A stretch of 64,000 bases of DNA, taken from Acidobacteriota bacterium (GTDB lineage Bacteria > Actinomycetota > Acidimicrobiia > Acidimicrobiales > Microtrichaceae). The stretch covers positions 62,001 to 126,000 of the forward strand of contig QEUP01000010.1 in assembly GCA_003577145.1 (NCBI GenBank), read 5' to 3'. A program made the position numbers and the translations under genes. How positions within the stretch are numbered: position 1 is the first letter of the stretch; each line of letters opens with the position of its first letter. This document shows positions 1-64,000 of this stretch, piece after piece. Under the pieces are notes generated by a model that saw only the letters and a list, made by a program, of their open reading frames with translations, was not told the origin of the DNA and ran no database searches.

Positions 1-1415
1 ACACCCCTCATGGGGCGGGCCTTCCAGAAGTAGTTGTGTATGCCGTCGGAGGTGTAGAGGCGGCGGAAGGTCATCTCGACCCGGTCGCCGAGTCGGACCT
101 CGTCCGCCTCCACGTCGGTCAGCTCGATCGGCACACGGCCGCCTCCGTCGAAGTCGATCACCGCGGCCACGATGGGCGGGCTCTCCGAGTACGAAACCCG
201 ATCGACCGTGAAGGTGGCCACGGTGGCCGGCGTGTCCGCCATGGGCGCCGGGTCCATGTCGTCCTGGCGGTCGCCTTTCATGGCAACACGCGCCGGCGGT
301 AGGTGAAGCAGGCCACTGGAGCGGTCACGAGAGCCGACGAAGGCGAACTTCCAGTCGACCGAGCGGCCGGCTGCCGAGCCGGAAGGCCGGTCGGGCTCAG
401 GCCGGCGAGGCGGCTCGACCCGCAGGTAGCCGCGCCAGCTCAAGAACTTCCCGTAGGAGATGTCACCACCGGACGCAAGCTGCTGCTCGATCGGGCGGGC
501 GGGCGCGAACGCGTCGACGGCGTCGGTGGTACGGAAGAGCACGACGTCAGCACCGTCGGCGAGGACGACGAGGGCAACCACCTCCGCCGGCGATGCCTTG
601 TCGAGTGCCGACGCCAACAGCAGCCCGGGGTGAGCCGTTCCCGTGTTGCCGACCGTGGCCGACAGGTCGTCCACGAGCTTGTCGTTGTCGATGCCTAGGC
701 GGCGTGCAGCAGTTCGCACGGCGCGGGCGTGCACGCCCGTCAAGATGACGGCATCGATGTCCTCGGGACCCAGTTCCGCCTGCTTGAGAGCCCCGTTCCA
801 TGCCTGTTCGGCGAGCGGGAGGTACTTGGTCTCACCGAATCGTTCCTCCCACACCTTCGAGCGGTTCTCACCGGGAAGCCGCCACCGGTCGAGGAACTCC
901 TCGGTGGCCGAGCCGGCCCCGAGGAACTCGGCGATCACCGGACCGTCGGCGTCACCGTCGTCGCCGACCAGGAAGGCGGCAGCGCCGTCCCCGCCGGCGC
1001 TCTCGTCGGCCCCGGTCGGCAGGCCGTTGCGGAGATCGGACGTGACGACGAGCGTCTCTTCGGTACCGCTGAGCGCGGCACGCAGGGCGCCCACGCCGCA
1101 CCTCACCGCCGCGCCCGTGTCCATGGCGGCGACATCGGTGTCGAGGCGCAATACGGCGTGTATCGCCGTGGCGTTGGTCTTCTCGAGGTAGGCAGGCTCG
1201 GCGGTGGCGAACCAGAGCGAAGCGGGGTGGATCTCGTGCCCGAGCGAGCGCACCACGAGGCGCGCCGCCTCGGCCCCCATGGTGGTGGTGTCCTCGTCAT
1301 ATGACGCAACTGCCCGGGTCCCTCTGCCACCACCGGATCCGAGCAGCTCCGCGACAGCCGATCGGTCCAGCCGGTGATAGGGCACGTAGCCGGCGTAGCT
1401 GATGATCCCTCGCAT
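1..1415 (-). CDS. Thiolase-fold (HMG-CoA synthase/KAS III-like) protein fused to DUF35 OB domain, 3' end cut by window
   Basis: The reading frame stays open from ATG 1415 to the window edge, about 471 codons, so the C-terminus is missing. The start has a strong GGAGGGGG ribosome site. The N-terminal two thirds resemble HMG-CoA synthase/3-oxoacyl-ACP synthase III: GVHARAV looks like the catalytic-His segment and VGNTGTAHPGLLLA like the NxGxA segment. The last ~100 residues (VTFRRLYTSDG-like end, after an AVIDFDGGGR strand) look like a DUF35 OB fold, which in related proteins binds or positions acyl-CoA. In the nucleophile segment, AAVRCGVGAL, the only Cys sits two residues later than expected in my by-eye alignment. 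The role is probably acyl-CoA condensation, cleavage or acyl-CoA binding. It diverges from the acyl-CoA dehydrogenase at 1700 and may share its operator. Confidence 0.75.
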   Translation of the reverse strand, partial: MRGIISYAGYVPYHRLDRSAVAELLGSGGGRGTRAVASYDEDTTTMGAEAARLVVRSLGHEIHPASLWFATAEPAYLEKTNATAIHAVLRLDTDVAAMDTGAAVRCGVGALRAALSGTEETLVVTSDLRNGLPTGADESAGGDGAAAFLVGDDGDADGPVIAEFLGAGSATEEFLDRWRLPGENRSKVWEERFGETKYLPLAEQAWNGALKQAELGPEDIDAVILTGVHARAVRTAARRLGIDNDKLVDDLSATVGNTGTAHPGLLLASALDKASPAEVVALVVLADGADVVLFRTTDAVDAFAPARPIEQQLASGGDISYGKFLSWRGYLRVEPPRRPEPDRPSGSAAGRSVDWKFAFVGSRDRSSGLLHLPPARVAMKGDRQDDMDPAPMADTPATVATFTVDRVSYSESPPIVAAVIDFDGGGRVPIELTDVEADEVRLGDRVEMTFRRLYTSDGIHNYFWKARPMRG

Positions 1416-1504
1416 CCGTCCCCCTCCGCTCGGCTCGGAGATGGGCATTGTACTCCTCGCACTCGACTCAGCTGTTGGCCGGCCAGGCGCCGGAGCCCTG
1501 AAGG

Positions 1505-1535
1505 CCGGGCATCTCGTCCGGGGAGAGATGCCCGG
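1505..1535. promoter_or_regulatory. Perfect 11-bp inverted repeat between divergent genes
   Basis: CCGGGCATCTC (1505-1515) and GAGATGCCCGG (1525-1535) form a perfect 11-bp stem with a 9-nt loop. It lies between two divergent genes, so it cannot end either of them, and no T-tract follows. It could be a leader-RNA hairpin or a large protein-binding site. The function is unknown. Confidence 0.45.
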
Positions 1536-1616
1536 TTGCGCCTGCGGGATCAGGGTTGGCCAGGCGGATGTGGCGCGGGTGGACTGCCACGCCCTTCGGC
1601 CATATCATCGGACTAG

Positions 1617-1635
1617 TTCTGACGGTCCGTCAGAA
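1617..1635. promoter_or_regulatory. TetR-type palindromic operator
   Basis: TTCTGACGGTCCGTCAGAA is a perfect 19-bp palindrome (9-bp arms around a central T), 65-83 bp before the acyl-CoA dehydrogenase start and about 200 bp before the divergent thiolase-fold gene. Its CTGAC/GTCAG half-sites recur before the genes at 7035, 58860 and 63424. TetR-family regulators of lipid genes commonly bind such sites. Which regulator binds here is not shown in the window. Confidence 0.65.
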
Positions 1636-1699
1636 ATGCAGTCCGGTGGCGCCGGCTTGATGAGCAGGTGCCTCAGGGCCGACCGGAAGGGATCGGGGC

Positions 1700-2905
1700 A
1701 TGGACTTCGAGTTCTCCCAGGAGCAGCTCGACTTCGAGAAGGCTGTGGAGGCCTTCCTCGACGAGCATGACGACCCCGACGTCTTCGACGTGACCCGGGA
1801 GAACATGGCGCAGATCGTCGACACCCCCAAACGCCGGGAGTTCATGGCGGCGGTGGGAGCCAAGGGATGGCTGGGCCTCACCTGGCCGGCGGAGCTCGGC
1901 GGCGGCGACGGCGAGGGGGTGTACGAATACCTCCTCAACGAGCGGCTGGCGGCCCGGGGCGGGCCCCAGATCGGCAAGGGCGTCGGGATCATCGGCAAGA
2001 CGATCATCGCTCACGGCTCGGAGTTCTTGAAGAAGGAGTTCTTACCCAAGATCCTTCGCAACGAGGTCGAGTTCGCGGTCGGTTACAGCGAGCCCGACGC
2101 CGGCTCCGATGCTGCATCCATGAAGCTCAAGGCCACCCGAGCCGAGCGGGACGGCAAGTCCGGCTGGGTGCTCGACGGCCAGAAGACCTGGACCACCTCG
2201 GCCCACTTCGCCGAGTGGTACTGGGTCGGCGCCCGCACCGACCCCGACGCACCCAAGCACCACGGCATCACCCTCTTCCTCGTCCCCCTGGATCACCCGG
2301 GCATCACCATCAACGGCATCTGGACCATGGGCGACGAGCGCACGAACGACGTCTTCCTCGACGACGTGTTCGTACCGGACGAGTACGTCGTCGGCGAGGT
2401 CAACAAGGGATTCCAGTACATCTCCCAGGCGCTGGACCTCGAGCGCTTCACCATGTTCACCTACTCCCCCATCCAGCAGCGTCTCGACCTGCTGATCGGG
2501 TACGTGCAGGGCGCCGAACGCGACGGCAGCCCCTTGAAGGACGATCCAATCATCCGCCGGCAGGTCGCCCAGTTGGTGACCCAAGCCGAGGTGTCGCGAG
2601 TGCTGGGCCTGCGCGTCGTCGCCGAGTCGATGAAGGTGGAGGAGAAGGGCGGGCCGCCACCCACCACCCACTCGTCGGAGTACAAGCTCTACACCACCGA
2701 GTACTCCAAGCGCCTCGCCGACGCCTCGATGGACATCGCCGGACCCGGATCGCAACTGCGGGTCCACACCGAGGAGGCACCCATGAAGGGCAGAGCCGAG
2801 TCGACGTATCGCTACACGGTCATCGACACGATCGGGGGCGGAGCCTCGGAGATCCAGAAGAACATCATTGCCCGTCGCCTGCTGGGGCTCCCCAAGAACT
2901 TCTAG
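1700..2905 (+). CDS. Acyl-CoA dehydrogenase (FadE-type, likely one subunit of a heteromer)
   Basis: A 401-residue flavoprotein that would oxidise an acyl-CoA to the 2-enoyl-CoA. Family segments are visible: VGYSEPDAGSDAASMKL (FAD/substrate signature), QKTWTTSAHFAEWYWV in the middle domain, and GGGASEIQKNIIARRLLGLPK at the C-terminus. Where medium-chain enzymes have YEGT with the catalytic Glu, this protein reads IGGG, so the usual base is absent there. That pattern is known from actinobacterial heterotetrameric FadE pairs used on steroid side chains. The second acyl-CoA dehydrogenase at 5141 could be its partner. The start has a GGAAGGGA ribosome site and follows the palindromic operator at 1617. 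It heads a run of co-directional lipid genes. The substrate is unknown. Confidence 0.9.
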   Translation: MDFEFSQEQLDFEKAVEAFLDEHDDPDVFDVTRENMAQIVDTPKRREFMAAVGAKGWLGLTWPAELGGGDGEGVYEYLLNERLAARGGPQIGKGVGIIGKTIIAHGSEFLKKEFLPKILRNEVEFAVGYSEPDAGSDAASMKLKATRAERDGKSGWVLDGQKTWTTSAHFAEWYWVGARTDPDAPKHHGITLFLVPLDHPGITINGIWTMGDERTNDVFLDDVFVPDEYVVGEVNKGFQYISQALDLERFTMFTYSPIQQRLDLLIGYVQGAERDGSPLKDDPIIRRQVAQLVTQAEVSRVLGLRVVAESMKVEEKGGPPPTTHSSEYKLYTTEYSKRLADASMDIAGPGSQLRVHTEEAPMKGRAESTYRYTVIDTIGGGASEIQKNIIARRLLGLPKNF

Positions 2906-2909
2906 GCAG

Positions 2910-4079
2910 ATGAGCGGAACCGGACTGCTGCAAGGTGTGAGGGTGCTGGACCTCGCCAGCGTCGGCCCCGCGGCACGCGCATCGCGCTGGCTCGCCGACT
3001 ACGGCGCCGGGGTCATCAAGGTCGGGCCCGTTCCCCGGCACAGCGGAGTCCAGATATCGCCGCCGTTTCACGCCTACAGCGGCCACCGCCTGATGAAGCG
3101 CGTGCTCCTCGACCTCAAGTCCGAGGACGGACGGGGGGCGTTCCTCAGGCTGGCCGGGAGCGCCGACGTCGTCATCGAGAGCTTCCGGCCCGGGGTGGCA
3201 GACCGCCTCGGTGTCGGCTATCGCGACGTCTGCAACGTCAAGCCCGACGTCGTGTACTGCTCCACCAGCGGCTACGGCCGCACCGGCCCGCGGTCCCGAT
3301 GGGCGGGCCACGACATCAACTACCTGGCCGTCGGAGGCTTCCTCGCCTGCTCGCAACCACGAGCCGATGGCGGGCCACCGATCCCCGGCGCCACCATCGC
3401 CGACATCGCCGGCGGCGGGATGCAGGCGGTGATGTCGATCTGTGCGGCGCTGTTCCGCCGAGAGGTCAGCGGCGAGGGAGCGCTGCTCGACGTCTCCGTG
3501 GCCGACGGTGTGGCTGCGATGCTGTCGCTCTACATCGACGAGTACCTGGTCACCGGTGAAGCACCCGGGCCTGGCCACGACATCCTGACCGGTCGCTACG
3601 CCTGCTACGACCTCTACGAGTGCCGCGACGGGCGCTGGATCTCCGTCGGTGCCATAGAGCCGGCCTTCTACGCGAACCTCTGCCGGGCCCTGGGCCTCGA
3701 CAAGTGGGTCGACCACCAGTCCGATGACGCGGTGCAAGACCAGATCCGTGACGACTTCAGGGCAACCTTCCTCACCCGGGACCGCGATGACTGGGTCGCC
3801 GAACTGGCACCGGCCGATACCTGCGTGGCACCCGTGAACTCGATCCCCGAGCTGGTCGAGGACGAGCAGTTCGGCTCACGCGCCCTGATCGTGGAGGCCG
3901 AACACGCCAGGCATGGCCGGTTCCGCCAGGTCGGGGCGGTGCTGGCCGGCCAGTCCGGCAGCGAGGTCCCGTTCCGGGTGCGAGATGTCGACGAGACCGA
4001 CACCGAGGAGTTGCTGTCCGAAGCGGGCTTCTCCGGCGACGAGATCACCGGCCTCAAAGAGCAGGGGGTCGTGGCGTGA
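2910..4079 (+). CDS. Alpha-methylacyl-CoA racemase-like family III CoA-transferase
   Basis: A 389-residue CaiB/BaiF-family protein. The segment SGYGRTGP...WAGHDINYLAVGG closely resembles alpha-methylacyl-CoA racemase, whose catalytic Asp lies in GHDINY (here near residue 134). The later ADIAGGGMQAVMSICAALFRR segment also fits. It probably epimerises 2-methyl-branched acyl-CoAs so that acyl-CoA dehydrogenases accept them, which agrees with its place between an acyl-CoA dehydrogenase and MaoC genes. CoA transfer is the alternative. I chose ATG 2910, four bases after the upstream stop, because the core fold starts at GVRVLDLASVGPAARASRWLADYGA. An in-frame ATG at 2868 lies inside the preceding gene. 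Confidence 0.85.
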   Translation: MSGTGLLQGVRVLDLASVGPAARASRWLADYGAGVIKVGPVPRHSGVQISPPFHAYSGHRLMKRVLLDLKSEDGRGAFLRLAGSADVVIESFRPGVADRLGVGYRDVCNVKPDVVYCSTSGYGRTGPRSRWAGHDINYLAVGGFLACSQPRADGGPPIPGATIADIAGGGMQAVMSICAALFRREVSGEGALLDVSVADGVAAMLSLYIDEYLVTGEAPGPGHDILTGRYACYDLYECRDGRWISVGAIEPAFYANLCRALGLDKWVDHQSDDAVQDQIRDDFRATFLTRDRDDWVAELAPADTCVAPVNSIPELVEDEQFGSRALIVEAEHARHGRFRQVGAVLAGQSGSEVPFRVRDVDETDTEELLSEAGFSGDEITGLKEQGVVA

Positions 4080-4594
4080 GTGACCTCCCGCCCGACGTCG
4101 AGGCGAAGATCGGCGTGATCCAGCACGAGGAGGAGGGCGGGTTCCCGGTTGAGCGGGGCTACATCTGGACCAGCTGCGCCTCGGTGGAGAACGGCAACCC
4201 CTTGTTCTGGGACGAGGCAGTCGCCTCGGAGGTCACCGGAGGGCCCATCGCGCCACCGACCATGCTCTCGGTGTGGTTCCGCCCGCATCACTGGTCGCCG
4301 GACCGGACAGAGCCGGCCCTGCCGTTGCAGGTCCATTTCGACCTGAAGGAGCGCTTCGAGCTCCCCGAGGCCGTCATGACCGACAACACCATCGTGTTCC
4401 ACGAGCCGGTGCGACCCGGTGATCGCATACGCAGTCGCCAGGTTCTCCGGTCGGTCAGCGAACCCAAGACAACCAAGCTCGGCACTGGGCGCTTCTGGGT
4501 CATCGACGTCGAGTACCTCAACCAACATGACGAGTTGGTGGGCGTCGAGTCCTACACCGGGTTCGGGTACCGGAGGGGCAGCGATGGTGGCTGA
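4076..4594 (+). CDS. MaoC-like dehydratase, N-terminal FAS1-like type
   Basis: A 172-residue hot-dog-fold protein whose GTG start overlaps the preceding stop by 4 bp (GTGA), indicating translational coupling. SCASVENGNPLFWDE resembles the N-terminal MaoC domain that pairs with a catalytic MaoC half, and HEPVRPGDRIRSRQVLRSVSEPKTTKLGTGRFWVIDVEY is a typical hot-dog strand region. Such half-proteins usually form a heterodimeric 2-enoyl-CoA hydratase with the gene product directly downstream. Here that gene overlaps by 11 bp. The pair would hydrate the enoyl-CoA made by the neighbouring dehydrogenase. Confidence 0.82.
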   Translation: MSDLPPDVEAKIGVIQHEEEGGFPVERGYIWTSCASVENGNPLFWDEAVASEVTGGPIAPPTMLSVWFRPHHWSPDRTEPALPLQVHFDLKERFELPEAVMTDNTIVFHEPVRPGDRIRSRQVLRSVSEPKTTKLGTGRFWVIDVEYLNQHDELVGVESYTGFGYRRGSDGG

Positions 4595-5069
4595 CACCGA
4601 CAGCATCACTCTCGGCGGAGTGAGTGAGGGGGACGAGCTCCCGGTGCTGTCCTATGACGTGAGCGCCACCACGATCGTGTTGGGAGCGCTGGCATCGCGG
4701 GACTGGCGGCCGATGCACCACGACTACGACTTCGCAGTGAACCGCAACGGCATCCGGGACATCTTCATGAACACACCCAACCAGGCGGCGTGGTTCGAGC
4801 GCTACGTCACGGACTGGACGGGCCCCAAGGGCCGGTTGGGGAGAATGACGTTCCGCATGAAGGGCTCGGTCTTTCCCAAGGACACCATGACCATCTCGGG
4901 ACGCGTCAGCGGCACCGAGATCGACGACACCGGCTGCGGCTGGGCCGACCTCGACATCGAGCTGAGCGTGGACGGTGACACCAAGACGAGCTGCCAGGCC
5001 CGCGTCGCTGTTCCCACCAGCAGCGACGACAACCCCTGGACCCGCCGCGGCGACCACTGGCAACCATGA
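4584..5069 (+). CDS. MaoC-like enoyl-CoA hydratase (catalytic half)
   Basis: A 161-residue hot-dog protein. SRDWRPMHHDYDFA corresponds to the hydratase-2 motif in which an Asp and a His activate water on the 2-enoyl-CoA. ATG 4584 overlaps the partner gene by 11 bp, so the two are probably co-translated as subunits of one heteromeric hydratase. Longer in-frame readings upstream lie wholly inside the preceding gene. The stop codon lies at the edge of the palindromic repeat element at 5065-5120. Confidence 0.83.
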   Translation: MVADTDSITLGGVSEGDELPVLSYDVSATTIVLGALASRDWRPMHHDYDFAVNRNGIRDIFMNTPNQAAWFERYVTDWTGPKGRLGRMTFRMKGSVFPKDTMTISGRVSGTEIDDTGCGWADLDIELSVDGDTKTSCQARVAVPTSSDDNPWTRRGDHWQP

Positions 5070-5120
5070 TTTGTGAACCGAAAAGGCCCCTATAGGGGCC
5101 ATCCGCGTTCACAAATCGTG
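5065..5120 (+). repeat. Nested palindromic repeat element, copy 1 (terminator-like)
   Basis: Outer arms GATTTGTGAAC (5068-5078) and GTTCACAAATC (5107-5117) enclose the perfect 16-bp palindrome GGCCCCTATAGGGGCC (5085-5100). Outside the outer arms, two more base pairs and one G-T wobble extend the stem. The hydratase stop codon TGA (5067-5069) overlaps its left edge. A second copy lies at 28195-28254 on the other strand, in the same orientation relative to its upstream gene. It may act as a terminator or mRNA-stabilising hairpin, or be a REP-like dispersed element. Confidence 0.85.
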
Positions 5121-5140
5121 TTCGGGAGTGAGGAGAGCTG

Positions 5141-6280
5141 ATGGACCTGGATTTCACCGAGGAGCAGCAGATGCTGCGCGAGATGGTGCGGGGCGTGTGC
5201 GGCTCGTATGCCTCGCTCGACGTCGTGCGCGAGATGGAGGACGACCCGGTCGGCTACCCGGCAGATCTCTGGGATCAGCTCACCGAGCTGGGGCTCACCG
5301 GGCTGATGATCCCCACCTCCTACGGCGGATCGGGCATGTCGATGCTCGACGCCGCCATCGTCTACGAGGAGCTCGGCCGTGCGCTGGCACCGTCACCGCA
5401 TTTCGTCAGCTCCGTCATGGCCGCACGGGTGCTCGAGATCGCCGGTGACGACGACCAGAGATCCCGCTGGCTTCCCGAGATCGCCGGCGGCCGGACCGTC
5501 TTCACGACCGCCTGGCTCGAACCCGGCAGTGGCTTCTCGGCGCTCGGTGTGCAACTGCAAGCGGCCCCCGACGGCGACGACTTCATCCTCTCCGGCACCA
5601 AGTTCCACGTGCCGTTCGCCAAGGCCGCCGACCGCATCGTCGTGCTGGCGCGCACCGGCAGCGAAGCCGACGCGGTGGACCTGTTCATCGTCGATCCGGC
5701 CTCACCAGGGGTTTCGCTGGAACAGCAGAAGACGATCTCGTCCGACACGCAGTACCGCGTCGACCTGCGCGAGGTCCGGGTCAGCGCGACCGACCGGATT
5801 GGGAGCGCGAGCACCGGCTGGTCCACGTGGAACACCGCCATGTACGACGGTGCCATCCTGCTCGCCGCCTACGCCATGGGCGGGGCCCGCTACTCACACG
5901 AGATCACCACCCAGTACGCCAAGGACCGCGAGCAGTTCGACAAGCCCCTGGGCGCCTTCCAGGCACTCGCCCACTACCTGGCGGACGGCATCACCGAGAT
6001 AGACGGGGGCACAACCCTTGTCTACGAGGCCGCCTGGGCGCGTTCGGAGGGCAAGCCCGTCGAACGGCTGGCCCCCATGGCGAAGCTGTTCGCCTGCCAG
6101 GTCTTCCGGGACGTCACCGCGACCGGCCAGCAGATATTCGGTGGGATCGGCTTCACGGTCGAGTACGACATCCAGCTCTACTTCCGGCGCGCCAAGCAGC
6201 TCCAGATCTCCTGGTGGGACACCCGCCACCTCGAGGAGCTCGTCGCCGCATCCGTTCTCGATGCGGTTCCCACCGCGTGA
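5141..6280 (+). CDS. Acyl-CoA dehydrogenase (FadE-type, second subunit candidate)
   Basis: A 379-residue acyl-CoA dehydrogenase with the N-terminal helical domain (DLDFTEEQQMLREMVRGVCG), middle domain (FILSGTKFHVPFAKAADRIVV) and C-terminal helix bundle ending GQQIFGGIGFTVEYDIQLYFRRAK. The C-terminal segment resembles the smaller, divergent partner of actinobacterial alpha2beta2 acyl-CoA dehydrogenases. Together with the 401-residue enzyme at 1700 it fits such a pair, although three genes and a hairpin element separate them. A GAGGAG ribosome site precedes the ATG. The substrate is not known; branched or ring-containing acyl-CoAs are plausible given the racemase-like neighbour. Confidence 0.88.
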   Translation: MDLDFTEEQQMLREMVRGVCGSYASLDVVREMEDDPVGYPADLWDQLTELGLTGLMIPTSYGGSGMSMLDAAIVYEELGRALAPSPHFVSSVMAARVLEIAGDDDQRSRWLPEIAGGRTVFTTAWLEPGSGFSALGVQLQAAPDGDDFILSGTKFHVPFAKAADRIVVLARTGSEADAVDLFIVDPASPGVSLEQQKTISSDTQYRVDLREVRVSATDRIGSASTGWSTWNTAMYDGAILLAAYAMGGARYSHEITTQYAKDREQFDKPLGAFQALAHYLADGITEIDGGTTLVYEAAWARSEGKPVERLAPMAKLFACQVFRDVTATGQQIFGGIGFTVEYDIQLYFRRAKQLQISWWDTRHLEELVAASVLDAVPTA

Positions 6281-6359
6281 GGACCTCACGACGGCTTCGA
6301 GCCATCCGATAGGTGACACAGCCACCAGCCGACAGCGCCGCATAGGGAGGTTCCCTGCC

Positions 6360-6938
6360 GTGAGATACCACGCCGGCAAGCTGCTGGTCGCAGCCGGCCT
6401 GCTGCTCACCGCTGTGGTGCCGGCTGCCTGCGGTTCGGACGACTCGTCACCGACGACCAGCTCAGCCTCCGCCTCGACAGCTGCCGAGGCAACATCGAGC
6501 ACCGGGGCTGCCGGCGACAACCAGGAGTCCAGCACGACCGCGGCTCCACCCACCTCCAGCCCCGGTGGCGAGGACTTCGACACCTGCATGGAGGACGAGC
6601 CCGCTGATCTCGGGCTCGCCGACACGTACGCCATCGAGGACGGCAACTTCTCCGAGGTCTCCGAGGAAGGGCTCCAGGCCTACATGACGGCGACGATCGA
6701 GTGCGGCCTCCTCACCACCGAGGTCGACGTGACCGAGGAAGACAAGGACTGCATGTCGACCGCTTGGGAGAACACCATTGCGACAACCGACGACCTGGCG
6801 GTTGTGGCTCAGGCGTTCGCTTCGGCTGACACCGCGAGCGAGGAGGCCAACGAGTTCGTCGAGCGCTGGTCCGGCGAGGTCTCCGTCACCTGCCCCGAGG
6901 TCACAGAGCAGGAGATGGAGGCGATCCTCAACCCCTGA
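6360..6938 (+). CDS. Secreted lipoprotein of unknown function
   Basis: GTG 6360 follows a GGGAGG site nine bases upstream and gives 192 residues. The N-terminus (KLLVAAGLLLTAVVPAACGSDD) is a signal peptide with a lipobox-like end at PAAC, so the protein is probably lipid-anchored outside the membrane. A low-complexity Ser/Thr/Ala linker follows, then an acidic helical domain of about 120 residues with four Cys (DTCMED, TIECGLL, KDCMST, VTCPEV) that could form two disulfides. I do not recognise the domain. It stands alone between an acyl-CoA dehydrogenase and a CoA-transferase. Confidence 0.7.
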   Translation: MRYHAGKLLVAAGLLLTAVVPAACGSDDSSPTTSSASASTAAEATSSTGAAGDNQESSTTAAPPTSSPGGEDFDTCMEDEPADLGLADTYAIEDGNFSEVSEEGLQAYMTATIECGLLTTEVDVTEEDKDCMSTAWENTIATTDDLAVVAQAFASADTASEEANEFVERWSGEVSVTCPEVTEQEMEAILNP

Positions 6939-6989
6939 CCGGCGCCCGCGCCCGTTCGCCAGGTCGCCTGTCGCGATGAGAGACTGCAC

Positions 6990-7005
6990 CTGACGCACAC
7001 GTCAG
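6990..7005. promoter_or_regulatory. Palindrome CTGACG-N4-CGTCAG before the CoA-transferase gene
   Basis: CTGACG (6990-6995) and CGTCAG (7000-7005) are a perfect inverted repeat 30-45 bp before the TTG start at 7035. The half-site matches the 19-bp palindrome at 1617. Written as CTGAC-N6-GTCAG, the spacing equals that at 58815. It is a likely binding site of the same or a related TetR-type regulator. Confidence 0.5.
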
Positions 7006-7034
7006 CAATGATCCGCAGATCAGGGAGGTGGGGG

Positions 7035-8285
7035 TTGCGCCTCGGTGAGACCGCCAACGAGGGAGCGGCTGAGTACGGCAAGCCGCTGGACGGGGTGAGG
7101 GTCCTCGCGGTCGAGCAGATGCAGGCCCTGCCCTACTCCACCCAGTTGCTGGCCCGGCTCGGCGCCGAGGTCGTGAAGGTCGAGCACCCCGTCCACGGGG
7201 AGTCCGGGCGGGCCTCGCGTCCCCAGATGCTCGACCCCGAAGGGCGAGGTTGCGGGGCCACCTTCCTGCGCAACAACCTCGACAAACGCAGCCTCGGCAT
7301 AGACCTCAAGACCGAGCGGGGCCGAGCCCTGTTGCTGGGTCTCATCCGTCGCTTCGACATCTTCGCCGAGAACTTCAAACCCGGGACGATGGACCGCCTC
7401 GGGTTGGGATACGCCGTGGTCTCCGGGGTGCACCCGGCGGTCATCTACCTGTCTGTCTCGGGGTTCGGGAACCTCGTCGAGTCCCCCTACAAGGACTGGC
7501 CCGCCTACGCCCCGATCGTCGAGGCGATGTCGGGGATCCTGTCCTACAAGCTCACCCCCGATCAGGCCCCGCTCATCGGGCCGGCGGGCGCGCTCGGAGA
7601 CATCAGCTCGGCCATGTTCGGGGTCATCGGAACGCTCGCGGCACTCATCCACCGGGACCGCACCGGGCAAGGGCAGTGGGTCGACGTGGCCATGCTCGAC
7701 TCGATGATCTCGATGGGCGACGTCGTCACGAACCTGTGGTCGCTCGGGGTGAGGCCCGACCCGTCGACCCGCGCCCCGCTCATCGTCCAGGCGTTCAAGG
7801 CCAAAGACGGCTTCTTCGTGATCCAGGTGATACGCGAGCACCAGTTCGACAAGCTCGCCGACGCCATCGGCCATCCGGAGTGGAAGGACGATCCCCGCTT
7901 CGCCGACCGGACCGGCTGGGTCAACCATCTCGACGACGTCATCCGTCCCGCCATCGAGGAATGGGCGGCGCCCCGCACCAAGCAGCAGGCCTGCGAGGAC
8001 CTGACTGCCTGCGGCGTGGCTGCCGGCCCTAGCAACTTCGCCCCTGACGTGATCCACGACCCCCACGTGGCGGCACGCAAGATGCTCGTGGAGATGGAGC
8101 GCACCGACGGCGTGGACGAGCCAGTGCTGATACCTGGCAACCCGGTGAAGATGTCAAAGGTGATGGAGGGCCCCGAGACCCGCGTGCCCTGGGTCGGTGA
8201 GCACACCGAGGAGATCCTGAGCGCCGAGCTGGGTCTCGACGCCGGCACGCTGGCGGACCTACGAGGCCAGGGCGTCATCAACTAG
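7035..8285 (+). CDS. CaiB/BaiF family III CoA-transferase
   Basis: A 416-residue protein with the family N-terminus (LDGVRVLAVEQMQALPYSTQLLARLGAEVVKVEHP), the KRSLGIDLKTERGR segment and GQWVDVAMLDSM. It would move CoA between carboxylic acids or act on a carboxylic-acid CoA ester. At the position where catalytic CaiB-family members usually have PA(Y/F)D this protein reads PAYAPIVEAMSG, so the nucleophilic Asp appears replaced by Ala. It may be the non-catalytic half of a heteromer or use another residue. I prefer TTG 7035, 6 bases after GGGAGG (7023-7028), over ATG 7008, which has no such site. It is followed closely by a crotonase and an LLM oxidoreductase. Confidence 0.83.
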   Translation: MRLGETANEGAAEYGKPLDGVRVLAVEQMQALPYSTQLLARLGAEVVKVEHPVHGESGRASRPQMLDPEGRGCGATFLRNNLDKRSLGIDLKTERGRALLLGLIRRFDIFAENFKPGTMDRLGLGYAVVSGVHPAVIYLSVSGFGNLVESPYKDWPAYAPIVEAMSGILSYKLTPDQAPLIGPAGALGDISSAMFGVIGTLAALIHRDRTGQGQWVDVAMLDSMISMGDVVTNLWSLGVRPDPSTRAPLIVQAFKAKDGFFVIQVIREHQFDKLADAIGHPEWKDDPRFADRTGWVNHLDDVIRPAIEEWAAPRTKQQACEDLTACGVAAGPSNFAPDVIHDPHVAARKMLVEMERTDGVDEPVLIPGNPVKMSKVMEGPETRVPWVGEHTEEILSAELGLDAGTLADLRGQGVIN

Positions 8286-8298
8286 GAGTTGCCCGCTG

Positions 8299-9138
8299 AT
8301 GAGCCTGGTCACCGTCGACAAACCTCAGCCCCACACGACCGTCATCACGATGAGCCGTCCCGAGCGGCTCAACGCCATGTCGATCGAGCTCGTGATCGAG
8401 CTCTACGACAGGTTCGAGGAGGTAGCCGCCGACAACGACTGCTGGGTGGTTGTGCTCACCGGATCGGGCAGGGCCTTCAGCTCCGGCCTCGACCTCAAGG
8501 ACTACGGGGTGATCCCCAACATCGACGGCCTCCAGATGGGACGCATAGCCCAGCGGACGATTCGCTACTACTCGCGGCTCATCCCCCAGATGCGCAGGCT
8601 GCCCCAGCCGATCATCGCCGCGGTCAACGGGGTCACCTACGGCGGCGGCCTGTGCCTGTCGCTGGGGGCCGACATACGCATCGCCGCCGAGTCAGCAGAG
8701 TTCAACGCAACCGGCATCGTGAACGGGCTCACCAGCACCGAGTTGGGCGTGAGCTTCCTGCTCCCCCGCCTCATAGGAGCGGCGCACTCCAACGACCTGC
8801 TCCTCACCGGCCGCAAGATCGGCGCCGACGAGGCCTACCGCATGGGGCTCGTCTCCAGGGTGGTCCCCTACGACGAGGTCCTCGACACAGCCCTGGAGAT
8901 CGCCGAGGGGATGTGCGACTTCAGTCCTTACGGGCTGGCCATGACCAAGGACATCCTGTGGGTCAACATGGAGACCACCAGCCTGGAGTCGGCCATCGAG
9001 ATCGAGGACCGCAACCAGCTCATGCTCGGCTTCACCGAGAACCTCCCCGAGGCGATCCGGGCCTTCGACCAGAAGCGGAAGCCCGTCTACACCGATGAGC
9101 CCCGCCGGGACATGTTCGACCAACCGCCGCCTGAGTGA
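8299..9138 (+). CDS. Enoyl-CoA hydratase/isomerase (crotonase) family protein
   Basis: A 279-residue crotonase-fold protein with oxyanion-hole segments SGRAFSSGLDLKDYG and AVNGVTYGGGLCLSLGADIRIA. In rat mitochondrial hydratase the two catalytic glutamates follow GGG and lie in the QPE segment. Here those places read GGGLCL and ATGIVNGLTSTELG, so both appear absent and ordinary 2-enoyl-CoA hydration is doubtful. An isomerase, hydrolase or retro-aldol role is possible. It starts 13 bases after the CoA-transferase stop, with AGGAG upstream, and probably belongs to that operon. Confidence 0.85.
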   Translation: MSLVTVDKPQPHTTVITMSRPERLNAMSIELVIELYDRFEEVAADNDCWVVVLTGSGRAFSSGLDLKDYGVIPNIDGLQMGRIAQRTIRYYSRLIPQMRRLPQPIIAAVNGVTYGGGLCLSLGADIRIAAESAEFNATGIVNGLTSTELGVSFLLPRLIGAAHSNDLLLTGRKIGADEAYRMGLVSRVVPYDEVLDTALEIAEGMCDFSPYGLAMTKDILWVNMETTSLESAIEIEDRNQLMLGFTENLPEAIRAFDQKRKPVYTDEPRRDMFDQPPPE

Positions 9139-9148
9139 GGATTCGACA

Positions 9149-10027
9149 ATGCGCTTCTCGTTCGCCGAATCGATGACCGATCCCGCCTACTACCTCCCCC
9201 TCGCCCGAGCCGCCGAAGAAGCGGGCTGGGACGGGATGATCGTGCCCGACAGCATCTGCTACCCGGAGCAGTCCGATTCGACCTACCCCTACACGCCCGA
9301 CGGTCGCCGGGAGTTCCTCGAGGACAAGCCGTTCATCGAGGCGTTCTCGCTCATCCCGGCCATGGGAGCGGTGACCGAGCGGCTCCGCTTCACCACCTTC
9401 GTGGTGAAGCTACCGGTCCGCCATCCCGTCCTGACTGCCAAGTCGGCGACTTCGGTCGCGGTGCTCACCGGCAACCGCTTCGGGTTCGGGGTCGGGTTGA
9501 GCCCCTGGCCCGACGACTACGAGATCTGCGGCCAACCCTGGAAGGCGCGCGGCCGGCGCATGGACGAGATGATCGAGATCGTCCGCGGTCTCGCCGGCGG
9601 CGGGTACTTCGAGTACCACGGGGACTTCTACGACATCCCCAGCATCAAGATCTGCCCCGTCCCGGACCGGCGGCTCCCCATCCTCGTCGGCGGGCAGTCC
9701 GAGCCGGCCCTGCGGCGGGCCGCCCGGCTCGGTGACGGCTGGATGCACGCCGGCGGTGACGCCGAGGAGTTGCAGCACCACCTCGACCGCCTCAGCGCGT
9801 TCCGGCGGGAATACGGCCGGGAGTCAGCACCTTTCGAGGTGCACGTGATCTCCCTTGACGCCTACAGCGTCGATGGCGTGCGCCGGTTGGAGGAGATGGG
9901 CGTGACCGACGCCATCGTCGGCTTCCGCGACGCCTACCAGATGCCCCAGGACAGCGAGGCGCTCCAGCAAAAGATCGACGACCTGACCCGCTTCGCCGAG
10001 GACGTCATCGCCAAGACCAGGGCCTGA
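9149..10027 (+). CDS. LLM-class flavin/F420-dependent oxidoreductase
   Basis: A 292-residue luciferase-like TIM-barrel protein. ARAAEEAGWDGMIVPDS, the KSATSVAVLTGNRFGFGVGLSPW segment and PILVGGQSEPALRRAARLGDGWM are typical of the family, which in actinobacteria often uses coenzyme F420 to reduce or oxidise alcohols, ketones or enoates. The cofactor cannot be assigned from the sequence alone. I took ATG 9149, 7 bases behind GTGAGGA and 10 bases after the crotonase stop. Earlier in-frame codons lie inside the crotonase gene. It is the last gene of this lipid operon, and a hairpin with a T-tract starts 9 bases after its stop. Confidence 0.85.
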   Translation: MRFSFAESMTDPAYYLPLARAAEEAGWDGMIVPDSICYPEQSDSTYPYTPDGRREFLEDKPFIEAFSLIPAMGAVTERLRFTTFVVKLPVRHPVLTAKSATSVAVLTGNRFGFGVGLSPWPDDYEICGQPWKARGRRMDEMIEIVRGLAGGGYFEYHGDFYDIPSIKICPVPDRRLPILVGGQSEPALRRAARLGDGWMHAGGDAEELQHHLDRLSAFRREYGRESAPFEVHVISLDAYSVDGVRRLEEMGVTDAIVGFRDAYQMPQDSEALQQKIDDLTRFAEDVIAKTRA

Positions 10028-10035
10028 CCCTGTAC

Positions 10036-10091
10036 CGTTCTTGGCAGCGTTTTCCGCGCATGGAGGGGTTATTGCTGCCAAGAACGTTTTT
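10036..10091 (+). terminator. Terminator-like hairpin (13-bp stem, T5 tail) overlapping the esterase start
   Basis: CGTTCTTGGCAGC (10036-10048) and GCTGCCAAGAACG (10074-10086) form a perfect 13-bp stem with a 25-nt loop, followed directly by TTTTT (10087-10091). It lies 9 bases after the oxidoreductase stop, as an intrinsic terminator would. The loop contains the GGAGGGG motif and ATG of the next gene, so it could also act as an attenuator or translation switch for the esterase. Confidence 0.6.
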
Positions 10092-11697
10092 GGTGGTTGC
10101 CTTGGTGATCGGTGCCGGCACGGCTTGCACCTCGGGCACCTCGGGCACCTCGGGCACATCGGACACGGCCACTACCGAGGGGGCCGTCGCGCCGCTCGTG
10201 GTCGAAACCGATCTGGGGCCGGTGGAGGGCGAAGACCTCGACGGGCTCAGGGTGTTCCGGGCGATCCCGTACGCCGCGCCACCCGTGGGCGACCTGCGGT
10301 TCCGCCCGCCGCAGGAGCACGCCGGCTGGGAGGAGCCGCTGGAGACGACGGGCACCGGCGCCGCCTGTCCCCAGCCGACCAGCGGTGTGCTCGCATCGAT
10401 CATCCAGGTCCCCGACTACTCCGAGGACTGCCTGACGCTCAACGTCTGGACCCACGCCGAGGACCGCAACCGCCCGGTGATGGTCTGGATCCACGGCGGC
10501 GGCTACACGACCGGCTCGGCGGGCCAGCCCCTCTACGACGGGGCGTCGCTGGCGAGAAACGGCGACGTCGTCGTGGTATCGCTCAACTACCGGCTCGGTC
10601 CCCTGGGGTTCCTCGTCACCGACGAACTGGCTCAGGAGTCCGGCGGTGAAGGAGTCGGCAACTACGGGATCCTCGACCAGGTGGCAGCACTCCAGTGGGT
10701 ACAGGACAACATCTCCGCCTTCGGCGGCGACCCGGACAACGTCACGATCTTCGGCGAGTCCGCCGGCGGGTCGTCGGTGTGCGTGCACCTGGGCTCGCCC
10801 CTCTCTGAGGGGTTGTTCGACAAGGCGATCATCCAATCCGGCGGGGGCTGCAACCGCTACCGGGCTCCTGAGCAGTCCGGCGGGCCGTTGGCCGACTCGG
10901 CGCAGGCGACGGGTCAGGCGTTCGTGGATCGCACCGGCTGTGCCGGGTCCGGCGACATCCTCGCCTGCCTACGTGAGCTCCCGGTCGACGAGGTCGTATC
11001 GGCAACCGGCGCCAATGCGCTGGGCCTGTCCGCCTTCGGCCCGTCCATCGACGGAGTCGTGCTCACAAAACAGCCCGTCGACGCGCTCGCCGATGGCGAC
11101 ACCGCTGACGTCCCGATCCTGACGGGAGCCAACGCCGACGAGCTCAAGCTGTTCACCCTCACCCTCCCACCCGTGACCGAGGGGACCTACAGGCTGTTCC
11201 TCAACGCCTATGCGGGGTCACCCGAGAACAGCGATCTCCTCCTCGACCTCTACCCGCCCTCGGACTTCGCCTCGCCACAGGACGCCTTCGAGACCCTCGG
11301 CACCGACATCGGCTTCGTCTGCCCGGCCCTCGAGTTCGCGGCCAGCACCTCCGATGGGTCCGCGCCCTCGTTCGCCTATCTCTTCAAGCACCGCACAGGG
11401 GGAGTCGCCTCAACCATCGGTGCGGCCCACGGTGTCGAGCTCCCCTTCGTGTTCGGGACCCTCGACGTGGCCGGCCAACTCGCCGATCCGGGAGCAGCAG
11501 AGGAGGCGCTCGAGGCAACCATGCAACGCTACTGGTCGACGTTCGCCCACCGCGGCCACCCCGACGACGAGGGAACATGGCTGCAGTACGACCGCAACGC
11601 CCCCCTCGTCGCGCTGCTCGACGAGCCGGTCGAGACGACCGACGAGATCCGTGAGGGCCGCTGTGCGGCTCTCGCCGAGGCCGGGCTGGTCGGCTGA
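10060..11697 (+). CDS. Carboxylesterase type B, predicted lipoprotein
   Basis: A 545-residue alpha/beta-hydrolase of the type B carboxylesterase/para-nitrobenzyl esterase family. The oxyanion segment HGGGYTTGS, nucleophile elbow FGESAGGSS, a candidate acid in GANADELKLF and a catalytic His in AAHGVELPFVFG are all visible. The N-terminus (LPRTFLVVALVIGAGTAC) is a signal peptide ending in a lipobox-like GTAC, followed by a Gly-Thr-Ser triplet repeated three times (a 9-bp tandem DNA repeat). It should act on the outer face of the membrane. The start is uncertain: ATG 10060 lies in a hairpin loop, and TTG 10072 would also keep the signal peptide. Confidence 0.88.
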   Translation: MEGLLLPRTFLVVALVIGAGTACTSGTSGTSGTSDTATTEGAVAPLVVETDLGPVEGEDLDGLRVFRAIPYAAPPVGDLRFRPPQEHAGWEEPLETTGTGAACPQPTSGVLASIIQVPDYSEDCLTLNVWTHAEDRNRPVMVWIHGGGYTTGSAGQPLYDGASLARNGDVVVVSLNYRLGPLGFLVTDELAQESGGEGVGNYGILDQVAALQWVQDNISAFGGDPDNVTIFGESAGGSSVCVHLGSPLSEGLFDKAIIQSGGGCNRYRAPEQSGGPLADSAQATGQAFVDRTGCAGSGDILACLRELPVDEVVSATGANALGLSAFGPSIDGVVLTKQPVDALADGDTADVPILTGANADELKLFTLTLPPVTEGTYRLFLNAYAGSPENSDLLLDLYPPSDFASPQDAFETLGTDIGFVCPALEFAASTSDGSAPSFAYLFKHRTGGVASTIGAAHGVELPFVFGTLDVAGQLADPGAAEEALEATMQRYWSTFAHRGHPDDEGTWLQYDRNAPLVALLDEPVETTDEIREGRCAALAEAGLVG

Positions 11698-11755
11698 GCG
11701 GTCACAGCCCAGCGAGGCCCGTGGGCGCGCGTGGGCTCAATCCGCCGGCAAGAGA

Positions 11756-12493
11756 TCAGCCCGTGGTCGCTTCGTGGACAGCCATCGCTGCACCGACGAT
11801 GCCGGCGTTGTTGAGGAACTTGGCAGCGACCACGTCGTGGTCCAGATAGCCGAAGAACCTCTCGCTGCGCTTGGCGATGCCACCGCCGACTATCACCAGA
11901 TCGGGGTTGACCAGCGCAGTGACGCGGTTGAGGTACTCGTTGAACCGCTTCGCCCACTTCTTCCAGCTGAGGTCCTTCTCCTTGCGGATGCGTCCCGCTG
12001 CCCTCGACTCGGCATCTCGGCCCCTCACCTCGATGTGTCCGAGCTCGGTGTTCGGTACGAGGACCTGATCGACGAACAGCGCCGTGCCGAGCCCTGTACC
12101 GATCGTGATGAGCAGCACCGTACCGTCGACACCCTTGCCCGCTCCGTGACGCATCTCTGCCAGGCCCGCGGCATCGGCGTCGTTCAACATGACGAACTCG
12201 CAACTCGCTCTCTCGCCGAACAGCTTGGAGGCGTCAAGGCCGACCCAACGACTGTCGAGGTTGACCGCAGTCAGGATCGTGCCGCCTTTGACGACGCCGG
12301 GAAAGGTGCAGCCCACCGGTCCGGAGTAGCGATGGTGGTCGACGATCTCGGCCACCACCTCGGCCATAGCCGGCGGTGTCGCAGGGTGCGGCGTCGGGAT
12401 GCGGAAACGGTCAGCGGTCAGCTCCCCGCTCGAGACCTCGACCGTGGAGCCCTTCATCCCCGTCCCACCGATGTCTATCCCGAGATACTCCAA
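11756..12493 (-). CDS. ppgK: Polyphosphate glucokinase (ROK family)
   Basis: A 245-residue ROK-fold kinase that phosphorylates glucose to glucose-6-phosphate using polyphosphate or ATP, in the cytoplasm. [12 protein letters not shown] is the phosphate-binding motif, FPGVVKGG and [12 protein letters not shown] carry the sugar-binding and catalytic Asp segment, and [12 protein letters not shown] is the second phosphate loop. [22 protein letters not shown] matches polyphosphate-dependent members. It lies downstream of zwf on the same strand with a possible hairpin between, so the two may be only partly co-transcribed. Its product is the substrate of zwf. Confidence 0.92.
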
Positions 12494-12521
12494 GTGTGCC
12501 TCCAGTTGCTCGTTTCGCCGA

Positions 12522-12550
12522 TGAGTCCAGGCGCTCTCCCTGGCGACTCA
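12522..12550 (-). terminator. Possible hairpin at the end of zwf
   Basis: TGAGTCCAGG (12522-12531) can pair with CCTGGCGACTCA (12539-12550), leaving a two-base bulge and a 7-nt loop. It overlaps the zwf stop and precedes ppgK. No T-tract follows on the minus strand, so partial termination or an RNA-processing site is only a suggestion. Confidence 0.35.
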
Positions 12551-13933
12551 GCCGCTGCTGCTCGGTTCCCACCAATGCTCGGTCGGGCCGAGCAAGTCGT
12601 CGGCCTGCTCCGGTCCCCAGGTCCCTTCGTCATAGGGGATCACCGGCTCGTCGAACTCCAGGACGTGGTCCACTATCGTCCATTGGGCCAGCACCGCGTC
12701 CTCCCGGGCGAACAAGGCCTTCTCGCCCTTCATGGCATCGCCGATCAGTCGCTCGTACGCCGAGGTCTCCTCACCGCTCTCGTCACAGACATAGAGCTCC
12801 ACCTCCCGGCCCTCCAGGGTGGCACCCGGCTTCTTGGTGCGGGCGCCGATGGCGATCGACACGCGATCAGGACCCAGCCTGAACCGCACGTAGTTGCGGT
12901 TCATCGAGCTCGCCTCGGCGAAGACGTCCTGCGGTGGCAGCCTCAGCCAGGCGATCACCTCGGTGGCGGTGACGGGTAGTGCCTTCCCTGCCCGGATGAA
13001 GAAGGGCACGCCCGCCCAGCGCCACGAGTCGACCTCGAGGCGAACCGCGGCGTAGGTCTCCACGTCGGATGCCGGGTCCACCCCGGCCTCCTGGCGATAG
13101 CCGACGTACTGGCCTCTGACCACCCCTGCCGGATCGAGCGGCTTCACCGTGTTGAACACCTTGGTCTTCTCGTCGCGCAGCATCTCGGTCTCGTAGCGCG
13201 CCGGCGGCTCCATGGCAACCATCGCGACCACCTGCAGCATGTGGTTCTGGATCACGTCACGGATGGTGCCGGCTTCCTCGAAGAACCTGCCCCTACCCTG
13301 CACGTCGAAGCTCTCCGCCATGGTGAGCTGGACGCTCTCGACGTAGTTGCGGTTCCAGATGGGTTCCAGAAAGGTGTTGCCGAAGCGGAAGTAGGAGAGG
13401 TTCTGCACGGACTCCTTGCCCAGGTAATGGTCGATTCGAAAGATGGACTCCTCGGGGAAGACCTCGTGGATCGTCTCGTTGAGCGCCACCGCGGACCCGT
13501 AATCGCGCCCGAAGGGCTTCTCGACCACGACTCGCCCTCCGGTCGCCAGCCCGACTTTGCCGAGACCGGTTACGACCGTACCGAAGAGGCTCGGCGGGAT
13601 CGCCAGGTAGAAGGTCGGGCAACGAGACCCCGCCAGGGCCTTCCGCAGCTTCTCGTAGGTGGCGTCGTCGCGATAGTCGCCGGCCACGTAGTCGAGCGCT
13701 TGAGCAATGGTCTCGTAGGCTCCCGGCTCGACACCCCCAGCGAACTTCTCGAGAGAGTCCCTCGCACGTTCCTGCACCTGAGCGAGGGTCCATTCCGACG
13801 AAGCCACCCCGACGATCGGCCAGGTCAGGCGACCTCTCTCGGCGAGCTCCTGCAGCGCAGGGAATATCTTCTTGTGGGCGAGGTCCCCGGTGACGCCGAA
13901 AAGGACGAGGGCGTCGCTGTCGGGGAGCGTCAC
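12548..13933 (-). CDS. zwf: Glucose-6-phosphate dehydrogenase (first copy)
   Basis: A 461-residue enzyme oxidising glucose-6-phosphate to 6-phosphogluconolactone with NADP or NAD. The dinucleotide motif is [16 protein letters not shown], and the active-site signature [14 protein letters not shown] carries the substrate-binding Lys and catalytic His. Its ATG overlaps the gnd stop by 4 bp (ATGA). It forms a gnd-zwf operon followed by ppgK. A second, distinct G6PDH is encoded at 56189-57592. Confidence 0.95.
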
Positions 13934-14949
13934 TTGGCGGCCTTCTCGTCGTGGCCGCCGAACTCCTTGCGCATCGCCGACAGGACCTTGTCGGCGAACA
14001 GCGCCTCACCACGGGACGTGAACCGCGCGAACAGCGCCGCGGCCAGGACGTCGGCTGGTACACCCTCGTCGATGGCGGCTTCGACGGTCCAGCGACCTTC
14101 CCCCGAATCCGAGACCCGTCCTTCGAAGTGCTCGAGATCCGGATCTGCGTGGAGGGCGGCCGCGGTGAGATCCATCAGCCACGAGCTGATGACCGCGCCA
14201 CGTCGCCAGACCTCGGCGACCTCACCCACGTTGATGTCGTACTGGTAGTACTGAGGGTCCCGCAGCGGGGTCGTCTCGGCGTCTTCGGCCCGCTTGCGAC
14301 TTCCGATGTCGGCCCCATCCAAGATGTTGAGGCCCTCGGCAATGGACGCCATGATCCCGTATTCGATCCCGTTGTGGACCATCTTCACGAAGTGCCCGGC
14401 ACCGTTGGGTCCGCAGTGGTAGTAGCCGTTCTCCGAAGCACTGGCATCCCCGCTGCGACCGGGGGTGCGGTCGGGGGCGGTGTCGATTCCGGGCGCGATG
14501 GCGCCGAAGATCGGGTCGAGGTGCTCGACGATGTCGTCCTCTCCGCCGATCATCAAGCAGTAGCCCCGGTCGAGGCCCCAAACCCCACCGCTGGTCCCCG
14601 CGTCGACGTAGTGGATCCCCTTGGGCTTCAGGCTCTCGGCACGGTCGATGTCGTCGCGGTAGTACGAGTTACCGCCGTCGATGATGATGTCACCACTGTC
14701 GAGGTGATCGGCGATCTCCTCGACAGTGGACCCCGTGAAGGCCGCCGGTACCATCACCCAGACCGCTCTCGGTGGCGTCAACGCCTGGGCCAACGCGTCC
14801 AGCGACCCGGCTCCGACAGCTCCTTCCCTGGCCAGAGCGGCGACTGCCTCCGGATTGATGTCGAACACGACGCAGTCATGCCCGTGCCTCATCAGGCGGC
14901 GCACCAGGTTGGCGCCCATTCGTCCGAGTCCGACCATCCCGAGTTGCAT
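13930..14949 (-). CDS. gnd: 6-phosphogluconate dehydrogenase, decarboxylating (short form)
   Basis: A 339-residue enzyme converting 6-phosphogluconate to ribulose-5-phosphate and CO2. [25 protein letters not shown] is the Rossmann nucleotide site, with Asp at the end of strand 2, and [21 protein letters not shown] holds the catalytic Lys and neighbouring His/Asn. The length fits the short, often NAD-preferring class rather than the ~470-residue form. It is the first gene of the minus-strand operon, 205 bp from the divergent GH15 start. Confidence 0.93.
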
Positions 14950-15154
14950 CTCGATCCCCCTGAGGTTGTGGTTGCGACGGTAACACCGCGCCGGCGAGAC
15001 ACGCGTCGATGCTCATCCACTGAGCCTGCCTCGCGGTTCATGTTGCCATCGACCGGCCGACTAGGAGTTTGAGGCTCAACGGGTGAATGACTCGATTGAA
15101 TTCCCGTGGCAGCCTTTCACGCAGACCTGAACCAGACGGAGAGTGGGTGACCGG

Positions 15155-16963
15155 ATGAGCCCGGCTATCGAGGACTACGCGCTGATCGGCGACCTGCAGA
15201 CGGCTGCACTCGTTGCGAAGAGCGGGTCGATCGACTGGTGGTGCTGCCCGCGGTTCGACTCCAACGCCTGCTTCGCCGCCTTGCTGGGCGACGAGAACCA
15301 CGGTAGGTGGCGGTTGAGCCCCCGCTATCCGGCCGCGAGTGTCAAGCGGTCGTATCGGGGGAACACGTTGGTGCTCGAAACCGAGTTCACAACCGACTCG
15401 GGTGTGGCGACGGTCATCGACTTCATGCCCGAGCGGCGGGACCACCCGACGATCATCAGGATCGTCGAGGGACGCCGCGGCAGCGTCCATATGCACAGCG
15501 AGCTCGTCGTTCGCTTCGACTACGGCAGCGTCATCCCCTGGGTGAAGCATGAGGACGGCGGGGTCTCGGCGATCGCAGGACCCGACGCCCTGCGGCTCCA
15601 TAGCCCGATCACCAACCACGGCGAGGACTACAAGACCATCGCCGACTTCACGGTTCACGAAGGGGAGCGAGTGCCGTTCGTGCTGGTGTGGCACCCCTCG
15701 CACCTCGCCCCGCCCGACCCTCTCGATGCAGTGGAGACCCTGCGCAGGACCACCAGCGAGTGGCACACCTGGGCCGCTCGCTGTCGCGGGGGTGGCGAAT
15801 ACGCCGACGCGGTGACGCGGTCCCTCATCACGTTGAGAGCCCTCACCTTCGCCCCGACGGGTGGGATCGTCGCCGCGGCTACCACCTCGCTGCCGGAGCA
15901 GTTGGGCGGCGGGCGCAACTGGGACTACCGGTACACCTGGATACGGGACGCGACCTTCACCCTCTCGGCGCTGCTCAGTGCGGGGTACCCCGAAGAAGCC
16001 ATAGCCTGGCGCGACTGGCTGCTGCGGGCCATCGCCGGGAGTCCCGACAAGTTCCAGATCATGTACGGGGTCGCCGGCGAGCGCCGCCTCACCGAGGTCG
16101 AGCTCGACTGGCTCCCCGGCTACGAGCAATCGGCGCCGGTGCGCATCGGCAACGCCGCCAGCAACCAGTTCCAGCTCGACGTCTTCGGTGAGGTGATGGA
16201 TGCGATGTATCAGGCTCGCAGCGCGGGCATGCCACCCACCCCACAAGGCTGGCGGATGACCCAGTTGCTCATGGAGCACCTCGAAGGCCTGTGGAAGGAA
16301 CCCGACGACGGCATCTGGGAGATCCGCGGGCAGCGCCGGCACTTCGTGCACTCGAAGGTCATGGCGTGGGTGGCCTTCGACCGGGCGATCAAGTCCATCG
16401 GCAACGAGAGCCTCAGCAGCGACGGCAACCTCTCGAAATGGGAAGCCTCCCGGGAGAGGCTCCGCCAAGAGATCCTGGAGAAGGGCTTCGACACCGAGCT
16501 CAACAGTTTCGTCCAGTACTTCGGATCCAAGGAGGTCGACGCGGCGTTGTTGATGATCCCACTGGTCGGCTTCCTGCCCGGAACCGACCCCCGTGTGATA
16601 GGCACGATCGACCGGATCCAACAGGAGCTGAGCCATGATGGCTTCGTGCAGCGCTACCGGACCGCAGCAGGTGTCGACGGGCTGTCGGGCACAGAGGGAT
16701 CCTTCTTCATGTGCAGCTTCTGGCTTGCCGATGCGCTCATTCTGGCCGGGAGAAAGGAGGAGGGGCGGCTCCTGTTCGAGAAGCTGCTCGCACTGCGCAA
16801 TGACGTCGGCCTGCTCTCGGAGGAATACGACGTGCAACGCAAGCGACTAATCGGGAACTTCCCCCAGGCGTTCTCCCACATCTCCCTGGTCAACACCGCG
16901 GCGAACCTCGTCGAGCCCGACGCCTCGCCGGCCAGGGCCCGCGGGCAGGAGGCTGTGTCGTGA
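15155..16963 (+). CDS. Glycoside hydrolase family 15 (glucoamylase/trehalase type)
   Basis: A 602-residue intracellular (alpha/alpha)6-barrel glycosidase releasing glucose from trehalose or alpha-glucans. The N-terminal beta domain starts at IEDYALIGDLQTAALVAKSGSIDWWCCPRFDS. GGRNWDYRYTWIRDATFTL, EPDDGIWEIRGQRRHFVHSKVMAWVAFDRA (candidate general-acid Glu) and LSEEYDVQRKRLIGNFPQAFSH (candidate base Glu) match actinobacterial GH15 trehalases and glucoamylases. There is no signal peptide. ATG 15155 is preferred. GTG 15143 would add four residues, but its purine-rich stretch sits too close. The pgl gene overlaps the stop, linking glucose release to the pentose-phosphate route. Confidence 0.92.
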   Translation: MSPAIEDYALIGDLQTAALVAKSGSIDWWCCPRFDSNACFAALLGDENHGRWRLSPRYPAASVKRSYRGNTLVLETEFTTDSGVATVIDFMPERRDHPTIIRIVEGRRGSVHMHSELVVRFDYGSVIPWVKHEDGGVSAIAGPDALRLHSPITNHGEDYKTIADFTVHEGERVPFVLVWHPSHLAPPDPLDAVETLRRTTSEWHTWAARCRGGGEYADAVTRSLITLRALTFAPTGGIVAAATTSLPEQLGGGRNWDYRYTWIRDATFTLSALLSAGYPEEAIAWRDWLLRAIAGSPDKFQIMYGVAGERRLTEVELDWLPGYEQSAPVRIGNAASNQFQLDVFGEVMDAMYQARSAGMPPTPQGWRMTQLLMEHLEGLWKEPDDGIWEIRGQRRHFVHSKVMAWVAFDRAIKSIGNESLSSDGNLSKWEASRERLRQEILEKGFDTELNSFVQYFGSKEVDAALLMIPLVGFLPGTDPRVIGTIDRIQQELSHDGFVQRYRTAAGVDGLSGTEGSFFMCSFWLADALILAGRKEEGRLLFEKLLALRNDVGLLSEEYDVQRKRLIGNFPQAFSHISLVNTAANLVEPDASPARARGQEAVS

Positions 16964-17652
16964 AGGACTTGATCATCGAAGACGGCGCTGCCGCTGCCGC
17001 CAGCAGGTGTGCGGAGTTGCTGGCCGAGCTGGCCAGGCAGGCCATCGAGGCGCGAGGCATGTTCACGGTAGCGGTGAGCGGTGGCAGGACGCCCTGGACC
17101 ATGCTCGAGCAGTACGCAACCGCTGACATCCCCTGGGAGCGGGTGCAGCTGTTCCAGGTCGACGAGCGCATCGCCCCCGACGGCGATCCGGCACGCAACC
17201 TCACCGGCTTGCAACGGAGCTTCGTGGAACCGAGCGGGATCCCGGCGGCGAACGTCCACCCGATGCCCGTCACCGCGACCGATCTGGCCTCTGCTGCAGC
17301 GGACTATGCGAGTGAGCTCGTCGAGGTCTGCGGCGAGCCCCCGCTCCTCGACGTCGCCCACCTCGGACTCGGCGACGACGGCCACACCGCCTCGCTCGTG
17401 CCCGGCGATCCGGTGCTCGCGATCCGCGACCGCACGGTCGCACTCACCGGTCCCTACCAGGGTCACCGCCGGATGACCCTGACGCTGCCGACCCTGAATC
17501 ACGCCCGTCACGTCCTCTTCCTGGGTGTCGGAGAGGCCAAGAGCGCGTTGATCGACCGGCTGCTGTCGGGTGACACCACCATCCCCGCCGGGCTCATCGA
17601 CCAGACACGCGCCCTTCTCGTGACGGACCGCGCCGGCGCCGGCCGCGCTTGA
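16960..17652 (+). CDS. pgl: 6-phosphogluconolactonase
   Basis: A 230-residue cytoplasmic lactonase of the glucosamine-6-phosphate isomerase fold. VAVSGGRTPWTMLEQ binds phosphate, FQVDERIAPDGDPARNLTGL is the classic DER segment, and HLGLGDDGHTASLVPGDP holds the catalytic His. Its GTG start overlaps the GH15 stop (GTGA), implying coupled translation. It completes the oxidative pentose-phosphate set with zwf and gnd on the divergent operon. It is convergent with selD, 21 bp away. Confidence 0.94.
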   Translation: MKDLIIEDGAAAAASRCAELLAELARQAIEARGMFTVAVSGGRTPWTMLEQYATADIPWERVQLFQVDERIAPDGDPARNLTGLQRSFVEPSGIPAANVHPMPVTATDLASAAADYASELVEVCGEPPLLDVAHLGLGDDGHTASLVPGDPVLAIRDRTVALTGPYQGHRRMTLTLPTLNHARHVLFLGVGEAKSALIDRLLSGDTTIPAGLIDQTRALLVTDRAGAGRA

Positions 17653-17673
17653 GCCGGTCTTCCGCACGGCAGC

Positions 17674-18714
17674 TCAGCGCAGGACCATTCGCCCCCTGCC
17701 ACCTCCCGTGACACGGCCTATCGCGGCGGCAGTATGGCCGCTGCGGCGGAGATCGGCGAGCACCCGGTCGACCCGCTCGGCGGTGACACCGAAGAGCAGG
17801 CCTCCCGAGGTCTGCGCATCGGCCAGCAACGTCACCGTCGTGGCATCCGTCTCACCGGGAACGAGGGCACCCTCGACATCTCGCAGGTTCCTTCGCGTGC
17901 CGGCCGGGACGCAGCCGGCCTCGGCAAGCTCCCTGACACCACCCAGCACCGGGACATCCGCCACGTGGATCTCGACGTCGGCGCGCGACTCGTCCGCCAT
18001 CCTGCGGAGATGACCCAGGAGGCCGAATCCGGTGACATCGGTGGCGCCGGTTGCACCCGCCGCCGAGGCCGTTTCCGCGGCGGCGGCGTTGCTGCGGGTC
18101 ATGACCGCGATCGCCGCGTCGCTCACTGCGGAGCGAGCAAGGCCCTGCTTGATCGCCGTGGTCGCGATACCCACGCCGAGAGGCTTGGAGAGCACCAGTA
18201 CATCACCGTCTCTCAGCCCGGCGTTGGTGAGCATCCGCCGGGGATCCACCTCGCCCACGACCGCCAGCCCGTACTTGGGTTCCGGATCGTCGATCGTGTG
18301 CCCACCGGCGATGACGAAACCGCAATCCCCGCCCACATCAGAGCCGCCGGCGAGCACGTCGGAGAGCAACTCGGTGGGCAACTCCTCGACGTTCCAGCCC
18401 ACGAGGTTCAGCGCCAGCAGAGGACGCCCGCCCATGGCATACACATCGGATACCGCGTTGGTGGCTGCTATGCGTCCCCAGGTGCGCGCGTCATCGACCA
18501 CCGGCGTGATGATGTCGGCGGTCACGACGATCGCCCGGTCATCGGCCAGACGCCACACCGCGGCGTCGTCGCCGGTGACGGGACCGACCAGGAGGTCAGG
18601 ATGGGAAGGGGGTGACAGTCGGCGCAGGACCTGCGCCAGCTCGCCGGCAGCGAGTTTGCACGCTCAACCGGCGCCGTGGCTGTACTCCGTGAGTCTGCGG
18701 CTTGCCTCTTCCAC
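17674..18714 (-). CDS. selD: Selenide, water dikinase (SelD) with in-frame UGA = selenocysteine 17
   Basis: SelD makes selenophosphate from selenide and ATP for selenocysteine or selenouridine synthesis. From GTG 18558 downward the frame encodes a SelD that lacks its catalytic N-terminus. In the same frame, upstream across one TGA (18666-18664), the translation is VEEASRRLTEYSHGAG-(TGA)-ACKLAAGEL. This matches the SelD active site SHGAGCGCK, so the UGA sits exactly where other SelDs have Cys or Sec, followed by Cys19 and Lys20. With GTG 18714 (AGGGGGTGAGG ribosome site) the UGA is codon 17 and the protein has 346 residues, the usual family length. GDDAAVW and the glycine-rich GGSDVGGDCGFVIAGGHT are conserved. 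A SECIS-like hairpin follows the UGA. The gene starts 42 bp after the acetyl-CoA hydrolase gene and is probably co-transcribed with it. selA, selB and tRNA-Sec must lie outside the window. Confidence 0.93.
18621..18637 (-). promoter_or_regulatory. Bacterial SECIS-like hairpin in selD mRNA
   Basis: On the minus strand, 27-43 nt after the UGA, GGCGC and GCGCC form a perfect 5-bp stem enclosing AGGUCCU. The E. coli fdhF SECIS presents AGGUCU on a similar GC stem, and the guanines and U in that loop are contacted by SelB. The distance from the UGA falls within the range commonly used for bacterial SECIS models. A second small stem, CUCGC/GCGAG, lies between the UGA and this hairpin. Confidence 0.7.
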
Positions 18715-18756
18715 TACCTCACCCCCTCTCGTTCGAATCGAGGTCCGATCGGACCG

Positions 18757-20058
18757 CTACCAGATCGAGTTGGCGGCCGCGTCCATCAGGTCGTCACGGA
18801 AATCAGGATGGGAGATGGCCGCCAGCGCGAAGGCTCTCTCGCGGACCGTCCTGCCCTGCAGCTCGGCCGCCCCGAACTCCGTTATCACCACATCCATCTG
18901 GTGCCGGGGGGTGGTGACGATGGCACCGGCGTCGAGCCGTGCCACGATGCGCGAGCGCCGCTCGCCGGCGATGGTCGCGGTGGCCGGCAGACAGATCAGT
19001 GCGCGATCGCTCAGCTCGATTCCCGGGCCGGCGAGGAAGTCCTCGTGGCCGCCTATCCCGCTGTACTGGCGACCATCGATCGTGTCGGCGATGAGCTGCC
19101 CGTTCAGGTCTATGCTCAACGCCCCGTTGATGGTGACGATCCTGCGGTTCTGGGCGATGACCGAAGGTGAGTTGACCTGCTCGACCGGTAGGAACCGAAC
19201 CTCACCGTTCCCGTCGAGCCAGTCGTAGAGCTGCCTGGTGCCGGCCGCGAAGGTGCTCACCGAATAGCCGTCGTGGATGCCTTTGTTGTTGGTGACCTTG
19301 CCGGCCTGGTGGAGATGCATGAGCCCGGTCGTGAACATCTCGGAGTGGATCCCGTAGTCGCCACCCGGGCCGTCGGACAAGAGCTTGGCCACCGTGCTCG
19401 GGACAGCTCCGATACCGGTCTGCAGCGTGCAGCCGTCCTGGATGAACCGCGCCACGCTTTGGGCGATGGCCCGGTCGGCGTCGCTCGGCTCCGGGTCCTC
19501 CAGGACGAACGGCTCCCGTCCGCTCTCCGTCACGACATCGACCTCGTCGATGTGGAGGCCGTGACGATGTTCGGGGGGAATCCCTAGCGTCCGTGGATAG
19601 TTGGCATTGATCTCGACGATCATCAGCCGACCGGGATCAGCGCAGGCCCGCTTGAACTCGTCGACGGTGGCACCGGCATGCAGGGACAGGCTCATGTAGC
19701 CCTGGTCGTCGGGAGGCGTCACGACGGTGGCCATGACCCTGGGGCTGAGGGCCTCCAGCAGGGGCTTGAAACGCCGGAAGTCGGCGGGGACGAACTCGAT
19801 GAACGCGCCCGAGTCCCGCAGGAACCGCTCAGCCGGCCCGAAGAACCCGCTCACGTACCTGACGCCGGGCCTGGTGAACAACTCGTAGAGGTCGACCAGC
19901 AGCCCGCCGAACACCTCGAGCTCCTCCCAGTCGTCGCGCGCGCCGAGCGCGTGCAGCAGGTCACCCGGGAGCGCAGGGCCGAGGCCCAAGCCGAGCGTGT
20001 CGCGGGGCTTGAGCAGGTCCACGACCTCCTCGACGGGGGTGATCTTGGCGGTCGCCAT
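18757..20058 (-). CDS. Acetyl-CoA hydrolase/4-hydroxybutyrate CoA-transferase family protein
   Basis: A 433-residue family I-type CoA-transferase that moves CoA between acetyl-CoA and a short carboxylate or hydrolyses the thioester. LQTGIGAVPSTVAKLL and GIHSEMFTTGLMHL are family segments, the latter Glu being the probable covalent carrier. IGGHEDFLAGPGIELSDRALICLPATA is the C-terminal CoA-binding region. ATG 20058 is preceded by GGAGATTCGATGG. It is likely the first gene of a two-gene unit with selD. No metabolic link to selenium is evident. Confidence 0.88.
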   Translation of the reverse strand: MATAKITPVEEVVDLLKPRDTLGLGLGPALPGDLLHALGARDDWEELEVFGGLLVDLYELFTRPGVRYVSGFFGPAERFLRDSGAFIEFVPADFRRFKPLLEALSPRVMATVVTPPDDQGYMSLSLHAGATVDEFKRACADPGRLMIVEINANYPRTLGIPPEHRHGLHIDEVDVVTESGREPFVLEDPEPSDADRAIAQSVARFIQDGCTLQTGIGAVPSTVAKLLSDGPGGDYGIHSEMFTTGLMHLHQAGKVTNNKGIHDGYSVSTFAAGTRQLYDWLDGNGEVRFLPVEQVNSPSVIAQNRRIVTINGALSIDLNGQLIADTIDGRQYSGIGGHEDFLAGPGIELSDRALICLPATATIAGERRSRIVARLDAGAIVTTPRHQMDVVITEFGAAELQGRTVRERAFALAAISHPDFRDDLMDAAANSIW

Positions 20059-20348
20059 CGAATCTCCGTTCCACTGCCGATGCCGGGTTCTCGACGGAGG
20101 CTACCGGGTATCCCCAGCCAGCTCCTCGGGCCCGCGCAGACGCCGGACCGTTCTCAGCGTCGGTGGCGGGGGCTGTTCGCGCCGGTAGTCGAGGAGGGGC
20201 CGCAGTCGTGCCACTGCTCGCCTTCCCCTGAACCTGGTCTGCTCGTCGATGCGCCAGGGATGGGGATGACCGAGGCGGAGCTGCTCCGGCAGGGTCGACT
20301 CCTGGCATCGTCTCGGGGGGGAGCCGGACCGATGCGCTCGCCCCGGCA

Positions 20349-20792
20349 TCAGCCCTCCCCGGTTTCGTGACGGTCGGGCCGGATTATCGCCACCGGGCAC
20401 GGCGCGTGATGGGCCAACTGGGTGCTCACCGACCCCAGCAGTGCCGAGCGTACGCCACCGTGACCCCGGCTCCCCACGACCAGCAGCTCGGCGTCTCTGG
20501 CTTCGTCGGCGAGTACCCACGCAGCCTGCCCTTCGCGCACGACCAGATCCCAGTCGGCACCCGAACCGGCCATCACCTCCTCGGCGTAGGCGCACAGGCG
20601 CTCCTCGGCGAGAGCTTGGAGGTGGTCGTGGTCGGCGCCGGCTGCCTCGAAGCCTGGAAAGGCGTAGATGGGCGGCTGCCACACGCCCACGATCCGGAGG
20701 TGGGCATTACGCCGACGGGACTCGTCGGCAGCCCATTTGAGTGCCTCAGTGGACCCTCCGGATCCGTCGACGCCGACCACGACCGTGCCCAT
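20349..20792 (-). CDS. Universal stress protein (UspA family)
   Basis: A 147-residue single-domain Usp. VVVGVDGSGGSTEALKWAADE and the C-terminal ATP-binding motif VVGSRGHGGVRSALLGSVSTQLAHHAPCPVAII (G-2x-G-9x-G-S/T) indicate the nucleotide-binding class. ATG 20792 is chosen because AAAGGAGGG precedes it directly; a longer reading to 20816 lacks such a site. A DosR-like box lies about 70-85 bp upstream, which would suit hypoxia or dormancy control. It acts in the cytoplasm and its target is unknown. Confidence 0.92.
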   Translation of the reverse strand: MGTVVVGVDGSGGSTEALKWAADESRRRNAHLRIVGVWQPPIYAFPGFEAAGADHDHLQALAEERLCAYAEEVMAGSGADWDLVVREGQAAWVLADEARDAELLVVGSRGHGGVRSALLGSVSTQLAHHAPCPVAIIRPDRHETGEG

Positions 20793-20861
20793 GACCCTCC
20801 TTTTCGAGGGGCCCAATCGAAAGCCTCGCCCGTACTGTGTCGTGTCGGAGCCGATGCCAGT

Positions 20862-20877
20862 AGGGCCGAACGTCCCT
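20862..20877 (-). promoter_or_regulatory. DosR/DevR-like box upstream of the Usp gene
   Basis: The minus strand reads AGGGACGTTCGGCCCT, resembling the GGGAC-NTT-NG-NCCC form of mycobacterial DosR (DevR) sites, with CCAG/CTGG symmetry just outside. It sits 70-85 bp upstream of the Usp start. Universal stress proteins are well-known members of the mycobacterial DosR regulon. The match was made by eye. Confidence 0.4.
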
Positions 20878-20989
20878 GGGATGAGGCGTCATGGCATCGC
20901 TGCGCACCCTGATCCCTCACCCCGAGGGCGGCGAGCGCGTGTAGGGTCTGACGCCGGCACACCCCGACGGGGTGCGCAGATGGAGGACC

Positions 20990-21985
20990 ATGGTCGCCTT
21001 TCCCGAACCTGAGCTGTTGACTCTCGACCGTGGCGGCAGGCGCATCGACATGGAGGTCTTCGAGCAGGGCGAGGGCCTACCGGTCGTGTTCTGCCACGGC
21101 TTCCCTGAGCTCGCCTTCTCCTGGCGTCACCAGCTGAGCGCGGTGGCCGACGCGGGCTACCGGGCGATAGCCCCAAACCAGCGGGGCTACGGCCGCACGA
21201 GTGCGCCCGAGGAGATCTCCGCTTACGCCCTGGGCGAGCTCGCCGGTGACATGGCTGCACTGCTCGACACGCTCGACATCGAGCGGGCCGTGTTCGTCGG
21301 GCACGACTGGGGCGGCTACGTCGCCTGGGCCATGCCGATCATGCATCCGGATCGCACGCTGGGTGTTGTCGGCGTTTGCACGCCTTACCAGCCCTTCCCA
21401 ACGACGCAGCTGCTCCGGACCCTGGTGGGTGGCGACGACCAAAAGCTCTACATCCTGTGGTTCCAAGAGCCCGGAGTGGCCGAGGGGGTCATGGATCAGC
21501 AGGTGAGCCTGCTGTTCGACCGTGTGATGCGGGGCGGCCTGTCCCCGGATCAGATGGTTCGAGAGATGGCCGCCTCGGGTGAAGTCGACATGAACCCGTT
21601 CGGTCGGCTGGCGAGCCTGGCGCCAGCCGGTGAGCTGATCGCCGACCCAGACGAGCTTGCGGTGTACGTCGACACCTTCGAAACGACCGGCTTCCGCGGT
21701 GGCATCAACTGGTACCGCAACATCGATCGCAACGTGCAACAGCACCCAGAGGTGGGTACGGCGCCTCTGAGCCTGCCTTGTCTGATGATCACCGCCGAGT
21801 GGGATCCCGCGCTGCGCCCAGCCATGGCCGAGGGCATGGACGAGCGGTGCAGCGACCTCGAGACGCACATGATCGCCAAGGCGGGGCACTGGGTTCAACA
21901 GGAGTACCCCGAGGAGTTGAACGAGGTGCTGCTCGACTGGCTGACACGACGGTTCCCGGCTGAGGGCTCAGCCGGGAAGACCTGA
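20990..21985 (+). CDS. Alpha/beta hydrolase, epoxide-hydrolase-like
   Basis: A 331-residue hydrolase. FCHGFPELAFSWRHQ gives the HGxP oxyanion motif, VGHDWGGYVAW has Asp as nucleophile (typical of epoxide hydrolases and haloalkane dehalogenases), TAEWDPALRP offers the acid and AKAGHWVQQEYP the catalytic His. It probably opens epoxides to diols in the cytoplasm. The substrate is unknown. ATG 20990 follows GGAGGA (20982-20987). The preceding 15 bases CACCCC-GAC-GGGGTG (20960-20974) form a small hairpin that could affect translation. Confidence 0.88.
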   Translation: MVAFPEPELLTLDRGGRRIDMEVFEQGEGLPVVFCHGFPELAFSWRHQLSAVADAGYRAIAPNQRGYGRTSAPEEISAYALGELAGDMAALLDTLDIERAVFVGHDWGGYVAWAMPIMHPDRTLGVVGVCTPYQPFPTTQLLRTLVGGDDQKLYILWFQEPGVAEGVMDQQVSLLFDRVMRGGLSPDQMVREMAASGEVDMNPFGRLASLAPAGELIADPDELAVYVDTFETTGFRGGINWYRNIDRNVQQHPEVGTAPLSLPCLMITAEWDPALRPAMAEGMDERCSDLETHMIAKAGHWVQQEYPEELNEVLLDWLTRRFPAEGSAGKT

Positions 21986-22012
21986 GCCGGCTGGGCGGGC
22001 CGCCGGGGACAC

Positions 22013-22777
22013 TCACTGTGCGGCCGTCGTTGTCGTGGCCCCGGCGTCGGACAGCTCGTCGAGGTACTGCTGCAGGCCTTCCTGGCCGATCTCGCCGCTG
22101 ACACGGGCGACGACCTTGTTGTCACCGTCGAGGAACACCCAGTAGGGGAAGCCCGGCAGCCCGTAGGCCTGGGCAGCCGCGCTGTTCTCGTCGTCGACCA
22201 TCACCCGGGCGGTGAGCCCTTCGGTTGCCATCCACTCCGAGGGTGGGTAGTTGGGCTGGCCCTCGTCGGTACCGGTGGCCACGGCATAGAACGCGACGTC
22301 GGCGGGCCAGTTGCCCTTCTCGATCAACTCGACCATCTCGGGTACCTCCTTTTGGCAGTGTGGGCACCAGTGGGCGAGGAATGCCACCGCTTTGAGCTGC
22401 CCGTCGGGCACGATCTCGACCACCGAACCGTCGAAGCTCTCGCCGACGAGCGAGGGGGCCTGCATGCCGACCGCAGGGTCGTTGCCGGGATCAGCGAGCT
22501 CCGGCAGCGGGCTGCCGTCGATCTGGACTGCGGCGGTCTCCTGCGTCGCCGCAGCCGGGTCGATCGGCTCCTGTTGGTTCGAAGGGCCGGAGCCTTCCTG
22601 GAGCTCGACGTCGGCGACGTCGTCGTCGCCGGAGCCCTGGGTCAGCAGGATCGCGACCACGGCCGCGACGATGATCACGACGGCGATGACGATCCCGATG
22701 ATGATGCCGGTGTTGGACTTCCCCCCGGCCGGCGCGGGGTCGGACGGGCGGGGCGGTACGGACGGTGGTCGGGTCAC
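22013..22777 (-). CDS. Membrane-anchored thioredoxin-like protein (TlpA/ResA-like)
   Basis: A 254-residue protein with a Pro-rich cytoplasmic tail, one transmembrane segment at about residues 22-45, an acidic linker and an extracytoplasmic thioredoxin fold. The redox motif is WCPHC (137-141), and a cis-Pro loop appears as GLPGFPYWVF. GTG 22777 overlaps the DsbB stop by 4 bp (GTGA), so the two are probably translated together. It could be oxidised by the DsbB homologue, or act as a reductant in cytochrome c maturation, given the cytochrome c gene nearby. The C-terminus ends in a Thr/Ala tail. Confidence 0.85.
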   Translation of the reverse strand: MTRPPSVPPRPSDPAPAGGKSNTGIIIGIVIAVVIIVAAVVAILLTQGSGDDDVADVELQEGSGPSNQQEPIDPAAATQETAAVQIDGSPLPELADPGNDPAVGMQAPSLVGESFDGSVVEIVPDGQLKAVAFLAHWCPHCQKEVPEMVELIEKGNWPADVAFYAVATGTDEGQPNYPPSEWMATEGLTARVMVDDENSAAAQAYGLPGFPYWVFLDGDNKVVARVSGEIGQEGLQQYLDELSDAGATTTTAAQ

Positions 22778-23349
22778 GGAACCATTGCCTCCTCGGGGTG
22801 TTCGGCTTCTCGACGTGGGGCCTCGGTCTGGCAACGCGCGAGGACCAGCAGCGCTGCGATGACAGCGAAGCAGGTGAGCGCCATCATCGGGATGGACACG
22901 TAGTTGAGCTTCCAAACGTATACCGCAGTGCAGGGGGCAACGGGATCGCACGACGACGACACCGTGTCGGGGAACCGCTGCTCGAGGTAGTGGTAGATCG
23001 AGATCGAGCCGCCGATGATGACGACCGGTATCGCATACACCTTGATGGACGTGTCCCGCCGGTAGGCGGCGACGGCGAGGATCAGCGCCCAGGGGTACAT
23101 GGCGATGCGCTGGTACCAGCACAGCTCACAGGGTGTGAAGTTGGCCACCTCGGAGTAGTAGAGGCTTCCCAGCGTGGCTCCCAGCGCGACCAGCCAGGCG
23201 AGCGGCAGCGCGATGGGAGCGAGCGCATCCCGGAGTTGTAGGACCCAATCCGGTGACCGGCCCCGGAGCTTGTGCGCGCAGGCGAGCACCACCACCGCGA
23301 TCACGAGCAGGTCGCCGATGGCGATGAGCAATGCGAAGAACAGCGACAC
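22774..23349 (-). CDS. DsbB-family disulfide bond formation protein
   Basis: A 191-residue membrane protein with four to five hydrophobic segments. CELCWYQR after the second segment is the quinone-linked CxxC of DsbB, and a second Cys pair occurs in SSSCDPVAPCTAVY, as in DsbB/BdbC. It would pass electrons from an extracytoplasmic thiol oxidase to quinone. Its stop overlaps the start of the thioredoxin-like gene. GTG 23349 is used; a GGAGGT motif sits further upstream (about 17 nt) and may serve an unrecognised start. Confidence 0.88.
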   Translation of the reverse strand: MSLFFALLIAIGDLLVIAVVVLACAHKLRGRSPDWVLQLRDALAPIALPLAWLVALGATLGSLYYSEVANFTPCELCWYQRIAMYPWALILAVAAYRRDTSIKVYAIPVVIIGGSISIYHYLEQRFPDTVSSSCDPVAPCTAVYVWKLNYVSIPMMALTCFAVIAALLVLARCQTEAPRREAEHPEEAMVP

Positions 23350-23412
23350 GGTGTCGGTATCGATGGCGACCTCCGGTCAACCAACTGTCGTCACCCCGAC
23401 ACGGTAGACGGC

Positions 23413-23426
23413 CCCGGCTCGCCGGG
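23413..23426 (-). terminator. Small GC hairpin after the cytochrome c gene
   Basis: CCCGG (23413-23417) and CCGGG (23422-23426) form a short stem with a 4-nt loop, 5-18 bases after the cytochrome stop on the minus strand. There is no T-tract. Weak evidence for a terminator. Confidence 0.25.
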
Positions 23427-23430
23427 TCGG

Positions 23431-23760
23431 TCACAGGCTGCGTTCGTATTCGACGACGGCGGAGATCTCCTCGTCGGTGAGCGTTCCCTCCCAGGCCTGC
23501 ATGGCCGTGCCCTCAACGCCTTCCCTGACGACCCGCTCCTGGTCGGCGACCTCTGGGTAGCGCTCGACGACCCGCCCCTCCGAGAGCTTGGGACCGGCGC
23601 CTCCCCCGCCGTCGGCGCCGTGACAGGTCGCGCAGTTGGCCTGGTAGACCTCCTCGCCCGCCGAGTTGCCTCCATCGCCGCATGCCGTAGCACCGATGGC
23701 CACACAGGCCGCGGCTGCGACCAATGCGACTAGCCGGTGCCCACTGGTGAGCATCCTCAT
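23431..23760 (-). CDS. Small class I cytochrome c, predicted lipoprotein
   Basis: A 109-residue secreted protein. The signal peptide ends at a lipobox-like GATAC (Cys27), heme attachment is CATCH (43-47), and Met87 in GTAMQAWEG is the probable axial ligand. EEISAVVEYERSL is the C-terminal helix. ATG 23760 follows GGAGGTCTCG. It is an electron carrier on the outer membrane face, upstream of dsbB on the same strand. Longer upstream readings lack a signal peptide at the N-terminus. Confidence 0.9.
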   Translation of the reverse strand: MRMLTSGHRLVALVAAAACVAIGATACGDGGNSAGEEVYQANCATCHGADGGGGAGPKLSEGRVVERYPEVADQERVVREGVEGTAMQAWEGTLTDEEISAVVEYERSL

Positions 23761-23922
23761 CGAGACCTCCGTGCCCTCTGCGGGAATGGTCGACCACCCC
23801 GTGCGTTGTAACCTGGCGGATCCTCCAACGCACGACGATAGGTTCTCCACCGTCACGGCTGCTGCATCCGCATCCGCTGACGCATCCGGGCTCGAAGCTG
23901 GTTTCCGCGAGGTGATCGATAC

Positions 23923-24408
23923 ATGTCCGTCTACGACATCGACATACACGCACTCGAAGGCGGGCCGGGCAACCTCGCCGCCAAGGCCGGCTCGGTCAGC
24001 CTGATGGTCAACGTCGCCTCGAAATGCGGCCTGACTCCTCAGTACGCGGGACTACAGGGCCTACACGAGCGCTACTCGGATCGGGGCTTCAGTGTGCTCG
24101 GCTTCCCCTGCAACCAGTTCCTCGAGCAGGAGCCGGGCACGCCCGAGGAGATCCGGGAGTTCTGCTCCACCAACTACGGGGTGACCTTTCCCCTGTTCGA
24201 GAAGATCGAGGTCAACGGAGACGGCCGTCATCCCCTCTACGAAATGCTGACCAGGACCGCTGACGCCGAGGGGCATGCCGGCGACATACGCTGGAACTTC
24301 GAGAAGTTCCTCGTCGGCAGGGATGGCGAGGTGATCGCCCGCTTCTCCCCCCAGACCGAGCCGGATGCGCCCGAGATCGTCGAGGCCATCGAGGCCGCTC
24401 TGGGATGA
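23923..24408 (+). CDS. Glutathione/thioredoxin peroxidase, Cys type
   Basis: A 161-residue GPx-family peroxidase that reduces hydroperoxides in the cytoplasm, probably with thioredoxin as reductant. VASKCGLTPQYAGL has Cys35 where vertebrate enzymes have selenocysteine. LGFPCNQF gives the Gln, and IRWNFEKFLV the Trp/Asn of the tetrad. The UGA-containing selD in the same window does not extend to this gene: it has a TGC codon here. GAGGTGAT precedes ATG 23923. Confidence 0.93.
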   Translation: MSVYDIDIHALEGGPGNLAAKAGSVSLMVNVASKCGLTPQYAGLQGLHERYSDRGFSVLGFPCNQFLEQEPGTPEEIREFCSTNYGVTFPLFEKIEVNGDGRHPLYEMLTRTADAEGHAGDIRWNFEKFLVGRDGEVIARFSPQTEPDAPEIVEAIEAALG

Positions 24409-24493
24409 GGCGCCGCGGGCCTTCGGACCGCGCCGCGACCGTCGCCAGCGACGCTTCGCCCCGCTCGCCCGATCGTGCAGGCGGCCGGCCACC

Positions 24494-25243
24494 TCAGACG
24501 GCCTGATCCACCTCCAGGCTGGCGATTGCAGCATCGACCGTGGCCTCCGTGGTGGCGTCGGGGACGTTCGCGTCGAAGTAGACGGCGTGGTCACCGAGTT
24601 GGATGGCGCCCACCCAGTAAGAGGAGCCGGCGTCGCCGCAGTTGCGGTAGACCTCGTGATGGCCTTCGAAGTTCTCAGCACTCATCGGCACCCGCCCCTC
24701 GTAGGTGCAAGCGGCGGGGGGTGTCAGATCGTCCAGGAACGCCGTGGTGTCGAGAGCGGGGTTCTCTACGACGGCCAGCCACATGCCCGGCGTGGTGAAG
24801 CCCTCGAAGTAGGCCTCGGTGTCGGATGACACGGTCACCTCCCTACCGCTGACCGAGCCGTCGGTCATGTCGCCGGCCACGGCGTCGGACCACTCCGAGG
24901 GCACCTCCAGCGAGATGGTACCGAGGTCGGACTCGTCGACGACCAGCGTCGTGCCGGCTGCTCCGGAGTCGGGCTGAGGCTCTGCACCTGGGTCCCCAGC
25001 GGTGCCGGCGAGACCGGCGAGAACGGTGGCGCCGGGGGCCGCGGCTCCAGGTGTGTCGGCTCCGGGATCCAGGGGCTGAACCTCGGCCGTCGGGCCGAAC
25101 ACGAGCAAGGCGATGACGGCGACCACCAGTGCCGCTACCACTGCCACCCCGGCGACATGGATCGGTCTCGGGCGATTGCCTGCATGCATGAACATGCCAC
25201 GGGGAGGATTCTGGATGCCCGCATCGGTGAATGAGGTCGTCAC
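24494..25243 (-). CDS. Membrane-anchored hypothetical protein
   Basis: A 249-residue protein with a short cytoplasmic N-terminus, one transmembrane segment (VAGVAVVAALVVAVIALLVFG, about residues 32-52), an Ala/Gly/Pro linker to about residue 95, and an external domain of about 150 residues. The domain starts with EVPSEWSDAVAG, resembling serine/threonine-kinase-associated or lipoprotein-like stress domains seen in actinobacteria. Cys in PAACTYEG and YRNCGDAG may form a disulfide. GTG 25243 has GAAGGGA upstream. I cannot name a function. Confidence 0.75.
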   Translation of the reverse strand: MTTSFTDAGIQNPPRGMFMHAGNRPRPIHVAGVAVVAALVVAVIALLVFGPTAEVQPLDPGADTPGAAAPGATVLAGLAGTAGDPGAEPQPDSGAAGTTLVVDESDLGTISLEVPSEWSDAVAGDMTDGSVSGREVTVSSDTEAYFEGFTTPGMWLAVVENPALDTTAFLDDLTPPAACTYEGRVPMSAENFEGHHEVYRNCGDAGSSYWVGAIQLGDHAVYFDANVPDATTEATVDAAIASLEVDQAV

Positions 25244-25376
25244 GACGTTCCCTTCGCTCGGGAGCCCGCCTGCTTCGGCAGACCGGTTTCATGGCCGGGT
25301 ACTACCGATGCATCGCAAGCCCGAGAAGTTCCCTACTCCTGCCGCGAGGAGGGGGTCGACGAGAACGACCTCTGAT

Positions 25377-25883
25377 TCAAGAAGGCCGCGAGGCCGAACG
25401 CAGCAGGCGAGGCGGCAAGAGCCACTCGAGGCGACCACTCGCTGGTCGGACGTGATCCCAGCGTTCAGCAGCAAGATCGATCAGGGCCATCGCCGCGGTC
25501 GGGACCCGGTAGTCACCGCCTCCCAGCAGCAGAGCCAACAGCTCCGAGGTCGTGGGCTCGTGCCCCACCACCAACAGCCGCTGTGTCGCATCGTCCTCCT
25601 CGAGGACCGCAGACAGCGCAGCCCGCGCCCCGCCGCCATAGAGACGGCCATCGGTTCGGACCGCGCAGGACCACCCGCCGGCTCCCATGGCCAGCTCCAG
25701 CGTCTCCTGCGTCCTCGCGGTCGGCGAGACCAACACCCCGTCCGGGACCTTGTCCACTCCGGTGAGAAGCTCGCCCATGGCGGCCGCCGCCCTCCGGCCC
25801 CGCTTGTTGAGCGGCCGGTCGGCGTCGGGGACCACCGAGCTCCAGTCCGACTTGCCGTGCCGGAACAGGATCAGCTCGGCCAC
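25377..25883 (-). CDS. SixA-type phosphohistidine phosphatase
   Basis: A 168-residue histidine-phosphatase-fold protein. LFRHGKSDW carries the nucleophile His9, SPTARTQETLE the phosphate-binding Arg and VVGHEPTTSEL the second His. SixA removes phosphate from histidine in phosphorelay or PTS proteins. GTG 25883 overlaps the ParA gene by 13 bp and follows AAAGGACGGG. It closes a three-gene operon CHAD-ParA-SixA, so its target may be linked to that system, for example polyphosphate or phosphohistidine chemistry. Confidence 0.87.
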   Translation of the reverse strand: MAELILFRHGKSDWSSVVPDADRPLNKRGRRAAAAMGELLTGVDKVPDGVLVSPTARTQETLELAMGAGGWSCAVRTDGRLYGGGARAALSAVLEEDDATQRLLVVGHEPTTSELLALLLGGGDYRVPTAAMALIDLAAERWDHVRPASGRLEWLLPPRLLRSASRPS

Positions 25884-26623
25884 GCCACCCGTCCTTTGAT
25901 CTCCTCCCACAGCGAGCGGAAGGCCTCCGACGCCCGGCTGCGAACGGAGTAGTCGCCGAGAGGAGCACGCCTCACGCTCATCTGCTCGACGCTGCTGGAG
26001 TAGGGGATCTGGGTGGACAGGATCTCGGGTCTCTCCTCGGGTAGGGAGCTGACGATCTCACAGTGGAGGTTGCGGCGCCGGTCGACCATCGAGAAGAAAG
26101 GGGCGATGGCCACCCCTCCGGTGTTGACACCGGCCACTACGGCGTCGAGCTGATCGAGCGTCCGCACCGAGAGCGTCGTGGGGATCAACGGAACCAGCAA
26201 GGCGTCGGCGGCGGCGATGACGTTCTCCGACACCAGCGAGATGCTCGGGGGGCAGTCGAGGAAGACGTAGTCGTACTCGTCCCCGAGTGGCTTGAGGACC
26301 TTCCGCAACCGGCTCGTCGGCCGCTTGACGCTGTCGAGGAGCAGGTCCATGTAGCGGTACGAGAAGTCAGCGGGCACCAGGTCGAGATCCCGGTAGTCGG
26401 TCCCCTTGATCAGCTCGTCGAGCTCACGGCGCCTGCGGACGATCGCCTTGGCTCCCCCTTTCACCTTCTGTTTGATCCGGAAGCAGTAGGTGGCGGCCCC
26501 CTGGGGGTCGAGGTCCCAGACCAGGGTTCGCTCACCGCTTCGGGCGGCGAAGTAGGCCAGGTTGACCGCAGCCGAGGTCTTCCCGACCCCGCCCTTGATC
26601 GAGTAGGTGGCCAAGATCCTCAC
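25871..26623 (-). CDS. ParA/MinD-like ATPase without ParB
   Basis: A 250-residue deviant Walker ATPase: KGGVGKT at residues 10-16, WDLDPQGAATY (switch I/A'), and FLDCPPSISLVSENVIAAADALLVPLIPTTLS. Such proteins form dynamic dimers on DNA or membrane and position cargo (chromosomes, plasmids, granules, chemoreceptors). GTG 26623 overlaps the CHAD gene stop by 4 bp and no parB is nearby, so this is probably an orphan cargo-positioning ATPase. The partner would be the CYTH/CHAD protein. See the matching finding. Confidence 0.87.
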   Translation of the reverse strand: MRILATYSIKGGVGKTSAAVNLAYFAARSGERTLVWDLDPQGAATYCFRIKQKVKGGAKAIVRRRRELDELIKGTDYRDLDLVPADFSYRYMDLLLDSVKRPTSRLRKVLKPLGDEYDYVFLDCPPSISLVSENVIAAADALLVPLIPTTLSVRTLDQLDAVVAGVNTGGVAIAPFFSMVDRRRNLHCEIVSSLPEERPEILSTQIPYSSSVEQMSVRRAPLGDYSVRSRASEAFRSLWEEIKGRVAWPS

Positions 26624-28176
26624 TCGGCCCCCGCGAGGTTGGCTCTGAACAGCCCGCGATAGCGCTTGCGGTTGCGAGGGCGATCGAAGCGGGCGAAGTG
26701 CTCGGCGAACTCGGCCCGAGCGCCGGCCTCGCGCCGGCGGATGTGGCCGATGAGGACCTCCATGGCCGACAGGGTGGCCGGCGAGGTTCGGCTGCCGGTC
26801 GTCATCAGCTCGGCGAAGCCCTCGAGCCTCGCGGTCTGGACCTCGCAGTCCTGAAGCTCCCCCAGGTTGTCCTGCAGCTGCTTCAGCGCAGCGATCAGCT
26901 CCGCGATCTCGTCGTCGGGGAACAGCGCCCGGAAGGCATCGATCAGGTACCGGAGCTTCTTGGCGCGCTTGCGCAGGTCGTGCAGCGCCTCGATAGGTGC
27001 GTCGTCATCGACGAGGCGGCCGTGTCGTAGCAGGCTGCGGTACGAAGCCCAGATGCGCTCGGATGCAACGGCCAGGATCGGCTGGGATGCCTGTGGCTGC
27101 CCGACGGTCGAACGAGCATGGGACAGGAAGTACCGGTAGCGGTTGACCAGCGAGCGGTAGCGGCCCTGGTCGAGCACGGCCACCAGCTGGGCGAAGGCAT
27201 CGTCCCGGGCGGAGCGGAGGAAACCCCTCAGCGGGAGGATGCCGACGTCGGCCGGTGGTGGCAGTTCCGACCGCAGCTCCTCGAAGCCGAGCAGGTAGAC
27301 GTCGAGATCGCGAAGGTCACTGGTCTGCTGGGCCAGCCACCGGAACTCCGGGCGCAACATCGCCAACGGCTCCGGAGCCAGTACATCCTTGGCCGCGGCG
27401 AGCACGGACCGCGTGCGGCGGATGGCGACACGGAAATCGTGCAGGGACTCGGTGTCGATGTCGCTCCTGACTCCCTTCTCGTTCCAGACGACCGCCTCCA
27501 GGAGCTGTGTGAGAACCTCGGTGAAGGCTTCCGCTGCGGCGGTATCGGGTGCCAGGAGCGTGCCCGACACCGGGTGAACCCGTCCCGCGTCGGGGTGGGT
27601 GACCTGCAGGGCCCTGGTGGCCAGGTCGTCGGACGTGGCGGTCGTGCCGAACGACTCCTCGAGACGGTGGACCAAACGGTCCGCTTCCCTGTCGTATCCC
27701 CTGAGGGGCTCGACCCGGATGCGCCAGCCGAGGCGCCTGACACCCGAGTCGGTGGGCACCTCGGTCGATTCGACGTGCACGTACGCGACCGTCTTGTCGT
27801 TCATGTCCACCGCCTTGAACCTGTGGACATGTGAGCGGACCTCAGCCATCGGACAGACCGCCCGGATCTTGGTGTGCTTCGCCAGACGGTCCCGCAGTCG
27901 TCCCGCCGGGAGGTCGGAGGCGAATCTCGGGACCTCGCCGACACGGGTGCCCGCCAGGGCATCGCTCGAATGCCGGTCCAGCACGGTCACCTCGCGGCTC
28001 CCATTCGTCTGGTCCTCGCGGAGGATCAGTCCGGAGCGATACAGCCGCCAGTCGAGCGTGTCATAGAGGGTCGACGCGACGTTCGACTCCCCCACCGATT
28101 CGAGCAGGGGCAGCTGACCGAGCACGGACAGCACCGAGGCCATCGTCACGTCCGGCTTCAGCACACGGTCGGGCAT
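26620..28176 (-). CDS. CYTH-CHAD domain protein
   Basis: A 518-residue protein. Residues 1 to about 200 resemble a CYTH (triphosphate tunnel) domain, but the N-terminal ExExK signature is replaced by LKPDVT, so catalysis is doubtful. Residues about 215-510 form a CHAD domain: two copies of the conserved histidine motif appear as SLHDFRVAIRRTRSVL and ALHDLRKRAKKLRYLID. CHAD proteins bind polyphosphate and locate to polyphosphate granules. The gene leads the CHAD-ParA-SixA operon. The palindromic repeat copy 2 lies just upstream, marking the end of the preceding ABC operon. Confidence 0.88.
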   Translation of the reverse strand: MPDRVLKPDVTMASVLSVLGQLPLLESVGESNVASTLYDTLDWRLYRSGLILREDQTNGSREVTVLDRHSSDALAGTRVGEVPRFASDLPAGRLRDRLAKHTKIRAVCPMAEVRSHVHRFKAVDMNDKTVAYVHVESTEVPTDSGVRRLGWRIRVEPLRGYDREADRLVHRLEESFGTTATSDDLATRALQVTHPDAGRVHPVSGTLLAPDTAAAEAFTEVLTQLLEAVVWNEKGVRSDIDTESLHDFRVAIRRTRSVLAAAKDVLAPEPLAMLRPEFRWLAQQTSDLRDLDVYLLGFEELRSELPPPADVGILPLRGFLRSARDDAFAQLVAVLDQGRYRSLVNRYRYFLSHARSTVGQPQASQPILAVASERIWASYRSLLRHGRLVDDDAPIEALHDLRKRAKKLRYLIDAFRALFPDDEIAELIAALKQLQDNLGELQDCEVQTARLEGFAELMTTGSRTSPATLSAMEVLIGHIRRREAGARAEFAEHFARFDRPRNRKRYRGLFRANLAGAE

Positions 28177-28194
28177 CTCAGCCGATGATAGGCG

Positions 28195-28254
28195 AACTCG
28201 ATTTGTGAACGCGCGTGGCCCCTATAGGGGCCTTTTCGGTTCACAAATCGAGTT
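28195..28254 (-). repeat. Nested palindromic repeat element, copy 2 (terminator-like)
   Basis: Outer arms AACTCGATTTGTGAAC (28195-28210) and GTTCACAAATCGAGTT (28239-28254) are perfect over 16 bp and enclose the 16-bp palindrome GGCCCCTATAGGGGCC (28217-28232). Read on the minus strand, it matches copy 1 (5065-5120) from GATTTGTGAACCGAAAAGG through the core and CGCGTTCACAAATCG, with changes only in the short internal spacer. It begins 3 bases after the FtsX-permease stop, so both copies sit immediately behind a gene in the same orientation. Confidence 0.88.
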
Positions 28255-28257
28255 TGG

Positions 28258-30792
28258 TTACTGGCTGCGTTCTCGGACGACCTTGGCGATGTCGAAGCGG
28301 CGCATGGCCCGCAAGCCGGGGGCCTGGGCGACCAACGCGGTCACGACAATCGCCAGAGACCCATAGAGGAAGGTCGTCCAGCGCATCTGGAGGCTGAAGC
28401 TGAACAGGTCGCTGCTGAACGACGACATGAACCACGATGAGACGAGCCAGCCGACGACCAACCCGGGAGCAATTCCCAGGAGCGTGAGCTGCAGGTTCTC
28501 GCCGGTGATGAGCCTGGCTACCTGCCCGGCGGTCACACCGCTGGCGCGCATCGTGGCCAGCTCGGTGCTGCGCTCGGCGATGTTGACCGACATGGTGTTG
28601 AACATGAGCGCGAACGCCATGATCGCACCGAACACGAGCATCACGCCGATGAAGATGTAGAACAGACCCAGCGCCGATTGCATGGTGTCGAAGAGGCCCT
28701 GCACGTCCACGAACGCGGCCACGCCATCCAGATCGGTGAGACGCTGCTGCATGGTGCCGTCGTTCGCGCCCTCGGCGTAGCGCACGAGCACCGTCGTGAC
28801 GTTGGGTAGCTCCATGACGAACTCCGACAACTTGTCGACATCGCCCTGTGACCTACCGAGTCGCTGGAGGAGCAGTCCGACGAGTGATTCACCCGATGCC
28901 GCGTGCTCCAGTGTCGACTTGATCGCGCCACCGAGTATGGACTGCAACTCGTCGTTGGACACATATGCCAGCGTTCCGAGCGGCTCATCCACGAATCCGG
29001 CCACCCTGGCCTTGGACTGGATCTTCACGCTCAGGTCGGGAGCGACATCGGCCAGCAACTGCTTCACCTGTGCCTCGAGGGTCAGGAAGCTCAGTGTCAC
29101 GACGTCACCTTCATCGACACCGATCAGGTCCCGCATGGGCTCGCCCACGAGGATTCCATCAGAGGCCAGATCGATCTCGTCTCCACCGGGCGCGTAGAAA
29201 TCGTGCATCCTCGTGCCGGGGACAAAGCTCTCCAGCTCCGTCGTGTAGCTCTTGTCGTCGTAGGCGACACCGACCTGGAGCAGCGAGGAGGCCTCGGCAG
29301 CAACCACACCTTCGACGCCGGCAACATCTTCCACAATCGTGTCGGTCACCAGGGTGTCGAACCAGACTTGGGCATCCTCCTTCATGATCTCGTCGAACTG
29401 GCGGTGCAGCAGGATCTGCGCGGTGTCCAGCATCCCCCAGGAGGCGAGGATGAGAACCAGCGACAACACCACCCCGAGGATCGTCGAGAGACTGCGCCGC
29501 TTCGAGCGCTCGATTCCCCTGAAGGTCATGCGCCATCTGACCGGCGTGTGACGCAGCGGCGGGATGAGCCTCTCTACGATGCTCGGCTTGCCCCGCCCGG
29601 TGGGGGTCCCGCCTCGCATGGCCTCAGCCGGGCTCACGTGGAAGGCTCCGTGGGCGGGGGCGACAGCCGACAGCCACCCGACCAGGACTCCGAACGAAAT
29701 CCCCACGAAGGGCGTGATCCAGTAGAAGCGGACCACGGTGTCGGGAACCGAGATGGCTCTGGTGTAGGCGCCTGTGACGAGCGAACCGGCGATCATGCCG
29801 AGGACCACGCCGAGCACCGCCCCGGTGACGCCGACGATCAACCCGTAGCCGAGGTAGTGGCGCCGCACCGTACGCCTGGCGAGGCCGTTGGCGAGCAGGG
29901 TCCCGATCTGGGCTCGCTCGGAGTACACGATCCGGTTGAGCAGCACGAACGTGGCCAGGCCTGCGGCGGTGAGGAAGAGGAGCGGGAACAGGTACGAGAG
30001 CTGGCCGAAGCCCTGCACGTCCTCCTGCAGGGTGGCGTTGGAGGGCTGCTCGGCTTGCGTCTGGACATCGGCACCGGCGGCGTTGGCCTGCTCGGTGATC
30101 TCTTCGGTGAGCGCTTCGGCGTCGGCGTGGGCGTCGTAGAGGACCACCACCTGGTTCAGCGACGACCCGCCTCCAGACTCGGCCATCTCCTGGGGCACGA
30201 ACAGCACCCCGAAGTCGTCGGGGGTGGTCAGCACGTCCTGGCGGCTGCGGGCCGGCCAGATGTACTCGGCGGAGGCCACGACCCCCAGCACTGTGACCTT
30301 CTGGAAGCTCACGTCCTGACCCTGCTCGAGGAGCACGTCGAGGCTGCTTCCCGGGTCGAGGTTCCAGTAGTCGGCGAAGTGCTTCTCCACCAGCACTCCG
30401 GTGTCCTCTGACGGCCTCAGGTAGCTGCCCTCGAGGATCTCCACCTTGTCGACCGAGGGTTGGCCGTCGACCGGCATTCCGATGATCCGGCCCAGCACCT
30501 CGGTGCTGTCCACCTTGATCGGGTTGTCCACCTGGGTGCGCGTCTCGACTGCGGCGACACCGTCGATCTCGTCGACCTCCCTGGCGATGCTCGCCGTGTC
30601 ACCGCCGGTGATCGTCAGGTCCGCGAAGTCCAGGTCGTCATAGGTCTTGGTGTAGGACGCTTGCAGGTTGCGGAACGAGTCGAAGCTCGCGGCGAAGAGC
30701 ATCACCCCCAGCGTGATGGTCAGCAGCACCGCGAGGAACTGCCACCGGCGGCGTCGGAGGTCACGCCGCCGCTTCTTGCCGAGGGTGCTCAC
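28258..30792 (-). CDS. FtsX/MacB-type ABC transporter permease
   Basis: An 844-residue membrane protein with two FtsX domains. An N-terminal membrane segment (FLAVLLTITLGVMLFAASFDS) is followed by a large external domain (residues about 40-260), a bundle of three to four helices, a second anchor segment (TILGVVLSLVLILASWGML), a second external domain and a final three-helix bundle ending GSLAIVVTALVAQAPGLRAMRR. Such permeases transmit ATP hydrolysis to extract or export lipids, lipoproteins or peptides. The ATG overlaps the ATPase stop by 4 bp. The substrate is unknown. Confidence 0.9.
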   Translation of the reverse strand: MSTLGKKRRRDLRRRRWQFLAVLLTITLGVMLFAASFDSFRNLQASYTKTYDDLDFADLTITGGDTASIAREVDEIDGVAAVETRTQVDNPIKVDSTEVLGRIIGMPVDGQPSVDKVEILEGSYLRPSEDTGVLVEKHFADYWNLDPGSSLDVLLEQGQDVSFQKVTVLGVVASAEYIWPARSRQDVLTTPDDFGVLFVPQEMAESGGGSSLNQVVVLYDAHADAEALTEEITEQANAAGADVQTQAEQPSNATLQEDVQGFGQLSYLFPLLFLTAAGLATFVLLNRIVYSERAQIGTLLANGLARRTVRRHYLGYGLIVGVTGAVLGVVLGMIAGSLVTGAYTRAISVPDTVVRFYWITPFVGISFGVLVGWLSAVAPAHGAFHVSPAEAMRGGTPTGRGKPSIVERLIPPLRHTPVRWRMTFRGIERSKRRSLSTILGVVLSLVLILASWGMLDTAQILLHRQFDEIMKEDAQVWFDTLVTDTIVEDVAGVEGVVAAEASSLLQVGVAYDDKSYTTELESFVPGTRMHDFYAPGGDEIDLASDGILVGEPMRDLIGVDEGDVVTLSFLTLEAQVKQLLADVAPDLSVKIQSKARVAGFVDEPLGTLAYVSNDELQSILGGAIKSTLEHAASGESLVGLLLQRLGRSQGDVDKLSEFVMELPNVTTVLVRYAEGANDGTMQQRLTDLDGVAAFVDVQGLFDTMQSALGLFYIFIGVMLVFGAIMAFALMFNTMSVNIAERSTELATMRASGVTAGQVARLITGENLQLTLLGIAPGLVVGWLVSSWFMSSFSSDLFSFSLQMRWTTFLYGSLAIVVTALVAQAPGLRAMRRFDIAKVVRERSQ

Positions 30793-31508
30793 CAGTCCAG
30801 TTCCCCGGCCGGAACCGGTTGCTCGACGACGTCATCGGCTACCACCTCACCGTCCCTCAGATGCAGCACCCGATCGGCCATCCCGGCGATCGCCGAGTTG
30901 TGGGTGACGAGCAGCACCGAGCGCCGCCCGTCGCGACAACTCCGGTGCAACAGCTCCAGCACCTGTCGCCCGGTCTCGAGATCCAGTGCGCCGGTGGGCT
31001 CGTCGGAGAGGAGTACCGGCGGGTCCTTCACCAAAGCGCGCGCGATGGCGACCCGTTGCTGCTCCCCGCCCGACAGCTGAGCCGGGAAGTGGTCGAGGCG
31101 GTCGGAGAGAGCGACCGAGGCCAGCGCCTCCTCGGCCCGCGCCCCGGCATCCCCCCCCGTGATCTCGGCGATCAGTTGCACGTTCTCCTTCGCGGTGAGG
31201 GTGGGAACGAGGTTGTAGAACTGGAAGATGAAGCCCACCTCCCTCCGCCGGTACTCGGTGCGCCCCTTCTGGTCGAGACCGGGAACGTCGACACCTCCGA
31301 CGTGGAGTCCTCCCGACGTCGGTTCCTCGATCGCCCCGATCACGTTCAGCATGGTCGTCTTGCCCGAGCCACTCGGTCCGAGCATGACCACGAACTGACC
31401 GGCGTCGATCGTGAAGCTGGCCTGCTTGAGCGCTTGGACCTCGGTTTCGCCCGACCCATAGGTCTTGGTCAGGCCGTCGAGTTGGATCGTCGGCGCGGAA
31501 GCGTTCAC
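30789..31508 (-). CDS. ABC transporter ATP-binding protein (LolD/MacB type)
   Basis: A 239-residue ATPase with Walker A GPSGSGKTT, Q-loop FQFYNLVPTLTAKENV, signature LSGGEQQRVAIARAL, Walker B VLLSDEPTGALD and H-loop VTHN. The Q-loop context matches LolD/FtsE/MacB ATPases that partner FtsX-type permeases. It is co-transcribed and coupled with the 844-residue permease. GGAGCGATC precedes its GTG start. Confidence 0.93.
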   Translation of the reverse strand: MNASAPTIQLDGLTKTYGSGETEVQALKQASFTIDAGQFVVMLGPSGSGKTTMLNVIGAIEEPTSGGLHVGGVDVPGLDQKGRTEYRRREVGFIFQFYNLVPTLTAKENVQLIAEITGGDAGARAEEALASVALSDRLDHFPAQLSGGEQQRVAIARALVKDPPVLLSDEPTGALDLETGRQVLELLHRSCRDGRRSVLLVTHNSAIAGMADRVLHLRDGEVVADDVVEQPVPAGELDW

Positions 31509-31540
31509 GATCGCTCCTCTCGGTTAGCCGCTGTGCGAGT

Positions 31541-32052
31541 CAGTTGTATCCGTCGCGGATCATCTCGTTGATGACCCTCAGGGCCAGGACCAGGGAACCG
31601 ACGATTCCCTGGTAGCCGAGCACCTCCGCGAGCGGGACTCCATCGGCCAGTCCCGGGCCGGTTTGAACGCTCAGCAGCAGCACCGAGGCGATCACGAGCC
31701 CGACGGCTGTTCCTCCCAGCGCCATGCGATTGACCAGTGTGATAATACGCGAGGCGCTCCTGTAGGAGTTGCCGTCTGGTCGTGAACTGCCCGAACACAC
31801 GTGGAACCCACACGTCTTCGGTTCCCTCGACGGCCGCCTCGATCAACGCCGCGTTGAGCGCCTCGCGCTTGAAGGCCGAGCTCCTCGAGCAGGCTCCGGA
31901 CGAACTCGCCCGCAACCGATCAGCGTGGCGATCAACGTCTGATCCCACCCGCGCCGCATGGCGAGCAAGCGGCCGGCCACGAAAGCCACGAGGACGAGCA
32001 GCGGCAGCGGCAGCGGCAGTAGGACCTTGCCGACGCTCCAGAGCATCTCCAC
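31541..32052 (-). pseudogene. Decayed UbiB/ABC1 (AarF) kinase-like gene
   Basis: Reading the minus strand gives pieces of one protein in different frames. From GTG 32052 there is an N-terminal membrane segment (LLPLPLPLLVLVAFVAGRLLAMRRGWDQTLIATLIG). After a frame change comes VAGEFVRSLLEELG, then in a third frame ALNAALIEAAVEGTEDVWVPRVFGQFTTRRQLL, the UbiB segment before the kinase core. Finally, shifted again, come the C-terminal two membrane helices NRMALGGTAVGLVIASVLLL...VINEMIRDGYN. An intact gene should be about 1.5 kb or more. Here about 0.5 kb remains, with the kinase centre gone. The call rests on memory of family patterns. Confidence 0.65.
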
Positions 32053-32104
32053 GGCTGAAGCCCTCTAGATCACCGGTGCAGCCTGGTGTCGCTTCGCCGA
32101 GGCC

Positions 32105-32365
32105 TCACACCTCGGGCCGGCGCGATCGACGCCACAGCCAGCCGCCTATCTCGACGATGATCACGGCTACCACGCCGGCTACGAGCAGGGCGAGCCAGAG
32201 CGGCACGGTCGCATCGAAGAACAGCCAGGTGACCTCGGCGTCTTCGGTGTTCTGGGCTATGAACACCACGAACGCGACCAGCAGTACGAGCACGACGATG
32301 ACACCGGCTGACAGGCGGGGGCCTCTCGTCTCCCACTCGACCTCTCGGTTGTCGCTCGAACTCAT
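32105..32365 (-). CDS. LapA-domain small membrane protein
   Basis: An 86-residue protein from ATG 32365 (ACAGGAGGC upstream) with two transmembrane segments (AGVIVVLVLLVAFVVFIAQN and PLWLALLVAGVVAVIIVEIGGWLWR) separated by TEDAEVTWLFFDATV. This is the LapA/DUF1049 layout, in which the short external loop contains xxVxxxFxxxxVP. In other bacteria LapA works with LapB in envelope biogenesis, but the family is also widespread as lone proteins. A longer in-frame reading to 32527 overlaps the permease gene and is unlikely. Confidence 0.75.
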   Translation of the reverse strand: MSSSDNREVEWETRGPRLSAGVIVVLVLLVAFVVFIAQNTEDAEVTWLFFDATVPLWLALLVAGVVAVIIVEIGGWLWRRSRRPEV

Positions 32366-32504
32366 GTCGCCTCCTGTCGGGCCCGCTCGGCCACCTGTCG
32401 GACACCCGAGTGGCTCGGTGCCGGCAGCGTGGCCGCCAGGCGGCGACCACGCGTCCTGACCATACTTCCACGACCGGGGCGGCCTCGCCGGGAGCCGGAG
32501 AGGG

Positions 32505-33386
32505 TCACCCCGCGCTGCCGGCATCATCGAGCTCGAATCCTGGCTGATACCGCTGCCGCCCTCGCCTGAGGCGCGCCAGGGCTTGGCCGGCCAGCACCAC
32601 GAAGAACCCCGCCACCGACAGACCCGACATCATCGCTCCGCCCGCCAGGTCGAAGTGGTAGCTCAACAGCAGCCCGGCGCAGACCGCCAGGACGCCGATG
32701 GCTACCGACACGGTGATCATCACCGGCACGCGCCTGACGAGCAGTGAGGCGGTCGCCGGCGGGCCGACCATCAGCCCGAAGACGAGCAGTGCGCCCACGG
32801 CCTGGAACGACGACACCACGGCCACTGCGATGAGGGCGAGGAGCAGGACGTGCGCCGCCTTCGGATGCAGCCCGAGCAACGCGGCCTTCACCTCGTCGAG
32901 GGACAGCGCGAGGAACGCCCGGTAGAAGACGATCGCTGACGCCGCCACGAGGATCGTGGCCCCGCCCTGCATCACCAGATCACCTTCGCCGACGCCCAGG
33001 ACATCGCCGAACAGGAAGGAGGTGAGATCCTGGGCGAAGGCGTCGGATCTGCTGATGATCACCACGCCGAGGGCGAGCATCCCCACGAAGAGCAATCCGA
33101 TGGCGGCGTCCTCGGGCAACCTCGACCGGCGCTGCACCAGCGCGATGAGGGCCACCATGACCACCGCGCTCGCCGACGCGCCGATTGGCAGGCTGAGACC
33201 CCACAGAGCGGCAATCGCGATGCCCGGGAGCACGCCGTGCGCGAGCGCATCACCCATGAAGGTCATCCCCCTGAGGACGACCCAGATGCCGACCAGCGAC
33301 GTGGTGACCGCCGCCAGGATGCCCGCGAGCAGGGCTTTCTGCATGAAGGAGTACTGGAGCGGGTCGATGAGCCAGTCCATCGTCAC
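32505..33386 (-). CDS. znuB: Metal (zinc/manganese) ABC transporter permease
   Basis: A 293-residue ABC-3 family permease with eight to nine hydrophobic segments. VLRGMTFMGDALAHGVLPGIAIA is the conserved cytoplasmic coupling motif, and HPKAAHVLLLALIAVAVVSSFQAVGALLVFGLMVGPPATA is the family core. It lies 18 bp behind the substrate-binding protein gene on the same strand. Two starts (GTG 33386, ATG 33380) are possible. The metal is inferred as zinc from the binding protein and operator. Confidence 0.9.
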   Translation of the reverse strand: MTMDWLIDPLQYSFMQKALLAGILAAVTTSLVGIWVVLRGMTFMGDALAHGVLPGIAIAALWGLSLPIGASASAVVMVALIALVQRRSRLPEDAAIGLLFVGMLALGVVIISRSDAFAQDLTSFLFGDVLGVGEGDLVMQGGATILVAASAIVFYRAFLALSLDEVKAALLGLHPKAAHVLLLALIAVAVVSSFQAVGALLVFGLMVGPPATASLLVRRVPVMITVSVAIGVLAVCAGLLLSYHFDLAGGAMMSGLSVAGFFVVLAGQALARLRRGRQRYQPGFELDDAGSAG

Positions 33387-33404
33387 GACGCTAGTTCTCG
33401 CCGG

Positions 33405-34364
33405 TCACCCGAGTGCGCCCGCGATCTGGCGGGCGGTGGTCTGCATCAGACCCAGGTAGGTGTCGGCGTCGCTGCCTGCCTGACCGAGCGATTCCGTTTG
33501 CAGCGTGATGACCTCGACCTCGCTGCCCGTCTCGGCGGCGAGCGCCTCGGCCAACCCGACGGACTCAGTCGTTTCGGCGAACACCGCAGGCACGCCAGCC
33601 CGTTCGATCTCTTCGGCCAGACGGCTCAGCTCACCGGCAGACGGCTCGGCCAGCGTCGACCCGCCGGGTATGACGACGCCGATGACCTCGAAGCCGTAGC
33701 GAGCGGCGAGATAACCCAGCGTGTCGTGGTTCGTCACCAGCGCGCGCCGCTCGGCCGGCACAGCCTCGAGCACCGCTTCGACCTCCGCGTCGACAGCCAG
33801 CACCTGCCGGCGGTATGACTCGGCCTGGCGAGCCACCGAGTCGGCGTCGATCCCACAGGCCCGAGCGATCCCCGCACCGACAACGCCGGAGGCCTCCGCG
33901 ACCCGCAGGGGATCCATCCAGAAATGGGGGTCGAGTCCTCCGTACGCCCCCTGGTCACCCTGCTCCTCGTGCTCGTCGGCACCGCTGAGCGCCAGCGGAT
34001 CGAGTTCCGGGGCGACCTCCAGGACCTCCACACCGGCCTGCTCGGCGGACTCCAGAGCGCTGCGCAGGCCTTCCTCCAAGCCCAGCCCGTTGGCGATCAC
34101 CAGGTCCGCCTCCTCGAGTTGCGCTGCCTGGGCAGCCGACGGAGCGAACTGGTGGGGGTCGGTGCCCGTGTCCAGCAGCACCTCAACCGCCGCTTGATCG
34201 CCGATGACGTTGGCGACGATGTCGCCGAGGATGTCGGTGGTGACCACCACGCCGCAACCGTCGCCACCGGCAGAAGCCCGATCCGACCCGCCACACGAGG
34301 CCGACAAGGCCGAGACCACCAGCGCCGCGGTCATCACCAACCGCTTCGCCCTCACCGCCGGCAT
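33405..34364 (-). CDS. znuA: Metal ABC transporter substrate-binding lipoprotein
   Basis: A 319-residue cluster A-I binding protein. A signal peptide ends in a lipobox (VVSALSASC). TDPHQFAPSAAQ, a His/Glu-rich loop (GADEHEEQGDQGAYGGLDPHFWMDP), TNHDTLGYLAARYGFEVIGV and a C-terminal Asp/Glu segment supply the metal ligands. The acidic His-containing loop favours zinc over manganese. It is first in a two-gene minus-strand unit with the permease. The ATPase gene is divergent, and a Fur-family operator lies 35 bp upstream of this start. Confidence 0.9.
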   Translation of the reverse strand: MPAVRAKRLVMTAALVVSALSASCGGSDRASAGGDGCGVVVTTDILGDIVANVIGDQAAVEVLLDTGTDPHQFAPSAAQAAQLEEADLVIANGLGLEEGLRSALESAEQAGVEVLEVAPELDPLALSGADEHEEQGDQGAYGGLDPHFWMDPLRVAEASGVVGAGIARACGIDADSVARQAESYRRQVLAVDAEVEAVLEAVPAERRALVTNHDTLGYLAARYGFEVIGVVIPGGSTLAEPSAGELSRLAEEIERAGVPAVFAETTESVGLAEALAAETGSEVEVITLQTESLGQAGSDADTYLGLMQTTARQIAGALG

Positions 34365-34398
34365 TTCGGTGCCTCCTGTAGCCCGGGGCCTAGAATGG

Positions 34399-34419
34399 GA
34401 TTGAGAACGATTCCCAATC
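34399..34419. promoter_or_regulatory. Zur/Fur-family operator between znuA and znuC
   Basis: A 21-bp near-palindrome with arms GATTGAGAA and TTCCCAATC around CGA matches in 8 of 10 pairs. The core TGAGAACGATTCCCA is 11/15 identical to the actinobacterial Zur-type TGAAAATGATTTTCA. It lies 35 bp from znuA and 49 bp from znuC, suited to repress both when zinc is plentiful. TAGAAT (34391-34396) may be a -10 element of the plus-strand promoter. Confidence 0.7.
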
Positions 34420-34467
34420 AGAGACTAACGAGCGTCGTTCCCGACCCACCACCCCGGATCCGCCCCG

Positions 34468-35259
34468 ATGTCAGCCACCGACCACCACCGCGCCCCTCCC
34501 CCGGCCGTCGCCGCCTCCCGGCTCACGTTGGCCTACGGCCCCTCGATCGCTTTGCGAGATGCGACGTTCTCAGTGCAACCCGGCACCTGCTGCTGCGTCG
34601 TGGGCCCCAACGGGTCGGGCAAGAGCAGCGTCCTGCATGCGATCGCGGGGATCCTCCCACCCCGCAGCGGGACCCTCGAGGTGGCCGGCGCCGACCCGCA
34701 GTCGCGTCGGCGCGATTGCGCCTATGTGCTCCAAGGCCACGAGCTCAACCGCCACGTGCCCGTGACGGTGCGGGAGGTGGTGACCATGGGTCGCTACCCC
34801 CGTGTGGGTCTCTGGAGGCGGCTCCGCAGCGAGGACCAGCGGATCGTGGAGCAGGCCATGCAACGCCTCGACATCAGCGAGCTCCACAGCCGCCACTTCG
34901 ACGAGTTGAGCGGTGGGCAGCGCCAACGAGCGCTGATAGCCCAGGCCCTCGCCCAGCAAGGAGCCCTGCTGCTGCTCGACGAGCCGCTCACAGGACTCGA
35001 CCTGCCCTCCCGGGAGCGGGTCGAACAGGTCGTAGCCGACGAGAGGGCTCGGGGCACAACCGTCATCATGACCACCCACGACCTGACCGAGGCGGCTGCC
35101 GCCGATCAGGTCCTGCTCGTGGCGTCGCGCCTCGTCGCCTCGGGCCGCCCCGAATCGGTGCTGACCACCGAGCTCCTCGCCGCCGCCTACGGCGGCCACA
35201 TCCTCGACCTGGGGCAGGGCACGGTGATGCTCGACGACCCGGGCCATCACCGGCGCTGA
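34468..35259 (+). CDS. znuC: Metal ABC transporter ATP-binding protein
   Basis: A 263-residue ATPase with Walker A GPNGSGKSS, signature LSGGQRQRALIAQAL, Walker B LLLLDEPLTGLD and H-loop TTHDL. VLQGHELNRHVPVTVREVVTMGRYPRVGLWRRL is typical of ZnuC/MntA-type ATPases. It should energise the permease at 32505. Separation of the ATPase onto the opposite strand from its permease and binding protein is less common than a single operon. No strong ribosome site is seen before ATG 34468. Confidence 0.9.
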   Translation: MSATDHHRAPPPAVAASRLTLAYGPSIALRDATFSVQPGTCCCVVGPNGSGKSSVLHAIAGILPPRSGTLEVAGADPQSRRRDCAYVLQGHELNRHVPVTVREVVTMGRYPRVGLWRRLRSEDQRIVEQAMQRLDISELHSRHFDELSGGQRQRALIAQALAQQGALLLLDEPLTGLDLPSRERVEQVVADERARGTTVIMTTHDLTEAAAADQVLLVASRLVASGRPESVLTTELLAAAYGGHILDLGQGTVMLDDPGHHRR

Positions 35260-35275
35260 GCCGGCGCAGGCAGGC

Positions 35276-36688
35276 TCAGTCCGCAAATGGAGTGAGCCCG
35301 TCGGCGGCTTCTTTGACCTCCTCGAACGCCGAGGGGATCTGTGCGGCCAGCACCCAGACATCGGGCAGCAGGTCGTCACAGACCATGAAGCCGAAGTCGA
35401 TGTGGTCGACGTAGCTCATCACCGTGATGTTGAGGCCGGAACCCTCGAGCACGGGGCCCATGGGATAGGCCCTCACCATCTCGGCGCCCGCCATGTAGAT
35501 CGGGAAGGTCGGCCCGGGGATGCTGGAGATCATCAGGTTGTGGATGGGGCGATGGTGATCGGCGAGCTTGCTCCTCGCGTACAGCCACATGCCCGCGTTG
35601 AACAGCGTCGGGTCGGCAACGTCGGCCCACTCGCTCAGCAGCGAACCCCCGACCATCTCGTGCTCGCGCTTGGCGGCGTCGGTGACGGTCTGGATGGCCC
35701 GGACCCGCTCGGTCGTGTCCTCGATGTCGGTGCACAGCGACGTGTAGAAGCCCGAGAGCTTGTTGTTGTGCTCGTCGTGCTCGTCGTCGCCACGGACCGA
35801 TGTCGGGCAGGTGGCGAGCAGCGGCCTCTCGGGCAACTCGTCCTTGGCCAGTAGATACCGGCGCAGTGCACCCGCGCAGATGGCCAGGACGATGTCGTTG
35901 ACGGTGCACCCGAAGGCGCCCTTGACCTTCTTGACCTCGTCGAGGCTGACCTGTGAATAGGCGACGTTCCGGCTCGGCGTGAGCGAACCGTTGAAGAGGG
36001 CCTGCGGGGCAGCCAGAGGCGTTCCACCCGGTGCCTCGTGCTCGACCTTGCGCGACCGCCTCACCGCGGCGACGTTCCTTGCGGTCTTGCGGGCCAGAGG
36101 GACGAAGTTCCTGAACTCGTGCAGCCGCTGACGGATGGCGTCGGCGACCACCTCCCGCTCTGTCGGCCGTGGCTCGGGTTCGGTGTCGGGGGGTTCGGTC
36201 GCCGGAGCGTCACGCTCCAGGTCGAAGAAGTTCATGATGGTGTCGACGCCCGCCACGCCGTCGAGGCACGAATGGTGGACCTTGGCGACGAGCGCGATGT
36301 TGCCGTCGTAGAGCCCGTCGATGACGAACAGCTCCCAGAGCGGGCGCCGACGATCGAGGGGGGCGCTGGCGATGTCGCCGGTGAGGCGCCCGAGCTCGTG
36401 AGGTCCGCCTGGCTTGGGAAGCGTCACGTGACGAACGTGGTTGACGATGCGGAAGTTCTGGTCGTCGACCCAATAGGGATGATGGATCTGCAACGGCGGC
36501 ACGACCAGCTTCTTGGTGAAGATCGGCACGAGGTGGATCCGCTCGGCGATCCGGGTCTGGATCTTGCCCGGCGAGTACCCGCCGGGCATGCCCGAGGGAT
36601 CGAGCACCGCGGTGAGTGCCACGTGCATGTGGACCGCCTCGGTCTCCATGTAGAGGAAGAAGGCGTCGAGACCGCTCAACCGTTCCAT
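35276..36688 (-). CDS. Wax ester synthase/diacylglycerol acyltransferase (WS/DGAT)
   Basis: A 470-residue bifunctional acyltransferase that makes triacylglycerol or wax ester storage lipid from acyl-CoA at the membrane. VHHSCLDGVAG is the catalytic HHxxxDG motif, PLWELFVIDGL and the later KVKGAFGCTVNDIVLAICAGALRRYL (ND motif region) are family landmarks, and MERLSGLDAFFLYMETEAVHMHV is a typical N-terminus, which is why ATG 36688 is preferred over GTG 36733. An imperfect palindrome lies 37-58 bp upstream. Adjacent acyl-CoA dehydrogenase genes tie storage and oxidation. Confidence 0.92.
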   Translation of the reverse strand: MERLSGLDAFFLYMETEAVHMHVALTAVLDPSGMPGGYSPGKIQTRIAERIHLVPIFTKKLVVPPLQIHHPYWVDDQNFRIVNHVRHVTLPKPGGPHELGRLTGDIASAPLDRRRPLWELFVIDGLYDGNIALVAKVHHSCLDGVAGVDTIMNFFDLERDAPATEPPDTEPEPRPTEREVVADAIRQRLHEFRNFVPLARKTARNVAAVRRSRKVEHEAPGGTPLAAPQALFNGSLTPSRNVAYSQVSLDEVKKVKGAFGCTVNDIVLAICAGALRRYLLAKDELPERPLLATCPTSVRGDDEHDEHNNKLSGFYTSLCTDIEDTTERVRAIQTVTDAAKREHEMVGGSLLSEWADVADPTLFNAGMWLYARSKLADHHRPIHNLMISSIPGPTFPIYMAGAEMVRAYPMGPVLEGSGLNITVMSYVDHIDFGFMVCDDLLPDVWVLAAQIPSAFEEVKEAADGLTPFAD

Positions 36689-36724
36689 GACGTACCCCTG
36701 AATGTGGCGGACCTGTGGAGCGCC

Positions 36725-36746
36725 TGTCGACAAGCGCTTGCCGACA
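36725..36746. promoter_or_regulatory. Palindromic operator upstream of WS/DGAT
   Basis: TGTCGACAAGC (36725-36735) and GCTTGCCGACA (36736-36746) form a 22-bp palindrome with one mismatched pair, 37-58 bp before the WS/DGAT start. Its core CAAGCGCTTG fits the CAAGnnCTTG centre known for mycobacterial KstR2 sites, although the flanks differ. It is a probable TetR-type repressor site. Confidence 0.55.
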
Positions 36747-36807
36747 AGTCTGCCCCTTCGCTGGGGGAAATGGGGCTGCTCACCCGGTTTTCCTCCCCCG
36801 GGGGCTC

Positions 36808-38052
36808 TCAGGACCTCGGAACCTCCGACCAGGGCAGCTCCTTGTCGACCCTCGGCTCGCCGGGAAGCCCCAGGACCCGTTCACCCAGGATGTTGCGCTG
36901 GATCTCCGATGTGCCGCCCTCGATCGAGTTGGCCCGGCTGCGCAGGAACATCTTGCGAGCAGAGCCGGGTGGCCCTACCAGGCCGATCATGTCGGAGCGG
37001 CGCATGTCGTAGTCGTAGTCGATCAACCCATGGGCACCGAGGAGGTCGACGCAGAACTCGTAGATCCTCATGTTCGTCTCGGCGAAGCAGAGCTTGCCTA
37101 TAGAACCCTCAGGGCCGGGATTGCCCGCCTTGCGCCGGGCTCCGGCGCGCAGGTTGGTGAGCCTCAGCACCTCGGCGTCGATCCACAGATCGATGAGCTG
37201 GTCACGCCTCACCGGATCGTGGCGTTCCAGTTCGTTCCAGATCCTCAAGGCCTCTGCGATGGCACCCGACCCCCGCTCGGGCCGGACGGCCCCTCCTCCG
37301 ATGGTGGTGCGCTCGTTCATGAGGGTCGTCATCGAGACCCGCCAACCCTCACCGACGTCGCCGATCCTGTCAGCGTCCGGGACCCGTACGTCGGTCAGGT
37401 AGACCTCGTTGAACTCGGCCTCACCGGTGATCTGGCGCAGCGGGCGGACCTCCACCCCCTGGGCGTGCATGTCGAGGGCGAAGTAGGTGAGGCCCTTGTG
37501 CTTGGGTACCTCGGGATCGGTTCGGGCCACCAACATGCCCCGGTCGGCGAGGTGGGCCATGGTGTTCCACACCTTCTGGCCGTTGACCACCCACTCGTCG
37601 CCGTCCCGCACCGCGCGTGTCGCCAGGCCGGCGAGGTCGCTGCCGGCGACGGGCTCGGAGAACAGCTGGCACCAGATGTCCTCGCCGGTGAACATCGGAC
37701 GGAGCAGGCGCCGCCGCAGCTCGTCGCTGCCGTGGGTCACCACGGTCGGGCCCGCGAGGGTCATCCCGAAGAATCGGGTGTGGTCGGCGGGCTTGACGCC
37801 GGCTTCACGCAGCCGGTCGTCGACCACCCGTTGCAGCTCGGGCCGCACACCCAGGCCCCCGAAGCCCTCCGGGAAGTGGACCCAGGCGAGGCCGGCATCG
37901 TACTGGTGGCCGAAGAGCTCGGTGGGTTCGGTCGAGTCCACCGGGTGCTCGGCGAGGAGCAGGTCCAGAGCCGCCTCGACGCCTTTGCGCTCGGTGTCGG
38001 CGGAGCTGCCTCCGGGAGCCGGTCCCGGCAGGGTGGCGAGGGTTTCACTCAT
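36808..38052 (-). CDS. Acyl-CoA dehydrogenase
   Basis: A 414-residue FadE-type enzyme. CQLFSEPVAGSDLAGLATRAV (signature 1), WVVNGQKVWNTMAHLADRGMLVARTDP (middle domain) and RANSIEGGTSEIQRNILGERVLGLP (signature 2) are all present, and unlike the enzyme at 1700 it keeps a Glu (IEGGT) at the catalytic-base segment. It is transcribed after WS/DGAT in map order but in the opposite gene order: this gene lies upstream of nothing co-directional until the nitrilase, so it probably has its own promoter. The substrate is unknown. Confidence 0.9.
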   Translation of the reverse strand: MSETLATLPGPAPGGSSADTERKGVEAALDLLLAEHPVDSTEPTELFGHQYDAGLAWVHFPEGFGGLGVRPELQRVVDDRLREAGVKPADHTRFFGMTLAGPTVVTHGSDELRRRLLRPMFTGEDIWCQLFSEPVAGSDLAGLATRAVRDGDEWVVNGQKVWNTMAHLADRGMLVARTDPEVPKHKGLTYFALDMHAQGVEVRPLRQITGEAEFNEVYLTDVRVPDADRIGDVGEGWRVSMTTLMNERTTIGGGAVRPERGSGAIAEALRIWNELERHDPVRRDQLIDLWIDAEVLRLTNLRAGARRKAGNPGPEGSIGKLCFAETNMRIYEFCVDLLGAHGLIDYDYDMRRSDMIGLVGPPGSARKMFLRSRANSIEGGTSEIQRNILGERVLGLPGEPRVDKELPWSEVPRS

Positions 38053-38130
38053 GATGACGAAGGGTAGTGCCGATGCGCCGCACTCCCCACCTGGGTGCTC
38101 TCAGCCCCCTCGCCGTCAGGTGCGAGCTGT

Positions 38131-38892
38131 TCAGCCCCGTCTGTCCGGTAGGAAGGGGAACTGCCGCCTCACCTCGCGAACCGCCGCGGCGTCGACGTCG
38201 GCCAGCAGCACCTCCTCGGAGCCGCCTCCGGCCGCGAGGACCTCGCCCAGCGGATCGACGATGAGGCTGTCGCCGGAGTAGTCGAGCCCGCCGCCGTGGC
38301 CCACCCGGTTCACGCCCACGACGTAGGCCTGGTTCTCGATGGCCCGGGCCCGTAGCAGCGTGATCCAGTGCATGCGCCGAGACGCCGGCCAGTTGGCCAG
38401 CACCACGTAGAGATCGGTGTCGCTCGCCAAGGCCCAGAACTCCTCGGCGAACCTCAGGTCGTAGCAGACGAACAGGGAGACGCGCAGGCCTTCCACCTCG
38501 ACGGTCAGGTAGTCGTCGCCGGCCGCATAGTGAAGGTGCTCTTCGGCGAAGCTGAACAGGTGGATCTTGTCGTAGTGACGGGTCGTACCGTCGGGGCCGG
38601 CCAGCACCAGCCGGTTGCAGGGCCGATCTGCGCCCGCGGGGCTCGCGGGCACCGAACCGCAGACCCAGATGCCGTGAGCGGCGGCCTGCTCCAGGAGGAA
38701 CCCTGTGCTGGGCCCGTCCACCGGCTCGGCGACCCGGTCCGTCGCCATCGAGAAACCGGTCGCGAACATCTCGGGCAGCACCACCAGGCGTGCCCCGGCT
38801 CCGGCGGCGACCTCGATCATCGGTACGAGGTGCTCGAAGTTGCCGGCCCGGTCCTCCCACACGATGTCGTGCTGGATCGCGGCGACCTTCAC
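38131..38892 (-). CDS. Carbon-nitrogen hydrolase (nitrilase superfamily)
   Basis: A 253-residue amidase-type enzyme. The Glu-Lys-Cys triad is visible as VVLPEMFATGF, RHYDKIHLFSF and LFVCYDLRFAEEFW. The last matches omega-amidase/YafV-like members (CYDLRFPE), which hydrolyse alpha-keto acid amides such as 2-oxoglutaramate. GTG 38892 follows TGGAGCC and starts right at KVAAIQHDIVWED. Longer readings upstream lack family similarity. It lies between an acyl-CoA dehydrogenase and a secreted glycosidase, with no obvious operon partner. Confidence 0.86.
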   Translation of the reverse strand: MKVAAIQHDIVWEDRAGNFEHLVPMIEVAAGAGARLVVLPEMFATGFSMATDRVAEPVDGPSTGFLLEQAAAHGIWVCGSVPASPAGADRPCNRLVLAGPDGTTRHYDKIHLFSFAEEHLHYAAGDDYLTVEVEGLRVSLFVCYDLRFAEEFWALASDTDLYVVLANWPASRRMHWITLLRARAIENQAYVVGVNRVGHGGGLDYSGDSLIVDPLGEVLAAGGGSEEVLLADVDAAAVREVRRQFPFLPDRRG

Positions 38893-39135
38893 GGCTCCAA
38901 CTTCACCACGTCGACTCACCCCGGGCCCCATCGCGCCCGAACGGCCCCATGCGCATCGACTGTGACAAATCCCAGAAGCCTGTAACAGCCGGCCGCCTGA
39001 GGACATAGACGAGGCGTAGGCACGGCGGACACCAGCGCTGTTCGTCTCGGCGCGGTCAACTGCTGAGGCGATCAGCGTGGGGCTTCCGTCGATCGGGAGT
39101 GGTCCGGCGACGGGCCCGAGGTGGAAAGCGGATCG

Positions 39136-41550
39136 ATGGTCACCAAGGCAACGCACGACAGGACACTCGAGGCCCCCGACAGGCCGGCATTCGGTCCAGG
39201 CGGAATGACTCCCCGGAAGGGGCGCCCTCGGGCGTCACTGGCACTCGTGCTTTCGGTGATGCTGCTGGCAACGGCCCTCTCGGCTGGCCCGGCCGGGACT
39301 GAGCCGCTTCCCGAGGACGATTTGCTTCGCTTCCCCGACGACCACCCCTACTTCCCGGGCCAGATCATCACCGGAGACGAAGACCCTGAGCTGGCACTGG
39401 CAAAGGCCGGCGGCGGCCAGTGGTCCAGCAGTAGCGGACTGAATGTCTACTCCACGCAGATCACGTCTCCGGAGCTTCTCGACGCTGTCGAGCATGGTCT
39501 TTGCCCAGAGCGTCAGACGGATCCAGACTTCGACTGCGAGGACGGCCGCCCAGAGGTACTGCGCTGGTTCGTCGAGATCGACAGGTACATCGGCACCGAC
39601 CCCTTCGGTGGGAACTTATGCGAGCTCGTGGTGGGAGACTCCACCTACCAGGCCGCGTTCGATGTGTTGGCCGCCAACGGCGTGAAGGTCGACGTGCAGT
39701 TCTGGACGAGCGCCTGGACCATCCCGATCATGTGCTCCTTCTCGGCCGGGGGTGCACGCTTCGACTCGCAGGGTCTGGACTTCTACCGTGACGTAACGCG
39801 GCACTTCTACGATCTGCTCAGGGGCTCGTACGGGCAGAGCTTCACGGATCTGGTGTCGTTCGGCGCATGGAACGAGCCGGACTTCTTCCAGTCGCCCTAC
39901 AACGGATGCGATGTCGTACCTCGCAACCCGATCACCTGGTTGGGCGGCAAGTGGTCCGGGGGCTCTGACCTGGCCACAGGTGCCCTGTGGGCGAACATGC
40001 ACTCCGTGTTCGACGATCATCTGGGCCCTGACGGCCAACCGGTACCGATCCCGGCTTTCAACAACAGCGCTGCGGCCAGCACCTACTGGACGCGAGATTG
40101 GGTCAACTCGAATGGCAGCAGCTGTTCGACCTCCACGTCGTTGTTCGACGCCGACGGGGTCAACCACTGGGTGGGCGACAGCCTGCGTAATGAGCGCGTC
40201 TCCTACCTGGACCTGCACCGCTACTTCACTGCAGAACCGACGGCCAAACGACTAGCCGAGTACACCATCGAGTTGCTGCAGCTCTACGACGCCAAGGCGC
40301 TAGAGATCGACCCGGTCGATCCCCGCATGCTCCCCGTGTTCATAGGCGAGCTCGGCATCAATGCGAATTCGGTATGGTCTGCCCCATACGGAACCAACGA
40401 ATACTGCTCGATCACGGTTGACCCTCAGCCGGTGGACGCTGACGACGCCCGCGAGTTGCGCAAGCTCCACTACTTCCTCAGCAACTACCTCGGCGACCGC
40501 TACCTGGGTACAGCCTGGCATGGAGGCCGACCTGAGGTCACCCTGGGACAGGAACATTCGATCTGGGACCCCGATTACTCCACCGAATACGACCTCCAGC
40601 GGTGCCCCCGGGCCGACCTCCTGGTCGACGGTGATGACTCGGACAGCGTGACTGTCGAGCAGGGGATCCCCGTGAACCTCGCCATCGACGGGGAGGGCAC
40701 CCTCAGCGCCGGAGCCCAGGAGGTCAGGTGGTGGCTCCCCGGTAACGACAACTACGTCGTCGGTGACACCACGACGTTCACCTTCGACCAGCCAGGGACC
40801 TACGAGCTGGCCGTGCAGGCCTTTGACAACAGCGGCCCAATCAACCCTCAGAACGACTCCAGTGCGGCCTGGGATTTCGACCGCACGACCGTCCATGTCC
40901 TGCCCTTCGAAGCGCGGGTCACTGCTGACCCGATATCAGGGGACGCTCCGCTGACGGTCTCCTTTGATGCTTCGTCATCGACGGGCGACATAGCGGAGTA
41001 CCGCTGGGACTTCGACGGCGACGGCTCTACCGACCTGACCACCTCAGACCCCACTGCCGACCACGTCTACGAGACCGCTGGCAGCTACCAGGCGTCGCTC
41101 AATGTGGCCGACGATCAAGGGAGAGAGTCCGCTCCGGCAACGGTGTGGATCCAGGTGACATCAACGGCGGCAGACCACGTGAAGGTCGCCTACAGCAACC
41201 AGCTCAACTACACGAACGACAACGATGTCACAACTGGAGACGTCACCGTGTCAACCAGTTCGGTGAGCGGCAGCGTCACCGTTCCCTCCGCGACCGGACA
41301 ACCCGGTGAGACAGCGGCAATCACGTTCGCTCTCCGGAAGAAGACCTTCCTGTGGACCACCTACTGGAGCGGGTCGGTGTACGTGAACGACGCCCCGGCA
41401 GGGTTCGCTATCACAACCACCTTCCCGCTGGGCAAGCAGCTGTACGTTGACGGCCAGACCGCAAGCGCCTCGCTATACGGCCTCGTCGACACGCGATCAC
41501 TGCCTTGGCGCAGCTACAACTTCACGATGGAAGTGACCGACAACGCCTGA
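39136..41550 (+). CDS. Secreted TIM-barrel glycosidase with PKD and C-terminal beta domain
   Basis: An 804-residue exported protein. A signal peptide (RASLALVLSVMLLATALSAGPA) begins near residue 37, so the true start may be ATG 39205. Residues about 90-480 look like a clan A (beta/alpha)8 glycosidase: FGAWNEPDFF (acid/base Glu near 247) and VFIGELG (nucleophile Glu near 404). Residues about 495-590 are an Ig-like stretch, 592-670 a clear PKD domain (YRWDFDGDGSTD), and the last ~130 residues a Thr/Ser-rich beta domain that may bind carbohydrate. Many Cys suggest disulfides. A-rich and T-rich codons are somewhat commoner than in neighbours, hinting at later acquisition. The polysaccharide target is unknown. 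Confidence 0.8.
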   Translation: MVTKATHDRTLEAPDRPAFGPGGMTPRKGRPRASLALVLSVMLLATALSAGPAGTEPLPEDDLLRFPDDHPYFPGQIITGDEDPELALAKAGGGQWSSSSGLNVYSTQITSPELLDAVEHGLCPERQTDPDFDCEDGRPEVLRWFVEIDRYIGTDPFGGNLCELVVGDSTYQAAFDVLAANGVKVDVQFWTSAWTIPIMCSFSAGGARFDSQGLDFYRDVTRHFYDLLRGSYGQSFTDLVSFGAWNEPDFFQSPYNGCDVVPRNPITWLGGKWSGGSDLATGALWANMHSVFDDHLGPDGQPVPIPAFNNSAAASTYWTRDWVNSNGSSCSTSTSLFDADGVNHWVGDSLRNERVSYLDLHRYFTAEPTAKRLAEYTIELLQLYDAKALEIDPVDPRMLPVFIGELGINANSVWSAPYGTNEYCSITVDPQPVDADDARELRKLHYFLSNYLGDRYLGTAWHGGRPEVTLGQEHSIWDPDYSTEYDLQRCPRADLLVDGDDSDSVTVEQGIPVNLAIDGEGTLSAGAQEVRWWLPGNDNYVVGDTTTFTFDQPGTYELAVQAFDNSGPINPQNDSSAAWDFDRTTVHVLPFEARVTADPISGDAPLTVSFDASSSTGDIAEYRWDFDGDGSTDLTTSDPTADHVYETAGSYQASLNVADDQGRESAPATVWIQVTSTAADHVKVAYSNQLNYTNDNDVTTGDVTVSTSSVSGSVTVPSATGQPGETAAITFALRKKTFLWTTYWSGSVYVNDAPAGFAITTTFPLGKQLYVDGQTASASLYGLVDTRSLPWRSYNFTMEVTDNA

Positions 41551-41633
41551 TTGGGGCATCAAGCGATCGAACAGCAACACCCGGCTCAGCGGTAGAGTCG
41601 CGATCTCATCACCGAGCTCGAGGGGGTGTGCTC

Positions 41634-42827
41634 GTGACCGCGACCGAGATCCTCTACGACCCCTACGACTACGCCATCGACGCCGACCCGTACCCGGTCT
41701 GGAAGCGGCTGAGAGACGAGGCACCCCTCTACTACAACGAGCAGTACGACTTCTGGGCGCTCAGCCGCTTCGGCGACGTCCATTCCGCCCACCTCGATCA
41801 CGAGACCTTCAGCTCGGCCCACGGCACCGTGATCGAGATGATGACCGACGAGCCCGGCGAGTCGTCGCTGATGATCTTCATGGACCCGCCGGCTCACAAC
41901 CAGCTCCGCAAGCTGGTGAGCAGGGCATTTACCCCCCGGCGGGTAAACCGCCTGGAAGGACGGATACGCCAGCTCTGCGCCGGCTACCTGGATCCTCACC
42001 TCGGAGCCGATGGCTTCGACTACGTCGCTGACTTCGGTGCCAGGCTGCCGGTGATGGTCATCAGCTCCCTGCTCGGCATACCCGAAGAGGACCAGGACTG
42101 GCTCCGCGAGATGAGCGACCTCATGCTGCACCGGGAGCCGGGTGAGACCGGCCCGAGCCCAGAAGCCGTGGCGGCGGTAGGCGACCTCTTGTCCTATTGG
42201 CAAGACCACATCGATCGCCGGCGGGCCGAACCTGTCGAGGACATCATGTCCGAGCTGGTGCACTCCGAGATGGAGTTGGGCGACGGCACCACCCGACCGC
42301 TCGACGACGGCGAGCTGCACAGCTTCATCGGCCTGCTCTCCGCCGCCGGCAACGAGACCGTGGCCCGGCTCCTCGGGTTCGCAGCCACCACCCTTGCCCG
42401 CAACCCCGACCAGCGGGAGCACCTCGTCGAGGACGCTTCGCTCATACCCAACGCCGTCGAGGAGTTGCTGCGCTACGAAGCACCCTCGCCGATCCAGGCG
42501 CGCTGGGTCACCCGCGATGTCGAACTGCACGATGTCGTCGTGCCGAGAGGGTCCAAGATCACGCTGCTCACGGGCTCGGCGGGTCGCGACGACCGCGAGT
42601 TCGACGAGCCCGACCGCTTCGACGTCAACCGGCGGATAGAACGTCACCTGTCGTTCGGCTACGGGGTCCACTACTGCCTGGGCGCCTCGCTCGCGCGGCT
42701 GGAGGGTCGGGTGGCGCTGGAGGAGACGCTGCGGCGGTTCCCCGTGTGGGACATCGACGAAGATGCCCTCGAGATGGTCCACACCAGCACCGTCCGCGGA
42801 TACGCCCGGGTGCCCATCGGCCTGTGA
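41634..42827 (+). CDS. Cytochrome P450
   Basis: A 397-residue soluble class I P450. SAAGNETVARLL is the I-helix oxygen-binding segment, EELLRYEAPSPIQARWVTRDVEL holds ExxR, and HLSFGYGVHYCLGASLARLEGRVAL places the heme ligand at Cys348. It would hydroxylate a hydrophobic substrate using ferredoxin partners encoded elsewhere. GTG 41634 with GGGGGTG upstream starts shortly before the typical DPYDYAIDADPYPVWKRLRDEAP N-terminus. The stop lies in a 28-bp palindrome shared with the convergent gene. Confidence 0.94.
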   Translation: MTATEILYDPYDYAIDADPYPVWKRLRDEAPLYYNEQYDFWALSRFGDVHSAHLDHETFSSAHGTVIEMMTDEPGESSLMIFMDPPAHNQLRKLVSRAFTPRRVNRLEGRIRQLCAGYLDPHLGADGFDYVADFGARLPVMVISSLLGIPEEDQDWLREMSDLMLHREPGETGPSPEAVAAVGDLLSYWQDHIDRRRAEPVEDIMSELVHSEMELGDGTTRPLDDGELHSFIGLLSAAGNETVARLLGFAATTLARNPDQREHLVEDASLIPNAVEELLRYEAPSPIQARWVTRDVELHDVVVPRGSKITLLTGSAGRDDREFDEPDRFDVNRRIERHLSFGYGVHYCLGASLARLEGRVALEETLRRFPVWDIDEDALEMVHTSTVRGYARVPIGL

Positions 42828-42845
42828 GCCACGGCTCACAGGCCG
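42818..42845. terminator. 28-bp palindromic bidirectional terminator
   Basis: CGGCCTGTGAGCC (42818-42830) and GGCTCACAGGCCG (42833-42845) are perfect 13-bp arms with two bases between. The P450 stop (42825-42827) lies inside the left arm and the convergent propeller gene's stop (42847-42849) lies just outside the right arm, so one hairpin serves both genes. There is no T-tract, as is common in actinobacteria. Confidence 0.7.
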
Positions 42846-42846
42846 T

Positions 42847-45270
42847 TCATCGCAGTGGGACCTGCCACACGACCGCGGTCTGCGACGAAGGGTCCGACGG
42901 GCCGGCGATGCCACCGACGACGATCATCCGGTCCCCCATCCGGTCTCCCTCGACGAGCAGGTCGAACCCGGTACGGCCGGCGGGCAGCTGGGTCGGCACC
43001 GAGCTCCATTCGCCGTCGTAGGATCGGATCGATCCGCCGGTGAACGCCCCCAGCTCTCCGAACACGTCCAAGGTGAAGATGGTCGCGCCGGTCTCGGCCA
43101 GACGGAGTACCGATGCACTGGGCTGCCCTTCCGGGAGCCCGCCGGGGTCGAGCTCGGCGGTCCATTCCCGGGCGTCTGGCGATGTCCACAGCACCGGGAC
43201 GTGACCGGCTTGCGTTCGGGCTGTACCGCCGGCCACCCAGCCGTCCTCGGAACGCAGGACCGACACGGCTGCCGACCCGGCGCCTGCACGGGGCGGCTCC
43301 ACCCGGTCCCACTGCCGGCCGTCCTCGCTGTACCAGAGCGTCGCGTAGCTGGCGTCGAGGCCGTCCTCGATCGCCCCGAACATCTCGATCCCGCCGACCA
43401 GGTACTCGCCTCCCGGTCCGCATGCCACCGACACGGCCCATGACCCGCCACCGCGCGCCGAGGTGAGAGCATCGCTTTGCACGCGCCGCCAGTGCGCTCC
43501 GCTCGGGTCGCCCAACCACACCGCCGCCCGCAGACCGTCGGTTCCGACCACGACGATCTCGCCTGTCGCCGGGTTGGTGCACGCACCGTAGGCGTCACCG
43601 GTCGGCAGATCGTCGGGGACGTCGAGCTGTCGAGTCCACGAGCCGCCGGGGTCCCGGCGCCAGATGCCCAGCTCGAGACCGTCGGCGCCGGCCCCGATCA
43701 GTGATCCGTCAGCCGTTGTCGTCAACGCACGGATGATCTGCCCACCTGGCCCGCTCCCGCTCGCATCCACGACCGGTTCGGCCTCCCAGCTCGTTCCGCC
43801 ATCGGCGGAGCTCCAGAGGCCGAGGTCCAGGTCCGGGGCGTTCCTGGACCCGGCGACCACCAGCTCTCCGGCGGTCGTCTCGACTGCCGCGTAGGCAACC
43901 GAGCCCGACACGTCGAGCGAGATCTCAGCGGCTGCGGCCTCTCCGTCCGGCGGCACGGTGGTGGTAGAGGACTCGACGAGCGTTTCTGCCGGGGCGGTCC
44001 AGATGACGGGTCTCCCACTGTCCGAGCCGGTACCGATGACCAACTCGCCAGTGGGTGCCAGGTCACGCAGACGGCAGTCCTCCTCACAGGGCGGCGTCGA
44101 GCTCGTCCGGCCGGCTGCAGGCCGGTATTCGGAGACCGCTATCGCGCTCGACTGCTGCAGACCGAGCACCCACCCCGACGATGTGCCCGCCACGGCCACC
44201 GCGTCCGAGGCCCGGTCGCTGTCGGCAAGGGGCGCTTCGACGATCCCGGTGCCGGTGAGGCGCACCGTGACCGCCTCGCCGCTGCCGTCCGAGCCGGCGG
44301 CAAGGAGGGTCCCGTCATCGACAAGCGCGACCGAGACGAGATCGAGCCCCCCCGGACCCTCTATCGGGCTCCAGCCGGCCCCGCCGTCGCGGGACACCCA
44401 CATAGAGCTTCCGGTGTCGGTGTCGGTACCCACCGCGACAAGCGAGCCGTCGCCTGCCCTCGCCACCGAGTTGAACGTGGACGTCCCCAGCGGATCGGCT
44501 GATTTCACCCCGGCCCACGCCAGGCTCCACGTCCTCCCGTCATCCGGGGAGGCCCAGGCGAGCTGCCGCCTGCCGCTGCTCGGGCTGGCATCGTCACCGC
44601 CGTCGCCCACCGCGACCAACGTGCCGTCGTCGGTGTGGGTCACTGCGGTGATCCGCTGGTACTTGTCGCCCGAGGTCTCGACCTGAGCGGACGCCCAGCC
44701 CTGCTCAGAGCCCTGCCAGACCATGGGCCGCTGACGCGACAGGTTCATCACCGATCCCGCCGCGATGATCTGACCGTCCACCGAGCCGAGATCCAGCACG
44801 TCACCGCTGAAGAAGTGCTCCGGCAACGGCAGCTCGGCCTGTTCCCACCCGCCGTCGGACGCTTCGGTCCAGATCGCCGGTACGGTGCGGTCGCCTGCGG
44901 AGCCGGCCAGAACCATGCCTGTGCTCTGGGTGACGAGGGCGTCGTTGACCCAGCCGGGCTCGTCCGATATCGGGATCTCGGTCCACTCGAGGGCGTTCGA
45001 ATCCGCCGGACCGGTCAGGCTGGTGTCACCACCGCCACCGAAGCGGGTCAGGAGCACGATCGCCACCGCAGCCACAGCTAAGACGGCGGCGGCTGCGAGG
45101 ATTGGACGCCACGACCGGTGGACCACCACCTCGGCAGCCGTACCGGGCATGGCTTCGTCGGCATCGTCGGCGGTGATCCGCTCGAACAGTTCGGCGGCTG
45201 ACAGCCGCACATCCACTCCTCGCGCCGGATCGGCTCGCCGCAGCTCGGTGAAGGCGTCGCGACGTGTCAT
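42847..45270 (-). CDS. Membrane-anchored beta-propeller, probable anti-sigma partner
   Basis: An 807-residue protein with a cytoplasmic N-terminus (residues 1-55, including VRLSAAELFERITADDADEAMPGTAA), one membrane helix (ILAAAAVLAVAAVAIVLLTRF) and an external domain built of many repeats of the type DGTLVAVG, SPDDGRTWS and SRDGGAGWSPIEGPG. This is the sortilin/BNR-like beta-propeller pattern with Asp-box-like turns. The gene overlaps the ECF sigma factor stop by 4 bp and follows it, the usual place of an anti-sigma factor. No zinc-binding HxxxCxxC motif is seen in the N-terminus. It may sense an extracellular glycan or ligand. Confidence 0.8.
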   Translation of the reverse strand: MTRRDAFTELRRADPARGVDVRLSAAELFERITADDADEAMPGTAAEVVVHRSWRPILAAAAVLAVAAVAIVLLTRFGGGGDTSLTGPADSNALEWTEIPISDEPGWVNDALVTQSTGMVLAGSAGDRTVPAIWTEASDGGWEQAELPLPEHFFSGDVLDLGSVDGQIIAAGSVMNLSRQRPMVWQGSEQGWASAQVETSGDKYQRITAVTHTDDGTLVAVGDGGDDASPSSGRRQLAWASPDDGRTWSLAWAGVKSADPLGTSTFNSVARAGDGSLVAVGTDTDTGSSMWVSRDGGAGWSPIEGPGGLDLVSVALVDDGTLLAAGSDGSGEAVTVRLTGTGIVEAPLADSDRASDAVAVAGTSSGWVLGLQQSSAIAVSEYRPAAGRTSSTPPCEEDCRLRDLAPTGELVIGTGSDSGRPVIWTAPAETLVESSTTTVPPDGEAAAAEISLDVSGSVAYAAVETTAGELVVAGSRNAPDLDLGLWSSADGGTSWEAEPVVDASGSGPGGQIIRALTTTADGSLIGAGADGLELGIWRRDPGGSWTRQLDVPDDLPTGDAYGACTNPATGEIVVVGTDGLRAAVWLGDPSGAHWRRVQSDALTSARGGGSWAVSVACGPGGEYLVGGIEMFGAIEDGLDASYATLWYSEDGRQWDRVEPPRAGAGSAAVSVLRSEDGWVAGGTARTQAGHVPVLWTSPDAREWTAELDPGGLPEGQPSASVLRLAETGATIFTLDVFGELGAFTGGSIRSYDGEWSSVPTQLPAGRTGFDLLVEGDRMGDRMIVVGGIAGPSDPSSQTAVVWQVPLR

Positions 45271-45821
45271 CTGTCCGCCCTCCTGCGGTCAGCTCTGTCG
45301 AGGCGACGCTGCAGGCGCCTGCGCGCACGGTGCAGCCTCACGCGGGCCGCTGAGGCGGTGATACCCAACACCTGCGCCATCTCGGTCGGGCTGAGCTCCT
45401 CCCACGCAGCGAGACGCAGGACCTCCTGGTCGGCGGCCGAGAGACCGGCCAGCAGTCTCAACACGTCGTGGGCCTCCTCCGAGCCCGTCGACTCAACACC
45501 CGCGTGGTCCTCGCTGAAGGGCTCGGTCCGGCGATGCTTGCGGCGCCAGTTCGCCAGGTGGTTCCGCGCGGTGACGTACAGCCAAGGGAGCTCCCCACCG
45601 TTGGAGGGGATGGCGTCGAACCTGCGCCACGCAGTGGCCCACACCTCCGCGACGAGGTCCTCGACGTCAGCGGGGTCTCCCACGCGCCTGGCGAGGTAGG
45701 CGTGCACGGCGTGCCCGTTGGCGTGGTACATCACCCGGAAGGCAGCCTTGCGGACCGATTCGACCTCCCGCCGGCCGCCGACCGACAGCACCTGTTCCCG
45801 CTCGTCCATCCGCCGTGCCAT
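45267..45821 (-). CDS. ECF-type RNA polymerase sigma factor
   Basis: A 184-residue sigma factor. Region 2 is MYHANGHAVHAYLARRVGDPADVEDLVAEVWATAWRRFDAI, with PWLYVTARNHLANWRR after it, and region 4 is LAAWEELSPTEMAQVLGITASAARVRLHRARRRL with its helix-turn-helix. It directs transcription of an unknown regulon. It is coupled to the membrane propeller gene, which is its likely regulator. ATG 45821 starts in the GCACGGCGGATGGACGAG stretch; a shorter start at MDEREQ is possible. Confidence 0.92.
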   Translation of the reverse strand: MARRMDEREQVLSVGGRREVESVRKAAFRVMYHANGHAVHAYLARRVGDPADVEDLVAEVWATAWRRFDAIPSNGGELPWLYVTARNHLANWRRKHRRTEPFSEDHAGVESTGSEEAHDVLRLLAGLSAADQEVLRLAAWEELSPTEMAQVLGITASAARVRLHRARRRLQRRLDRADRRRADR

Positions 45822-45886
45822 GTCGCCCTTCGAGGACAGAGGATACGGGTGTCAGCGCAGCAGTCTCCAGTCGCCACACACGAACC

Positions 45887-45910
45887 CCGGGGGATCCGAA
45901 GATCCCCCGG
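45887..45910 (-). terminator. Terminator hairpin with cUUCGg tetraloop
   Basis: CCGGGGGATC (45887-45896) and GATCCCCCGG (45901-45910) are perfect 10-bp arms. On the minus strand the loop is UUCG closed by a C-G pair, an unusually stable tetraloop. It lies 48-71 bases behind the secreted esterase stop at 45958 and before the sigma factor gene, so it probably ends the esterase transcript. No T-tract follows. Confidence 0.7.
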
Positions 45911-45957
45911 TGCACCGCGCAACCACACGTCCCGGCCTCCGAGCAAGGCACAAAGGT

Positions 45958-47805
45958 TCAGGAGTCAGCCACGGACTCGGCGGATTTCCAGTCCGGCACC
46001 GACGCCGCCGACCACGGGATCGGCTGATCACGATCGGCTTGCACGATGAAGTCGACGAGTTGCTGGGCGACCTGCCCGTTGGTGGCGAGGTCTCGCTTCC
46101 AGGTACTCGGATGGGTCCGGGTTTGCATGGCCAGGGTGCAGGCGTAGCCGTTGTACTTCGGGTCGCCGGAGTATCCCTGGCGGTAGGAGAACCTCGAGCT
46201 GCCCCCCATCAACACGCTGAACAAGCCAGTGTGTGTCACGTGAGCGGTACACCAGCCTGTCGACTGGTAGGGGTTCCACCACGGACCGGTCGGCTTCTTC
46301 TTGGAGATGATCGGCTGCACGAAGGCGGCATGCTTGCCCTCGGCTTCGAGGTACTCGACGAAGCGCCGGCTCGGCTCGCTGTAGGCGCCGCCCTCGTTGT
46401 AGTCGGCGACGAACGCGTGGCCGGAACCTGGCGAGACCGAGAAGTCGTAGTCATAGATGCAGGTCGTATGACCCAGAGCCGGGATCAGCAGGGTCGCCGG
46501 GTTGAACTCGGCGTTGTCGCACTGACCGCCACCGTGGTAGGAGAGGAACGGCGGCATCTCCCCGCCGCCCAGGTACCCGTACCACCACATCGGTGAGACG
46601 ACCTGCTGGATGGTGAGCTCCTCGCCGACGTTCTCGCTGCTGTCGAGATCGAAGAGCTGGTTGATGAGGTTCTCGGGCGTGAACCCGGAGATGTCCTTGC
46701 CGAGCGCGTTGGCGAGGTTCACGAGATCCCGATCGTTGGACCGGTACGGATATGAGAAGGCCGGCATGTCGGCGTCGTAGCCCGGCTGGCCCGGGGCGTC
46801 GCCGATCCCGTCCCCAGCGAGGTTCAGGTAAGCGGGGAACCCCGCGGAGACGACCGCGCTGATGTAGTCACTCACCAGCGGTTGGGTCCACACGCCTCGG
46901 GACATGCCCACCATCCACAAGAAGATCGGAGATGTGGCGAGCATCTGCGCGATGTGGGCTCCCGCCGAGGCTCCCATGACGGTCACCCGCCCTGGGTCGC
47001 CCACCCCGTTCGCGAAGATGTTCTCGTGAGCCCAAACGAGCGCGTTGGCGGAGTCGAACCAGGGCTGCATCTGGCACCCCTCGAGGGGATCAGAGCAGGT
47101 GACGGAGTCTGCCAGCAGAGTCGTGTCGTCCTCCCACCCGGGCGAGCCGGGCCAGTGCAGGGGCTTCACGACGCCGTTGTCATCCAGGGACGGCAAGGCG
47201 TCGGCAAAGGATGGATCCGTGTAGCGGAGGGTGTAGTTGACCGACACCACCACGATCCCCTGTTCGGCGAGGGTGCCGGCCCAGTCCTCGAACCCCGCGC
47301 TGTTCTTGCTCATCGCTGAGAAGGCCCCACCGTGCACGAAGAACAGAACGGGCGCCGTGGCGAGCTGGGACAGCTCCACAACCTGAGGTATGTACACATC
47401 CAGCTTGCGGCTGCTCTGGCTGGAGCTGTCGTCGCTTGCCTCGTTCCGCAGGCCGGTTCTCAGCTGATCGTAGCTCTGGGTCAAGTCGTAGCGACAGGTG
47501 ATGCGCTCGAAGGGCCGTTCCGCCGTCGGCGCAACGTAGTCGTCCCGGTAACCCTCTTTGAACCAGTCCACCCAGTAGTCCGCGACATCCCCACTCGGTG
47601 AATCGGCAGGTGCGACAGAAGCTTGCAGACACTTGCCGATCCCGCTGCTGTCGACACCGCTCTCGTAGAGGGGCAGGAGGTCGGACCCGGCATCTGCGGG
47701 GACCTGAGCGCTGACCGGTACGGCGGGTGCACCCGGGACGATGCCGACAACACCCAGGACCAACGCGAGGACGACGGTCGAGCTGAGCGTTCGCAATCGG
47801 ATCAC
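45958..47805 (-). CDS. Secreted alpha/beta hydrolase (carboxylesterase-like)
   Basis: A 615-residue exported esterase. GTG 47805 is preceded by GAGGAG and starts a signal peptide (LSSTVVLALVLGVVGIVPGAPAVPVSA). FFVHGGAFSAMSK is the oxyanion motif, VMGASAGAHIAQML the serine elbow (GxSxG), and a candidate acid and His appear late (SGHAFVADYNEGG). Numerous Cys suggest disulfides in an extracellular enzyme. The C-terminal ~150 residues (WKRDLATNGQVAQQLVDF) look like an extra domain. It is divergent from the hydrolase at 48069, with a structured inverted-repeat region upstream. The substrate is unknown. Confidence 0.83.
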   Translation of the reverse strand: MIRLRTLSSTVVLALVLGVVGIVPGAPAVPVSAQVPADAGSDLLPLYESGVDSSGIGKCLQASVAPADSPSGDVADYWVDWFKEGYRDDYVAPTAERPFERITCRYDLTQSYDQLRTGLRNEASDDSSSQSSRKLDVYIPQVVELSQLATAPVLFFVHGGAFSAMSKNSAGFEDWAGTLAEQGIVVVSVNYTLRYTDPSFADALPSLDDNGVVKPLHWPGSPGWEDDTTLLADSVTCSDPLEGCQMQPWFDSANALVWAHENIFANGVGDPGRVTVMGASAGAHIAQMLATSPIFLWMVGMSRGVWTQPLVSDYISAVVSAGFPAYLNLAGDGIGDAPGQPGYDADMPAFSYPYRSNDRDLVNLANALGKDISGFTPENLINQLFDLDSSENVGEELTIQQVVSPMWWYGYLGGGEMPPFLSYHGGGQCDNAEFNPATLLIPALGHTTCIYDYDFSVSPGSGHAFVADYNEGGAYSEPSRRFVEYLEAEGKHAAFVQPIISKKKPTGPWWNPYQSTGWCTAHVTHTGLFSVLMGGSSRFSYRQGYSGDPKYNGYACTLAMQTRTHPSTWKRDLATNGQVAQQLVDFIVQADRDQPIPWSAASVPDWKSAESVADS

Positions 47806-47865
47806 GGGGTCTCCTCTGTGGATGGGCGCGTCGAACACGGCAGGCTCACCAGCCGAGGTCAGCAC

Positions 47866-47951
47866 GTCGAACCGCCGAAGGCGCTGCGGGAAGTAGATGT
47901 CACCGGGCCCCTCGGCGTTACAGGTGACATCCTGGCCCGTGGCGGTTCGAC
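47866..47951. promoter_or_regulatory. Nested inverted repeats upstream of the secreted esterase
   Basis: Outer arms GTCGAACCGCC (47866-47876) and GGCGGTTCGAC (47941-47951) and inner arms GATGTCACC (47896-47904) and GGTGACATC (47923-47931) are both perfect. CGGG/CCCG can also pair between them. The whole folds into an 86-nt branched or bulged hairpin 61-146 bp before the esterase start, in a divergent intergenic region. It may be a leader RNA structure or a pair of nested operators. Confidence 0.5.
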
Positions 47952-48068
47952 CGGCGGTCATGACCCATCCGGCCGTCCACACCAGGACCACACGTGGTCG
48001 GGCATCGCCGACCAGGGCTCACCACCGCTGAGCCGGCATCGGAGTATGGTGAGCGCTGGGGGTAGGGA

Positions 48069-49406
48069 ATGATCACGACGTCTGACAACGGACCCACCAG
48101 CGACCAAGCAGGCAACGGGGGAAGCCGCAGTCGATCCTCCGAGATCGACCTGCCGGTGTGGGCCCCTTCGCCGGTCCGTCGGCTGATCGGCCGGTACAAG
48201 CGGCTCGAGAAGCAGCTCGCCAGGTTCGCTCCCGCCAGGGCCGCGGTGGCCATCCCCCGCACCGTGCGCTTCCTCGGCCGGTCTCTCCTCAAGAAGGCGC
48301 GACCGCCTGCTGATGGCCCGCCTGTACCACCTGCCAGCCCCACGCTCCTCGCCTACGTCGCCATCGACGAGGCCATGCTGCTGCTGGCCATGGGCCCGAA
48401 CCGCTTTCCCCGGCGAGCCGACTACGAGCGGGTTTCCGGTGAGCTCCGCGACGCCTTGGCCCTCTACACCGAGGCGGGTTGGCTGGCCGACCCCGAGAGC
48501 TTCCACCGCACGCCTGCCCCTCTCACCGACGCCCAGGTCCAGCAGAGTTGGACGATGGGGTTGGGCTTCGAGCGGCTCTTCTGGGACTCGGGCTACGAAC
48601 CCCACGAAGGCGAACCGGGTCGCGAGCGTTGGCTCGGCTACGCGACCAACCGCACTGCCGGTGCATGGGTTCTGCGGCACCGCGACAGGGCTCGCCCCTG
48701 GCTCGTCTGCATCCACGGTTTCGGCATGGGTTACCCGAGCGTCGAGTTCCCCACCTTCAGCGTCGGCCGCCTCCACAAAGAGCTCGGGCTCAACGTGGCC
48801 GGTCCCATGCTGCCCCTGCACGGGCGGCGCAAGGTGACCCGCATGTCAGGTGAGGCCTTCCTCTCGTTCGACATGATGAACGGGGTGCACGGTCTGGCTC
48901 AGAGCGTCTACGACACCCGCCGCCTGCTCACATGGATCCGCCATCAGGGCGGTGACACGATCGGCGTCCACGGTGTCTCCCTCGGCGGGTACGTCACCTC
49001 GCTGCTCGCCGGCCTCGAGGACGAGCTCGACATGGTCATAGCCGGCATCCCCGTCTCGGATTTCCCCCGGTTGTTCCACGCCCATTCCCCCACGCACATC
49101 AGGCTGCGGGCCTTCGAGCACGAGATCCTCGGCGGCTCCGCCGAGGAGATCTACCGGGTCGTCTCACCCCTGTCGTTCGTTCCCAGCACCCCGCGAGAGG
49201 CACTTTTCATCTACGCCGGGCTCGGCGACCGCATGTCCCGCCCCCGCCAGGCCCACGACCTGTGGAAGCACTGGGGTGAGCCGACGATCACGTGGTACCG
49301 AGGCAGCCACGTGGCCTTCAAGTGGTCACGGGACGTAAGGGAGCTCGTCGAGGGTGCCATGGCACAGACGCTGCTCTCCCCGCGCGCGCAGCTGGCTACC
49401 GCCTGA
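48069..49406 (+). CDS. Alpha/beta hydrolase of unknown substrate
   Basis: A 445-residue cytoplasmic protein. After a basic N-terminal region (residues 1-95) and a helical segment, residues about 205-440 form an alpha/beta-hydrolase: LVCIHGFGMGYPS (oxyanion), IGVHGVSLGGYVTSLL (Ser nucleophile), FIYAGLGDRMSRPRQ (acid) and RGSHVAFKWSRDV (His). GGGGGTAGGGA precedes ATG 48069. The FAD oxidoreductase gene starts 12 bases after the stop, so the two probably form an operon. Similar long hydrolases of actinobacteria have no assigned role. Confidence 0.82.
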   Translation: MITTSDNGPTSDQAGNGGSRSRSSEIDLPVWAPSPVRRLIGRYKRLEKQLARFAPARAAVAIPRTVRFLGRSLLKKARPPADGPPVPPASPTLLAYVAIDEAMLLLAMGPNRFPRRADYERVSGELRDALALYTEAGWLADPESFHRTPAPLTDAQVQQSWTMGLGFERLFWDSGYEPHEGEPGRERWLGYATNRTAGAWVLRHRDRARPWLVCIHGFGMGYPSVEFPTFSVGRLHKELGLNVAGPMLPLHGRRKVTRMSGEAFLSFDMMNGVHGLAQSVYDTRRLLTWIRHQGGDTIGVHGVSLGGYVTSLLAGLEDELDMVIAGIPVSDFPRLFHAHSPTHIRLRAFEHEILGGSAEEIYRVVSPLSFVPSTPREALFIYAGLGDRMSRPRQAHDLWKHWGEPTITWYRGSHVAFKWSRDVRELVEGAMAQTLLSPRAQLATA

Positions 49407-49418
49407 GCCGGCCAGACG

Positions 49419-50687
49419 ATGGAGGTCTGGCGCGAACCGGCCCGCGAGCTTCCTGTAATCGGCCGGCCGGACATCCTCGTCGTGGGGGCAGGCTCAGCCG
49501 GCATCGCCGCCGCCCTCGCCGCCGCTCGGCGTGGCGGCGAGGTGTGGCTGGTCGAGCGGCTCAGCTACGTGGGCGGACTGGCCACCGGTGGCCTCATCAA
49601 CCTCCTCCTCACCCTCGATGACGGCGAAGGCAACCAGGTCGTGGCCGGCTTGTGCCAGGAGATCGTCGAAGCCCTCGACCGCCAAGGCGAGGCAGTCCAC
49701 CCGCCGGCTGAGGAATGGGGCAGCGTCGACACGACCGCGGTCGACGCTTGGCGCCGGTGGGGGCTGATCTGGGGCCCGCCCCCCGAGGCGGTCCGCTATT
49801 CGGTTGCCTTCGACCCTGAGGCGTTCATCGACATCTCCTACCGGCTCCTCGATGAGGCCGGCGTGAAGTTGCGGCTCCACTCCTGGTGCACCGCTGTGCA
49901 CACCCGGCAAGGCCGGATCGAGGCCGTGGTGCTCGAGTCCAAGGCCGGTCGTGAGGTCGTGATGCCAGAGGTGGTGGTCGACACCTCCGGCGACGGTGAC
50001 TTAGTCGCCATGGCGGGTGTCCCTCACGAACAGGTGCCAGTGCTTCCCTATCTGTGGTTCCGGATGGGCGGCGTGGAGGTCCGCGACGAGGGTGCTGGAC
50101 CGCATGGCTTGTACTTCAGGACCACCGGAGCCGGCCGCGTCCTGGTGCCGTGGGGAGGCCCGGGTATGGCCGAGGCAAAGATCGACCCCCTGGACCCCGA
50201 CGCCTTGAGCCGAGCCGAGGTCCAGCTGCGGTCCGGGGCCCGGCGAGAAGCGGACCGCCTGATAGCCGAGGTCCCCGGCTTCGAGCACGCCTGGCTCGAC
50301 GACTTCACCAAGCAGATCGGCATAACCGAATCTCGCCGGCTCGTCGGGGACTACCGGCTGGAGAAGGACGACCACAAGCGCACCTTCCCCGATTCGGTCG
50401 CCCGCACCGGTCACTGGACCGTCCGCGGTGTCACCTACGACATCCCCTACCGCTGCCTCACCACCCCCCTGCTGTCGAACCTGGTGGTGGCCGGTCGCTG
50501 CATCTCGGCCAGCCGCTACGTGCACCAGGCGACCAAGGAGATCCCCGCGGCGATGGCAACCGGCGAAGCGGCCGGCGCAGCGGCGGTACACGCGCTCAAC
50601 AGCCGCGGGGATGTGCACGCCGTCGATGTGGCCGGGCTCCGCAGCGATCTGGCGGCGGCGGGTGCCGACGTCGGCGGGTCAGGGTAG
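49419..50687 (+). CDS. FAD-dependent oxidoreductase
   Basis: A 422-residue flavoprotein. ILVVGAGSAGIAAALAAARRGGEVWLVERLSYVGGLATGG is the FAD Rossmann motif with the glycine-rich follow-on typical of the PF12831 group. VVVDTSGDGDLVAMAGVP is the ATG/GD motif, and YDIPYRCLTTPLLSNLVVAGRCISASR the C-terminal FAD-binding part. The substrate is unknown. It is probably co-transcribed with the upstream hydrolase, and its last 9 bp overlap the convergent LDH2-type gene. Confidence 0.87.
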   Translation: MEVWREPARELPVIGRPDILVVGAGSAGIAAALAAARRGGEVWLVERLSYVGGLATGGLINLLLTLDDGEGNQVVAGLCQEIVEALDRQGEAVHPPAEEWGSVDTTAVDAWRRWGLIWGPPPEAVRYSVAFDPEAFIDISYRLLDEAGVKLRLHSWCTAVHTRQGRIEAVVLESKAGREVVMPEVVVDTSGDGDLVAMAGVPHEQVPVLPYLWFRMGGVEVRDEGAGPHGLYFRTTGAGRVLVPWGGPGMAEAKIDPLDPDALSRAEVQLRSGARREADRLIAEVPGFEHAWLDDFTKQIGITESRRLVGDYRLEKDDHKRTFPDSVARTGHWTVRGVTYDIPYRCLTTPLLSNLVVAGRCISASRYVHQATKEIPAAMATGEAAGAAAVHALNSRGDVHAVDVAGLRSDLAAAGADVGGSG

Positions 50688-51812
50688 CGAGCCACCCTCT
50701 CCGGGACCCGAAGCCAGCAGCTGCTCGAAGCGCTCGACCAGACCCCGGCTCTTCGCTATCTGCTGCAACGACCCCACCACGAGCTCCTCGAGGGGTATGC
50801 CCCACTGCCTCCGGCGCTCCTCCTCCTCCAGCTCGGGCTCGCCGGCCACGTAAACCCGATCCTCGCCCGCCTCGGTCGGCGTCGACTTCAGGCCGCGGAT
50901 CATCTCGTCCATGGTGGCCGCGAACTCGGCCAGCGGGCGGAAGGCATCGACTCGCAGGACCGCGAAGAAATGGCCGACGTCGGCGACATCTTCGAACTCC
51001 GAGACCAGGCCGGGTAGCTCGGGGCCGTAGTTCGCTCCGGACAGCAGCCCGCAGAAGATGTCGACCATGACCCCCAGCCCGTAGCCCTTGTGGCTCCCCA
51101 GCAGGCGGCTCGAGCCCAGAGGCAGGAGCCCCCCGTTGAAGCCTTCGACCGGATCGGTGGTCGAGACACCGTCCGAGTCCATCGCCCACCCCGGCGGTAT
51201 CTCGGTCCCCGCACCCATGGCGAGCTGGAGCTTCCCGACTGCCGCCGCACTGGTCGCCATGTCGAGGATGAACGGGCGTTCCTCGCCGGCGGGGACGGCC
51301 ACCGCTATCGGGTTGGTTCCGAACATGGGCTTGCGCCCGAAGGTCGGCACCACGAAGGTGGTGGCATTGGTCAACGAGATGCCGATCATCCCCTCCTGCA
51401 CGGCCTGTCGGGCGTAGTAGCCGGCGATGCCGTAGTGATTGCTGCGCCTGACCGTCGCGCAGGCGCCCACACCGTCGGCAGCGTGAGCCAAGCACCAGTC
51501 CATCGCCATCTGGCTGGCGACCGGACCGAGGCCGTTGTCGCCGTCGATGACGCAGCCGCCGGCGCCCTCCGACACGATCCTGGGTGCCGGGCGGGGCTCG
51601 ACCAGTCCCTTGGCCAGCTTGTGCGTGTAGTAGAAGAGACGCGACACGCCATGAGAGTCGATGCCCGCGAGGTCGGCCGCCACCAGCACGTCAGCGGTCA
51701 GGTCGGCGTGATCGGACGGCACGTCGTAGGTCTCGAGCACCTCGGAGACGAACCTCGCCAAGATCTCGTGATCGACCCGGACGGAGCCGGTCTGCTCACC
51801 CGTGTCCCCCAT
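50679..51812 (-). CDS. Malate/L-lactate/ureidoglycolate dehydrogenase family (LDH2)
   Basis: A 377-residue NAD(P)-dependent 2-hydroxyacid dehydrogenase of the non-Rossmann LDH2/YiaK fold. AGIDSHGVSRLFYY contains the catalytic His54, ATVRRSNHYGIAGYYARQA the second His, and FGTNPIAVAVPAGEERPFILDMATSA the cofactor-binding segment. ATG 51812 follows GGGGAGGTC. Longer in-frame readings upstream are antisense to the ACT gene. Possible substrates include malate, lactate and ureidoglycolate, and neighbours do not decide between them. Confidence 0.9.
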   Translation of the reverse strand: MGDTGEQTGSVRVDHEILARFVSEVLETYDVPSDHADLTADVLVAADLAGIDSHGVSRLFYYTHKLAKGLVEPRPAPRIVSEGAGGCVIDGDNGLGPVASQMAMDWCLAHAADGVGACATVRRSNHYGIAGYYARQAVQEGMIGISLTNATTFVVPTFGRKPMFGTNPIAVAVPAGEERPFILDMATSAAAVGKLQLAMGAGTEIPPGWAMDSDGVSTTDPVEGFNGGLLPLGSSRLLGSHKGYGLGVMVDIFCGLLSGANYGPELPGLVSEFEDVADVGHFFAVLRVDAFRPLAEFAATMDEMIRGLKSTPTEAGEDRVYVAGEPELEEEERRRQWGIPLEELVVGSLQQIAKSRGLVERFEQLLASGPGEGGSLP

Positions 51813-51893
51813 GACTTGACCTCCCCGTTGGATCGGTACTGCTCGGAGTATGACAGCACATGAGTCAACGGGCGCCGAAGTAGCGTGTCGGCC

Positions 51894-52571
51894 ATGAAGA
51901 CCTTCGTCGTCAGGCTTCGCCTGCCGGACCGCCCGGGTGCGCTGGGGGCGGTGCTGAGCCGGATCGGCTCCGTCGGAGCGAACGTCATAGGGATCAGCAT
52001 TCTCGAGCGCAGCACACCCAGGGTGGCCGACCAGCTCGTCGTCGAGGTACCCCTCTCGGTCCCCGTGGAGCTGCTGCAATCCGAGATCGTCGAAGTGGAC
52101 GGCGTCGAGGTACACGTGATCCACGAGGCCGACGGCACGGTCACGAGCCCGCAGATGCACGCGCTGTGCGCTGCCAAAGCCCTGATCGAAGCCACCTCGG
52201 CGCAGGCCGTACTCGACGAACTGGCTGCCCACGCCAGGACGATGTGCGACGCCACCTGGGTGGCCAGCCGACCGCGGGGTCGAGGCGCCTGGGTCACTGC
52301 CGGCCACGCTCCGGAACCGCTGCTCCTCGATCAGCTCGCCACTGGCGGGTCACCCCTTGCCGAGGGCGCCGACGAGTTGTTCACCAGCACCACCAGCTCG
52401 ACGGGGAACCGGCTCGAGGTGATGATCGGTCGCCACGACGCGGTCTGCATGCAAGAGACGGCGGCGATGAAGGTACTTGCCGACATCGCAGAACGACGAC
52501 TGGGCGAGCTCGAGGGTGTCGACCTCAGCCCTCCCGGCGCAGCCGGAGCAGCACCTCCTGGGCCACCGTAG
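51894..52571 (+). CDS. ACT-domain protein
   Basis: A 225-residue protein. Residues 1-75 form an ACT domain (FVVRLRLPDRPGALGAVLSRIGSVGANVIGISILER), which usually binds an amino acid. The remaining ~150 residues (ALIEATSAQAVLDELAAHARTMCDATWVAS...RLEVMIGRHDAVCMQETAAMKVLADIAERRL) resemble a GAF-like sensor fold. It is a possible amino-acid-responsive regulator with no DNA-binding domain. GTG 51885 is an alternative start. Its 3' end overlaps the convergent thioesterase gene by 47 bp. Confidence 0.78.
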   Translation: MKTFVVRLRLPDRPGALGAVLSRIGSVGANVIGISILERSTPRVADQLVVEVPLSVPVELLQSEIVEVDGVEVHVIHEADGTVTSPQMHALCAAKALIEATSAQAVLDELAAHARTMCDATWVASRPRGRGAWVTAGHAPEPLLLDQLATGGSPLAEGADELFTSTTSSTGNRLEVMIGRHDAVCMQETAAMKVLADIAERRLGELEGVDLSPPGAAGAAPPGPP

Positions 52572-53316
52572 CCACATGCCGGCCCGCCTGGGTGAAGACC
52601 TCCCCGACCGCCAGGCCCCGGGAGCTCATGAGCCCGTGACAGGTGAAGTCGTGGAGGTGCCACTCGTCGGCCGCGAAGGGCCGGTGGAACCACACGGCAT
52701 GGTCGAGGCTGGCGCTCCAGAACGGGTATTCGTTGCCACCGGGGTCGGGGCGCTCGGGATGTTGGGCGATGACCGCCTCGGTGGGGAGATCGTCGGACAG
52801 GAACGCCAGCGCGCAGGCCTGCAGAACCGGGTCCGCGCCCATCTGCTCGCTCATGCGCAGCCACCCGGTGGAACGCCCGGGCAGGTCGAGGTTCGGGAGC
52901 ATTCGTCTCTCGAAGACGGGACTCCAGTTGTGCGGGATCACCTCGTCGGGTCCGGGGACCTCGGGCATCTGCGCGGTCTGGACCTCGGGTGCCGCCTCGT
53001 CGACCTGGTAGGAGGCCGCCATGTTGAGGATGGCGCCTACCGACTGGCGCGCCACGACCCTTCGGGTGGTCAGGGATCGCCCGTTGCGGATGCGGTCCAC
53101 CTCGAAGCGGATGGGCTCGCCGGCGTCGCCGGAGCGGATGAAGTAGGCGTGCAGGGAGTGGATGCGGTAGGCGTCGTCGACAGTTGCCGATGCTGCATAC
53201 AGCCCCTGGGCCACGATCTGGCCGCCATAGAGGCCGCCCCACACATAGCGGGGGCCCACGCCGACGTAGGTGTCGGGGCCGTGCTCCTCGAGTGCCATCA
53301 TGTCGGCGAAGTCCAC
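52525..53316 (-). CDS. tesB: Acyl-CoA thioesterase II (TesB family)
   Basis: A 263-residue double hot-dog thioesterase that hydrolyses acyl-CoA to free acid and CoA. VWGGLYGGQIVAQGLYAASATV (hot-dog helix), SLHAYFIRSGDAGEPIRFEVDRIRNGRS and the second half SASLDHAVWFHRPFAADEWHLHDFTCHGLMSSRGLAVGEVF match TesB, including the Asp of SLDHAVW in the catalytic set. The GTG start is used. Roles include buffering the acyl-CoA pool. Confidence 0.9.
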   Translation of the reverse strand: MDFADMMALEEHGPDTYVGVGPRYVWGGLYGGQIVAQGLYAASATVDDAYRIHSLHAYFIRSGDAGEPIRFEVDRIRNGRSLTTRRVVARQSVGAILNMAASYQVDEAAPEVQTAQMPEVPGPDEVIPHNWSPVFERRMLPNLDLPGRSTGWLRMSEQMGADPVLQACALAFLSDDLPTEAVIAQHPERPDPGGNEYPFWSASLDHAVWFHRPFAADEWHLHDFTCHGLMSSRGLAVGEVFTQAGRHVATVAQEVLLRLRREG

Positions 53317-53740
53317 GACTAGCCCTGCTCATCCACGGTGAGGGCCCGAGCCCGACCGGATCCCGACGGCACAAGCGTTCCTTCGACGGCGTAGCGCTCG
53401 AGAGTGGTCACCTCCGAGGTGCTCGGAATCGTTGGCATCTCGTGTGCTACTCAACTTGGGTCCTCCAAGGCTGGGAGGTTTGTCACCGACGTGCTGCGGG
53501 TTGCTCGTGCGAGCTCGTGGACGCCCGAGCAACCTCAGGGGCTGACACATGCCGAGCCGGGCGACGTCGTGGTCAGGACACTAGCCCTGATGGTGGCTCG
53601 CACTGTGGCTGTCCGGCCCAACCTGCAACGCCTCGCGCACCGCTGGCCGGCGTCGTGCTTGTCCCCGGGATCGTTTGGGGCAAGGCTCTAGCCGGTGGAG
53701 ATGGGCGCCGGCCCATCACGAGCCTTCGGGGAGGTCGAAG
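53317..53740. other. Stretch without a recognised gene
   Basis: About 420 bp with no convincing coding frame, tRNA or transposase remnant. It contains a 9-bp inverted repeat, GGTTGCTCG (53499-53507) with CGAGCAACC (53526-53534), and a 7-bp hairpin GATGGGC-GCCG-GCCCATC (53700-53717). Short frames on both strands have no family features and no good start sites. Confidence 0.5.
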
Positions 53741-53881
53741 GTGCTCGGATCCCCCAAACCAGACGACGCCGCACGGGAGTCGGGGCAGGCCTGCGCCCGC
53801 CAGATCGGGGCAGCAGCCCGGGAGCTGGGCTCGGGCTCGGGAAGCGACGCTGCCGCTCCCGGTGCCGAGGAGGGACGCTGA
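53741..53881 (+). CDS. Possible 46-residue small protein
   Basis: GTG 53741 follows GGGGAGGTCGAAG closely and the frame ends one base before the GTG of the serine hydrolase gene. The product (start VLGSPKPDDAARESGQACARQ) is hydrophilic, with a Gly/Ser/Ala-rich tail and no membrane segment. It may be a leader or coupling peptide. I do not recognise it. Confidence 0.35.
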   Translation: MLGSPKPDDAARESGQACARQIGAAARELGSGSGSDAAAPGAEEGR

Positions 53882-53882
53882 G

Positions 53883-55037
53883 GTGGAAGGCGTGTTCCAT
53901 CCGGATTTCGGACCCGTGGCAAGCGCACTGGAGGAGCTGGTCGCCGAGGAAGGGCGGGGTGGCGGAGCGATCGCGGTCTACCACGGCGGTGAAGAGGTCG
54001 TCGACGTGTGGACCGGCTCATCCGACGGCGACGGGACACCGTGGTCCAGGGACACCCTCGTGATGTCGTTCTCCACCACCAAGGGCGTGACCGCCACCGC
54101 GCTGCACATGTGCGCCGACCGTGGCCTCATCGCATACGACGAGCCGGTCGGCAGCTATTGGCCCGAGTTCGCCCAGAACGGCAAGGAACAGATCACAGTT
54201 CGCCAACTGATGTGTCACACGGCGGGCCTTCACTCGCTCAGAGGCGTCATCGAAGACCCGAGCCAGGTACTCGACTGGGACCGGATGGTTCGCGCCCTGG
54301 CCCTCATGACCCCCGCCTACGAGCCCGGCACCAACAGCGCCTACCACGGCCTCACCTTCGGCTGGCTCGTCGGCGAGCTGGTACGGCGGGTGAGCGGGCT
54401 CTCGGTCGGAGCCTTCGTTCGGAGCGAGATCGCCGGCCCTCTCGGCCTCGACGGCCTCTACATCGGGCTGCCCCCATCGGAGGAGACGCGCATGGCCGGT
54501 TGGGTGGCTCTGGAGGATACCCTCGCCGAGGTCGAGGCCATGTCCGAGGACCGGGCGCAGGCCCAGGCTGCCGACGCCGAGCTGATAGGTGACCCGGTCC
54601 CCGAACAGGCCTTGGAGGCCTTGATGGGTCCCGGCGCCCTGCAAGCCGAGGTTCCTGCCGCAAACGGGTGCTTCACCTCGCGCTCGCTGGCCCGCATGTA
54701 CGCCGCTCTCGCTGCGGGTGGTTCACTCGACGGCGTGACGCTGATGTCGCCCGCAACGCTCGCCGAGGCGACCGTCGTGCAGCACACCATCCCCGACCTG
54801 GTGCTGATGATCCCCGCCATGTGGAGGCTCGGCTGGCACGGGGTGCTCACCAGCGAAGGGTTCCTACCGAACGCGTTCGGGCACAACGGGTTCGGTGGCT
54901 CGGGCGCGTGGGCCGATCCCGATACCGAGCTGGCGGTCGCCTACGTGCCCAACCGCCTGGGCATCGGCATGGTCGGTGACGATCGCTTCGCCTCGCTCGG
55001 GGGTGTCGCCTACAAGGCCGCGCGCGAGCGCGCTTGA
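53883..55037 (+). CDS. Serine hydrolase, class C beta-lactamase/esterase family
   Basis: A 384-residue penicillin-binding-fold enzyme. MSFSTTKGVTATALHM gives the SxxK nucleophile (Ser64, Lys67), AYEPGTNSAYHGLTFGWLVGELVRR the YxN-like segment and FGHNGFGGSGAWADPDTELAV the HxG-like third motif. Family members with this layout (EstB/LACTB-like) are usually esterases. GTG 53883 has GAGGAGGGACGC upstream. Its N-terminus GVFHPDFGPVASALEELVAE matches where such proteins begin. There is no signal peptide, so it is probably cytoplasmic. Confidence 0.88.
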   Translation: MEGVFHPDFGPVASALEELVAEEGRGGGAIAVYHGGEEVVDVWTGSSDGDGTPWSRDTLVMSFSTTKGVTATALHMCADRGLIAYDEPVGSYWPEFAQNGKEQITVRQLMCHTAGLHSLRGVIEDPSQVLDWDRMVRALALMTPAYEPGTNSAYHGLTFGWLVGELVRRVSGLSVGAFVRSEIAGPLGLDGLYIGLPPSEETRMAGWVALEDTLAEVEAMSEDRAQAQAADAELIGDPVPEQALEALMGPGALQAEVPAANGCFTSRSLARMYAALAAGGSLDGVTLMSPATLAEATVVQHTIPDLVLMIPAMWRLGWHGVLTSEGFLPNAFGHNGFGGSGAWADPDTELAVAYVPNRLGIGMVGDDRFASLGGVAYKAARERA

Positions 55038-55075
55038 CACCGGGCTGCTCGGCCCTTGCTGAACAAGCTGAAGGG

Positions 55076-55108
55076 AATCGGCTCGAGGCGTACGCCGGTG
55101 AGCCGATT
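55076..55108. terminator. Nested-palindrome terminator between convergent genes
   Basis: AATCGGCTC (55076-55084) and GAGCCGATT (55100-55108) are perfect arms around the palindrome GGCGTACGCC (55087-55096). It lies between the serine hydrolase stop (55037) and the cold-shock gene stop (55134), so it can serve both. The outer-stem/inner-palindrome design recalls the repeat elements at 5065 and 28195, but the sequence differs. Confidence 0.55.
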
Positions 55109-55133
55109 GTGACCTGGTCGGCCTGGTTGAGGC

Positions 55134-55334
55134 TCAGACGAGCCGGACGTTCTTGGCCTCGGGACCCTTGCGCCCCTCACCGACCTCGAACTCGACCTGC
55201 TGGCCCTCCTCGAGGGAGCGGAAGCCCTGCCCCTCGATGTTTGAGTAGTGGACGAAGACATCTTCGCCGTCGGGCTGCGAGATGAATCCGTACCCCTTCT
55301 CGGTGTTGAAGAACTTGACCGTACCAGTAGGCAT
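55134..55334 (-). CDS. cspA: Cold-shock protein (CspA family)
   Basis: A 66-residue OB-fold RNA/DNA chaperone. [30 protein letters not shown] contains both RNP motifs (KGYGFI and DVFVHY). AAGGAGAG precedes the ATG. The ~130 bp upstream, shared with the divergent SDR gene, is AT-richer than the surroundings and could hold a cold-responsive leader, but no classical cold box was identified. Confidence 0.96.
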
Positions 55335-55466
55335 TCAGACTCTCCTTATGCACTTCACGTCAGAGAGTCAGTTCGACCCACTTCGATGATGTACTCATTC
55401 TGGTTGTTTGCTGACTGACACTCTAGGTGTAGTTGCCTCATCCCGGAACCCAGCCGAGTATGTGGC

Positions 55467-56240
55467 ATGGCGAACAGAGTAGTCGTGACCGGCGGTAGTG
55501 GTGGACTCGGCGAGGCCTTCTGCGCCGCGTTCGGCGATCGAGGTGACGAAGTCGTCCCGGTCGACGTGGTGGGGACGGATCGTCGCCTCGACGTCACCGA
55601 TCCTGGTGCCTGTCGGCGTCTGGCCGAGGACGTGAAACCTGACATCTGGGTCAACAACGCCGGCGTCACCGGCGCGGGCGAGCTGCTCGACCAGCAAGAC
55701 GACCAGATCCAGCGCATCGTCGCGGTCAACTTCCTGGGCGTGGTGAACGGCACCCGGGCTGCTGCGCGAGCCATGCTCGATCGTGGTGGGGTGATCTTGA
55801 ACGTCGCCTCTCTGGCCGGTTGGGCTCCGACTCCCCACATCGCGGTGTACTCGGGTACCAAGCACGCGGTTCGCGCCTTCAGCGTGGCGGCCGCCGCCGA
55901 GCTCAGGCATACACCAGTGCGCGTCAAATGCCTCCTGCCGGACGGCATCCGGACACCGATGGTCCACGTGGATGACCCTCGCCACCTGATGTCGTTCACC
56001 GGCAAGAGACTGCTCGAACCTGCAGAGGTCGTGGCGGCCGGACTGGCGCTACTGACCTCCAAGCGCGTGCTGGCCTCGGTGCCGCCGACCCGCGGGCTGA
56101 CGGTCCGCCTGCTCGGGATATGGCCGGGACTCGCCTCGGCGCTCCAGTCGACCGTCGAGGCACGGGCGCGACGGAACCAGGCGACAGCTCAAGCCGGCTC
56201 GTCCGAAGCCCCGCCCACCGGGTCGACCCAACCTCCGTAG
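55467..56240 (+). CDS. Short-chain dehydrogenase/reductase
   Basis: A 257-residue classical SDR. VVVTGGSGGLGEAFCAAF is the nucleotide motif, WVNNAGVTGAGE the NNAG motif, and the catalytic Tyr128 and Lys132 occur in AVYSGTKHAVRAFS after NVASLAGW. It would reduce or oxidise an alcohol/ketone. The last ~40 residues are a hydrophobic stretch and a Ser/Pro-rich tail, overlapping the convergent zwf copy by 52 bp. No clear ribosome site precedes ATG 55467. Confidence 0.88.
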   Translation: MANRVVVTGGSGGLGEAFCAAFGDRGDEVVPVDVVGTDRRLDVTDPGACRRLAEDVKPDIWVNNAGVTGAGELLDQQDDQIQRIVAVNFLGVVNGTRAAARAMLDRGGVILNVASLAGWAPTPHIAVYSGTKHAVRAFSVAAAAELRHTPVRVKCLLPDGIRTPMVHVDDPRHLMSFTGKRLLEPAEVVAAGLALLTSKRVLASVPPTRGLTVRLLGIWPGLASALQSTVEARARRNQATAQAGSSEAPPTGSTQPP

Positions 56241-57592
56241 CGACCGGCCATGGCGTCGGCCTCGGCCGGGCCCATGCTGCCGGGCCGGTAGGTGATGACC
56301 TCACCCGGCTGGTCGAGCACCGGCTGCAGAGCACGCCACGTACCTTCGATCATCGCCTGGGTCGCGAAGAGAGTGGAATCGCCCTCCAGCGCCTCGCCGA
56401 GGAGCAACTCGTAGGGAAGCAGTTCGTCGCCCAGTTCCTGATGGAAGTCGATGCCGGCGACGACGGGCACCGATGTCATCCCCGCAGTGGGATCCTTGGC
56501 CTGGAGGTGCAGTCGCACCCCTCCGGTCGGTCCGAGCAGCAGGCGCATGACGTTGTGGTCAGGTACGCGGGCTCCGACTTGGTCGAAGAGGGTGAGCGGC
56601 GGCCGTCGGAACCTGACGACGACCTCTGTCGCCGTCAGCGAGAGGCTCTTGCCCGCCCGGATCAGGAAGGGGACCTTCGCCCACCGCCACGAGTCGATGT
56701 CGATCCGCAGGGCCACATAGGTCTCGGTGGTCGACCCATCCCTCACACCGTCGACGTCGAGGTACCCGTCGTATTGACCCCGCACGAAGTGGCCGGGTTC
56801 GACGGGTTCAATGGCGTCGAACACCTTGACCTGCTCGGCATGGATCGCGGCCGGGGTGTTGCGGGTCGGCGGTTCCATGGCCAGCAGTCCCGTCACCTGC
56901 ATGAGATGGTTCTGGACCACGTCCTTGAGGGCACCGACGTCGTCGTAGAAATGGCCCCGATCCGACACGTCGAAGGACTCGGCCATGGTGATCATCACCG
57001 CCTCGATGTGATCCGAGTTCCAGATCGGTTCGACCATCCGGTTGGCGAAGCGCCAAACCATGATGTCCTCGACCGCGTTCTTCCCCAGGTAGTGGTCGAT
57101 CCGGTAGATCTGGTCCTCGTCGAGCATCCCGGACAGGGACGCGTTGAGCTGGATCGCCGATTCGAGGTCGTGGCCAAAGGGTTTCTCGACGACGACGCGG
57201 GACCCCCGCGTCAGCCCCTCGTTGTAGAGACCCTGCACTACGGTCTCGAACAGGCCCGGGGGTATCTCCAGGTAGAACAGTGGGTTCGAAGCCCCGCTGA
57301 GGGCGTCCTTCACGCGCTCGTAGGTGTCGGGCCTCGTGTAGTCGCCTTGCACGTAATCCATGCTGCTGGCGAGCCGCTGCCACACACCCTCGTCGATCTG
57401 TTGCCCGGCGGCCACGATGTCGGCACGGGCCCTGTTCCTGAAGGTGTCGACGTCCCAGTCATTGGAGGCGACACCGATGACCGGGACATCGAGGCGTCCC
57501 TTCTCGGCCAGCCGATAGAGCGACACGAAGGTCATCTTCCGGGCGAGGTCCCCCGTGGCGCCGAACTGCACGAACGAATCTGACTTCTCCAT
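56189..57592 (-). CDS. zwf2: Glucose-6-phosphate dehydrogenase (second copy)
   Basis: A 467-residue paralogue of the enzyme at 12548. FGATGDLARKMTFVSLYRL is the dinucleotide motif and [23 protein letters not shown] the active-site signature. It is clearly diverged from the first copy and is not in a pentose-phosphate operon: its neighbours are an SDR and, divergently, a LigD polymerase domain. It may differ in NAD/NADP or F420-related use. ATG 57592 is preceded by GCCCATGG without a strong ribosome site. Confidence 0.93.
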   Translation of the reverse strand: MEKSDSFVQFGATGDLARKMTFVSLYRLAEKGRLDVPVIGVASNDWDVDTFRNRARADIVAAGQQIDEGVWQRLASSMDYVQGDYTRPDTYERVKDALSGASNPLFYLEIPPGLFETVVQGLYNEGLTRGSRVVVEKPFGHDLESAIQLNASLSGMLDEDQIYRIDHYLGKNAVEDIMVWRFANRMVEPIWNSDHIEAVMITMAESFDVSDRGHFYDDVGALKDVVQNHLMQVTGLLAMEPPTRNTPAAIHAEQVKVFDAIEPVEPGHFVRGQYDGYLDVDGVRDGSTTETYVALRIDIDSWRWAKVPFLIRAGKSLSLTATEVVVRFRRPPLTLFDQVGARVPDHNVMRLLLGPTGGVRLHLQAKDPTAGMTSVPVVAGIDFHQELGDELLPYELLLGEALEGDSTLFATQAMIEGTWRALQPVLDQPGEVITYRPGSMGPAEADAMAGRYGGWVDPVGGASDEPA

Positions 57593-57714
57593 GGGCCCAG
57601 TCTCGCCGCTTCTTGCGGCTCAGGTTGGTGATACCGATCAGCCGGCGGCGGCCGGCCCGCTGGATCGAACTGCGATCACTCGCCCGTCGAGGCCTCTGGG
57701 GTTACGGTGCATCC

Positions 57715-58761
57715 GTGCCTTCCACCGACGGTGTCGAGCTCGAGATCGACGGGCACGAAGTCCGCATCACCAGCCCCGGAAAGATCTACTTCTCGAAGCG
57801 GGACGACACCAAGCTCGATCTCGTCGAGTACTACCTTGCCGTCGGGGAGCCGCTGATGCGCGCCATGCGGGGCCGGCCCGTCCTCATGCAGCGCTTCCCC
57901 GACGGGGCTTCGGGCAACTCCTTCTTCCAGAAGCGGGTTCCCAAGGGGGCCCCGGCCTGGCTGGAGACGACCATCGTCACCACCCCCAACGGAACCCCTT
58001 CGCGCGCGCTGGTGGCGGCGGACCTGGCGCACATAGCCTGGGCCGTGAACCTCGGTTGCCTGGGCTTTCACGTCTGGCCCTACCTGGCTGCAGACGCCGC
58101 CCACGCCGACGAGTTGCGCCTCGACCTCGACCCTCAACCGCGGGTCGCCTTCGAGGCTGTCCGGGAGACAGCCCGGGAGCTGAAGGCGCTCCTCGACGAG
58201 CTCGGCGTGGAGGGGCATCCCAAGACGACGGGCAGCCGGGGGCTTCACGTGTACGTGCGGCTCGAGCGGCGCTGGGACTCCTATCAGGTCAGGTCCGCCG
58301 CGGTGGCAGTGGCCCGCGAGCTGGCCCGGCGACGACCCGAGCTCATCACCGACGCATGGTGGAAGGAGGAGCGCGGAGAGAGGGTCTTCGTCGACTTCAA
58401 CCAGAACGCGCCTCACAAGACGGTGTTCGGCGCCTGGTCGGTCCGGCCCCGGGTCGGCGCCCAGGTGTCCACCCCTATCAGTTGGGACGACATCGACAGC
58501 GTCGCTCCCGACGAGATGACCATCGCGACCGTTCCCCTTCGGGTGGCTCAGGGCGGCGATCCGTGGAGCGAGATCGACCGACGCCCCCAGTCACTCGAGC
58601 CGTTCCTCGCGCTGCACGAGCGAGACCGTGCCGCGGGGTTGCCCGATGCGCCGTGGCCACCGGTCTACCCCAAGATGCCCGAAGAGCCGCCACGCGTCGC
58701 GCCGAGTAGGGCGAAACGCGATGAGGGCGGACCGCCGCCGGCGGGGCGCTCGCAGCCCTGA
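57715..58761 (+). CDS. LigD-type polymerase/primase domain, stand-alone
   Basis: A 348-residue archaeo-eukaryotic primase-fold polymerase (LigD POL). ITSPGKIYFSKRDDTKLDLVEYYLAV is the typical N-terminus, ELRLDLDPQP holds the catalytic Asp-x-Asp, TTGSRGLHVYVRL the nucleotide-binding loop with His, and VFVDFNQNAPHKTVFGAWSVRP the third acidic motif and Asn. There are no ligase or phosphoesterase domains. In Ku-dependent end joining such polymerases fill gaps, preferring ribonucleotides. GTG 57715 is used because similarity begins right after it. Ku and the ligase are not in the window. Confidence 0.87.
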   Translation: MPSTDGVELEIDGHEVRITSPGKIYFSKRDDTKLDLVEYYLAVGEPLMRAMRGRPVLMQRFPDGASGNSFFQKRVPKGAPAWLETTIVTTPNGTPSRALVAADLAHIAWAVNLGCLGFHVWPYLAADAAHADELRLDLDPQPRVAFEAVRETARELKALLDELGVEGHPKTTGSRGLHVYVRLERRWDSYQVRSAAVAVARELARRRPELITDAWWKEERGERVFVDFNQNAPHKTVFGAWSVRPRVGAQVSTPISWDDIDSVAPDEMTIATVPLRVAQGGDPWSEIDRRPQSLEPFLALHERDRAAGLPDAPWPPVYPKMPEEPPRVAPSRAKRDEGGPPPAGRSQP

Positions 58762-58814
58762 CCGCTCCCGGCGGGGGCGGCCCGGCACCCATGACACGGA
58801 GCATGCTGGGCACT

Positions 58815-58836
58815 AACCTGACATGAGCGTCAGGTT
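58815..58836. promoter_or_regulatory. Palindromic operator before the amidohydrolase gene
   Basis: AACCTGAC (58815-58822) and GTCAGGTT (58829-58836) are perfect 8-bp arms with a 6-bp spacer, 24-45 bp before the GTG start at 58860. The CTGAC-N6-GTCAG core equals the site at 6990-7005 and resembles 1617-1635. It is a likely repressor site. Confidence 0.6.
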
Positions 58837-58859
58837 TCTGGCTCGACCCGGAGGTCGCC

Positions 58860-60083
58860 GTGGCAGTGCCGAAGATCATCAGCGTTGACGACCACGTCGT
58901 CGAGCCACCGCACGTGTGGCAGGCCTGGCTGCCGCAGAAGCACCGGGAGAAGGGGCCGCGGATCGAGCGGGCGAGATGGGCTCCTTTCGTCCACCTCGCC
59001 GGTGCCCGGTACGACAACACCATGGACGAAGACGGCCGGCCCGGTGACTACTGGCTCTTCGAGGATCGCGTGATCTATGTGCACAAGCGCTTCGTGGCCA
59101 TACCCCTCGAGGCAACTCCCGGTGGCGACGTGTCGAGGTTCGACCGCACCGTGATGAAGATGACGCCCATCACCTACGAGGAGATGCGGCCGGGCTGTTA
59201 TGACCGTGATGCCCGGGTGGCGGACTTCGAGCTCAACTGGGTCGACGGATCCCTCCCCTTCCCGACCTTCCCCCGGTTCTGCGGCCAGACGTTCCTGGAG
59301 GCCGACGACAAGGACCTCGGCCTGGCGTGCGTCAAGGCCTACAACGACTGGATGGTCGAGGAGTGGTGCGAGCCCTCCGGAGGGATGAACATCCCGCTGG
59401 GCTTGATGCCGCTGTGGGACGCCGATCTCGCGGCTGCCGAGGTGGAGCGCAACGCCGCACGAGGGGTTCACGCCGTCTGCTTCTCGGAGATCCCCACCAA
59501 GCTCGGCCTGCCGAGCATCCACACCGGTTACTGGGATCCGGTCTTCGCCGCCTGCAACGACAACGGGGTGACGCTGTGCATGCACATCGGCTCCTCCTCG
59601 ACCATGCCCGCCGCCTCGCCCGATGCACCCGAGGCCGTGGGAGGAACCCTCGCCTTCAACAACGCCTTCGCGTCGATGGCCGACTGGCTGTTCTCCGGCA
59701 AGCTGATCCAGTTCCCGCAGCTCAAGCTGGCGTACTCCGAGGGCCAGATCGGCTGGATCCCCTACGCCCTCGAACGTGCCGACACCGTTTGGGAGCACCA
59801 CGACGCGTGGATGCACAACAAAGAGCGGATCCCCGAACCCCCGAGCACCTACTACTGGGGCCGGATCTTCGGATGCTTCACCGCTGACCACCACGGGCTC
59901 CACAACCTCGAATCCGTCGGGGAGGACAACATCTGCTTCGAGACCGACTATCCCCACACCGACACGACATGGCCCAACACCCGCGCCTACGTCGAGAGGA
60001 TGCTGGCCGGCGTGGACGACAAGGTCGCCTACAAGATCCTGCGGGGCAACGCCATCGACATGCTCTGCCTCGACCGGGAGTAG
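58860..60083 (+). CDS. Amidohydrolase-family metal-dependent hydrolase
   Basis: A 407-residue TIM-barrel amidohydrolase-2 protein. The metal site begins with ISVDDHVVEPPHVW, CMHIGSSSTMP gives a further His, and ICFETDYPHTDTTWPN the terminal Asp and His. Members include aminocarboxymuconate decarboxylase-like and 2-pyrone hydrolase-like enzymes, often in aromatic or steroid ring breakdown. CGGAGGTCGCC precedes GTG 58860. The upstream palindrome suggests co-regulation with the acyl-CoA genes. Confidence 0.87.
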   Translation: MAVPKIISVDDHVVEPPHVWQAWLPQKHREKGPRIERARWAPFVHLAGARYDNTMDEDGRPGDYWLFEDRVIYVHKRFVAIPLEATPGGDVSRFDRTVMKMTPITYEEMRPGCYDRDARVADFELNWVDGSLPFPTFPRFCGQTFLEADDKDLGLACVKAYNDWMVEEWCEPSGGMNIPLGLMPLWDADLAAAEVERNAARGVHAVCFSEIPTKLGLPSIHTGYWDPVFAACNDNGVTLCMHIGSSSTMPAASPDAPEAVGGTLAFNNAFASMADWLFSGKLIQFPQLKLAYSEGQIGWIPYALERADTVWEHHDAWMHNKERIPEPPSTYYWGRIFGCFTADHHGLHNLESVGEDNICFETDYPHTDTTWPNTRAYVERMLAGVDDKVAYKILRGNAIDMLCLDRE

Positions 60084-60119
60084 CAATCACCCACCGGGGG
60101 ATCAGCCTCCTTGGAGCTG

Positions 60120-62447
60120 TCACCGCCCATCAGGGGTGTCGGTGGTCAGAACGGTTCGGAGCAGGCGGATGGCGCCGCGTTTGTCGAGCGGCTCGTTGAG
60201 GTTGCCGCACTTGGGTGACTGGACACAGGACGGGCAGCCGTCCTCGCAGTGGCAGCCCTCGAGAGCTTCCAGCGTGGAGCCCAGATGGCGCCCGGCGGCC
60301 TCATAGCCCAGCTCGGCAATCCCCGCCCCGCCTGCATATCCGTCGTAGATGACGACCGTGGGTCGACCTGTTTCGGGGAGATGTGAGGTAGAGACGCCTC
60401 CCACGTCCCAGCGGTCGCAGATGGTGAACAGCGGGAGCATGCCGATCGCGGCGTGCTCGACGGCGTGCAACGTCCCCGACAGCTCGGCCGCCAACACCTC
60501 CGCCGCGGCAACCGTCGCCTCGTCGAACGCGTACCAGAAGCCCCGGGTGACCAGGTGGGTGGGCGGCAGGTCCAGCTCCTCGCTCGAGATCACGTCGTGG
60601 GTCCGCGAGTCGCAGCGCCGGTAGCCGATGACCTGCTCCACGACCTCCACCGACCCCAGGCTCAGCAGTGACCGCCCAACCGATCGCGAAGAGTCGACTT
60701 CGAGCAGGCGTATGGCCGTCTCCGACCTCGCCTGGGTGTACTCGTCGTCGTCGTCGGGAACCACCTCGGCAACTCCGGTATCGGCGTCGAGCGATTCGAC
60801 CCGGTACTGGCGGCCCCGGTGGAGGTAGAGGGCACCGGGATGCACCGACGAGAACGCGTGTCCCCTGTCGACGGTGCCAACGAGGTCTCCTGCGTGTTCG
60901 ATGCGCACCTCTGCGCCGCAGCTGCTACGGAGGCCGATCGCGTTGCTGGGCCAGCCTCGCCCGTGCCACACCGCCGCCGGTGAGCGCGGTAGGCGGCCGG
61001 GCCGCTCACGGATGCGGAGACGGTCGCGCAACACGAGCTGGCGCACGGCATCGTCGAGCTGATCGGGCCAGTAGAGCTCGTCGTCATGGGTGAGGGGTAG
61101 TTCGAACGCCGCGCAAGCCAGATGGGGCAGCGCGACGAAGGGGTTGCGGGGGTTGATCACCGCCGGTTCAGGACCTCGGGAGAACAGCTCGTGGGGATGA
61201 CGAACCAACCACTGGTCGAGCTGGTCGTCCCCGGCCACCAGGACCGCGAGCGAATCCTGGCCTTCCCGTCCCGCCCGGCCCGCCTGCTGCCACATCGACG
61301 CGACCGTCCCCGGGAACCCGTTGAGCACGACGCAGTCGAGGCCACCGATGTCCATGCCGAGCTCCAAGGCTGTGGTGGCCACCACTGCACTGAGCTGCCC
61401 ACCGAACAGCTCCGATTCGATCTCGCGCCTCTCCTCCGCCAGGTAGCCGGCGCGGTAGGAGCGGACCTGCCCTGCCAGCTCCTCCGGGAGTCGAGCGGTG
61501 ATCTGAGCGGCCACCAGCTCGGTCCCCTTGCGCGAGCGGCAGAACACGAGCGTGCTGCCACCGGCCTCGACGAGTCGTGCCGTGAGCGCGGCCGTCTCGG
61601 TGTTGGCGGACGGGTGATACCGCGCATTGCTTCGGGCGGCTGGATTCCAGAGCGCGATGACCCGCTTACCCCGAGGGGATCCGTCCTCGGTCACCGCATC
61701 GACCTCGACGCCGCACAGCTCCGAAGCCAGGCGAGCCGGTTGCCCGATGGTTGCGGAGGTGAAGATGAAGGTCGGGTCGCTGCCGTAGTGGCGGCACAGC
61801 CGCCGCAGGCGCCGCAGGATGTGAGCCACATGGGTGCCGAATATCCCGCGCAGCGTGTGCAGTTCATCGACGACCACGTACTCCAGCCGCATGAGGAAGG
61901 TTGCCCAGCGCCGGTGATGGGGCAAGACGCCGTGATGCAACATCTCGGGGTTGGTGAGGATGACGTTGGCGTTGTCGCGCACCCAGCTCCGCTCGTGCCT
62001 GCTGCTGTCGCCGTCGTAGGTCGCCGGCACCACGCGATCGAGCGCCAGCTGTCCGATGGCTCGGAGTTGGTCGTGGGCGAGAGCCTTGGTGGGGAAGACG
62101 AGCAGCGAAGTCCCCGGGACCTGCCCGGTGACGGCTTCGGCGATGGGCACCTGGTAGCACAGCGACTTCCCCGAAGCAGTCCCAGTGGCGACCACGACCG
62201 ATCGGCCGCGACGGGCGAGATCGATCGCCTCGGCCTGATGTGACCACAGCTCGCTCACCGGCAGCTGAGCTTCGATCTGTGGTGGCAGCGGACGTGCGAG
62301 GGTGCCCGTCGAGGCCGGCCGGGCCGGGAGCGTCTCGAGGTGCAGGAGCTTCTCGCTGCCGCACAGGTCGGCCACGATCGCGTCGATGCCGTCGACGGGG
62401 AGGCATCGACGGGCGAGGACGTCTGGCGTGGGCGTGACGATTGCCAT
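60120..62447 (-). CDS. DEAD/DEAH-box helicase with C-terminal four-cysteine domain (MrfA/Hrq1-like)
   Basis: A 775-residue superfamily 2 helicase. Motif I is GTASGKS (89-95), motif II VVVDELHTL, motif III FTSATIG, and motif VI GRAGREGQD. The C-terminal DUF1998 part has a four-cysteine cluster, CHCEDGCPSCVQSPKCGN, as in B. subtilis MrfA, which binds zinc and acts in repair of mitomycin C lesions. IRLLEVDSSRSVGRS may be a further conserved region. A strong purine stretch precedes ATG 62447. It stands alone between an amidohydrolase and a thioesterase. Confidence 0.9.
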   Translation of the reverse strand: MAIVTPTPDVLARRCLPVDGIDAIVADLCGSEKLLHLETLPARPASTGTLARPLPPQIEAQLPVSELWSHQAEAIDLARRGRSVVVATGTASGKSLCYQVPIAEAVTGQVPGTSLLVFPTKALAHDQLRAIGQLALDRVVPATYDGDSSRHERSWVRDNANVILTNPEMLHHGVLPHHRRWATFLMRLEYVVVDELHTLRGIFGTHVAHILRRLRRLCRHYGSDPTFIFTSATIGQPARLASELCGVEVDAVTEDGSPRGKRVIALWNPAARSNARYHPSANTETAALTARLVEAGGSTLVFCRSRKGTELVAAQITARLPEELAGQVRSYRAGYLAEERREIESELFGGQLSAVVATTALELGMDIGGLDCVVLNGFPGTVASMWQQAGRAGREGQDSLAVLVAGDDQLDQWLVRHPHELFSRGPEPAVINPRNPFVALPHLACAAFELPLTHDDELYWPDQLDDAVRQLVLRDRLRIRERPGRLPRSPAAVWHGRGWPSNAIGLRSSCGAEVRIEHAGDLVGTVDRGHAFSSVHPGALYLHRGRQYRVESLDADTGVAEVVPDDDDEYTQARSETAIRLLEVDSSRSVGRSLLSLGSVEVVEQVIGYRRCDSRTHDVISSEELDLPPTHLVTRGFWYAFDEATVAAAEVLAAELSGTLHAVEHAAIGMLPLFTICDRWDVGGVSTSHLPETGRPTVVIYDGYAGGAGIAELGYEAAGRHLGSTLEALEGCHCEDGCPSCVQSPKCGNLNEPLDKRGAIRLLRTVLTTDTPDGR

Positions 62448-62503
62448 GACGCCTCAAGCCTAGGAGTTGCGTCGCCGTAATTACAGTGCTGTTGTGCCGC
62501 TGT

Positions 62504-63424
62504 TCAGGCGTCGCCTGCGGGCTCGGCGAAGCGCGCCGGGTCGACAGGGCGGATGTGGGCTCGCTGGGTCGCCAGCGCCACGAGCCGTCGTTCGACGTCC
62601 CACAGCTCGACCACACCGAAGGCATAGCCGTTGCGGGCCACCGGCACTTGCGTGTGCTGGAGTATCCACGCCGAGGTCGTCGGCGCCACGAACTGCAGGG
62701 AGATCTCCAGCGACAGGCTGAGGAAAGGCGGGTTGTCGGGGCCCGGAGGGCCGAGACGGGCGAACACCGCCGGACCCAGCACGTCAGCCGGTGCGCACAG
62801 CGCGATCGGGTCGAGTGTGCCGTCCGGGAGGCGCGGCTCCTTGATCAACCGGTGCCAGGAGAGGGTGCGCGCCGGGCCGGGCTCCCAGCGGTCGGCATCA
62901 CCGAGGGCGAAACCCGGGGAGCCCATCAGCCACTCGGTCTGCTCGTGGTAGTTGATCCGCTGGAACGGTGAGCCCTCCGGAGGTGGCGGGGGTGGCTCGG
63001 CCTCCTCGACCGGGAGAGCGTCGTCGGGGTAGGTCACGTCCACGAAGTCGACGTGTGTGGCGTGGGTGGCACCGAATATGGCGCTGAGGTGGACATCGGT
63101 GCCCTCGCTGCTGGCGTGGCGAAGCCGTGCCGTCACCTGCGCGGCCGAGCGCCCGCTGCGCAACACGTCGGTGTCGACGACCATCGCGCCGCAAGGCACC
63201 GGCGAGGCGAACACCGCGCTGGCGCAGACCGGCTGTAGCTCGGGCCGCCCCAATGCCCGTTGCGCGCCCCGCAGGGCCACTGCCATGGTGCACCCACCGA
63301 AGACGTAGAAGACCTTCCATGCTTCGGAGAGGTTGGCGTGGTAGCGACCCGCTACCTCGCTGTCGGGCCATACGTCGGTATCCCGCGCGAAGTCGCCGGC
63401 GGGTATTGGTTCAGCGTCGGTCAT
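62504..63424 (-). CDS. Acyl-CoA thioesterase family protein (hot-dog)
   Basis: A 306-residue protein resembling actinobacterial double hot-dog thioesterases. GRYHANLSEAWKVFYVFGGCTMAVALRGAQRALG is the hot-dog helix region, and SAAQVTARLRHASSEGTDVHLSAIFGAT the following strands. The second half (FLSLSLEISLQFVAPTTSAWILQHTQVPVARNGYAFGVVELWD) repeats the fold. A Pro-rich linker separates them. It would hydrolyse medium or long acyl-CoAs. A CTGAC palindrome overlaps the region directly before the ATG. Confidence 0.83.
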   Translation of the reverse strand: MTDAEPIPAGDFARDTDVWPDSEVAGRYHANLSEAWKVFYVFGGCTMAVALRGAQRALGRPELQPVCASAVFASPVPCGAMVVDTDVLRSGRSAAQVTARLRHASSEGTDVHLSAIFGATHATHVDFVDVTYPDDALPVEEAEPPPPPPEGSPFQRINYHEQTEWLMGSPGFALGDADRWEPGPARTLSWHRLIKEPRLPDGTLDPIALCAPADVLGPAVFARLGPPGPDNPPFLSLSLEISLQFVAPTTSAWILQHTQVPVARNGYAFGVVELWDVERRLVALATQRAHIRPVDPARFAEPAGDA

Positions 63425-63428
63425 GGCC

Positions 63429-63443
63429 CTGACATTGAGTCAG
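63429..63443. promoter_or_regulatory. Palindrome CTGAC-N5-GTCAG at the thioesterase start
   Basis: CTGAC (63429-63433) and GTCAG (63439-63443), with the same N5 spacing as the site at 1617, lie 5-19 bases before the thioesterase ATG on the minus strand, overlapping the expected ribosome site. Binding here could block transcription or initiation. Confidence 0.45.
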
Positions 63444-63489
63444 AACAGTCGTACCTGCGGCCAATCGACAAGGGGGGCCTGAACGGACA

Positions 63490-64000
63490 TCACCCGTGCT
63501 CGGCGTCGGGCGCGGCTATCGCCCACAGCGAGGCGGGACCTGCCGGCTCGCCGTCGCCGTCATGCTCGACGGGATACGACTCGAAGACTATCCAGCTCCC
63601 GTCGGGTGACCACGAGGCCGCGCCGTCACCGTGCTCGGCATCGGAGGTGAGCTGCACCACCGAGCCCGACTCGATGTACAGCACCCAGAGGTGGGCGATG
63701 CCGTCGTGTCCGGGGGCCGAGAACAGTAGCGCCTCGCCATCGGGTGACCACGAGGCATCGGTGGCGTCGCCGACGTCAGTGAGCTGCTCGGCCGGCCCGG
63801 GGCTGCCCTGGGCTTCGCCATCGGGCTCGATGATCCAGAGGTCCCAGTCGTCCTCACCCGCGCGGCGCCGCTGGAAGACGACCGCTGCACCGTCAGGAGA
63901 CCAGTTCGGCTGCCGGTCGTCGTACTCATCGTCGACCACGAGCGCGTCGGTGTTCACCCGTTCGAGATCGGCCACATAGAGGTCGCCGGGGTCCGAGCCG
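63490..64000 (-). CDS. TolB-like beta-propeller protein, 5' end cut by window
   Basis: The frame is open from the window edge to 63490, at least 170 codons, and its N-terminus lies outside the window. It contains repeated propeller motifs of the TolB/PD40 type: DRQPNWSPDGAAVVFQRRR, DASWSPDGEALLFSAPG and AASWSPDGSWIVFESYP, spaced about 45 residues apart. Such domains occur in periplasmic TolB, in prolyl oligopeptidases and as sensor domains. The first visible residues (GDLYVADLERVN) are already within a repeat, so the complete role cannot be judged. Confidence 0.75.
   Translation of the reverse strand, partial: GSDPGDLYVADLERVNTDALVVDDEYDDRQPNWSPDGAAVVFQRRRAGEDDWDLWIIEPDGEAQGSPGPAEQLTDVGDATDASWSPDGEALLFSAPGHDGIAHLWVLYIESGSVVQLTSDAEHGDGAASWSPDGSWIVFESYPVEHDGDGEPAGPASLWAIAAPDAEHG

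Follow-up and report, generated by a model that had tools for sequence, protein, structure and literature searches.

A TGA-containing selD gene in an acidimicrobial genome almost certainly encodes a selenocysteine-containing selenophosphate synthetase

Introduction

Bacteria insert selenocysteine (Sec) at UGA codons with the aid of SelB, which binds a hairpin in the mRNA (the SECIS element) and delivers Sec-tRNA-Sec to the UGA. In E. coli, the apical loop of the fdhF SECIS contains a G. Selenophosphate synthetase (SelD) can itself be a selenoprotein, and Haemophilus influenzae and Aquifex are examples of bacteria with a Sec-containing SelD.

Such enzymes have been widely documented. Among bacterial selenoproteins, SelD ranks second in breadth of distribution, having been found in 383 organisms (PMC5029168), and the bacterial SECIS (bSECIS) elements of Sec-SelD genes have already been described (PMC4561486). 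According to a published bSECIS model, the loop is 3–9 nt long with a G in loop positions 1–2, the stem is 4–16 bp, the distance from the UGA is 16–37 nt and the folding energy is at most –7.5 kcal/mol (PMC13188914). As for the Actinobacteria, a Sec-SelD was listed for Symbiobacterium, which was then placed in that group, and SelD was named among the families lost around Rubrobacter (PMC1794560). Our literature search for Acidimicrobi* with selenoprotein, judged by titles and abstracts, found no relevant report.

Here, we analyzed a selD gene in a window (the whole stretch of DNA under study) of 64,000 nucleotides from a 4.05-Mb draft genome that is 96.6% complete, and compared it with SelD genes of related and distant bacteria. 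The features of the locus are listed in Table 1.

Table 1. Positions of the features of the selD locus in the window
Feature	Coordinates	Strand	Description	Evidence
selD (selenide,water dikinase / selenophosphate synthetase)	17674..18714	–	346 residues, predicted Sec at 17	TIGR00476, E. coli SelD 3u0o
In-frame TGA, predicted Sec17, at the site of the E. coli SelD catalytic Cys	18664..18666	–	codon 17	homologue alignment
Bacterial SECIS hairpin	18620..18638	–	8 bp, loop GUC 18630–18628	bSECIS model, covariation
Ribosome-binding-site-like AGGGGGTGAGG	18717..18727	–	upstream of GTG 18714	read directly from sequence

Reading frame and active site of selD

The minus-strand frame from GTG 18714 to the stop TGA at 17674 comprises 346 codons, and its single interruption is the TGA at 18666–18664. 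Between the previous in-frame stop and this TGA, GTG 18714 is the sole ATG, GTG or TTG, and the TGA is thus codon 17, exactly where the original prediction had placed it. Mechanical calling of open reading frames yields a gene from GTG 18558 to 17674 with 294 residues; residues 1–52 are lost and, as had been foreseen, the active site with them, so that automatic annotation truncates selD and misannotation is easy. The read-through product has a computed mass of 35.5 kDa, near the anticipated value of about 36 kDa. The GC content of third codon positions is coding-like on either side of the TGA, including the stretch from the TGA to GTG 18558. A gene that by its look is acetyl-CoA hydrolase/transferase-like (18757–20058, minus strand) lies upstream with its end 42 bases from selD, and the two may be cotranscribed.

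When compared with the TIGR00476 model, for which membership needs a score above the curated cut-off of 125 bits over the whole model, the read-through protein scored 369.1 bits over model positions 1–309 of 311. Its alignment with E. coli SelD (3u0o) covers almost the full length (residues 3 to 343, E = 6e-77). In this alignment, the E. coli motif HGAGCGCK lies along HGAG-U-ACK (U = TGA) within the context LTEYSHGAG-U-ACK, and Cys17 falls on the TGA, in agreement with the prediction that the UGA occupies the Cys/Sec site of the SelD motif. The N-terminal loop has both the predicted Sec17 and Lys20. Across 13 aligned SelDs of the order, Lys20 is invariant, residues 18–52 are conserved at the protein level and the other invariant residues are retained.

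The SECIS hairpin

The core hairpin GGCGC-AGGTCCT-GCGCC lies at 18637–18621, 27–43 nt past the TGA, which is the position and the loop (AGGUCCU) originally proposed. Folding lengthens it to the 8-bp structure UGGCGCAG-GUC-CUGCGCCG at 18638–18620 (–12.2 kcal/mol), with a UGA-to-loop distance of 33 nt, and this hairpin satisfies every limit of the published bSECIS model (PMC13188914). Among synonymous recodings of selD, 3% carried a compliant hairpin that was equally good and 20% passed the bSECIS energy limit; the hairpin of this single sequence is therefore weak evidence taken alone, modestly better than chance. The proposed SECIS-like nature of the hairpin held up against the model and in the covariation analysis described below, whereas the likeness of its loop to the fdhF loop AGGUCU is not informative by itself and was given little weight.

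We then considered the hairpin across SelD genes. The bSECIS model was passed by 47 of 57 Sec-SelDs, compared with 4 of 46 Cys-SelDs, the sequences being related and the trials not independent. Within 29 Sec-SelDs, 93% of the cells were paired and 21 cells were double-changed; these sequences had been chosen for a hairpin at this place, which inflates the paired percentage and leaves the double changes unaffected. None of 500 shuffles reached the observed paired percentage, double-change count or covariation score, and pairing fell to 28–49% when the partner was slid by 1–3 columns. In the equivalent columns of 15 Cys-SelDs, 52% of the cells were paired and there was no covariation excess. Conservation and covariation of the hairpin are thus far beyond chance. 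The pairing is visible at the codon level, where the third base of the Ala27 codon tracks residue 31: GCG occurs with Arg CGC or CGT (31), GCC with Gly GGC (5) and GCT with Ser AGT or AGC (3). A covariance model made without the window sequence gave the selD hairpin 34.1 bits and the next place in the window 15.5 bits. When the genome was searched with the SECIS model, SelD scored 35 bits and the next place 20 bits, and no other credible element emerged.

The distance of the hairpin from the UGA in Sec-SelDs (loci L050–L129, first 60 nt after codon 17) is either about 33 nt or 16–20 nt. The distal site is used in Actinomycetota, Gemmatimonadota, Verrucomicrobiota and others, including the gene in the window, and the proximal site in Thermodesulfobacteriota, Bacillota and some Chloroflexota. 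According to the hairpins that can be formed, 32 Sec-SelDs have the distal site only, 7 the proximal site only, 9 both (a class defined with a lax limit of –5 kcal/mol) and 7 neither; on the tree described below, three changes between the exclusive states suffice. It is conceivable, though on balance doubtful, that the SECIS occupies two alternative sites of selD across phyla and moved between them through dual-hairpin intermediates, and that at the distal site RNA pairing, not protein function, fixes residue 31 as Arg, Gly or Ser to match Ala27 GCG, GCC or GCT. The two-site pattern remains a lead, because the gene in the window enters the class with both sites solely through a weak 6-bp proximal alternative.

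TGA and Cys codons among SelD genes

At least 50 other non-redundant SelD genes carry TGA at the identical codon, and the remaining ones carry Cys. The TGA-containing genes come from Actinomycetota, Gemmatimonadota, Chloroflexota, Verrucomicrobiota, Thermodesulfobacteriota and other phyla, and within the order, nine further genomes share the TGA at codon 17. The alignment with Cys and Sec homologues thus gave the result originally expected, with the TGA at the catalytic Cys and shared by relatives. Of 103 SelD sites in a wider set, 57 were TGA (including the gene in the window and one duplicate record, L024 = L057) and 46 were Cys. We also constructed a quick maximum-likelihood tree of 101 SelD proteins with the Sec column masked. 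The SelD of the window was placed in a group of 26 rows, nearly all actinobacterial, with 23 Sec and 3 Cys (SH-aLRT 95), its order-level kin include Acidimicrobiales MAGs, and nine Sec/Cys changes suffice for the whole tree.

Separately, in one Cys-SelD of Gemmatimonadota (L075, codon TGC), the 5΄ half of a SECIS-like element is still present (GAGCTGGCGCAGGTGCT), but the 3΄ half after it is disrupted. Judging from the sequence, this looks like a change from Sec to Cys with a relic of the SECIS.

Selenocysteine machinery and other selenoproteins

The full selenocysteine system that the original prediction implied is encoded in the genome. There is one tRNA-Sec gene with anticodon TCA (contig C26, 57168–57259; 63 bits; ARAGORN SeC); RF01852 also matches ordinary tRNAs (13 matches), and only the 63-bit TCA gene was counted. 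On the same contig, selA (393 bits) adjoins selB (250 bits) at 80741–83.6 kb, both above the cut-off. SelD is single-copy, the next matches to the SelD model reaching at most 69 bits. The selD contig differs from that of selA, selB and tRNA-Sec, and there is no operon link; accordingly, Rfam and ARAGORN found nothing within the window, where the hairpin has no Rfam family.

Over 61 genomes of the family and order, SelD and SelA were both present in 20, both absent in 37 and discordant in 4 (Fisher test, P = 6e-12), and the corresponding numbers for SelD and tRNA-Sec were 22, 37 and 2 (P = 2e-14). Each of the 10 genomes that have a TGA-SelD also has tRNA-Sec, and 9 of them have SelA above the cut-off; the tenth, an 88% complete draft, has a SelA fragment only. 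Two genomes of the same family (L028, G001:C12:193959–196677; L019, G015:C17:247055–249553) contain a compact tRNA-Sec–selD–selA cluster with a Cys-SelD. Since the Sec-SelD described here lies apart from selA–selB and tRNA-Sec, whereas these relatives cluster a Cys-SelD, the comparison suggests that the Sec system was transferred or replaced within the family.

For other selenoproteins, about 2.4 Mb of the genome (59%) was read for TGA-containing genes. Candidates were taken from a codon-usage score, which recovers SelD, whereas GC by codon position had failed to do so. Nearly all of the other candidates from this score look like the ends or starts of neighbouring genes, and the part read held one further convincing selenoprotein gene, which encodes a DUF3179 protein (L203:12079–13323, plus strand; TGA 12604 = C27:232604–232606; PF11376, 181 bits, E = 4e-53). 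Its context is GEPYLVTY-U-VVCSS, with UxxC replacing CxxC, and a bSECIS-compliant hairpin (–12.6 kcal/mol) lies 22 nt downstream of the TGA. DUF3179 proteins with Sec in a UxxC/T motif are a listed selenoprotein family (PMC9312934). The family search over the whole genome found one TGA in this DUF3179 gene, and one in a DUF3179 gene of a relative (G058). The DUF3179 gene led us to reject the view that the genome encodes no selenoprotein besides SelD.

Selenouridine as the purpose of SelD was also rejected, as YbbB (ybbB/mnmH, TIGR03167) had no match at E 0.001 in the 96.6% complete genome. A TGA-containing FdhA was not found in the genome, and an FdhA-like protein on contig C23 has Cys (RVCHAPST). 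Sec-decoding bacteria without Sec-FdhA all have Sec-SelD (PMC1794560), a rule that this genome obeys as far as it was read. Seven relatives whose genomes contain selA and tRNA-Sec have an FdhA with one in-frame TGA (loci L157–L161 and L165, plus genome G048).

Discussion

Our results leave very little doubt that selD encodes a Sec-containing selenophosphate synthetase in which UGA17 is decoded as Sec by means of SelB and Sec-tRNA at a SECIS within the gene. Translation would begin at GTG 18714 and the ribosome would meet the UGA at codon 17, where SelB with Sec-tRNA-Sec, bound to the mRNA hairpin 33 nt downstream, would insert Sec in place of termination. The full 35.5-kDa SelD would carry Sec17 in a mobile N-terminal loop and, with Lys20, make selenophosphate from selenide and ATP. 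Selenophosphate would serve as the selenium donor for SelA in converting Ser-tRNA-Sec to Sec-tRNA-Sec, and the DUF3179 protein would be a further user of Sec. Because SelD is single and itself needs Sec, it would help to make itself, and the Sec cycle would depend on its own product. The same self-dependence is tolerated by other bacteria whose sole SelD contains Sec.

The TGA could instead be a sequencing error or a nonsense mutation, the true codon being TGT or TGC or the gene being a pseudogene. A single-base change would indeed yield Cys, as found in some relatives (for example L018), but at least 50 SelD genes from independent sequencing carry the same TGA, nothing else breaks the frame of 346 codons, the invariant residues are retained, and a covarying hairpin accompanies a complete Sec machinery in the genome; we consider such an error extremely improbable. 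Termination at the TGA is hardly more credible. The shorter protein from GTG 18558, which would be a SelD-like ATPase lacking the catalytic residue, is what a mechanical call produces, but if it were the functional product, one would not expect residues 18–52 to be conserved as protein with Lys20 invariant, nor third positions to be coding-like from the TGA to GTG 18558, and the genome has no other SelD to serve SelA.

A further view grants that UGA17 is read through but holds that no Sec is inserted, a near-cognate tRNA or a reassigned UGA supplying Cys or another residue, which would preserve the frame equally well. Against this, the genome has tRNA-Sec, SelA and SelB, which co-occur with TGA-SelD, the TGA is found at the Sec/Cys site only, and the hairpin covaries in the TGA genes only. 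We therefore regard read-through of this kind as scarcely plausible, and decoding of UGA17 as Sec as the reading to be preferred.

This Sec-SelD is near certain but ordinary, since the gene belongs to a well-known type that ranks second among bacterial selenoproteins in how widely it occurs. For selenium biology, the gene confirms rather than changes existing knowledge, and it indicates that a Sec system with a Sec-containing SelD exists in an acidimicrobial lineage. The TGA-containing genes, in which alone the hairpin covaries, and their Cys relatives offer a clean comparative case of RNA structure constraining the choice of codons and residues.

Compared with described systems, E. coli SelD (3u0o) belongs to the same family over its full length and shares the HGAG(C/U)xCK loop; however, it has Cys17 and Gly18, contains no Sec and needs no SECIS, whereas the selD product described here would have Sec17 and Ala18. 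The E. coli fdhF SECIS is also a coding-region hairpin after the UGA with a G in its apical loop, but the gene, stem and spacing differ. The closest counterparts are the Sec-containing SelDs of other bacteria, which have Sec at the catalytic site of the N-terminal loop and a coding-region SECIS just downstream, and which are likewise the one SelD encoded alongside selA, selB and tRNA-Sec in their genomes. From these known Sec-SelDs, the gene described here, in which the UGA-to-loop spacing (31–33 nt) falls in the upper part of the accepted 16–37 nt, differs in organism and sequence detail only.

Follow-up and report, generated by a model that had tools for sequence, protein, structure and literature searches.

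The described systems closest to the locus analysed here are McdA/McdB and, with it, ParABS, PpfA and PomXYZ, in which a ParA-type ATPase is encoded together with a cargo-bound partner and one ATPase serves each cargo (PMC10241942). In its main text, that 2023 survey of ParA/MinD cargoes mentions neither polyphosphate nor CHAD. Polyphosphate granules are spaced on the nucleoid of Pseudomonas aeruginosa by AlgP (PMC9239181; reviewed in PMC13052382), but AlgP is a histone-like linker and, unlike ParA, not an ATPase (PMC9239181, PMC13052382); the 2025 review treats AlgP and chromosome-linked behaviour for polyphosphate granules, and discusses ParA for carboxysomes (PMC13052382). Among CHAD phosins, CtCHAD from Chlorobium tepidum has been crystallised with polyphosphate, and mutating six of its residues in combinations weakened polyphosphate binding, with no connection to ParA found in the covered portions of that paper (PMC6537752). 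The nearest precedent in gene order is the folD-ppk-parA-CHAD cluster of Acidithiobacillus, where parA adjoins both CHAD and ppk (PMC10892726, PMC6416229). Those papers discuss the cluster in terms of conserved context, of copper resistance or of cAMP and name parA a plasmid/chromosome partition gene; their covered portions yielded no positioning idea for it. A search of the open-licence PMC literature found no proposal of granule positioning by CHAD and ParA.

On the minus strand of the window, by which we mean the whole 64,000-nucleotide stretch of DNA analysed, a CHAD gene is followed by a ParA gene and then by a SixA-like gene. A preliminary description made from the sequence alone had presented them as coupled genes with overlaps of 4 and 13 bp, and the open reading frames were confirmed at the coordinates below:

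26620..28176, minus strand: CHAD protein gene, 518 aa; PF05235 E 6e-57, 193.6 bits against a cut-off of 25.6.
26821..27516, minus strand: CHAD domain proper (PF05235), aa 221-452; polyphosphate residues H246, R249, R253, R289, R409 and Y410 kept.
27577..28176, minus strand: N-terminal CYTH/TTM-like domain without ExExK, about aa 1-200, from predicted structure and motif scan.
25871..26623, minus strand: ParA-type ATPase gene of the CHAD-associated family, 250 aa; AAA_31 E 6e-35; KGGVGKT box.
25377..25883, minus strand: SixA-like histidine phosphatase gene, 168 aa with a GTG start at 25883; PF00300 E 1e-12; accessory.
28195..28254, minus strand: hairpin in the gap between the ftsX-like gene upstream and the CHAD gene; dG -42.9, z -8.3.
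11756..12493, minus strand: ppgK, polyphosphate glucokinase, unlinked to CHAD-ParA; NF045942 match of 308 bits (cut-off 250).

The CHAD and ParA genes share 4 bp, a GTGA at the CHAD stop, and the 13-bp overlap between ParA and the SixA-like gene holds given the GTG start of the latter. The hairpin ahead of the CHAD gene probably marks a boundary of the transcription unit; it is one copy of a palindromic repeat found genome-wide. ppgK, also named in the preliminary description, is indeed present in the window and shows polyphosphate use. The genome search recovered one CHAD, one PPK1 and one PPX gene, together with three other ParA-type proteins (E 1.7e-25 to 4e-15).

Although the Pfam search returned no CYTH match for the window's CHAD protein, its AlphaFold model (58 sequences; mean pLDDT 94.5, pTM 0.91) bears out the CYTH-like N-terminus claimed earlier, matching triphosphate tunnel enzymes. 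The top Foldseek matches are the CtCHAD structures 6qv7, 6qva and 3e0s (target TM 0.88-0.93), with which it has the fold and the polyphosphate ligands in common, followed by E. coli YgiF (5a60), which has the same domain order of TTM then CHAD. The N-terminal part taken separately matches several TTM structures (probability 1.00, E about 1e-4), and a C-terminal helix follows the CHAD domain. The six polyphosphate residues of CtCHAD correspond to H246, R253, R289 and Y410, each conserved in 58/58 aligned CHADs, and to R249 and R409, each in 57/58. With a Chlorobium CHAD crystallised with polyphosphate as its nearest solved relative, the window's protein should be a polyphosphate-granule binder, a prediction from conserved residues. 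CtCHAD is itself closest to ParA-linked CHADs of Chlorobiaceae, at 54% (L109) and 52% (L114) identity.

YgiF is a tripolyphosphatase (PMC6537752), whereas the ParA-linked CHAD family has lost the ExExK motif, which is missing in the window's protein and in 65 of 66 ParA-linked CHADs, being present in L036 only. Many non-paired CHADs of the window's order keep ExExK about 214-266 aa ahead of the CHAD domain, so the linked type forms a separate branch, apparently a non-catalytic one. Since the CYTH/TTM-like fold is retained without the motif, the protein looks like an adaptor with a putatively non-catalytic N-terminal half. The same CYTH fold, and the ExExK carried by those other CHAD proteins of the order, could favour the reading advanced for Acidithiobacillus (PMC6416229), in which CHAD tunes a catalytic CYTH polyphosphatase or cyclase; ParA would then be an incidental neighbour. 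Given the near-complete loss of the motif among linked members, and a coupling to ParA over ten phyla that is not incidental, we regard this as very unlikely. No ParB-like activation peptide was recognised at the CHAD N-terminus in the 58-sequence alignment, and the C-terminal tails, checked as a possible ParA-binding tail, are alike in ParA-linked and split members.

Of 99 genomes in the window's order, 21 have a ParA match at E <= 1e-30. Tightening the threshold to E <= 1e-60 leaves 15, counting the window's own, and 14 of these have a CHAD gene directly upstream, G072 being the sole exception. CHAD is present in 60 of the 99 genomes and ParA in far fewer, so most CHADs are without a ParA partner. 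In G082 a divergent ParA, which lay outside the initial ParA matches, comes after CHAD, and four genomes (G030, G047, G066 and G095) carry a CHAD of the ParA-linked type without a ParA match; in G047, short ParA-like pieces after CHAD are perhaps a decayed parA. Across the phylum the distribution is patchy: ParA at E <= 1e-60 is found in 8 of 236 genomes, six with CHAD upstream and two with none beside it, and CHAD in 104.

Beyond the order, genomes were scanned with an alignment (A1) of 15 ParA sequences, 14 of them CHAD-linked. The best 80 of at least 391 relatives were taken, so the counts describe close relatives only, and were pooled with 20 loci of the order into 100 loci, of which L032 and L093 are identical. 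In this set, chosen by ParA similarity alone, a same-strand CHAD gene lies directly upstream of ParA at 66 loci (13/20 from the order, 53/80 from the scan). The distance from CHAD stop to ParA start in these 66 is -4 in 51 and negative in 56, lying otherwise between 0 and 30 in seven and between 59 and 94 in three. By NCBI label the linked loci fall into 10 phyla, with 2 left unplaced, and include those of Thalassobaculum litoreum and Sedimenticola selenatireducens; the Myxococcota label rests on records titled only 'Deltaproteobacteria bacterium', and none of the five Bacteroidota loci among the best 80 relatives is linked. An apparent CHAD-ParA fusion at L027 (a 794-aa ORF) was rejected, its upstream part being an out-of-frame reading. 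Over the 66 linked loci the ParA and CHAD distance matrices correlate at r 0.68, against a maximum of 0.30 in 2000 permutations; shared species history could give the same value, so this shows joint inheritance and not contact. The pairing of CHAD with ParA is beyond chance.

At the other 34 loci no CHAD lies upstream, although in Halomonas L100 and L104 a CHAD gene is present in convergent orientation. When the genomes of all 27 such loci from the scan (best 80 of at least 391 relatives) were searched, 21 carried a CHAD gene, including all eight Methylococcales; none was found in the remaining six, one of which is a 1.5-Mb assembly. The genomes of the seven order loci of this kind are covered by the CHAD count over the 99 genomes given above. 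The surroundings of 19 unlinked CHADs were inspected: 11 are of the ParA-associated type, seven of these with SixA nearby. At Marinobacter L098 PPK1 adjoins ParA, and the genome search detected no CHAD.

All 99 ParAs of the family retain the signature lysine K10, the Walker A lysine K15, the catalytic aspartate D39 and the Walker B aspartate D123. The corresponding catalytic residue of M. xanthus ParA is D60, and that protein requires R238 for DNA binding (PMC12462528). R238 aligns with residue 211, which is basic in none of the 99 family members and acidic in at least 57. R183, kept in 90/99, matches a conserved arginine of chromosomal ParA that we take to be the DNA-contacting R189 of Soj. 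Between 68 and 97 of the 99 members have a basic residue at each of positions 49, 51, 53, 55, 59 and 182-184, and the basic clusters at 49-59, 182-188, 214 and 219 may or may not stand in for the lost R238 equivalent. Residue 211 is not basic, yet with R183 kept and 49-59 and 182-188 strongly basic, DNA binding by the family is likely, as a prediction from these alignments. The same basic positions, with the known DNA-binding arginine replaced, could also mean that ParA binds polyphosphate and not the nucleoid, through the family-specific basic loop R49-x-K-x-K-x-K-G-G and the 182-188 run, so that CHAD and ParA would be granule coat or nucleation proteins. We consider this improbable, given the counterpart of R183 in chromosomal ParA and the fact that DNA fits the basic patches equally well.

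A ParA tree of 105 rows, built by a quick method with one further row set aside, places the 99 family members apart from M. xanthus ParA, from T. thermophilus Soj and from L152, another ParA of the window's own genome, which is of chromosomal type. The separating branch has SH-aLRT 100, but the long-branch row L154 joins there, so the exact root is unsure. L041 and L042 of the order group with chromosomal ParA. CHAD linkage requires 12 changes on this tree, compared with 31.1 in shuffles. Family-specific residues include R49, D86, R90, E133, P148, L151, R154, H187, E213, M215 and W239. The CEYYALEG stretch of chromosomal ParA is replaced by P148, L151 and R154, a substitution in which we suspect an altered partner surface. 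Fold family and annotation would allow an ordinary chromosome or plasmid partition ParA that adjoins CHAD by chance. The separate tree family, the presence of L152 in the same genome and the pairing counts contradict this, and no ParB-type family was seen in the scanned window flanks or among the annotated recurrent neighbour clusters of the 100 loci; we judge it extremely improbable.

To characterise the wider context, all ORFs of at least 70 aa over the 100 loci were clustered. The largest clusters are ParA (100 loci), CHAD (68) and antisense shadow ORFs, followed by smaller families. Pfam searches on representatives of 11 neighbour clusters identified three as CYTH, PPK1 and PPK2 and one as NUDIX, while the other annotated clusters are general (ABC transporter, histidine kinase, response regulator, GTPase, HlyD, thiolase, peptidase). 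By profile count, CYTH occurs at 10 of the 100 loci, PPK1 at 8, PPK2 at 4, NUDIX at 5 and PPX at one (L084), against an expectation of about 0.3 per single-copy gene in 1.147 Mb, which is our own estimate and assumes one gene per 4-Mb genome. PPK1 or PPK2 is found at 11 loci, and a hand count gives 25 with at least one of PPK1, PPK2, CYTH, PPX or a SixA-type gene. With the polyphosphate-contact residues conserved and PPK1, PPK2 and CYTH genes recurring as neighbours, the polyphosphate link proposed earlier for the pair is strong. The CHAD-ParA pair itself is either ancient or mobile.

The kinase neighbours bear on a further possibility, that ParA is a regulator in the manner of BcsQ or FlhG, setting where or how much PPK works with CHAD as polyphosphate sensor; granule number and size would then change, and position only secondarily. 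The relatives of the window's ParA do include PF06564 BcsQ and FlhG/FleN chains, and the 11 kinase-bearing loci include the Marinobacter locus, where PPK1 adjoins ParA in a genome in which no CHAD was found. At the 66 linked loci, however, the gene coupled to ParA encodes the granule-binding protein and not the kinase, and the nearest solved chains are chromosomal ParA/Soj (8RAY at E 4.7e-40, then Soj 1WCV). On balance, a regulatory ParA seems rather unlikely.

The SixA-like gene relates differently to the pair. SixA-type genes occur at 12 of the 100 loci, a count that includes partial matches at L026 and L062 and, at L028, a match of what we take to be the MutT1 type; the profile also matches such MutT1-type domains in CHAD neighbours of the order. 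Further profile matches in L035, L038 and L116 are phosphoglycerate mutases and were set aside. In the window and at L023, L083, L106 and L110, SixA comes immediately after ParA in the same orientation, and the arrangement is looser at L026, L080 and L062; other SixA genes are convergent or divergent, or neighbour split CHAD genes. SixA-PPX-CHAD has also been reported in biomining archaea (PMC10892726). As SixA adjoins CHAD genes away from ParA too, it belongs to the CHAD/polyphosphate neighbourhood; with only 12 loci it was rejected as a core part of the CHAD-ParA system and is best called an optional accessory. A gene order not conserved in relatives had been named in the preliminary description as a refutation; the order proves conserved for CHAD-ParA, with SixA outside the conserved core. 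The identification as SixA phosphohistidine phosphatase fares in a similarly mixed way: TIGR00249 is the best curated match and the active-site residues are intact (R8 and H9 of the RH motif, R57 and H108 are invariant in 16/16 aligned sequences), but the score of 53.9 bits falls below the cut-off of 74.5. For the idea that SixA dephosphorylates CHAD histidines we found no support, the conserved H246 being a polyphosphate ligand position in the Chlorobium structure.

Taken together, CHAD and ParA probably constitute a two-component cargo system acting on polyphosphate granules, in which positioning is the function we infer, and we favour cargo positioning, with some reserve, as the most economical reading of the pair. 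In the first step, which conserved ligands and a solved relative strongly suggest, the CHAD protein would coat the polyphosphate granule via the basic pore of its CHAD domain, while the N-terminal CYTH-fold domain, its catalytic motif gone, would now serve as a scaffold. Granule-bound CHAD would then bind ATP-loaded ParA dimers on the nucleoid and trigger ATP hydrolysis; ParA would be cleared around each granule, and granules would be spaced and shared at division, as are McdB-coated carboxysomes by McdA. The SixA, CYTH and PPK genes found with the pair in some genomes may adjust polyphosphate or phosphoryl metabolism, outside the motor itself. The system departs from McdA/McdB in having a CHAD/pseudo-CYTH protein as the putative partner and, presumably, an inorganic polymer granule as the cargo. 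We consider it about as likely as not that the pair is an ATP-driven partition machine dedicated to an inorganic storage polymer, whose adaptor evolved from a CYTH-CHAD enzyme of the polyphosphatase type that lost its catalytic motif, and whose overlapping genes, kept over about ten phyla, have probably moved between lineages together.

The spacing and inheritance of polyphosphate granules are largely open outside Pseudomonas AlgP (PMC13052382). The widespread, overlapping ParA-CHAD pair offers a concrete two-gene hypothesis and would add a new cargo class for ParA ATPases, with a biochemical handle at hand in that a close relative of the adaptor has already been crystallised with polyphosphate. 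Its recurrence over about ten phyla suggests a candidate machine for placing and sharing phosphate-storage granules.

The hairpin between the ftsX-like gene and the CHAD gene belongs to a dispersed repeat: a near-perfect palindrome, reading in order ATTTGTGAAC ... GGCCCCTATAGGGGCC ... GTTCACAAAT, occurs in at least six copies in the window's own genome and in none of the controls. Besides the two copies in the window, listed here with two genes from the same stretch, copies lie on contigs C27, C48, C56 and C62 of that genome, and we regard the palindrome as a REP-like or terminator-like element.

5065-5120, palindrome copy
28195-28254, palindrome copy, the hairpin upstream of the CHAD gene
24494-25243, (-) strand, unassigned 249-aa protein, following the CHAD-ParA-SixA operon on the same strand
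35276-36733, (-) strand, wax ester / triacylglycerol synthase, above the cut-off of TIGR02946 at 453.7 bits

By eye, the 249-aa protein carries a hydrophobic stretch at its N-terminus, and a Pfam search with it returned nothing above cut-off. With the wax ester / triacylglycerol synthase, a carbon storage gene shares one window with the polyphosphate genes.

Among the compared loci, CHAD genes of the window's phylum that are not paired with parA (L124, L127, L128, L131, L136, L137, L140, L191 and L219) often have a histidine phosphatase gene of the MutT1 type close by. A side branch of ParA (L035, L038 and L116), which takes in two genomes from the window's own family, has a phosphoglycerate mutase gene convergent with parA in place of CHAD. 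In Marinobacter sp. 1-4A (L098, 7001-10040), PPK1 is convergent with a ParA relative, and a search for CHAD across that genome found none. At the acidobacterial locus L084/L171, in a 10.7-Mb assembly, ParA, CYTH, PPK1, PPX and CHAD all fall within ~7 kb, and this gene group is a compact polyphosphate island.
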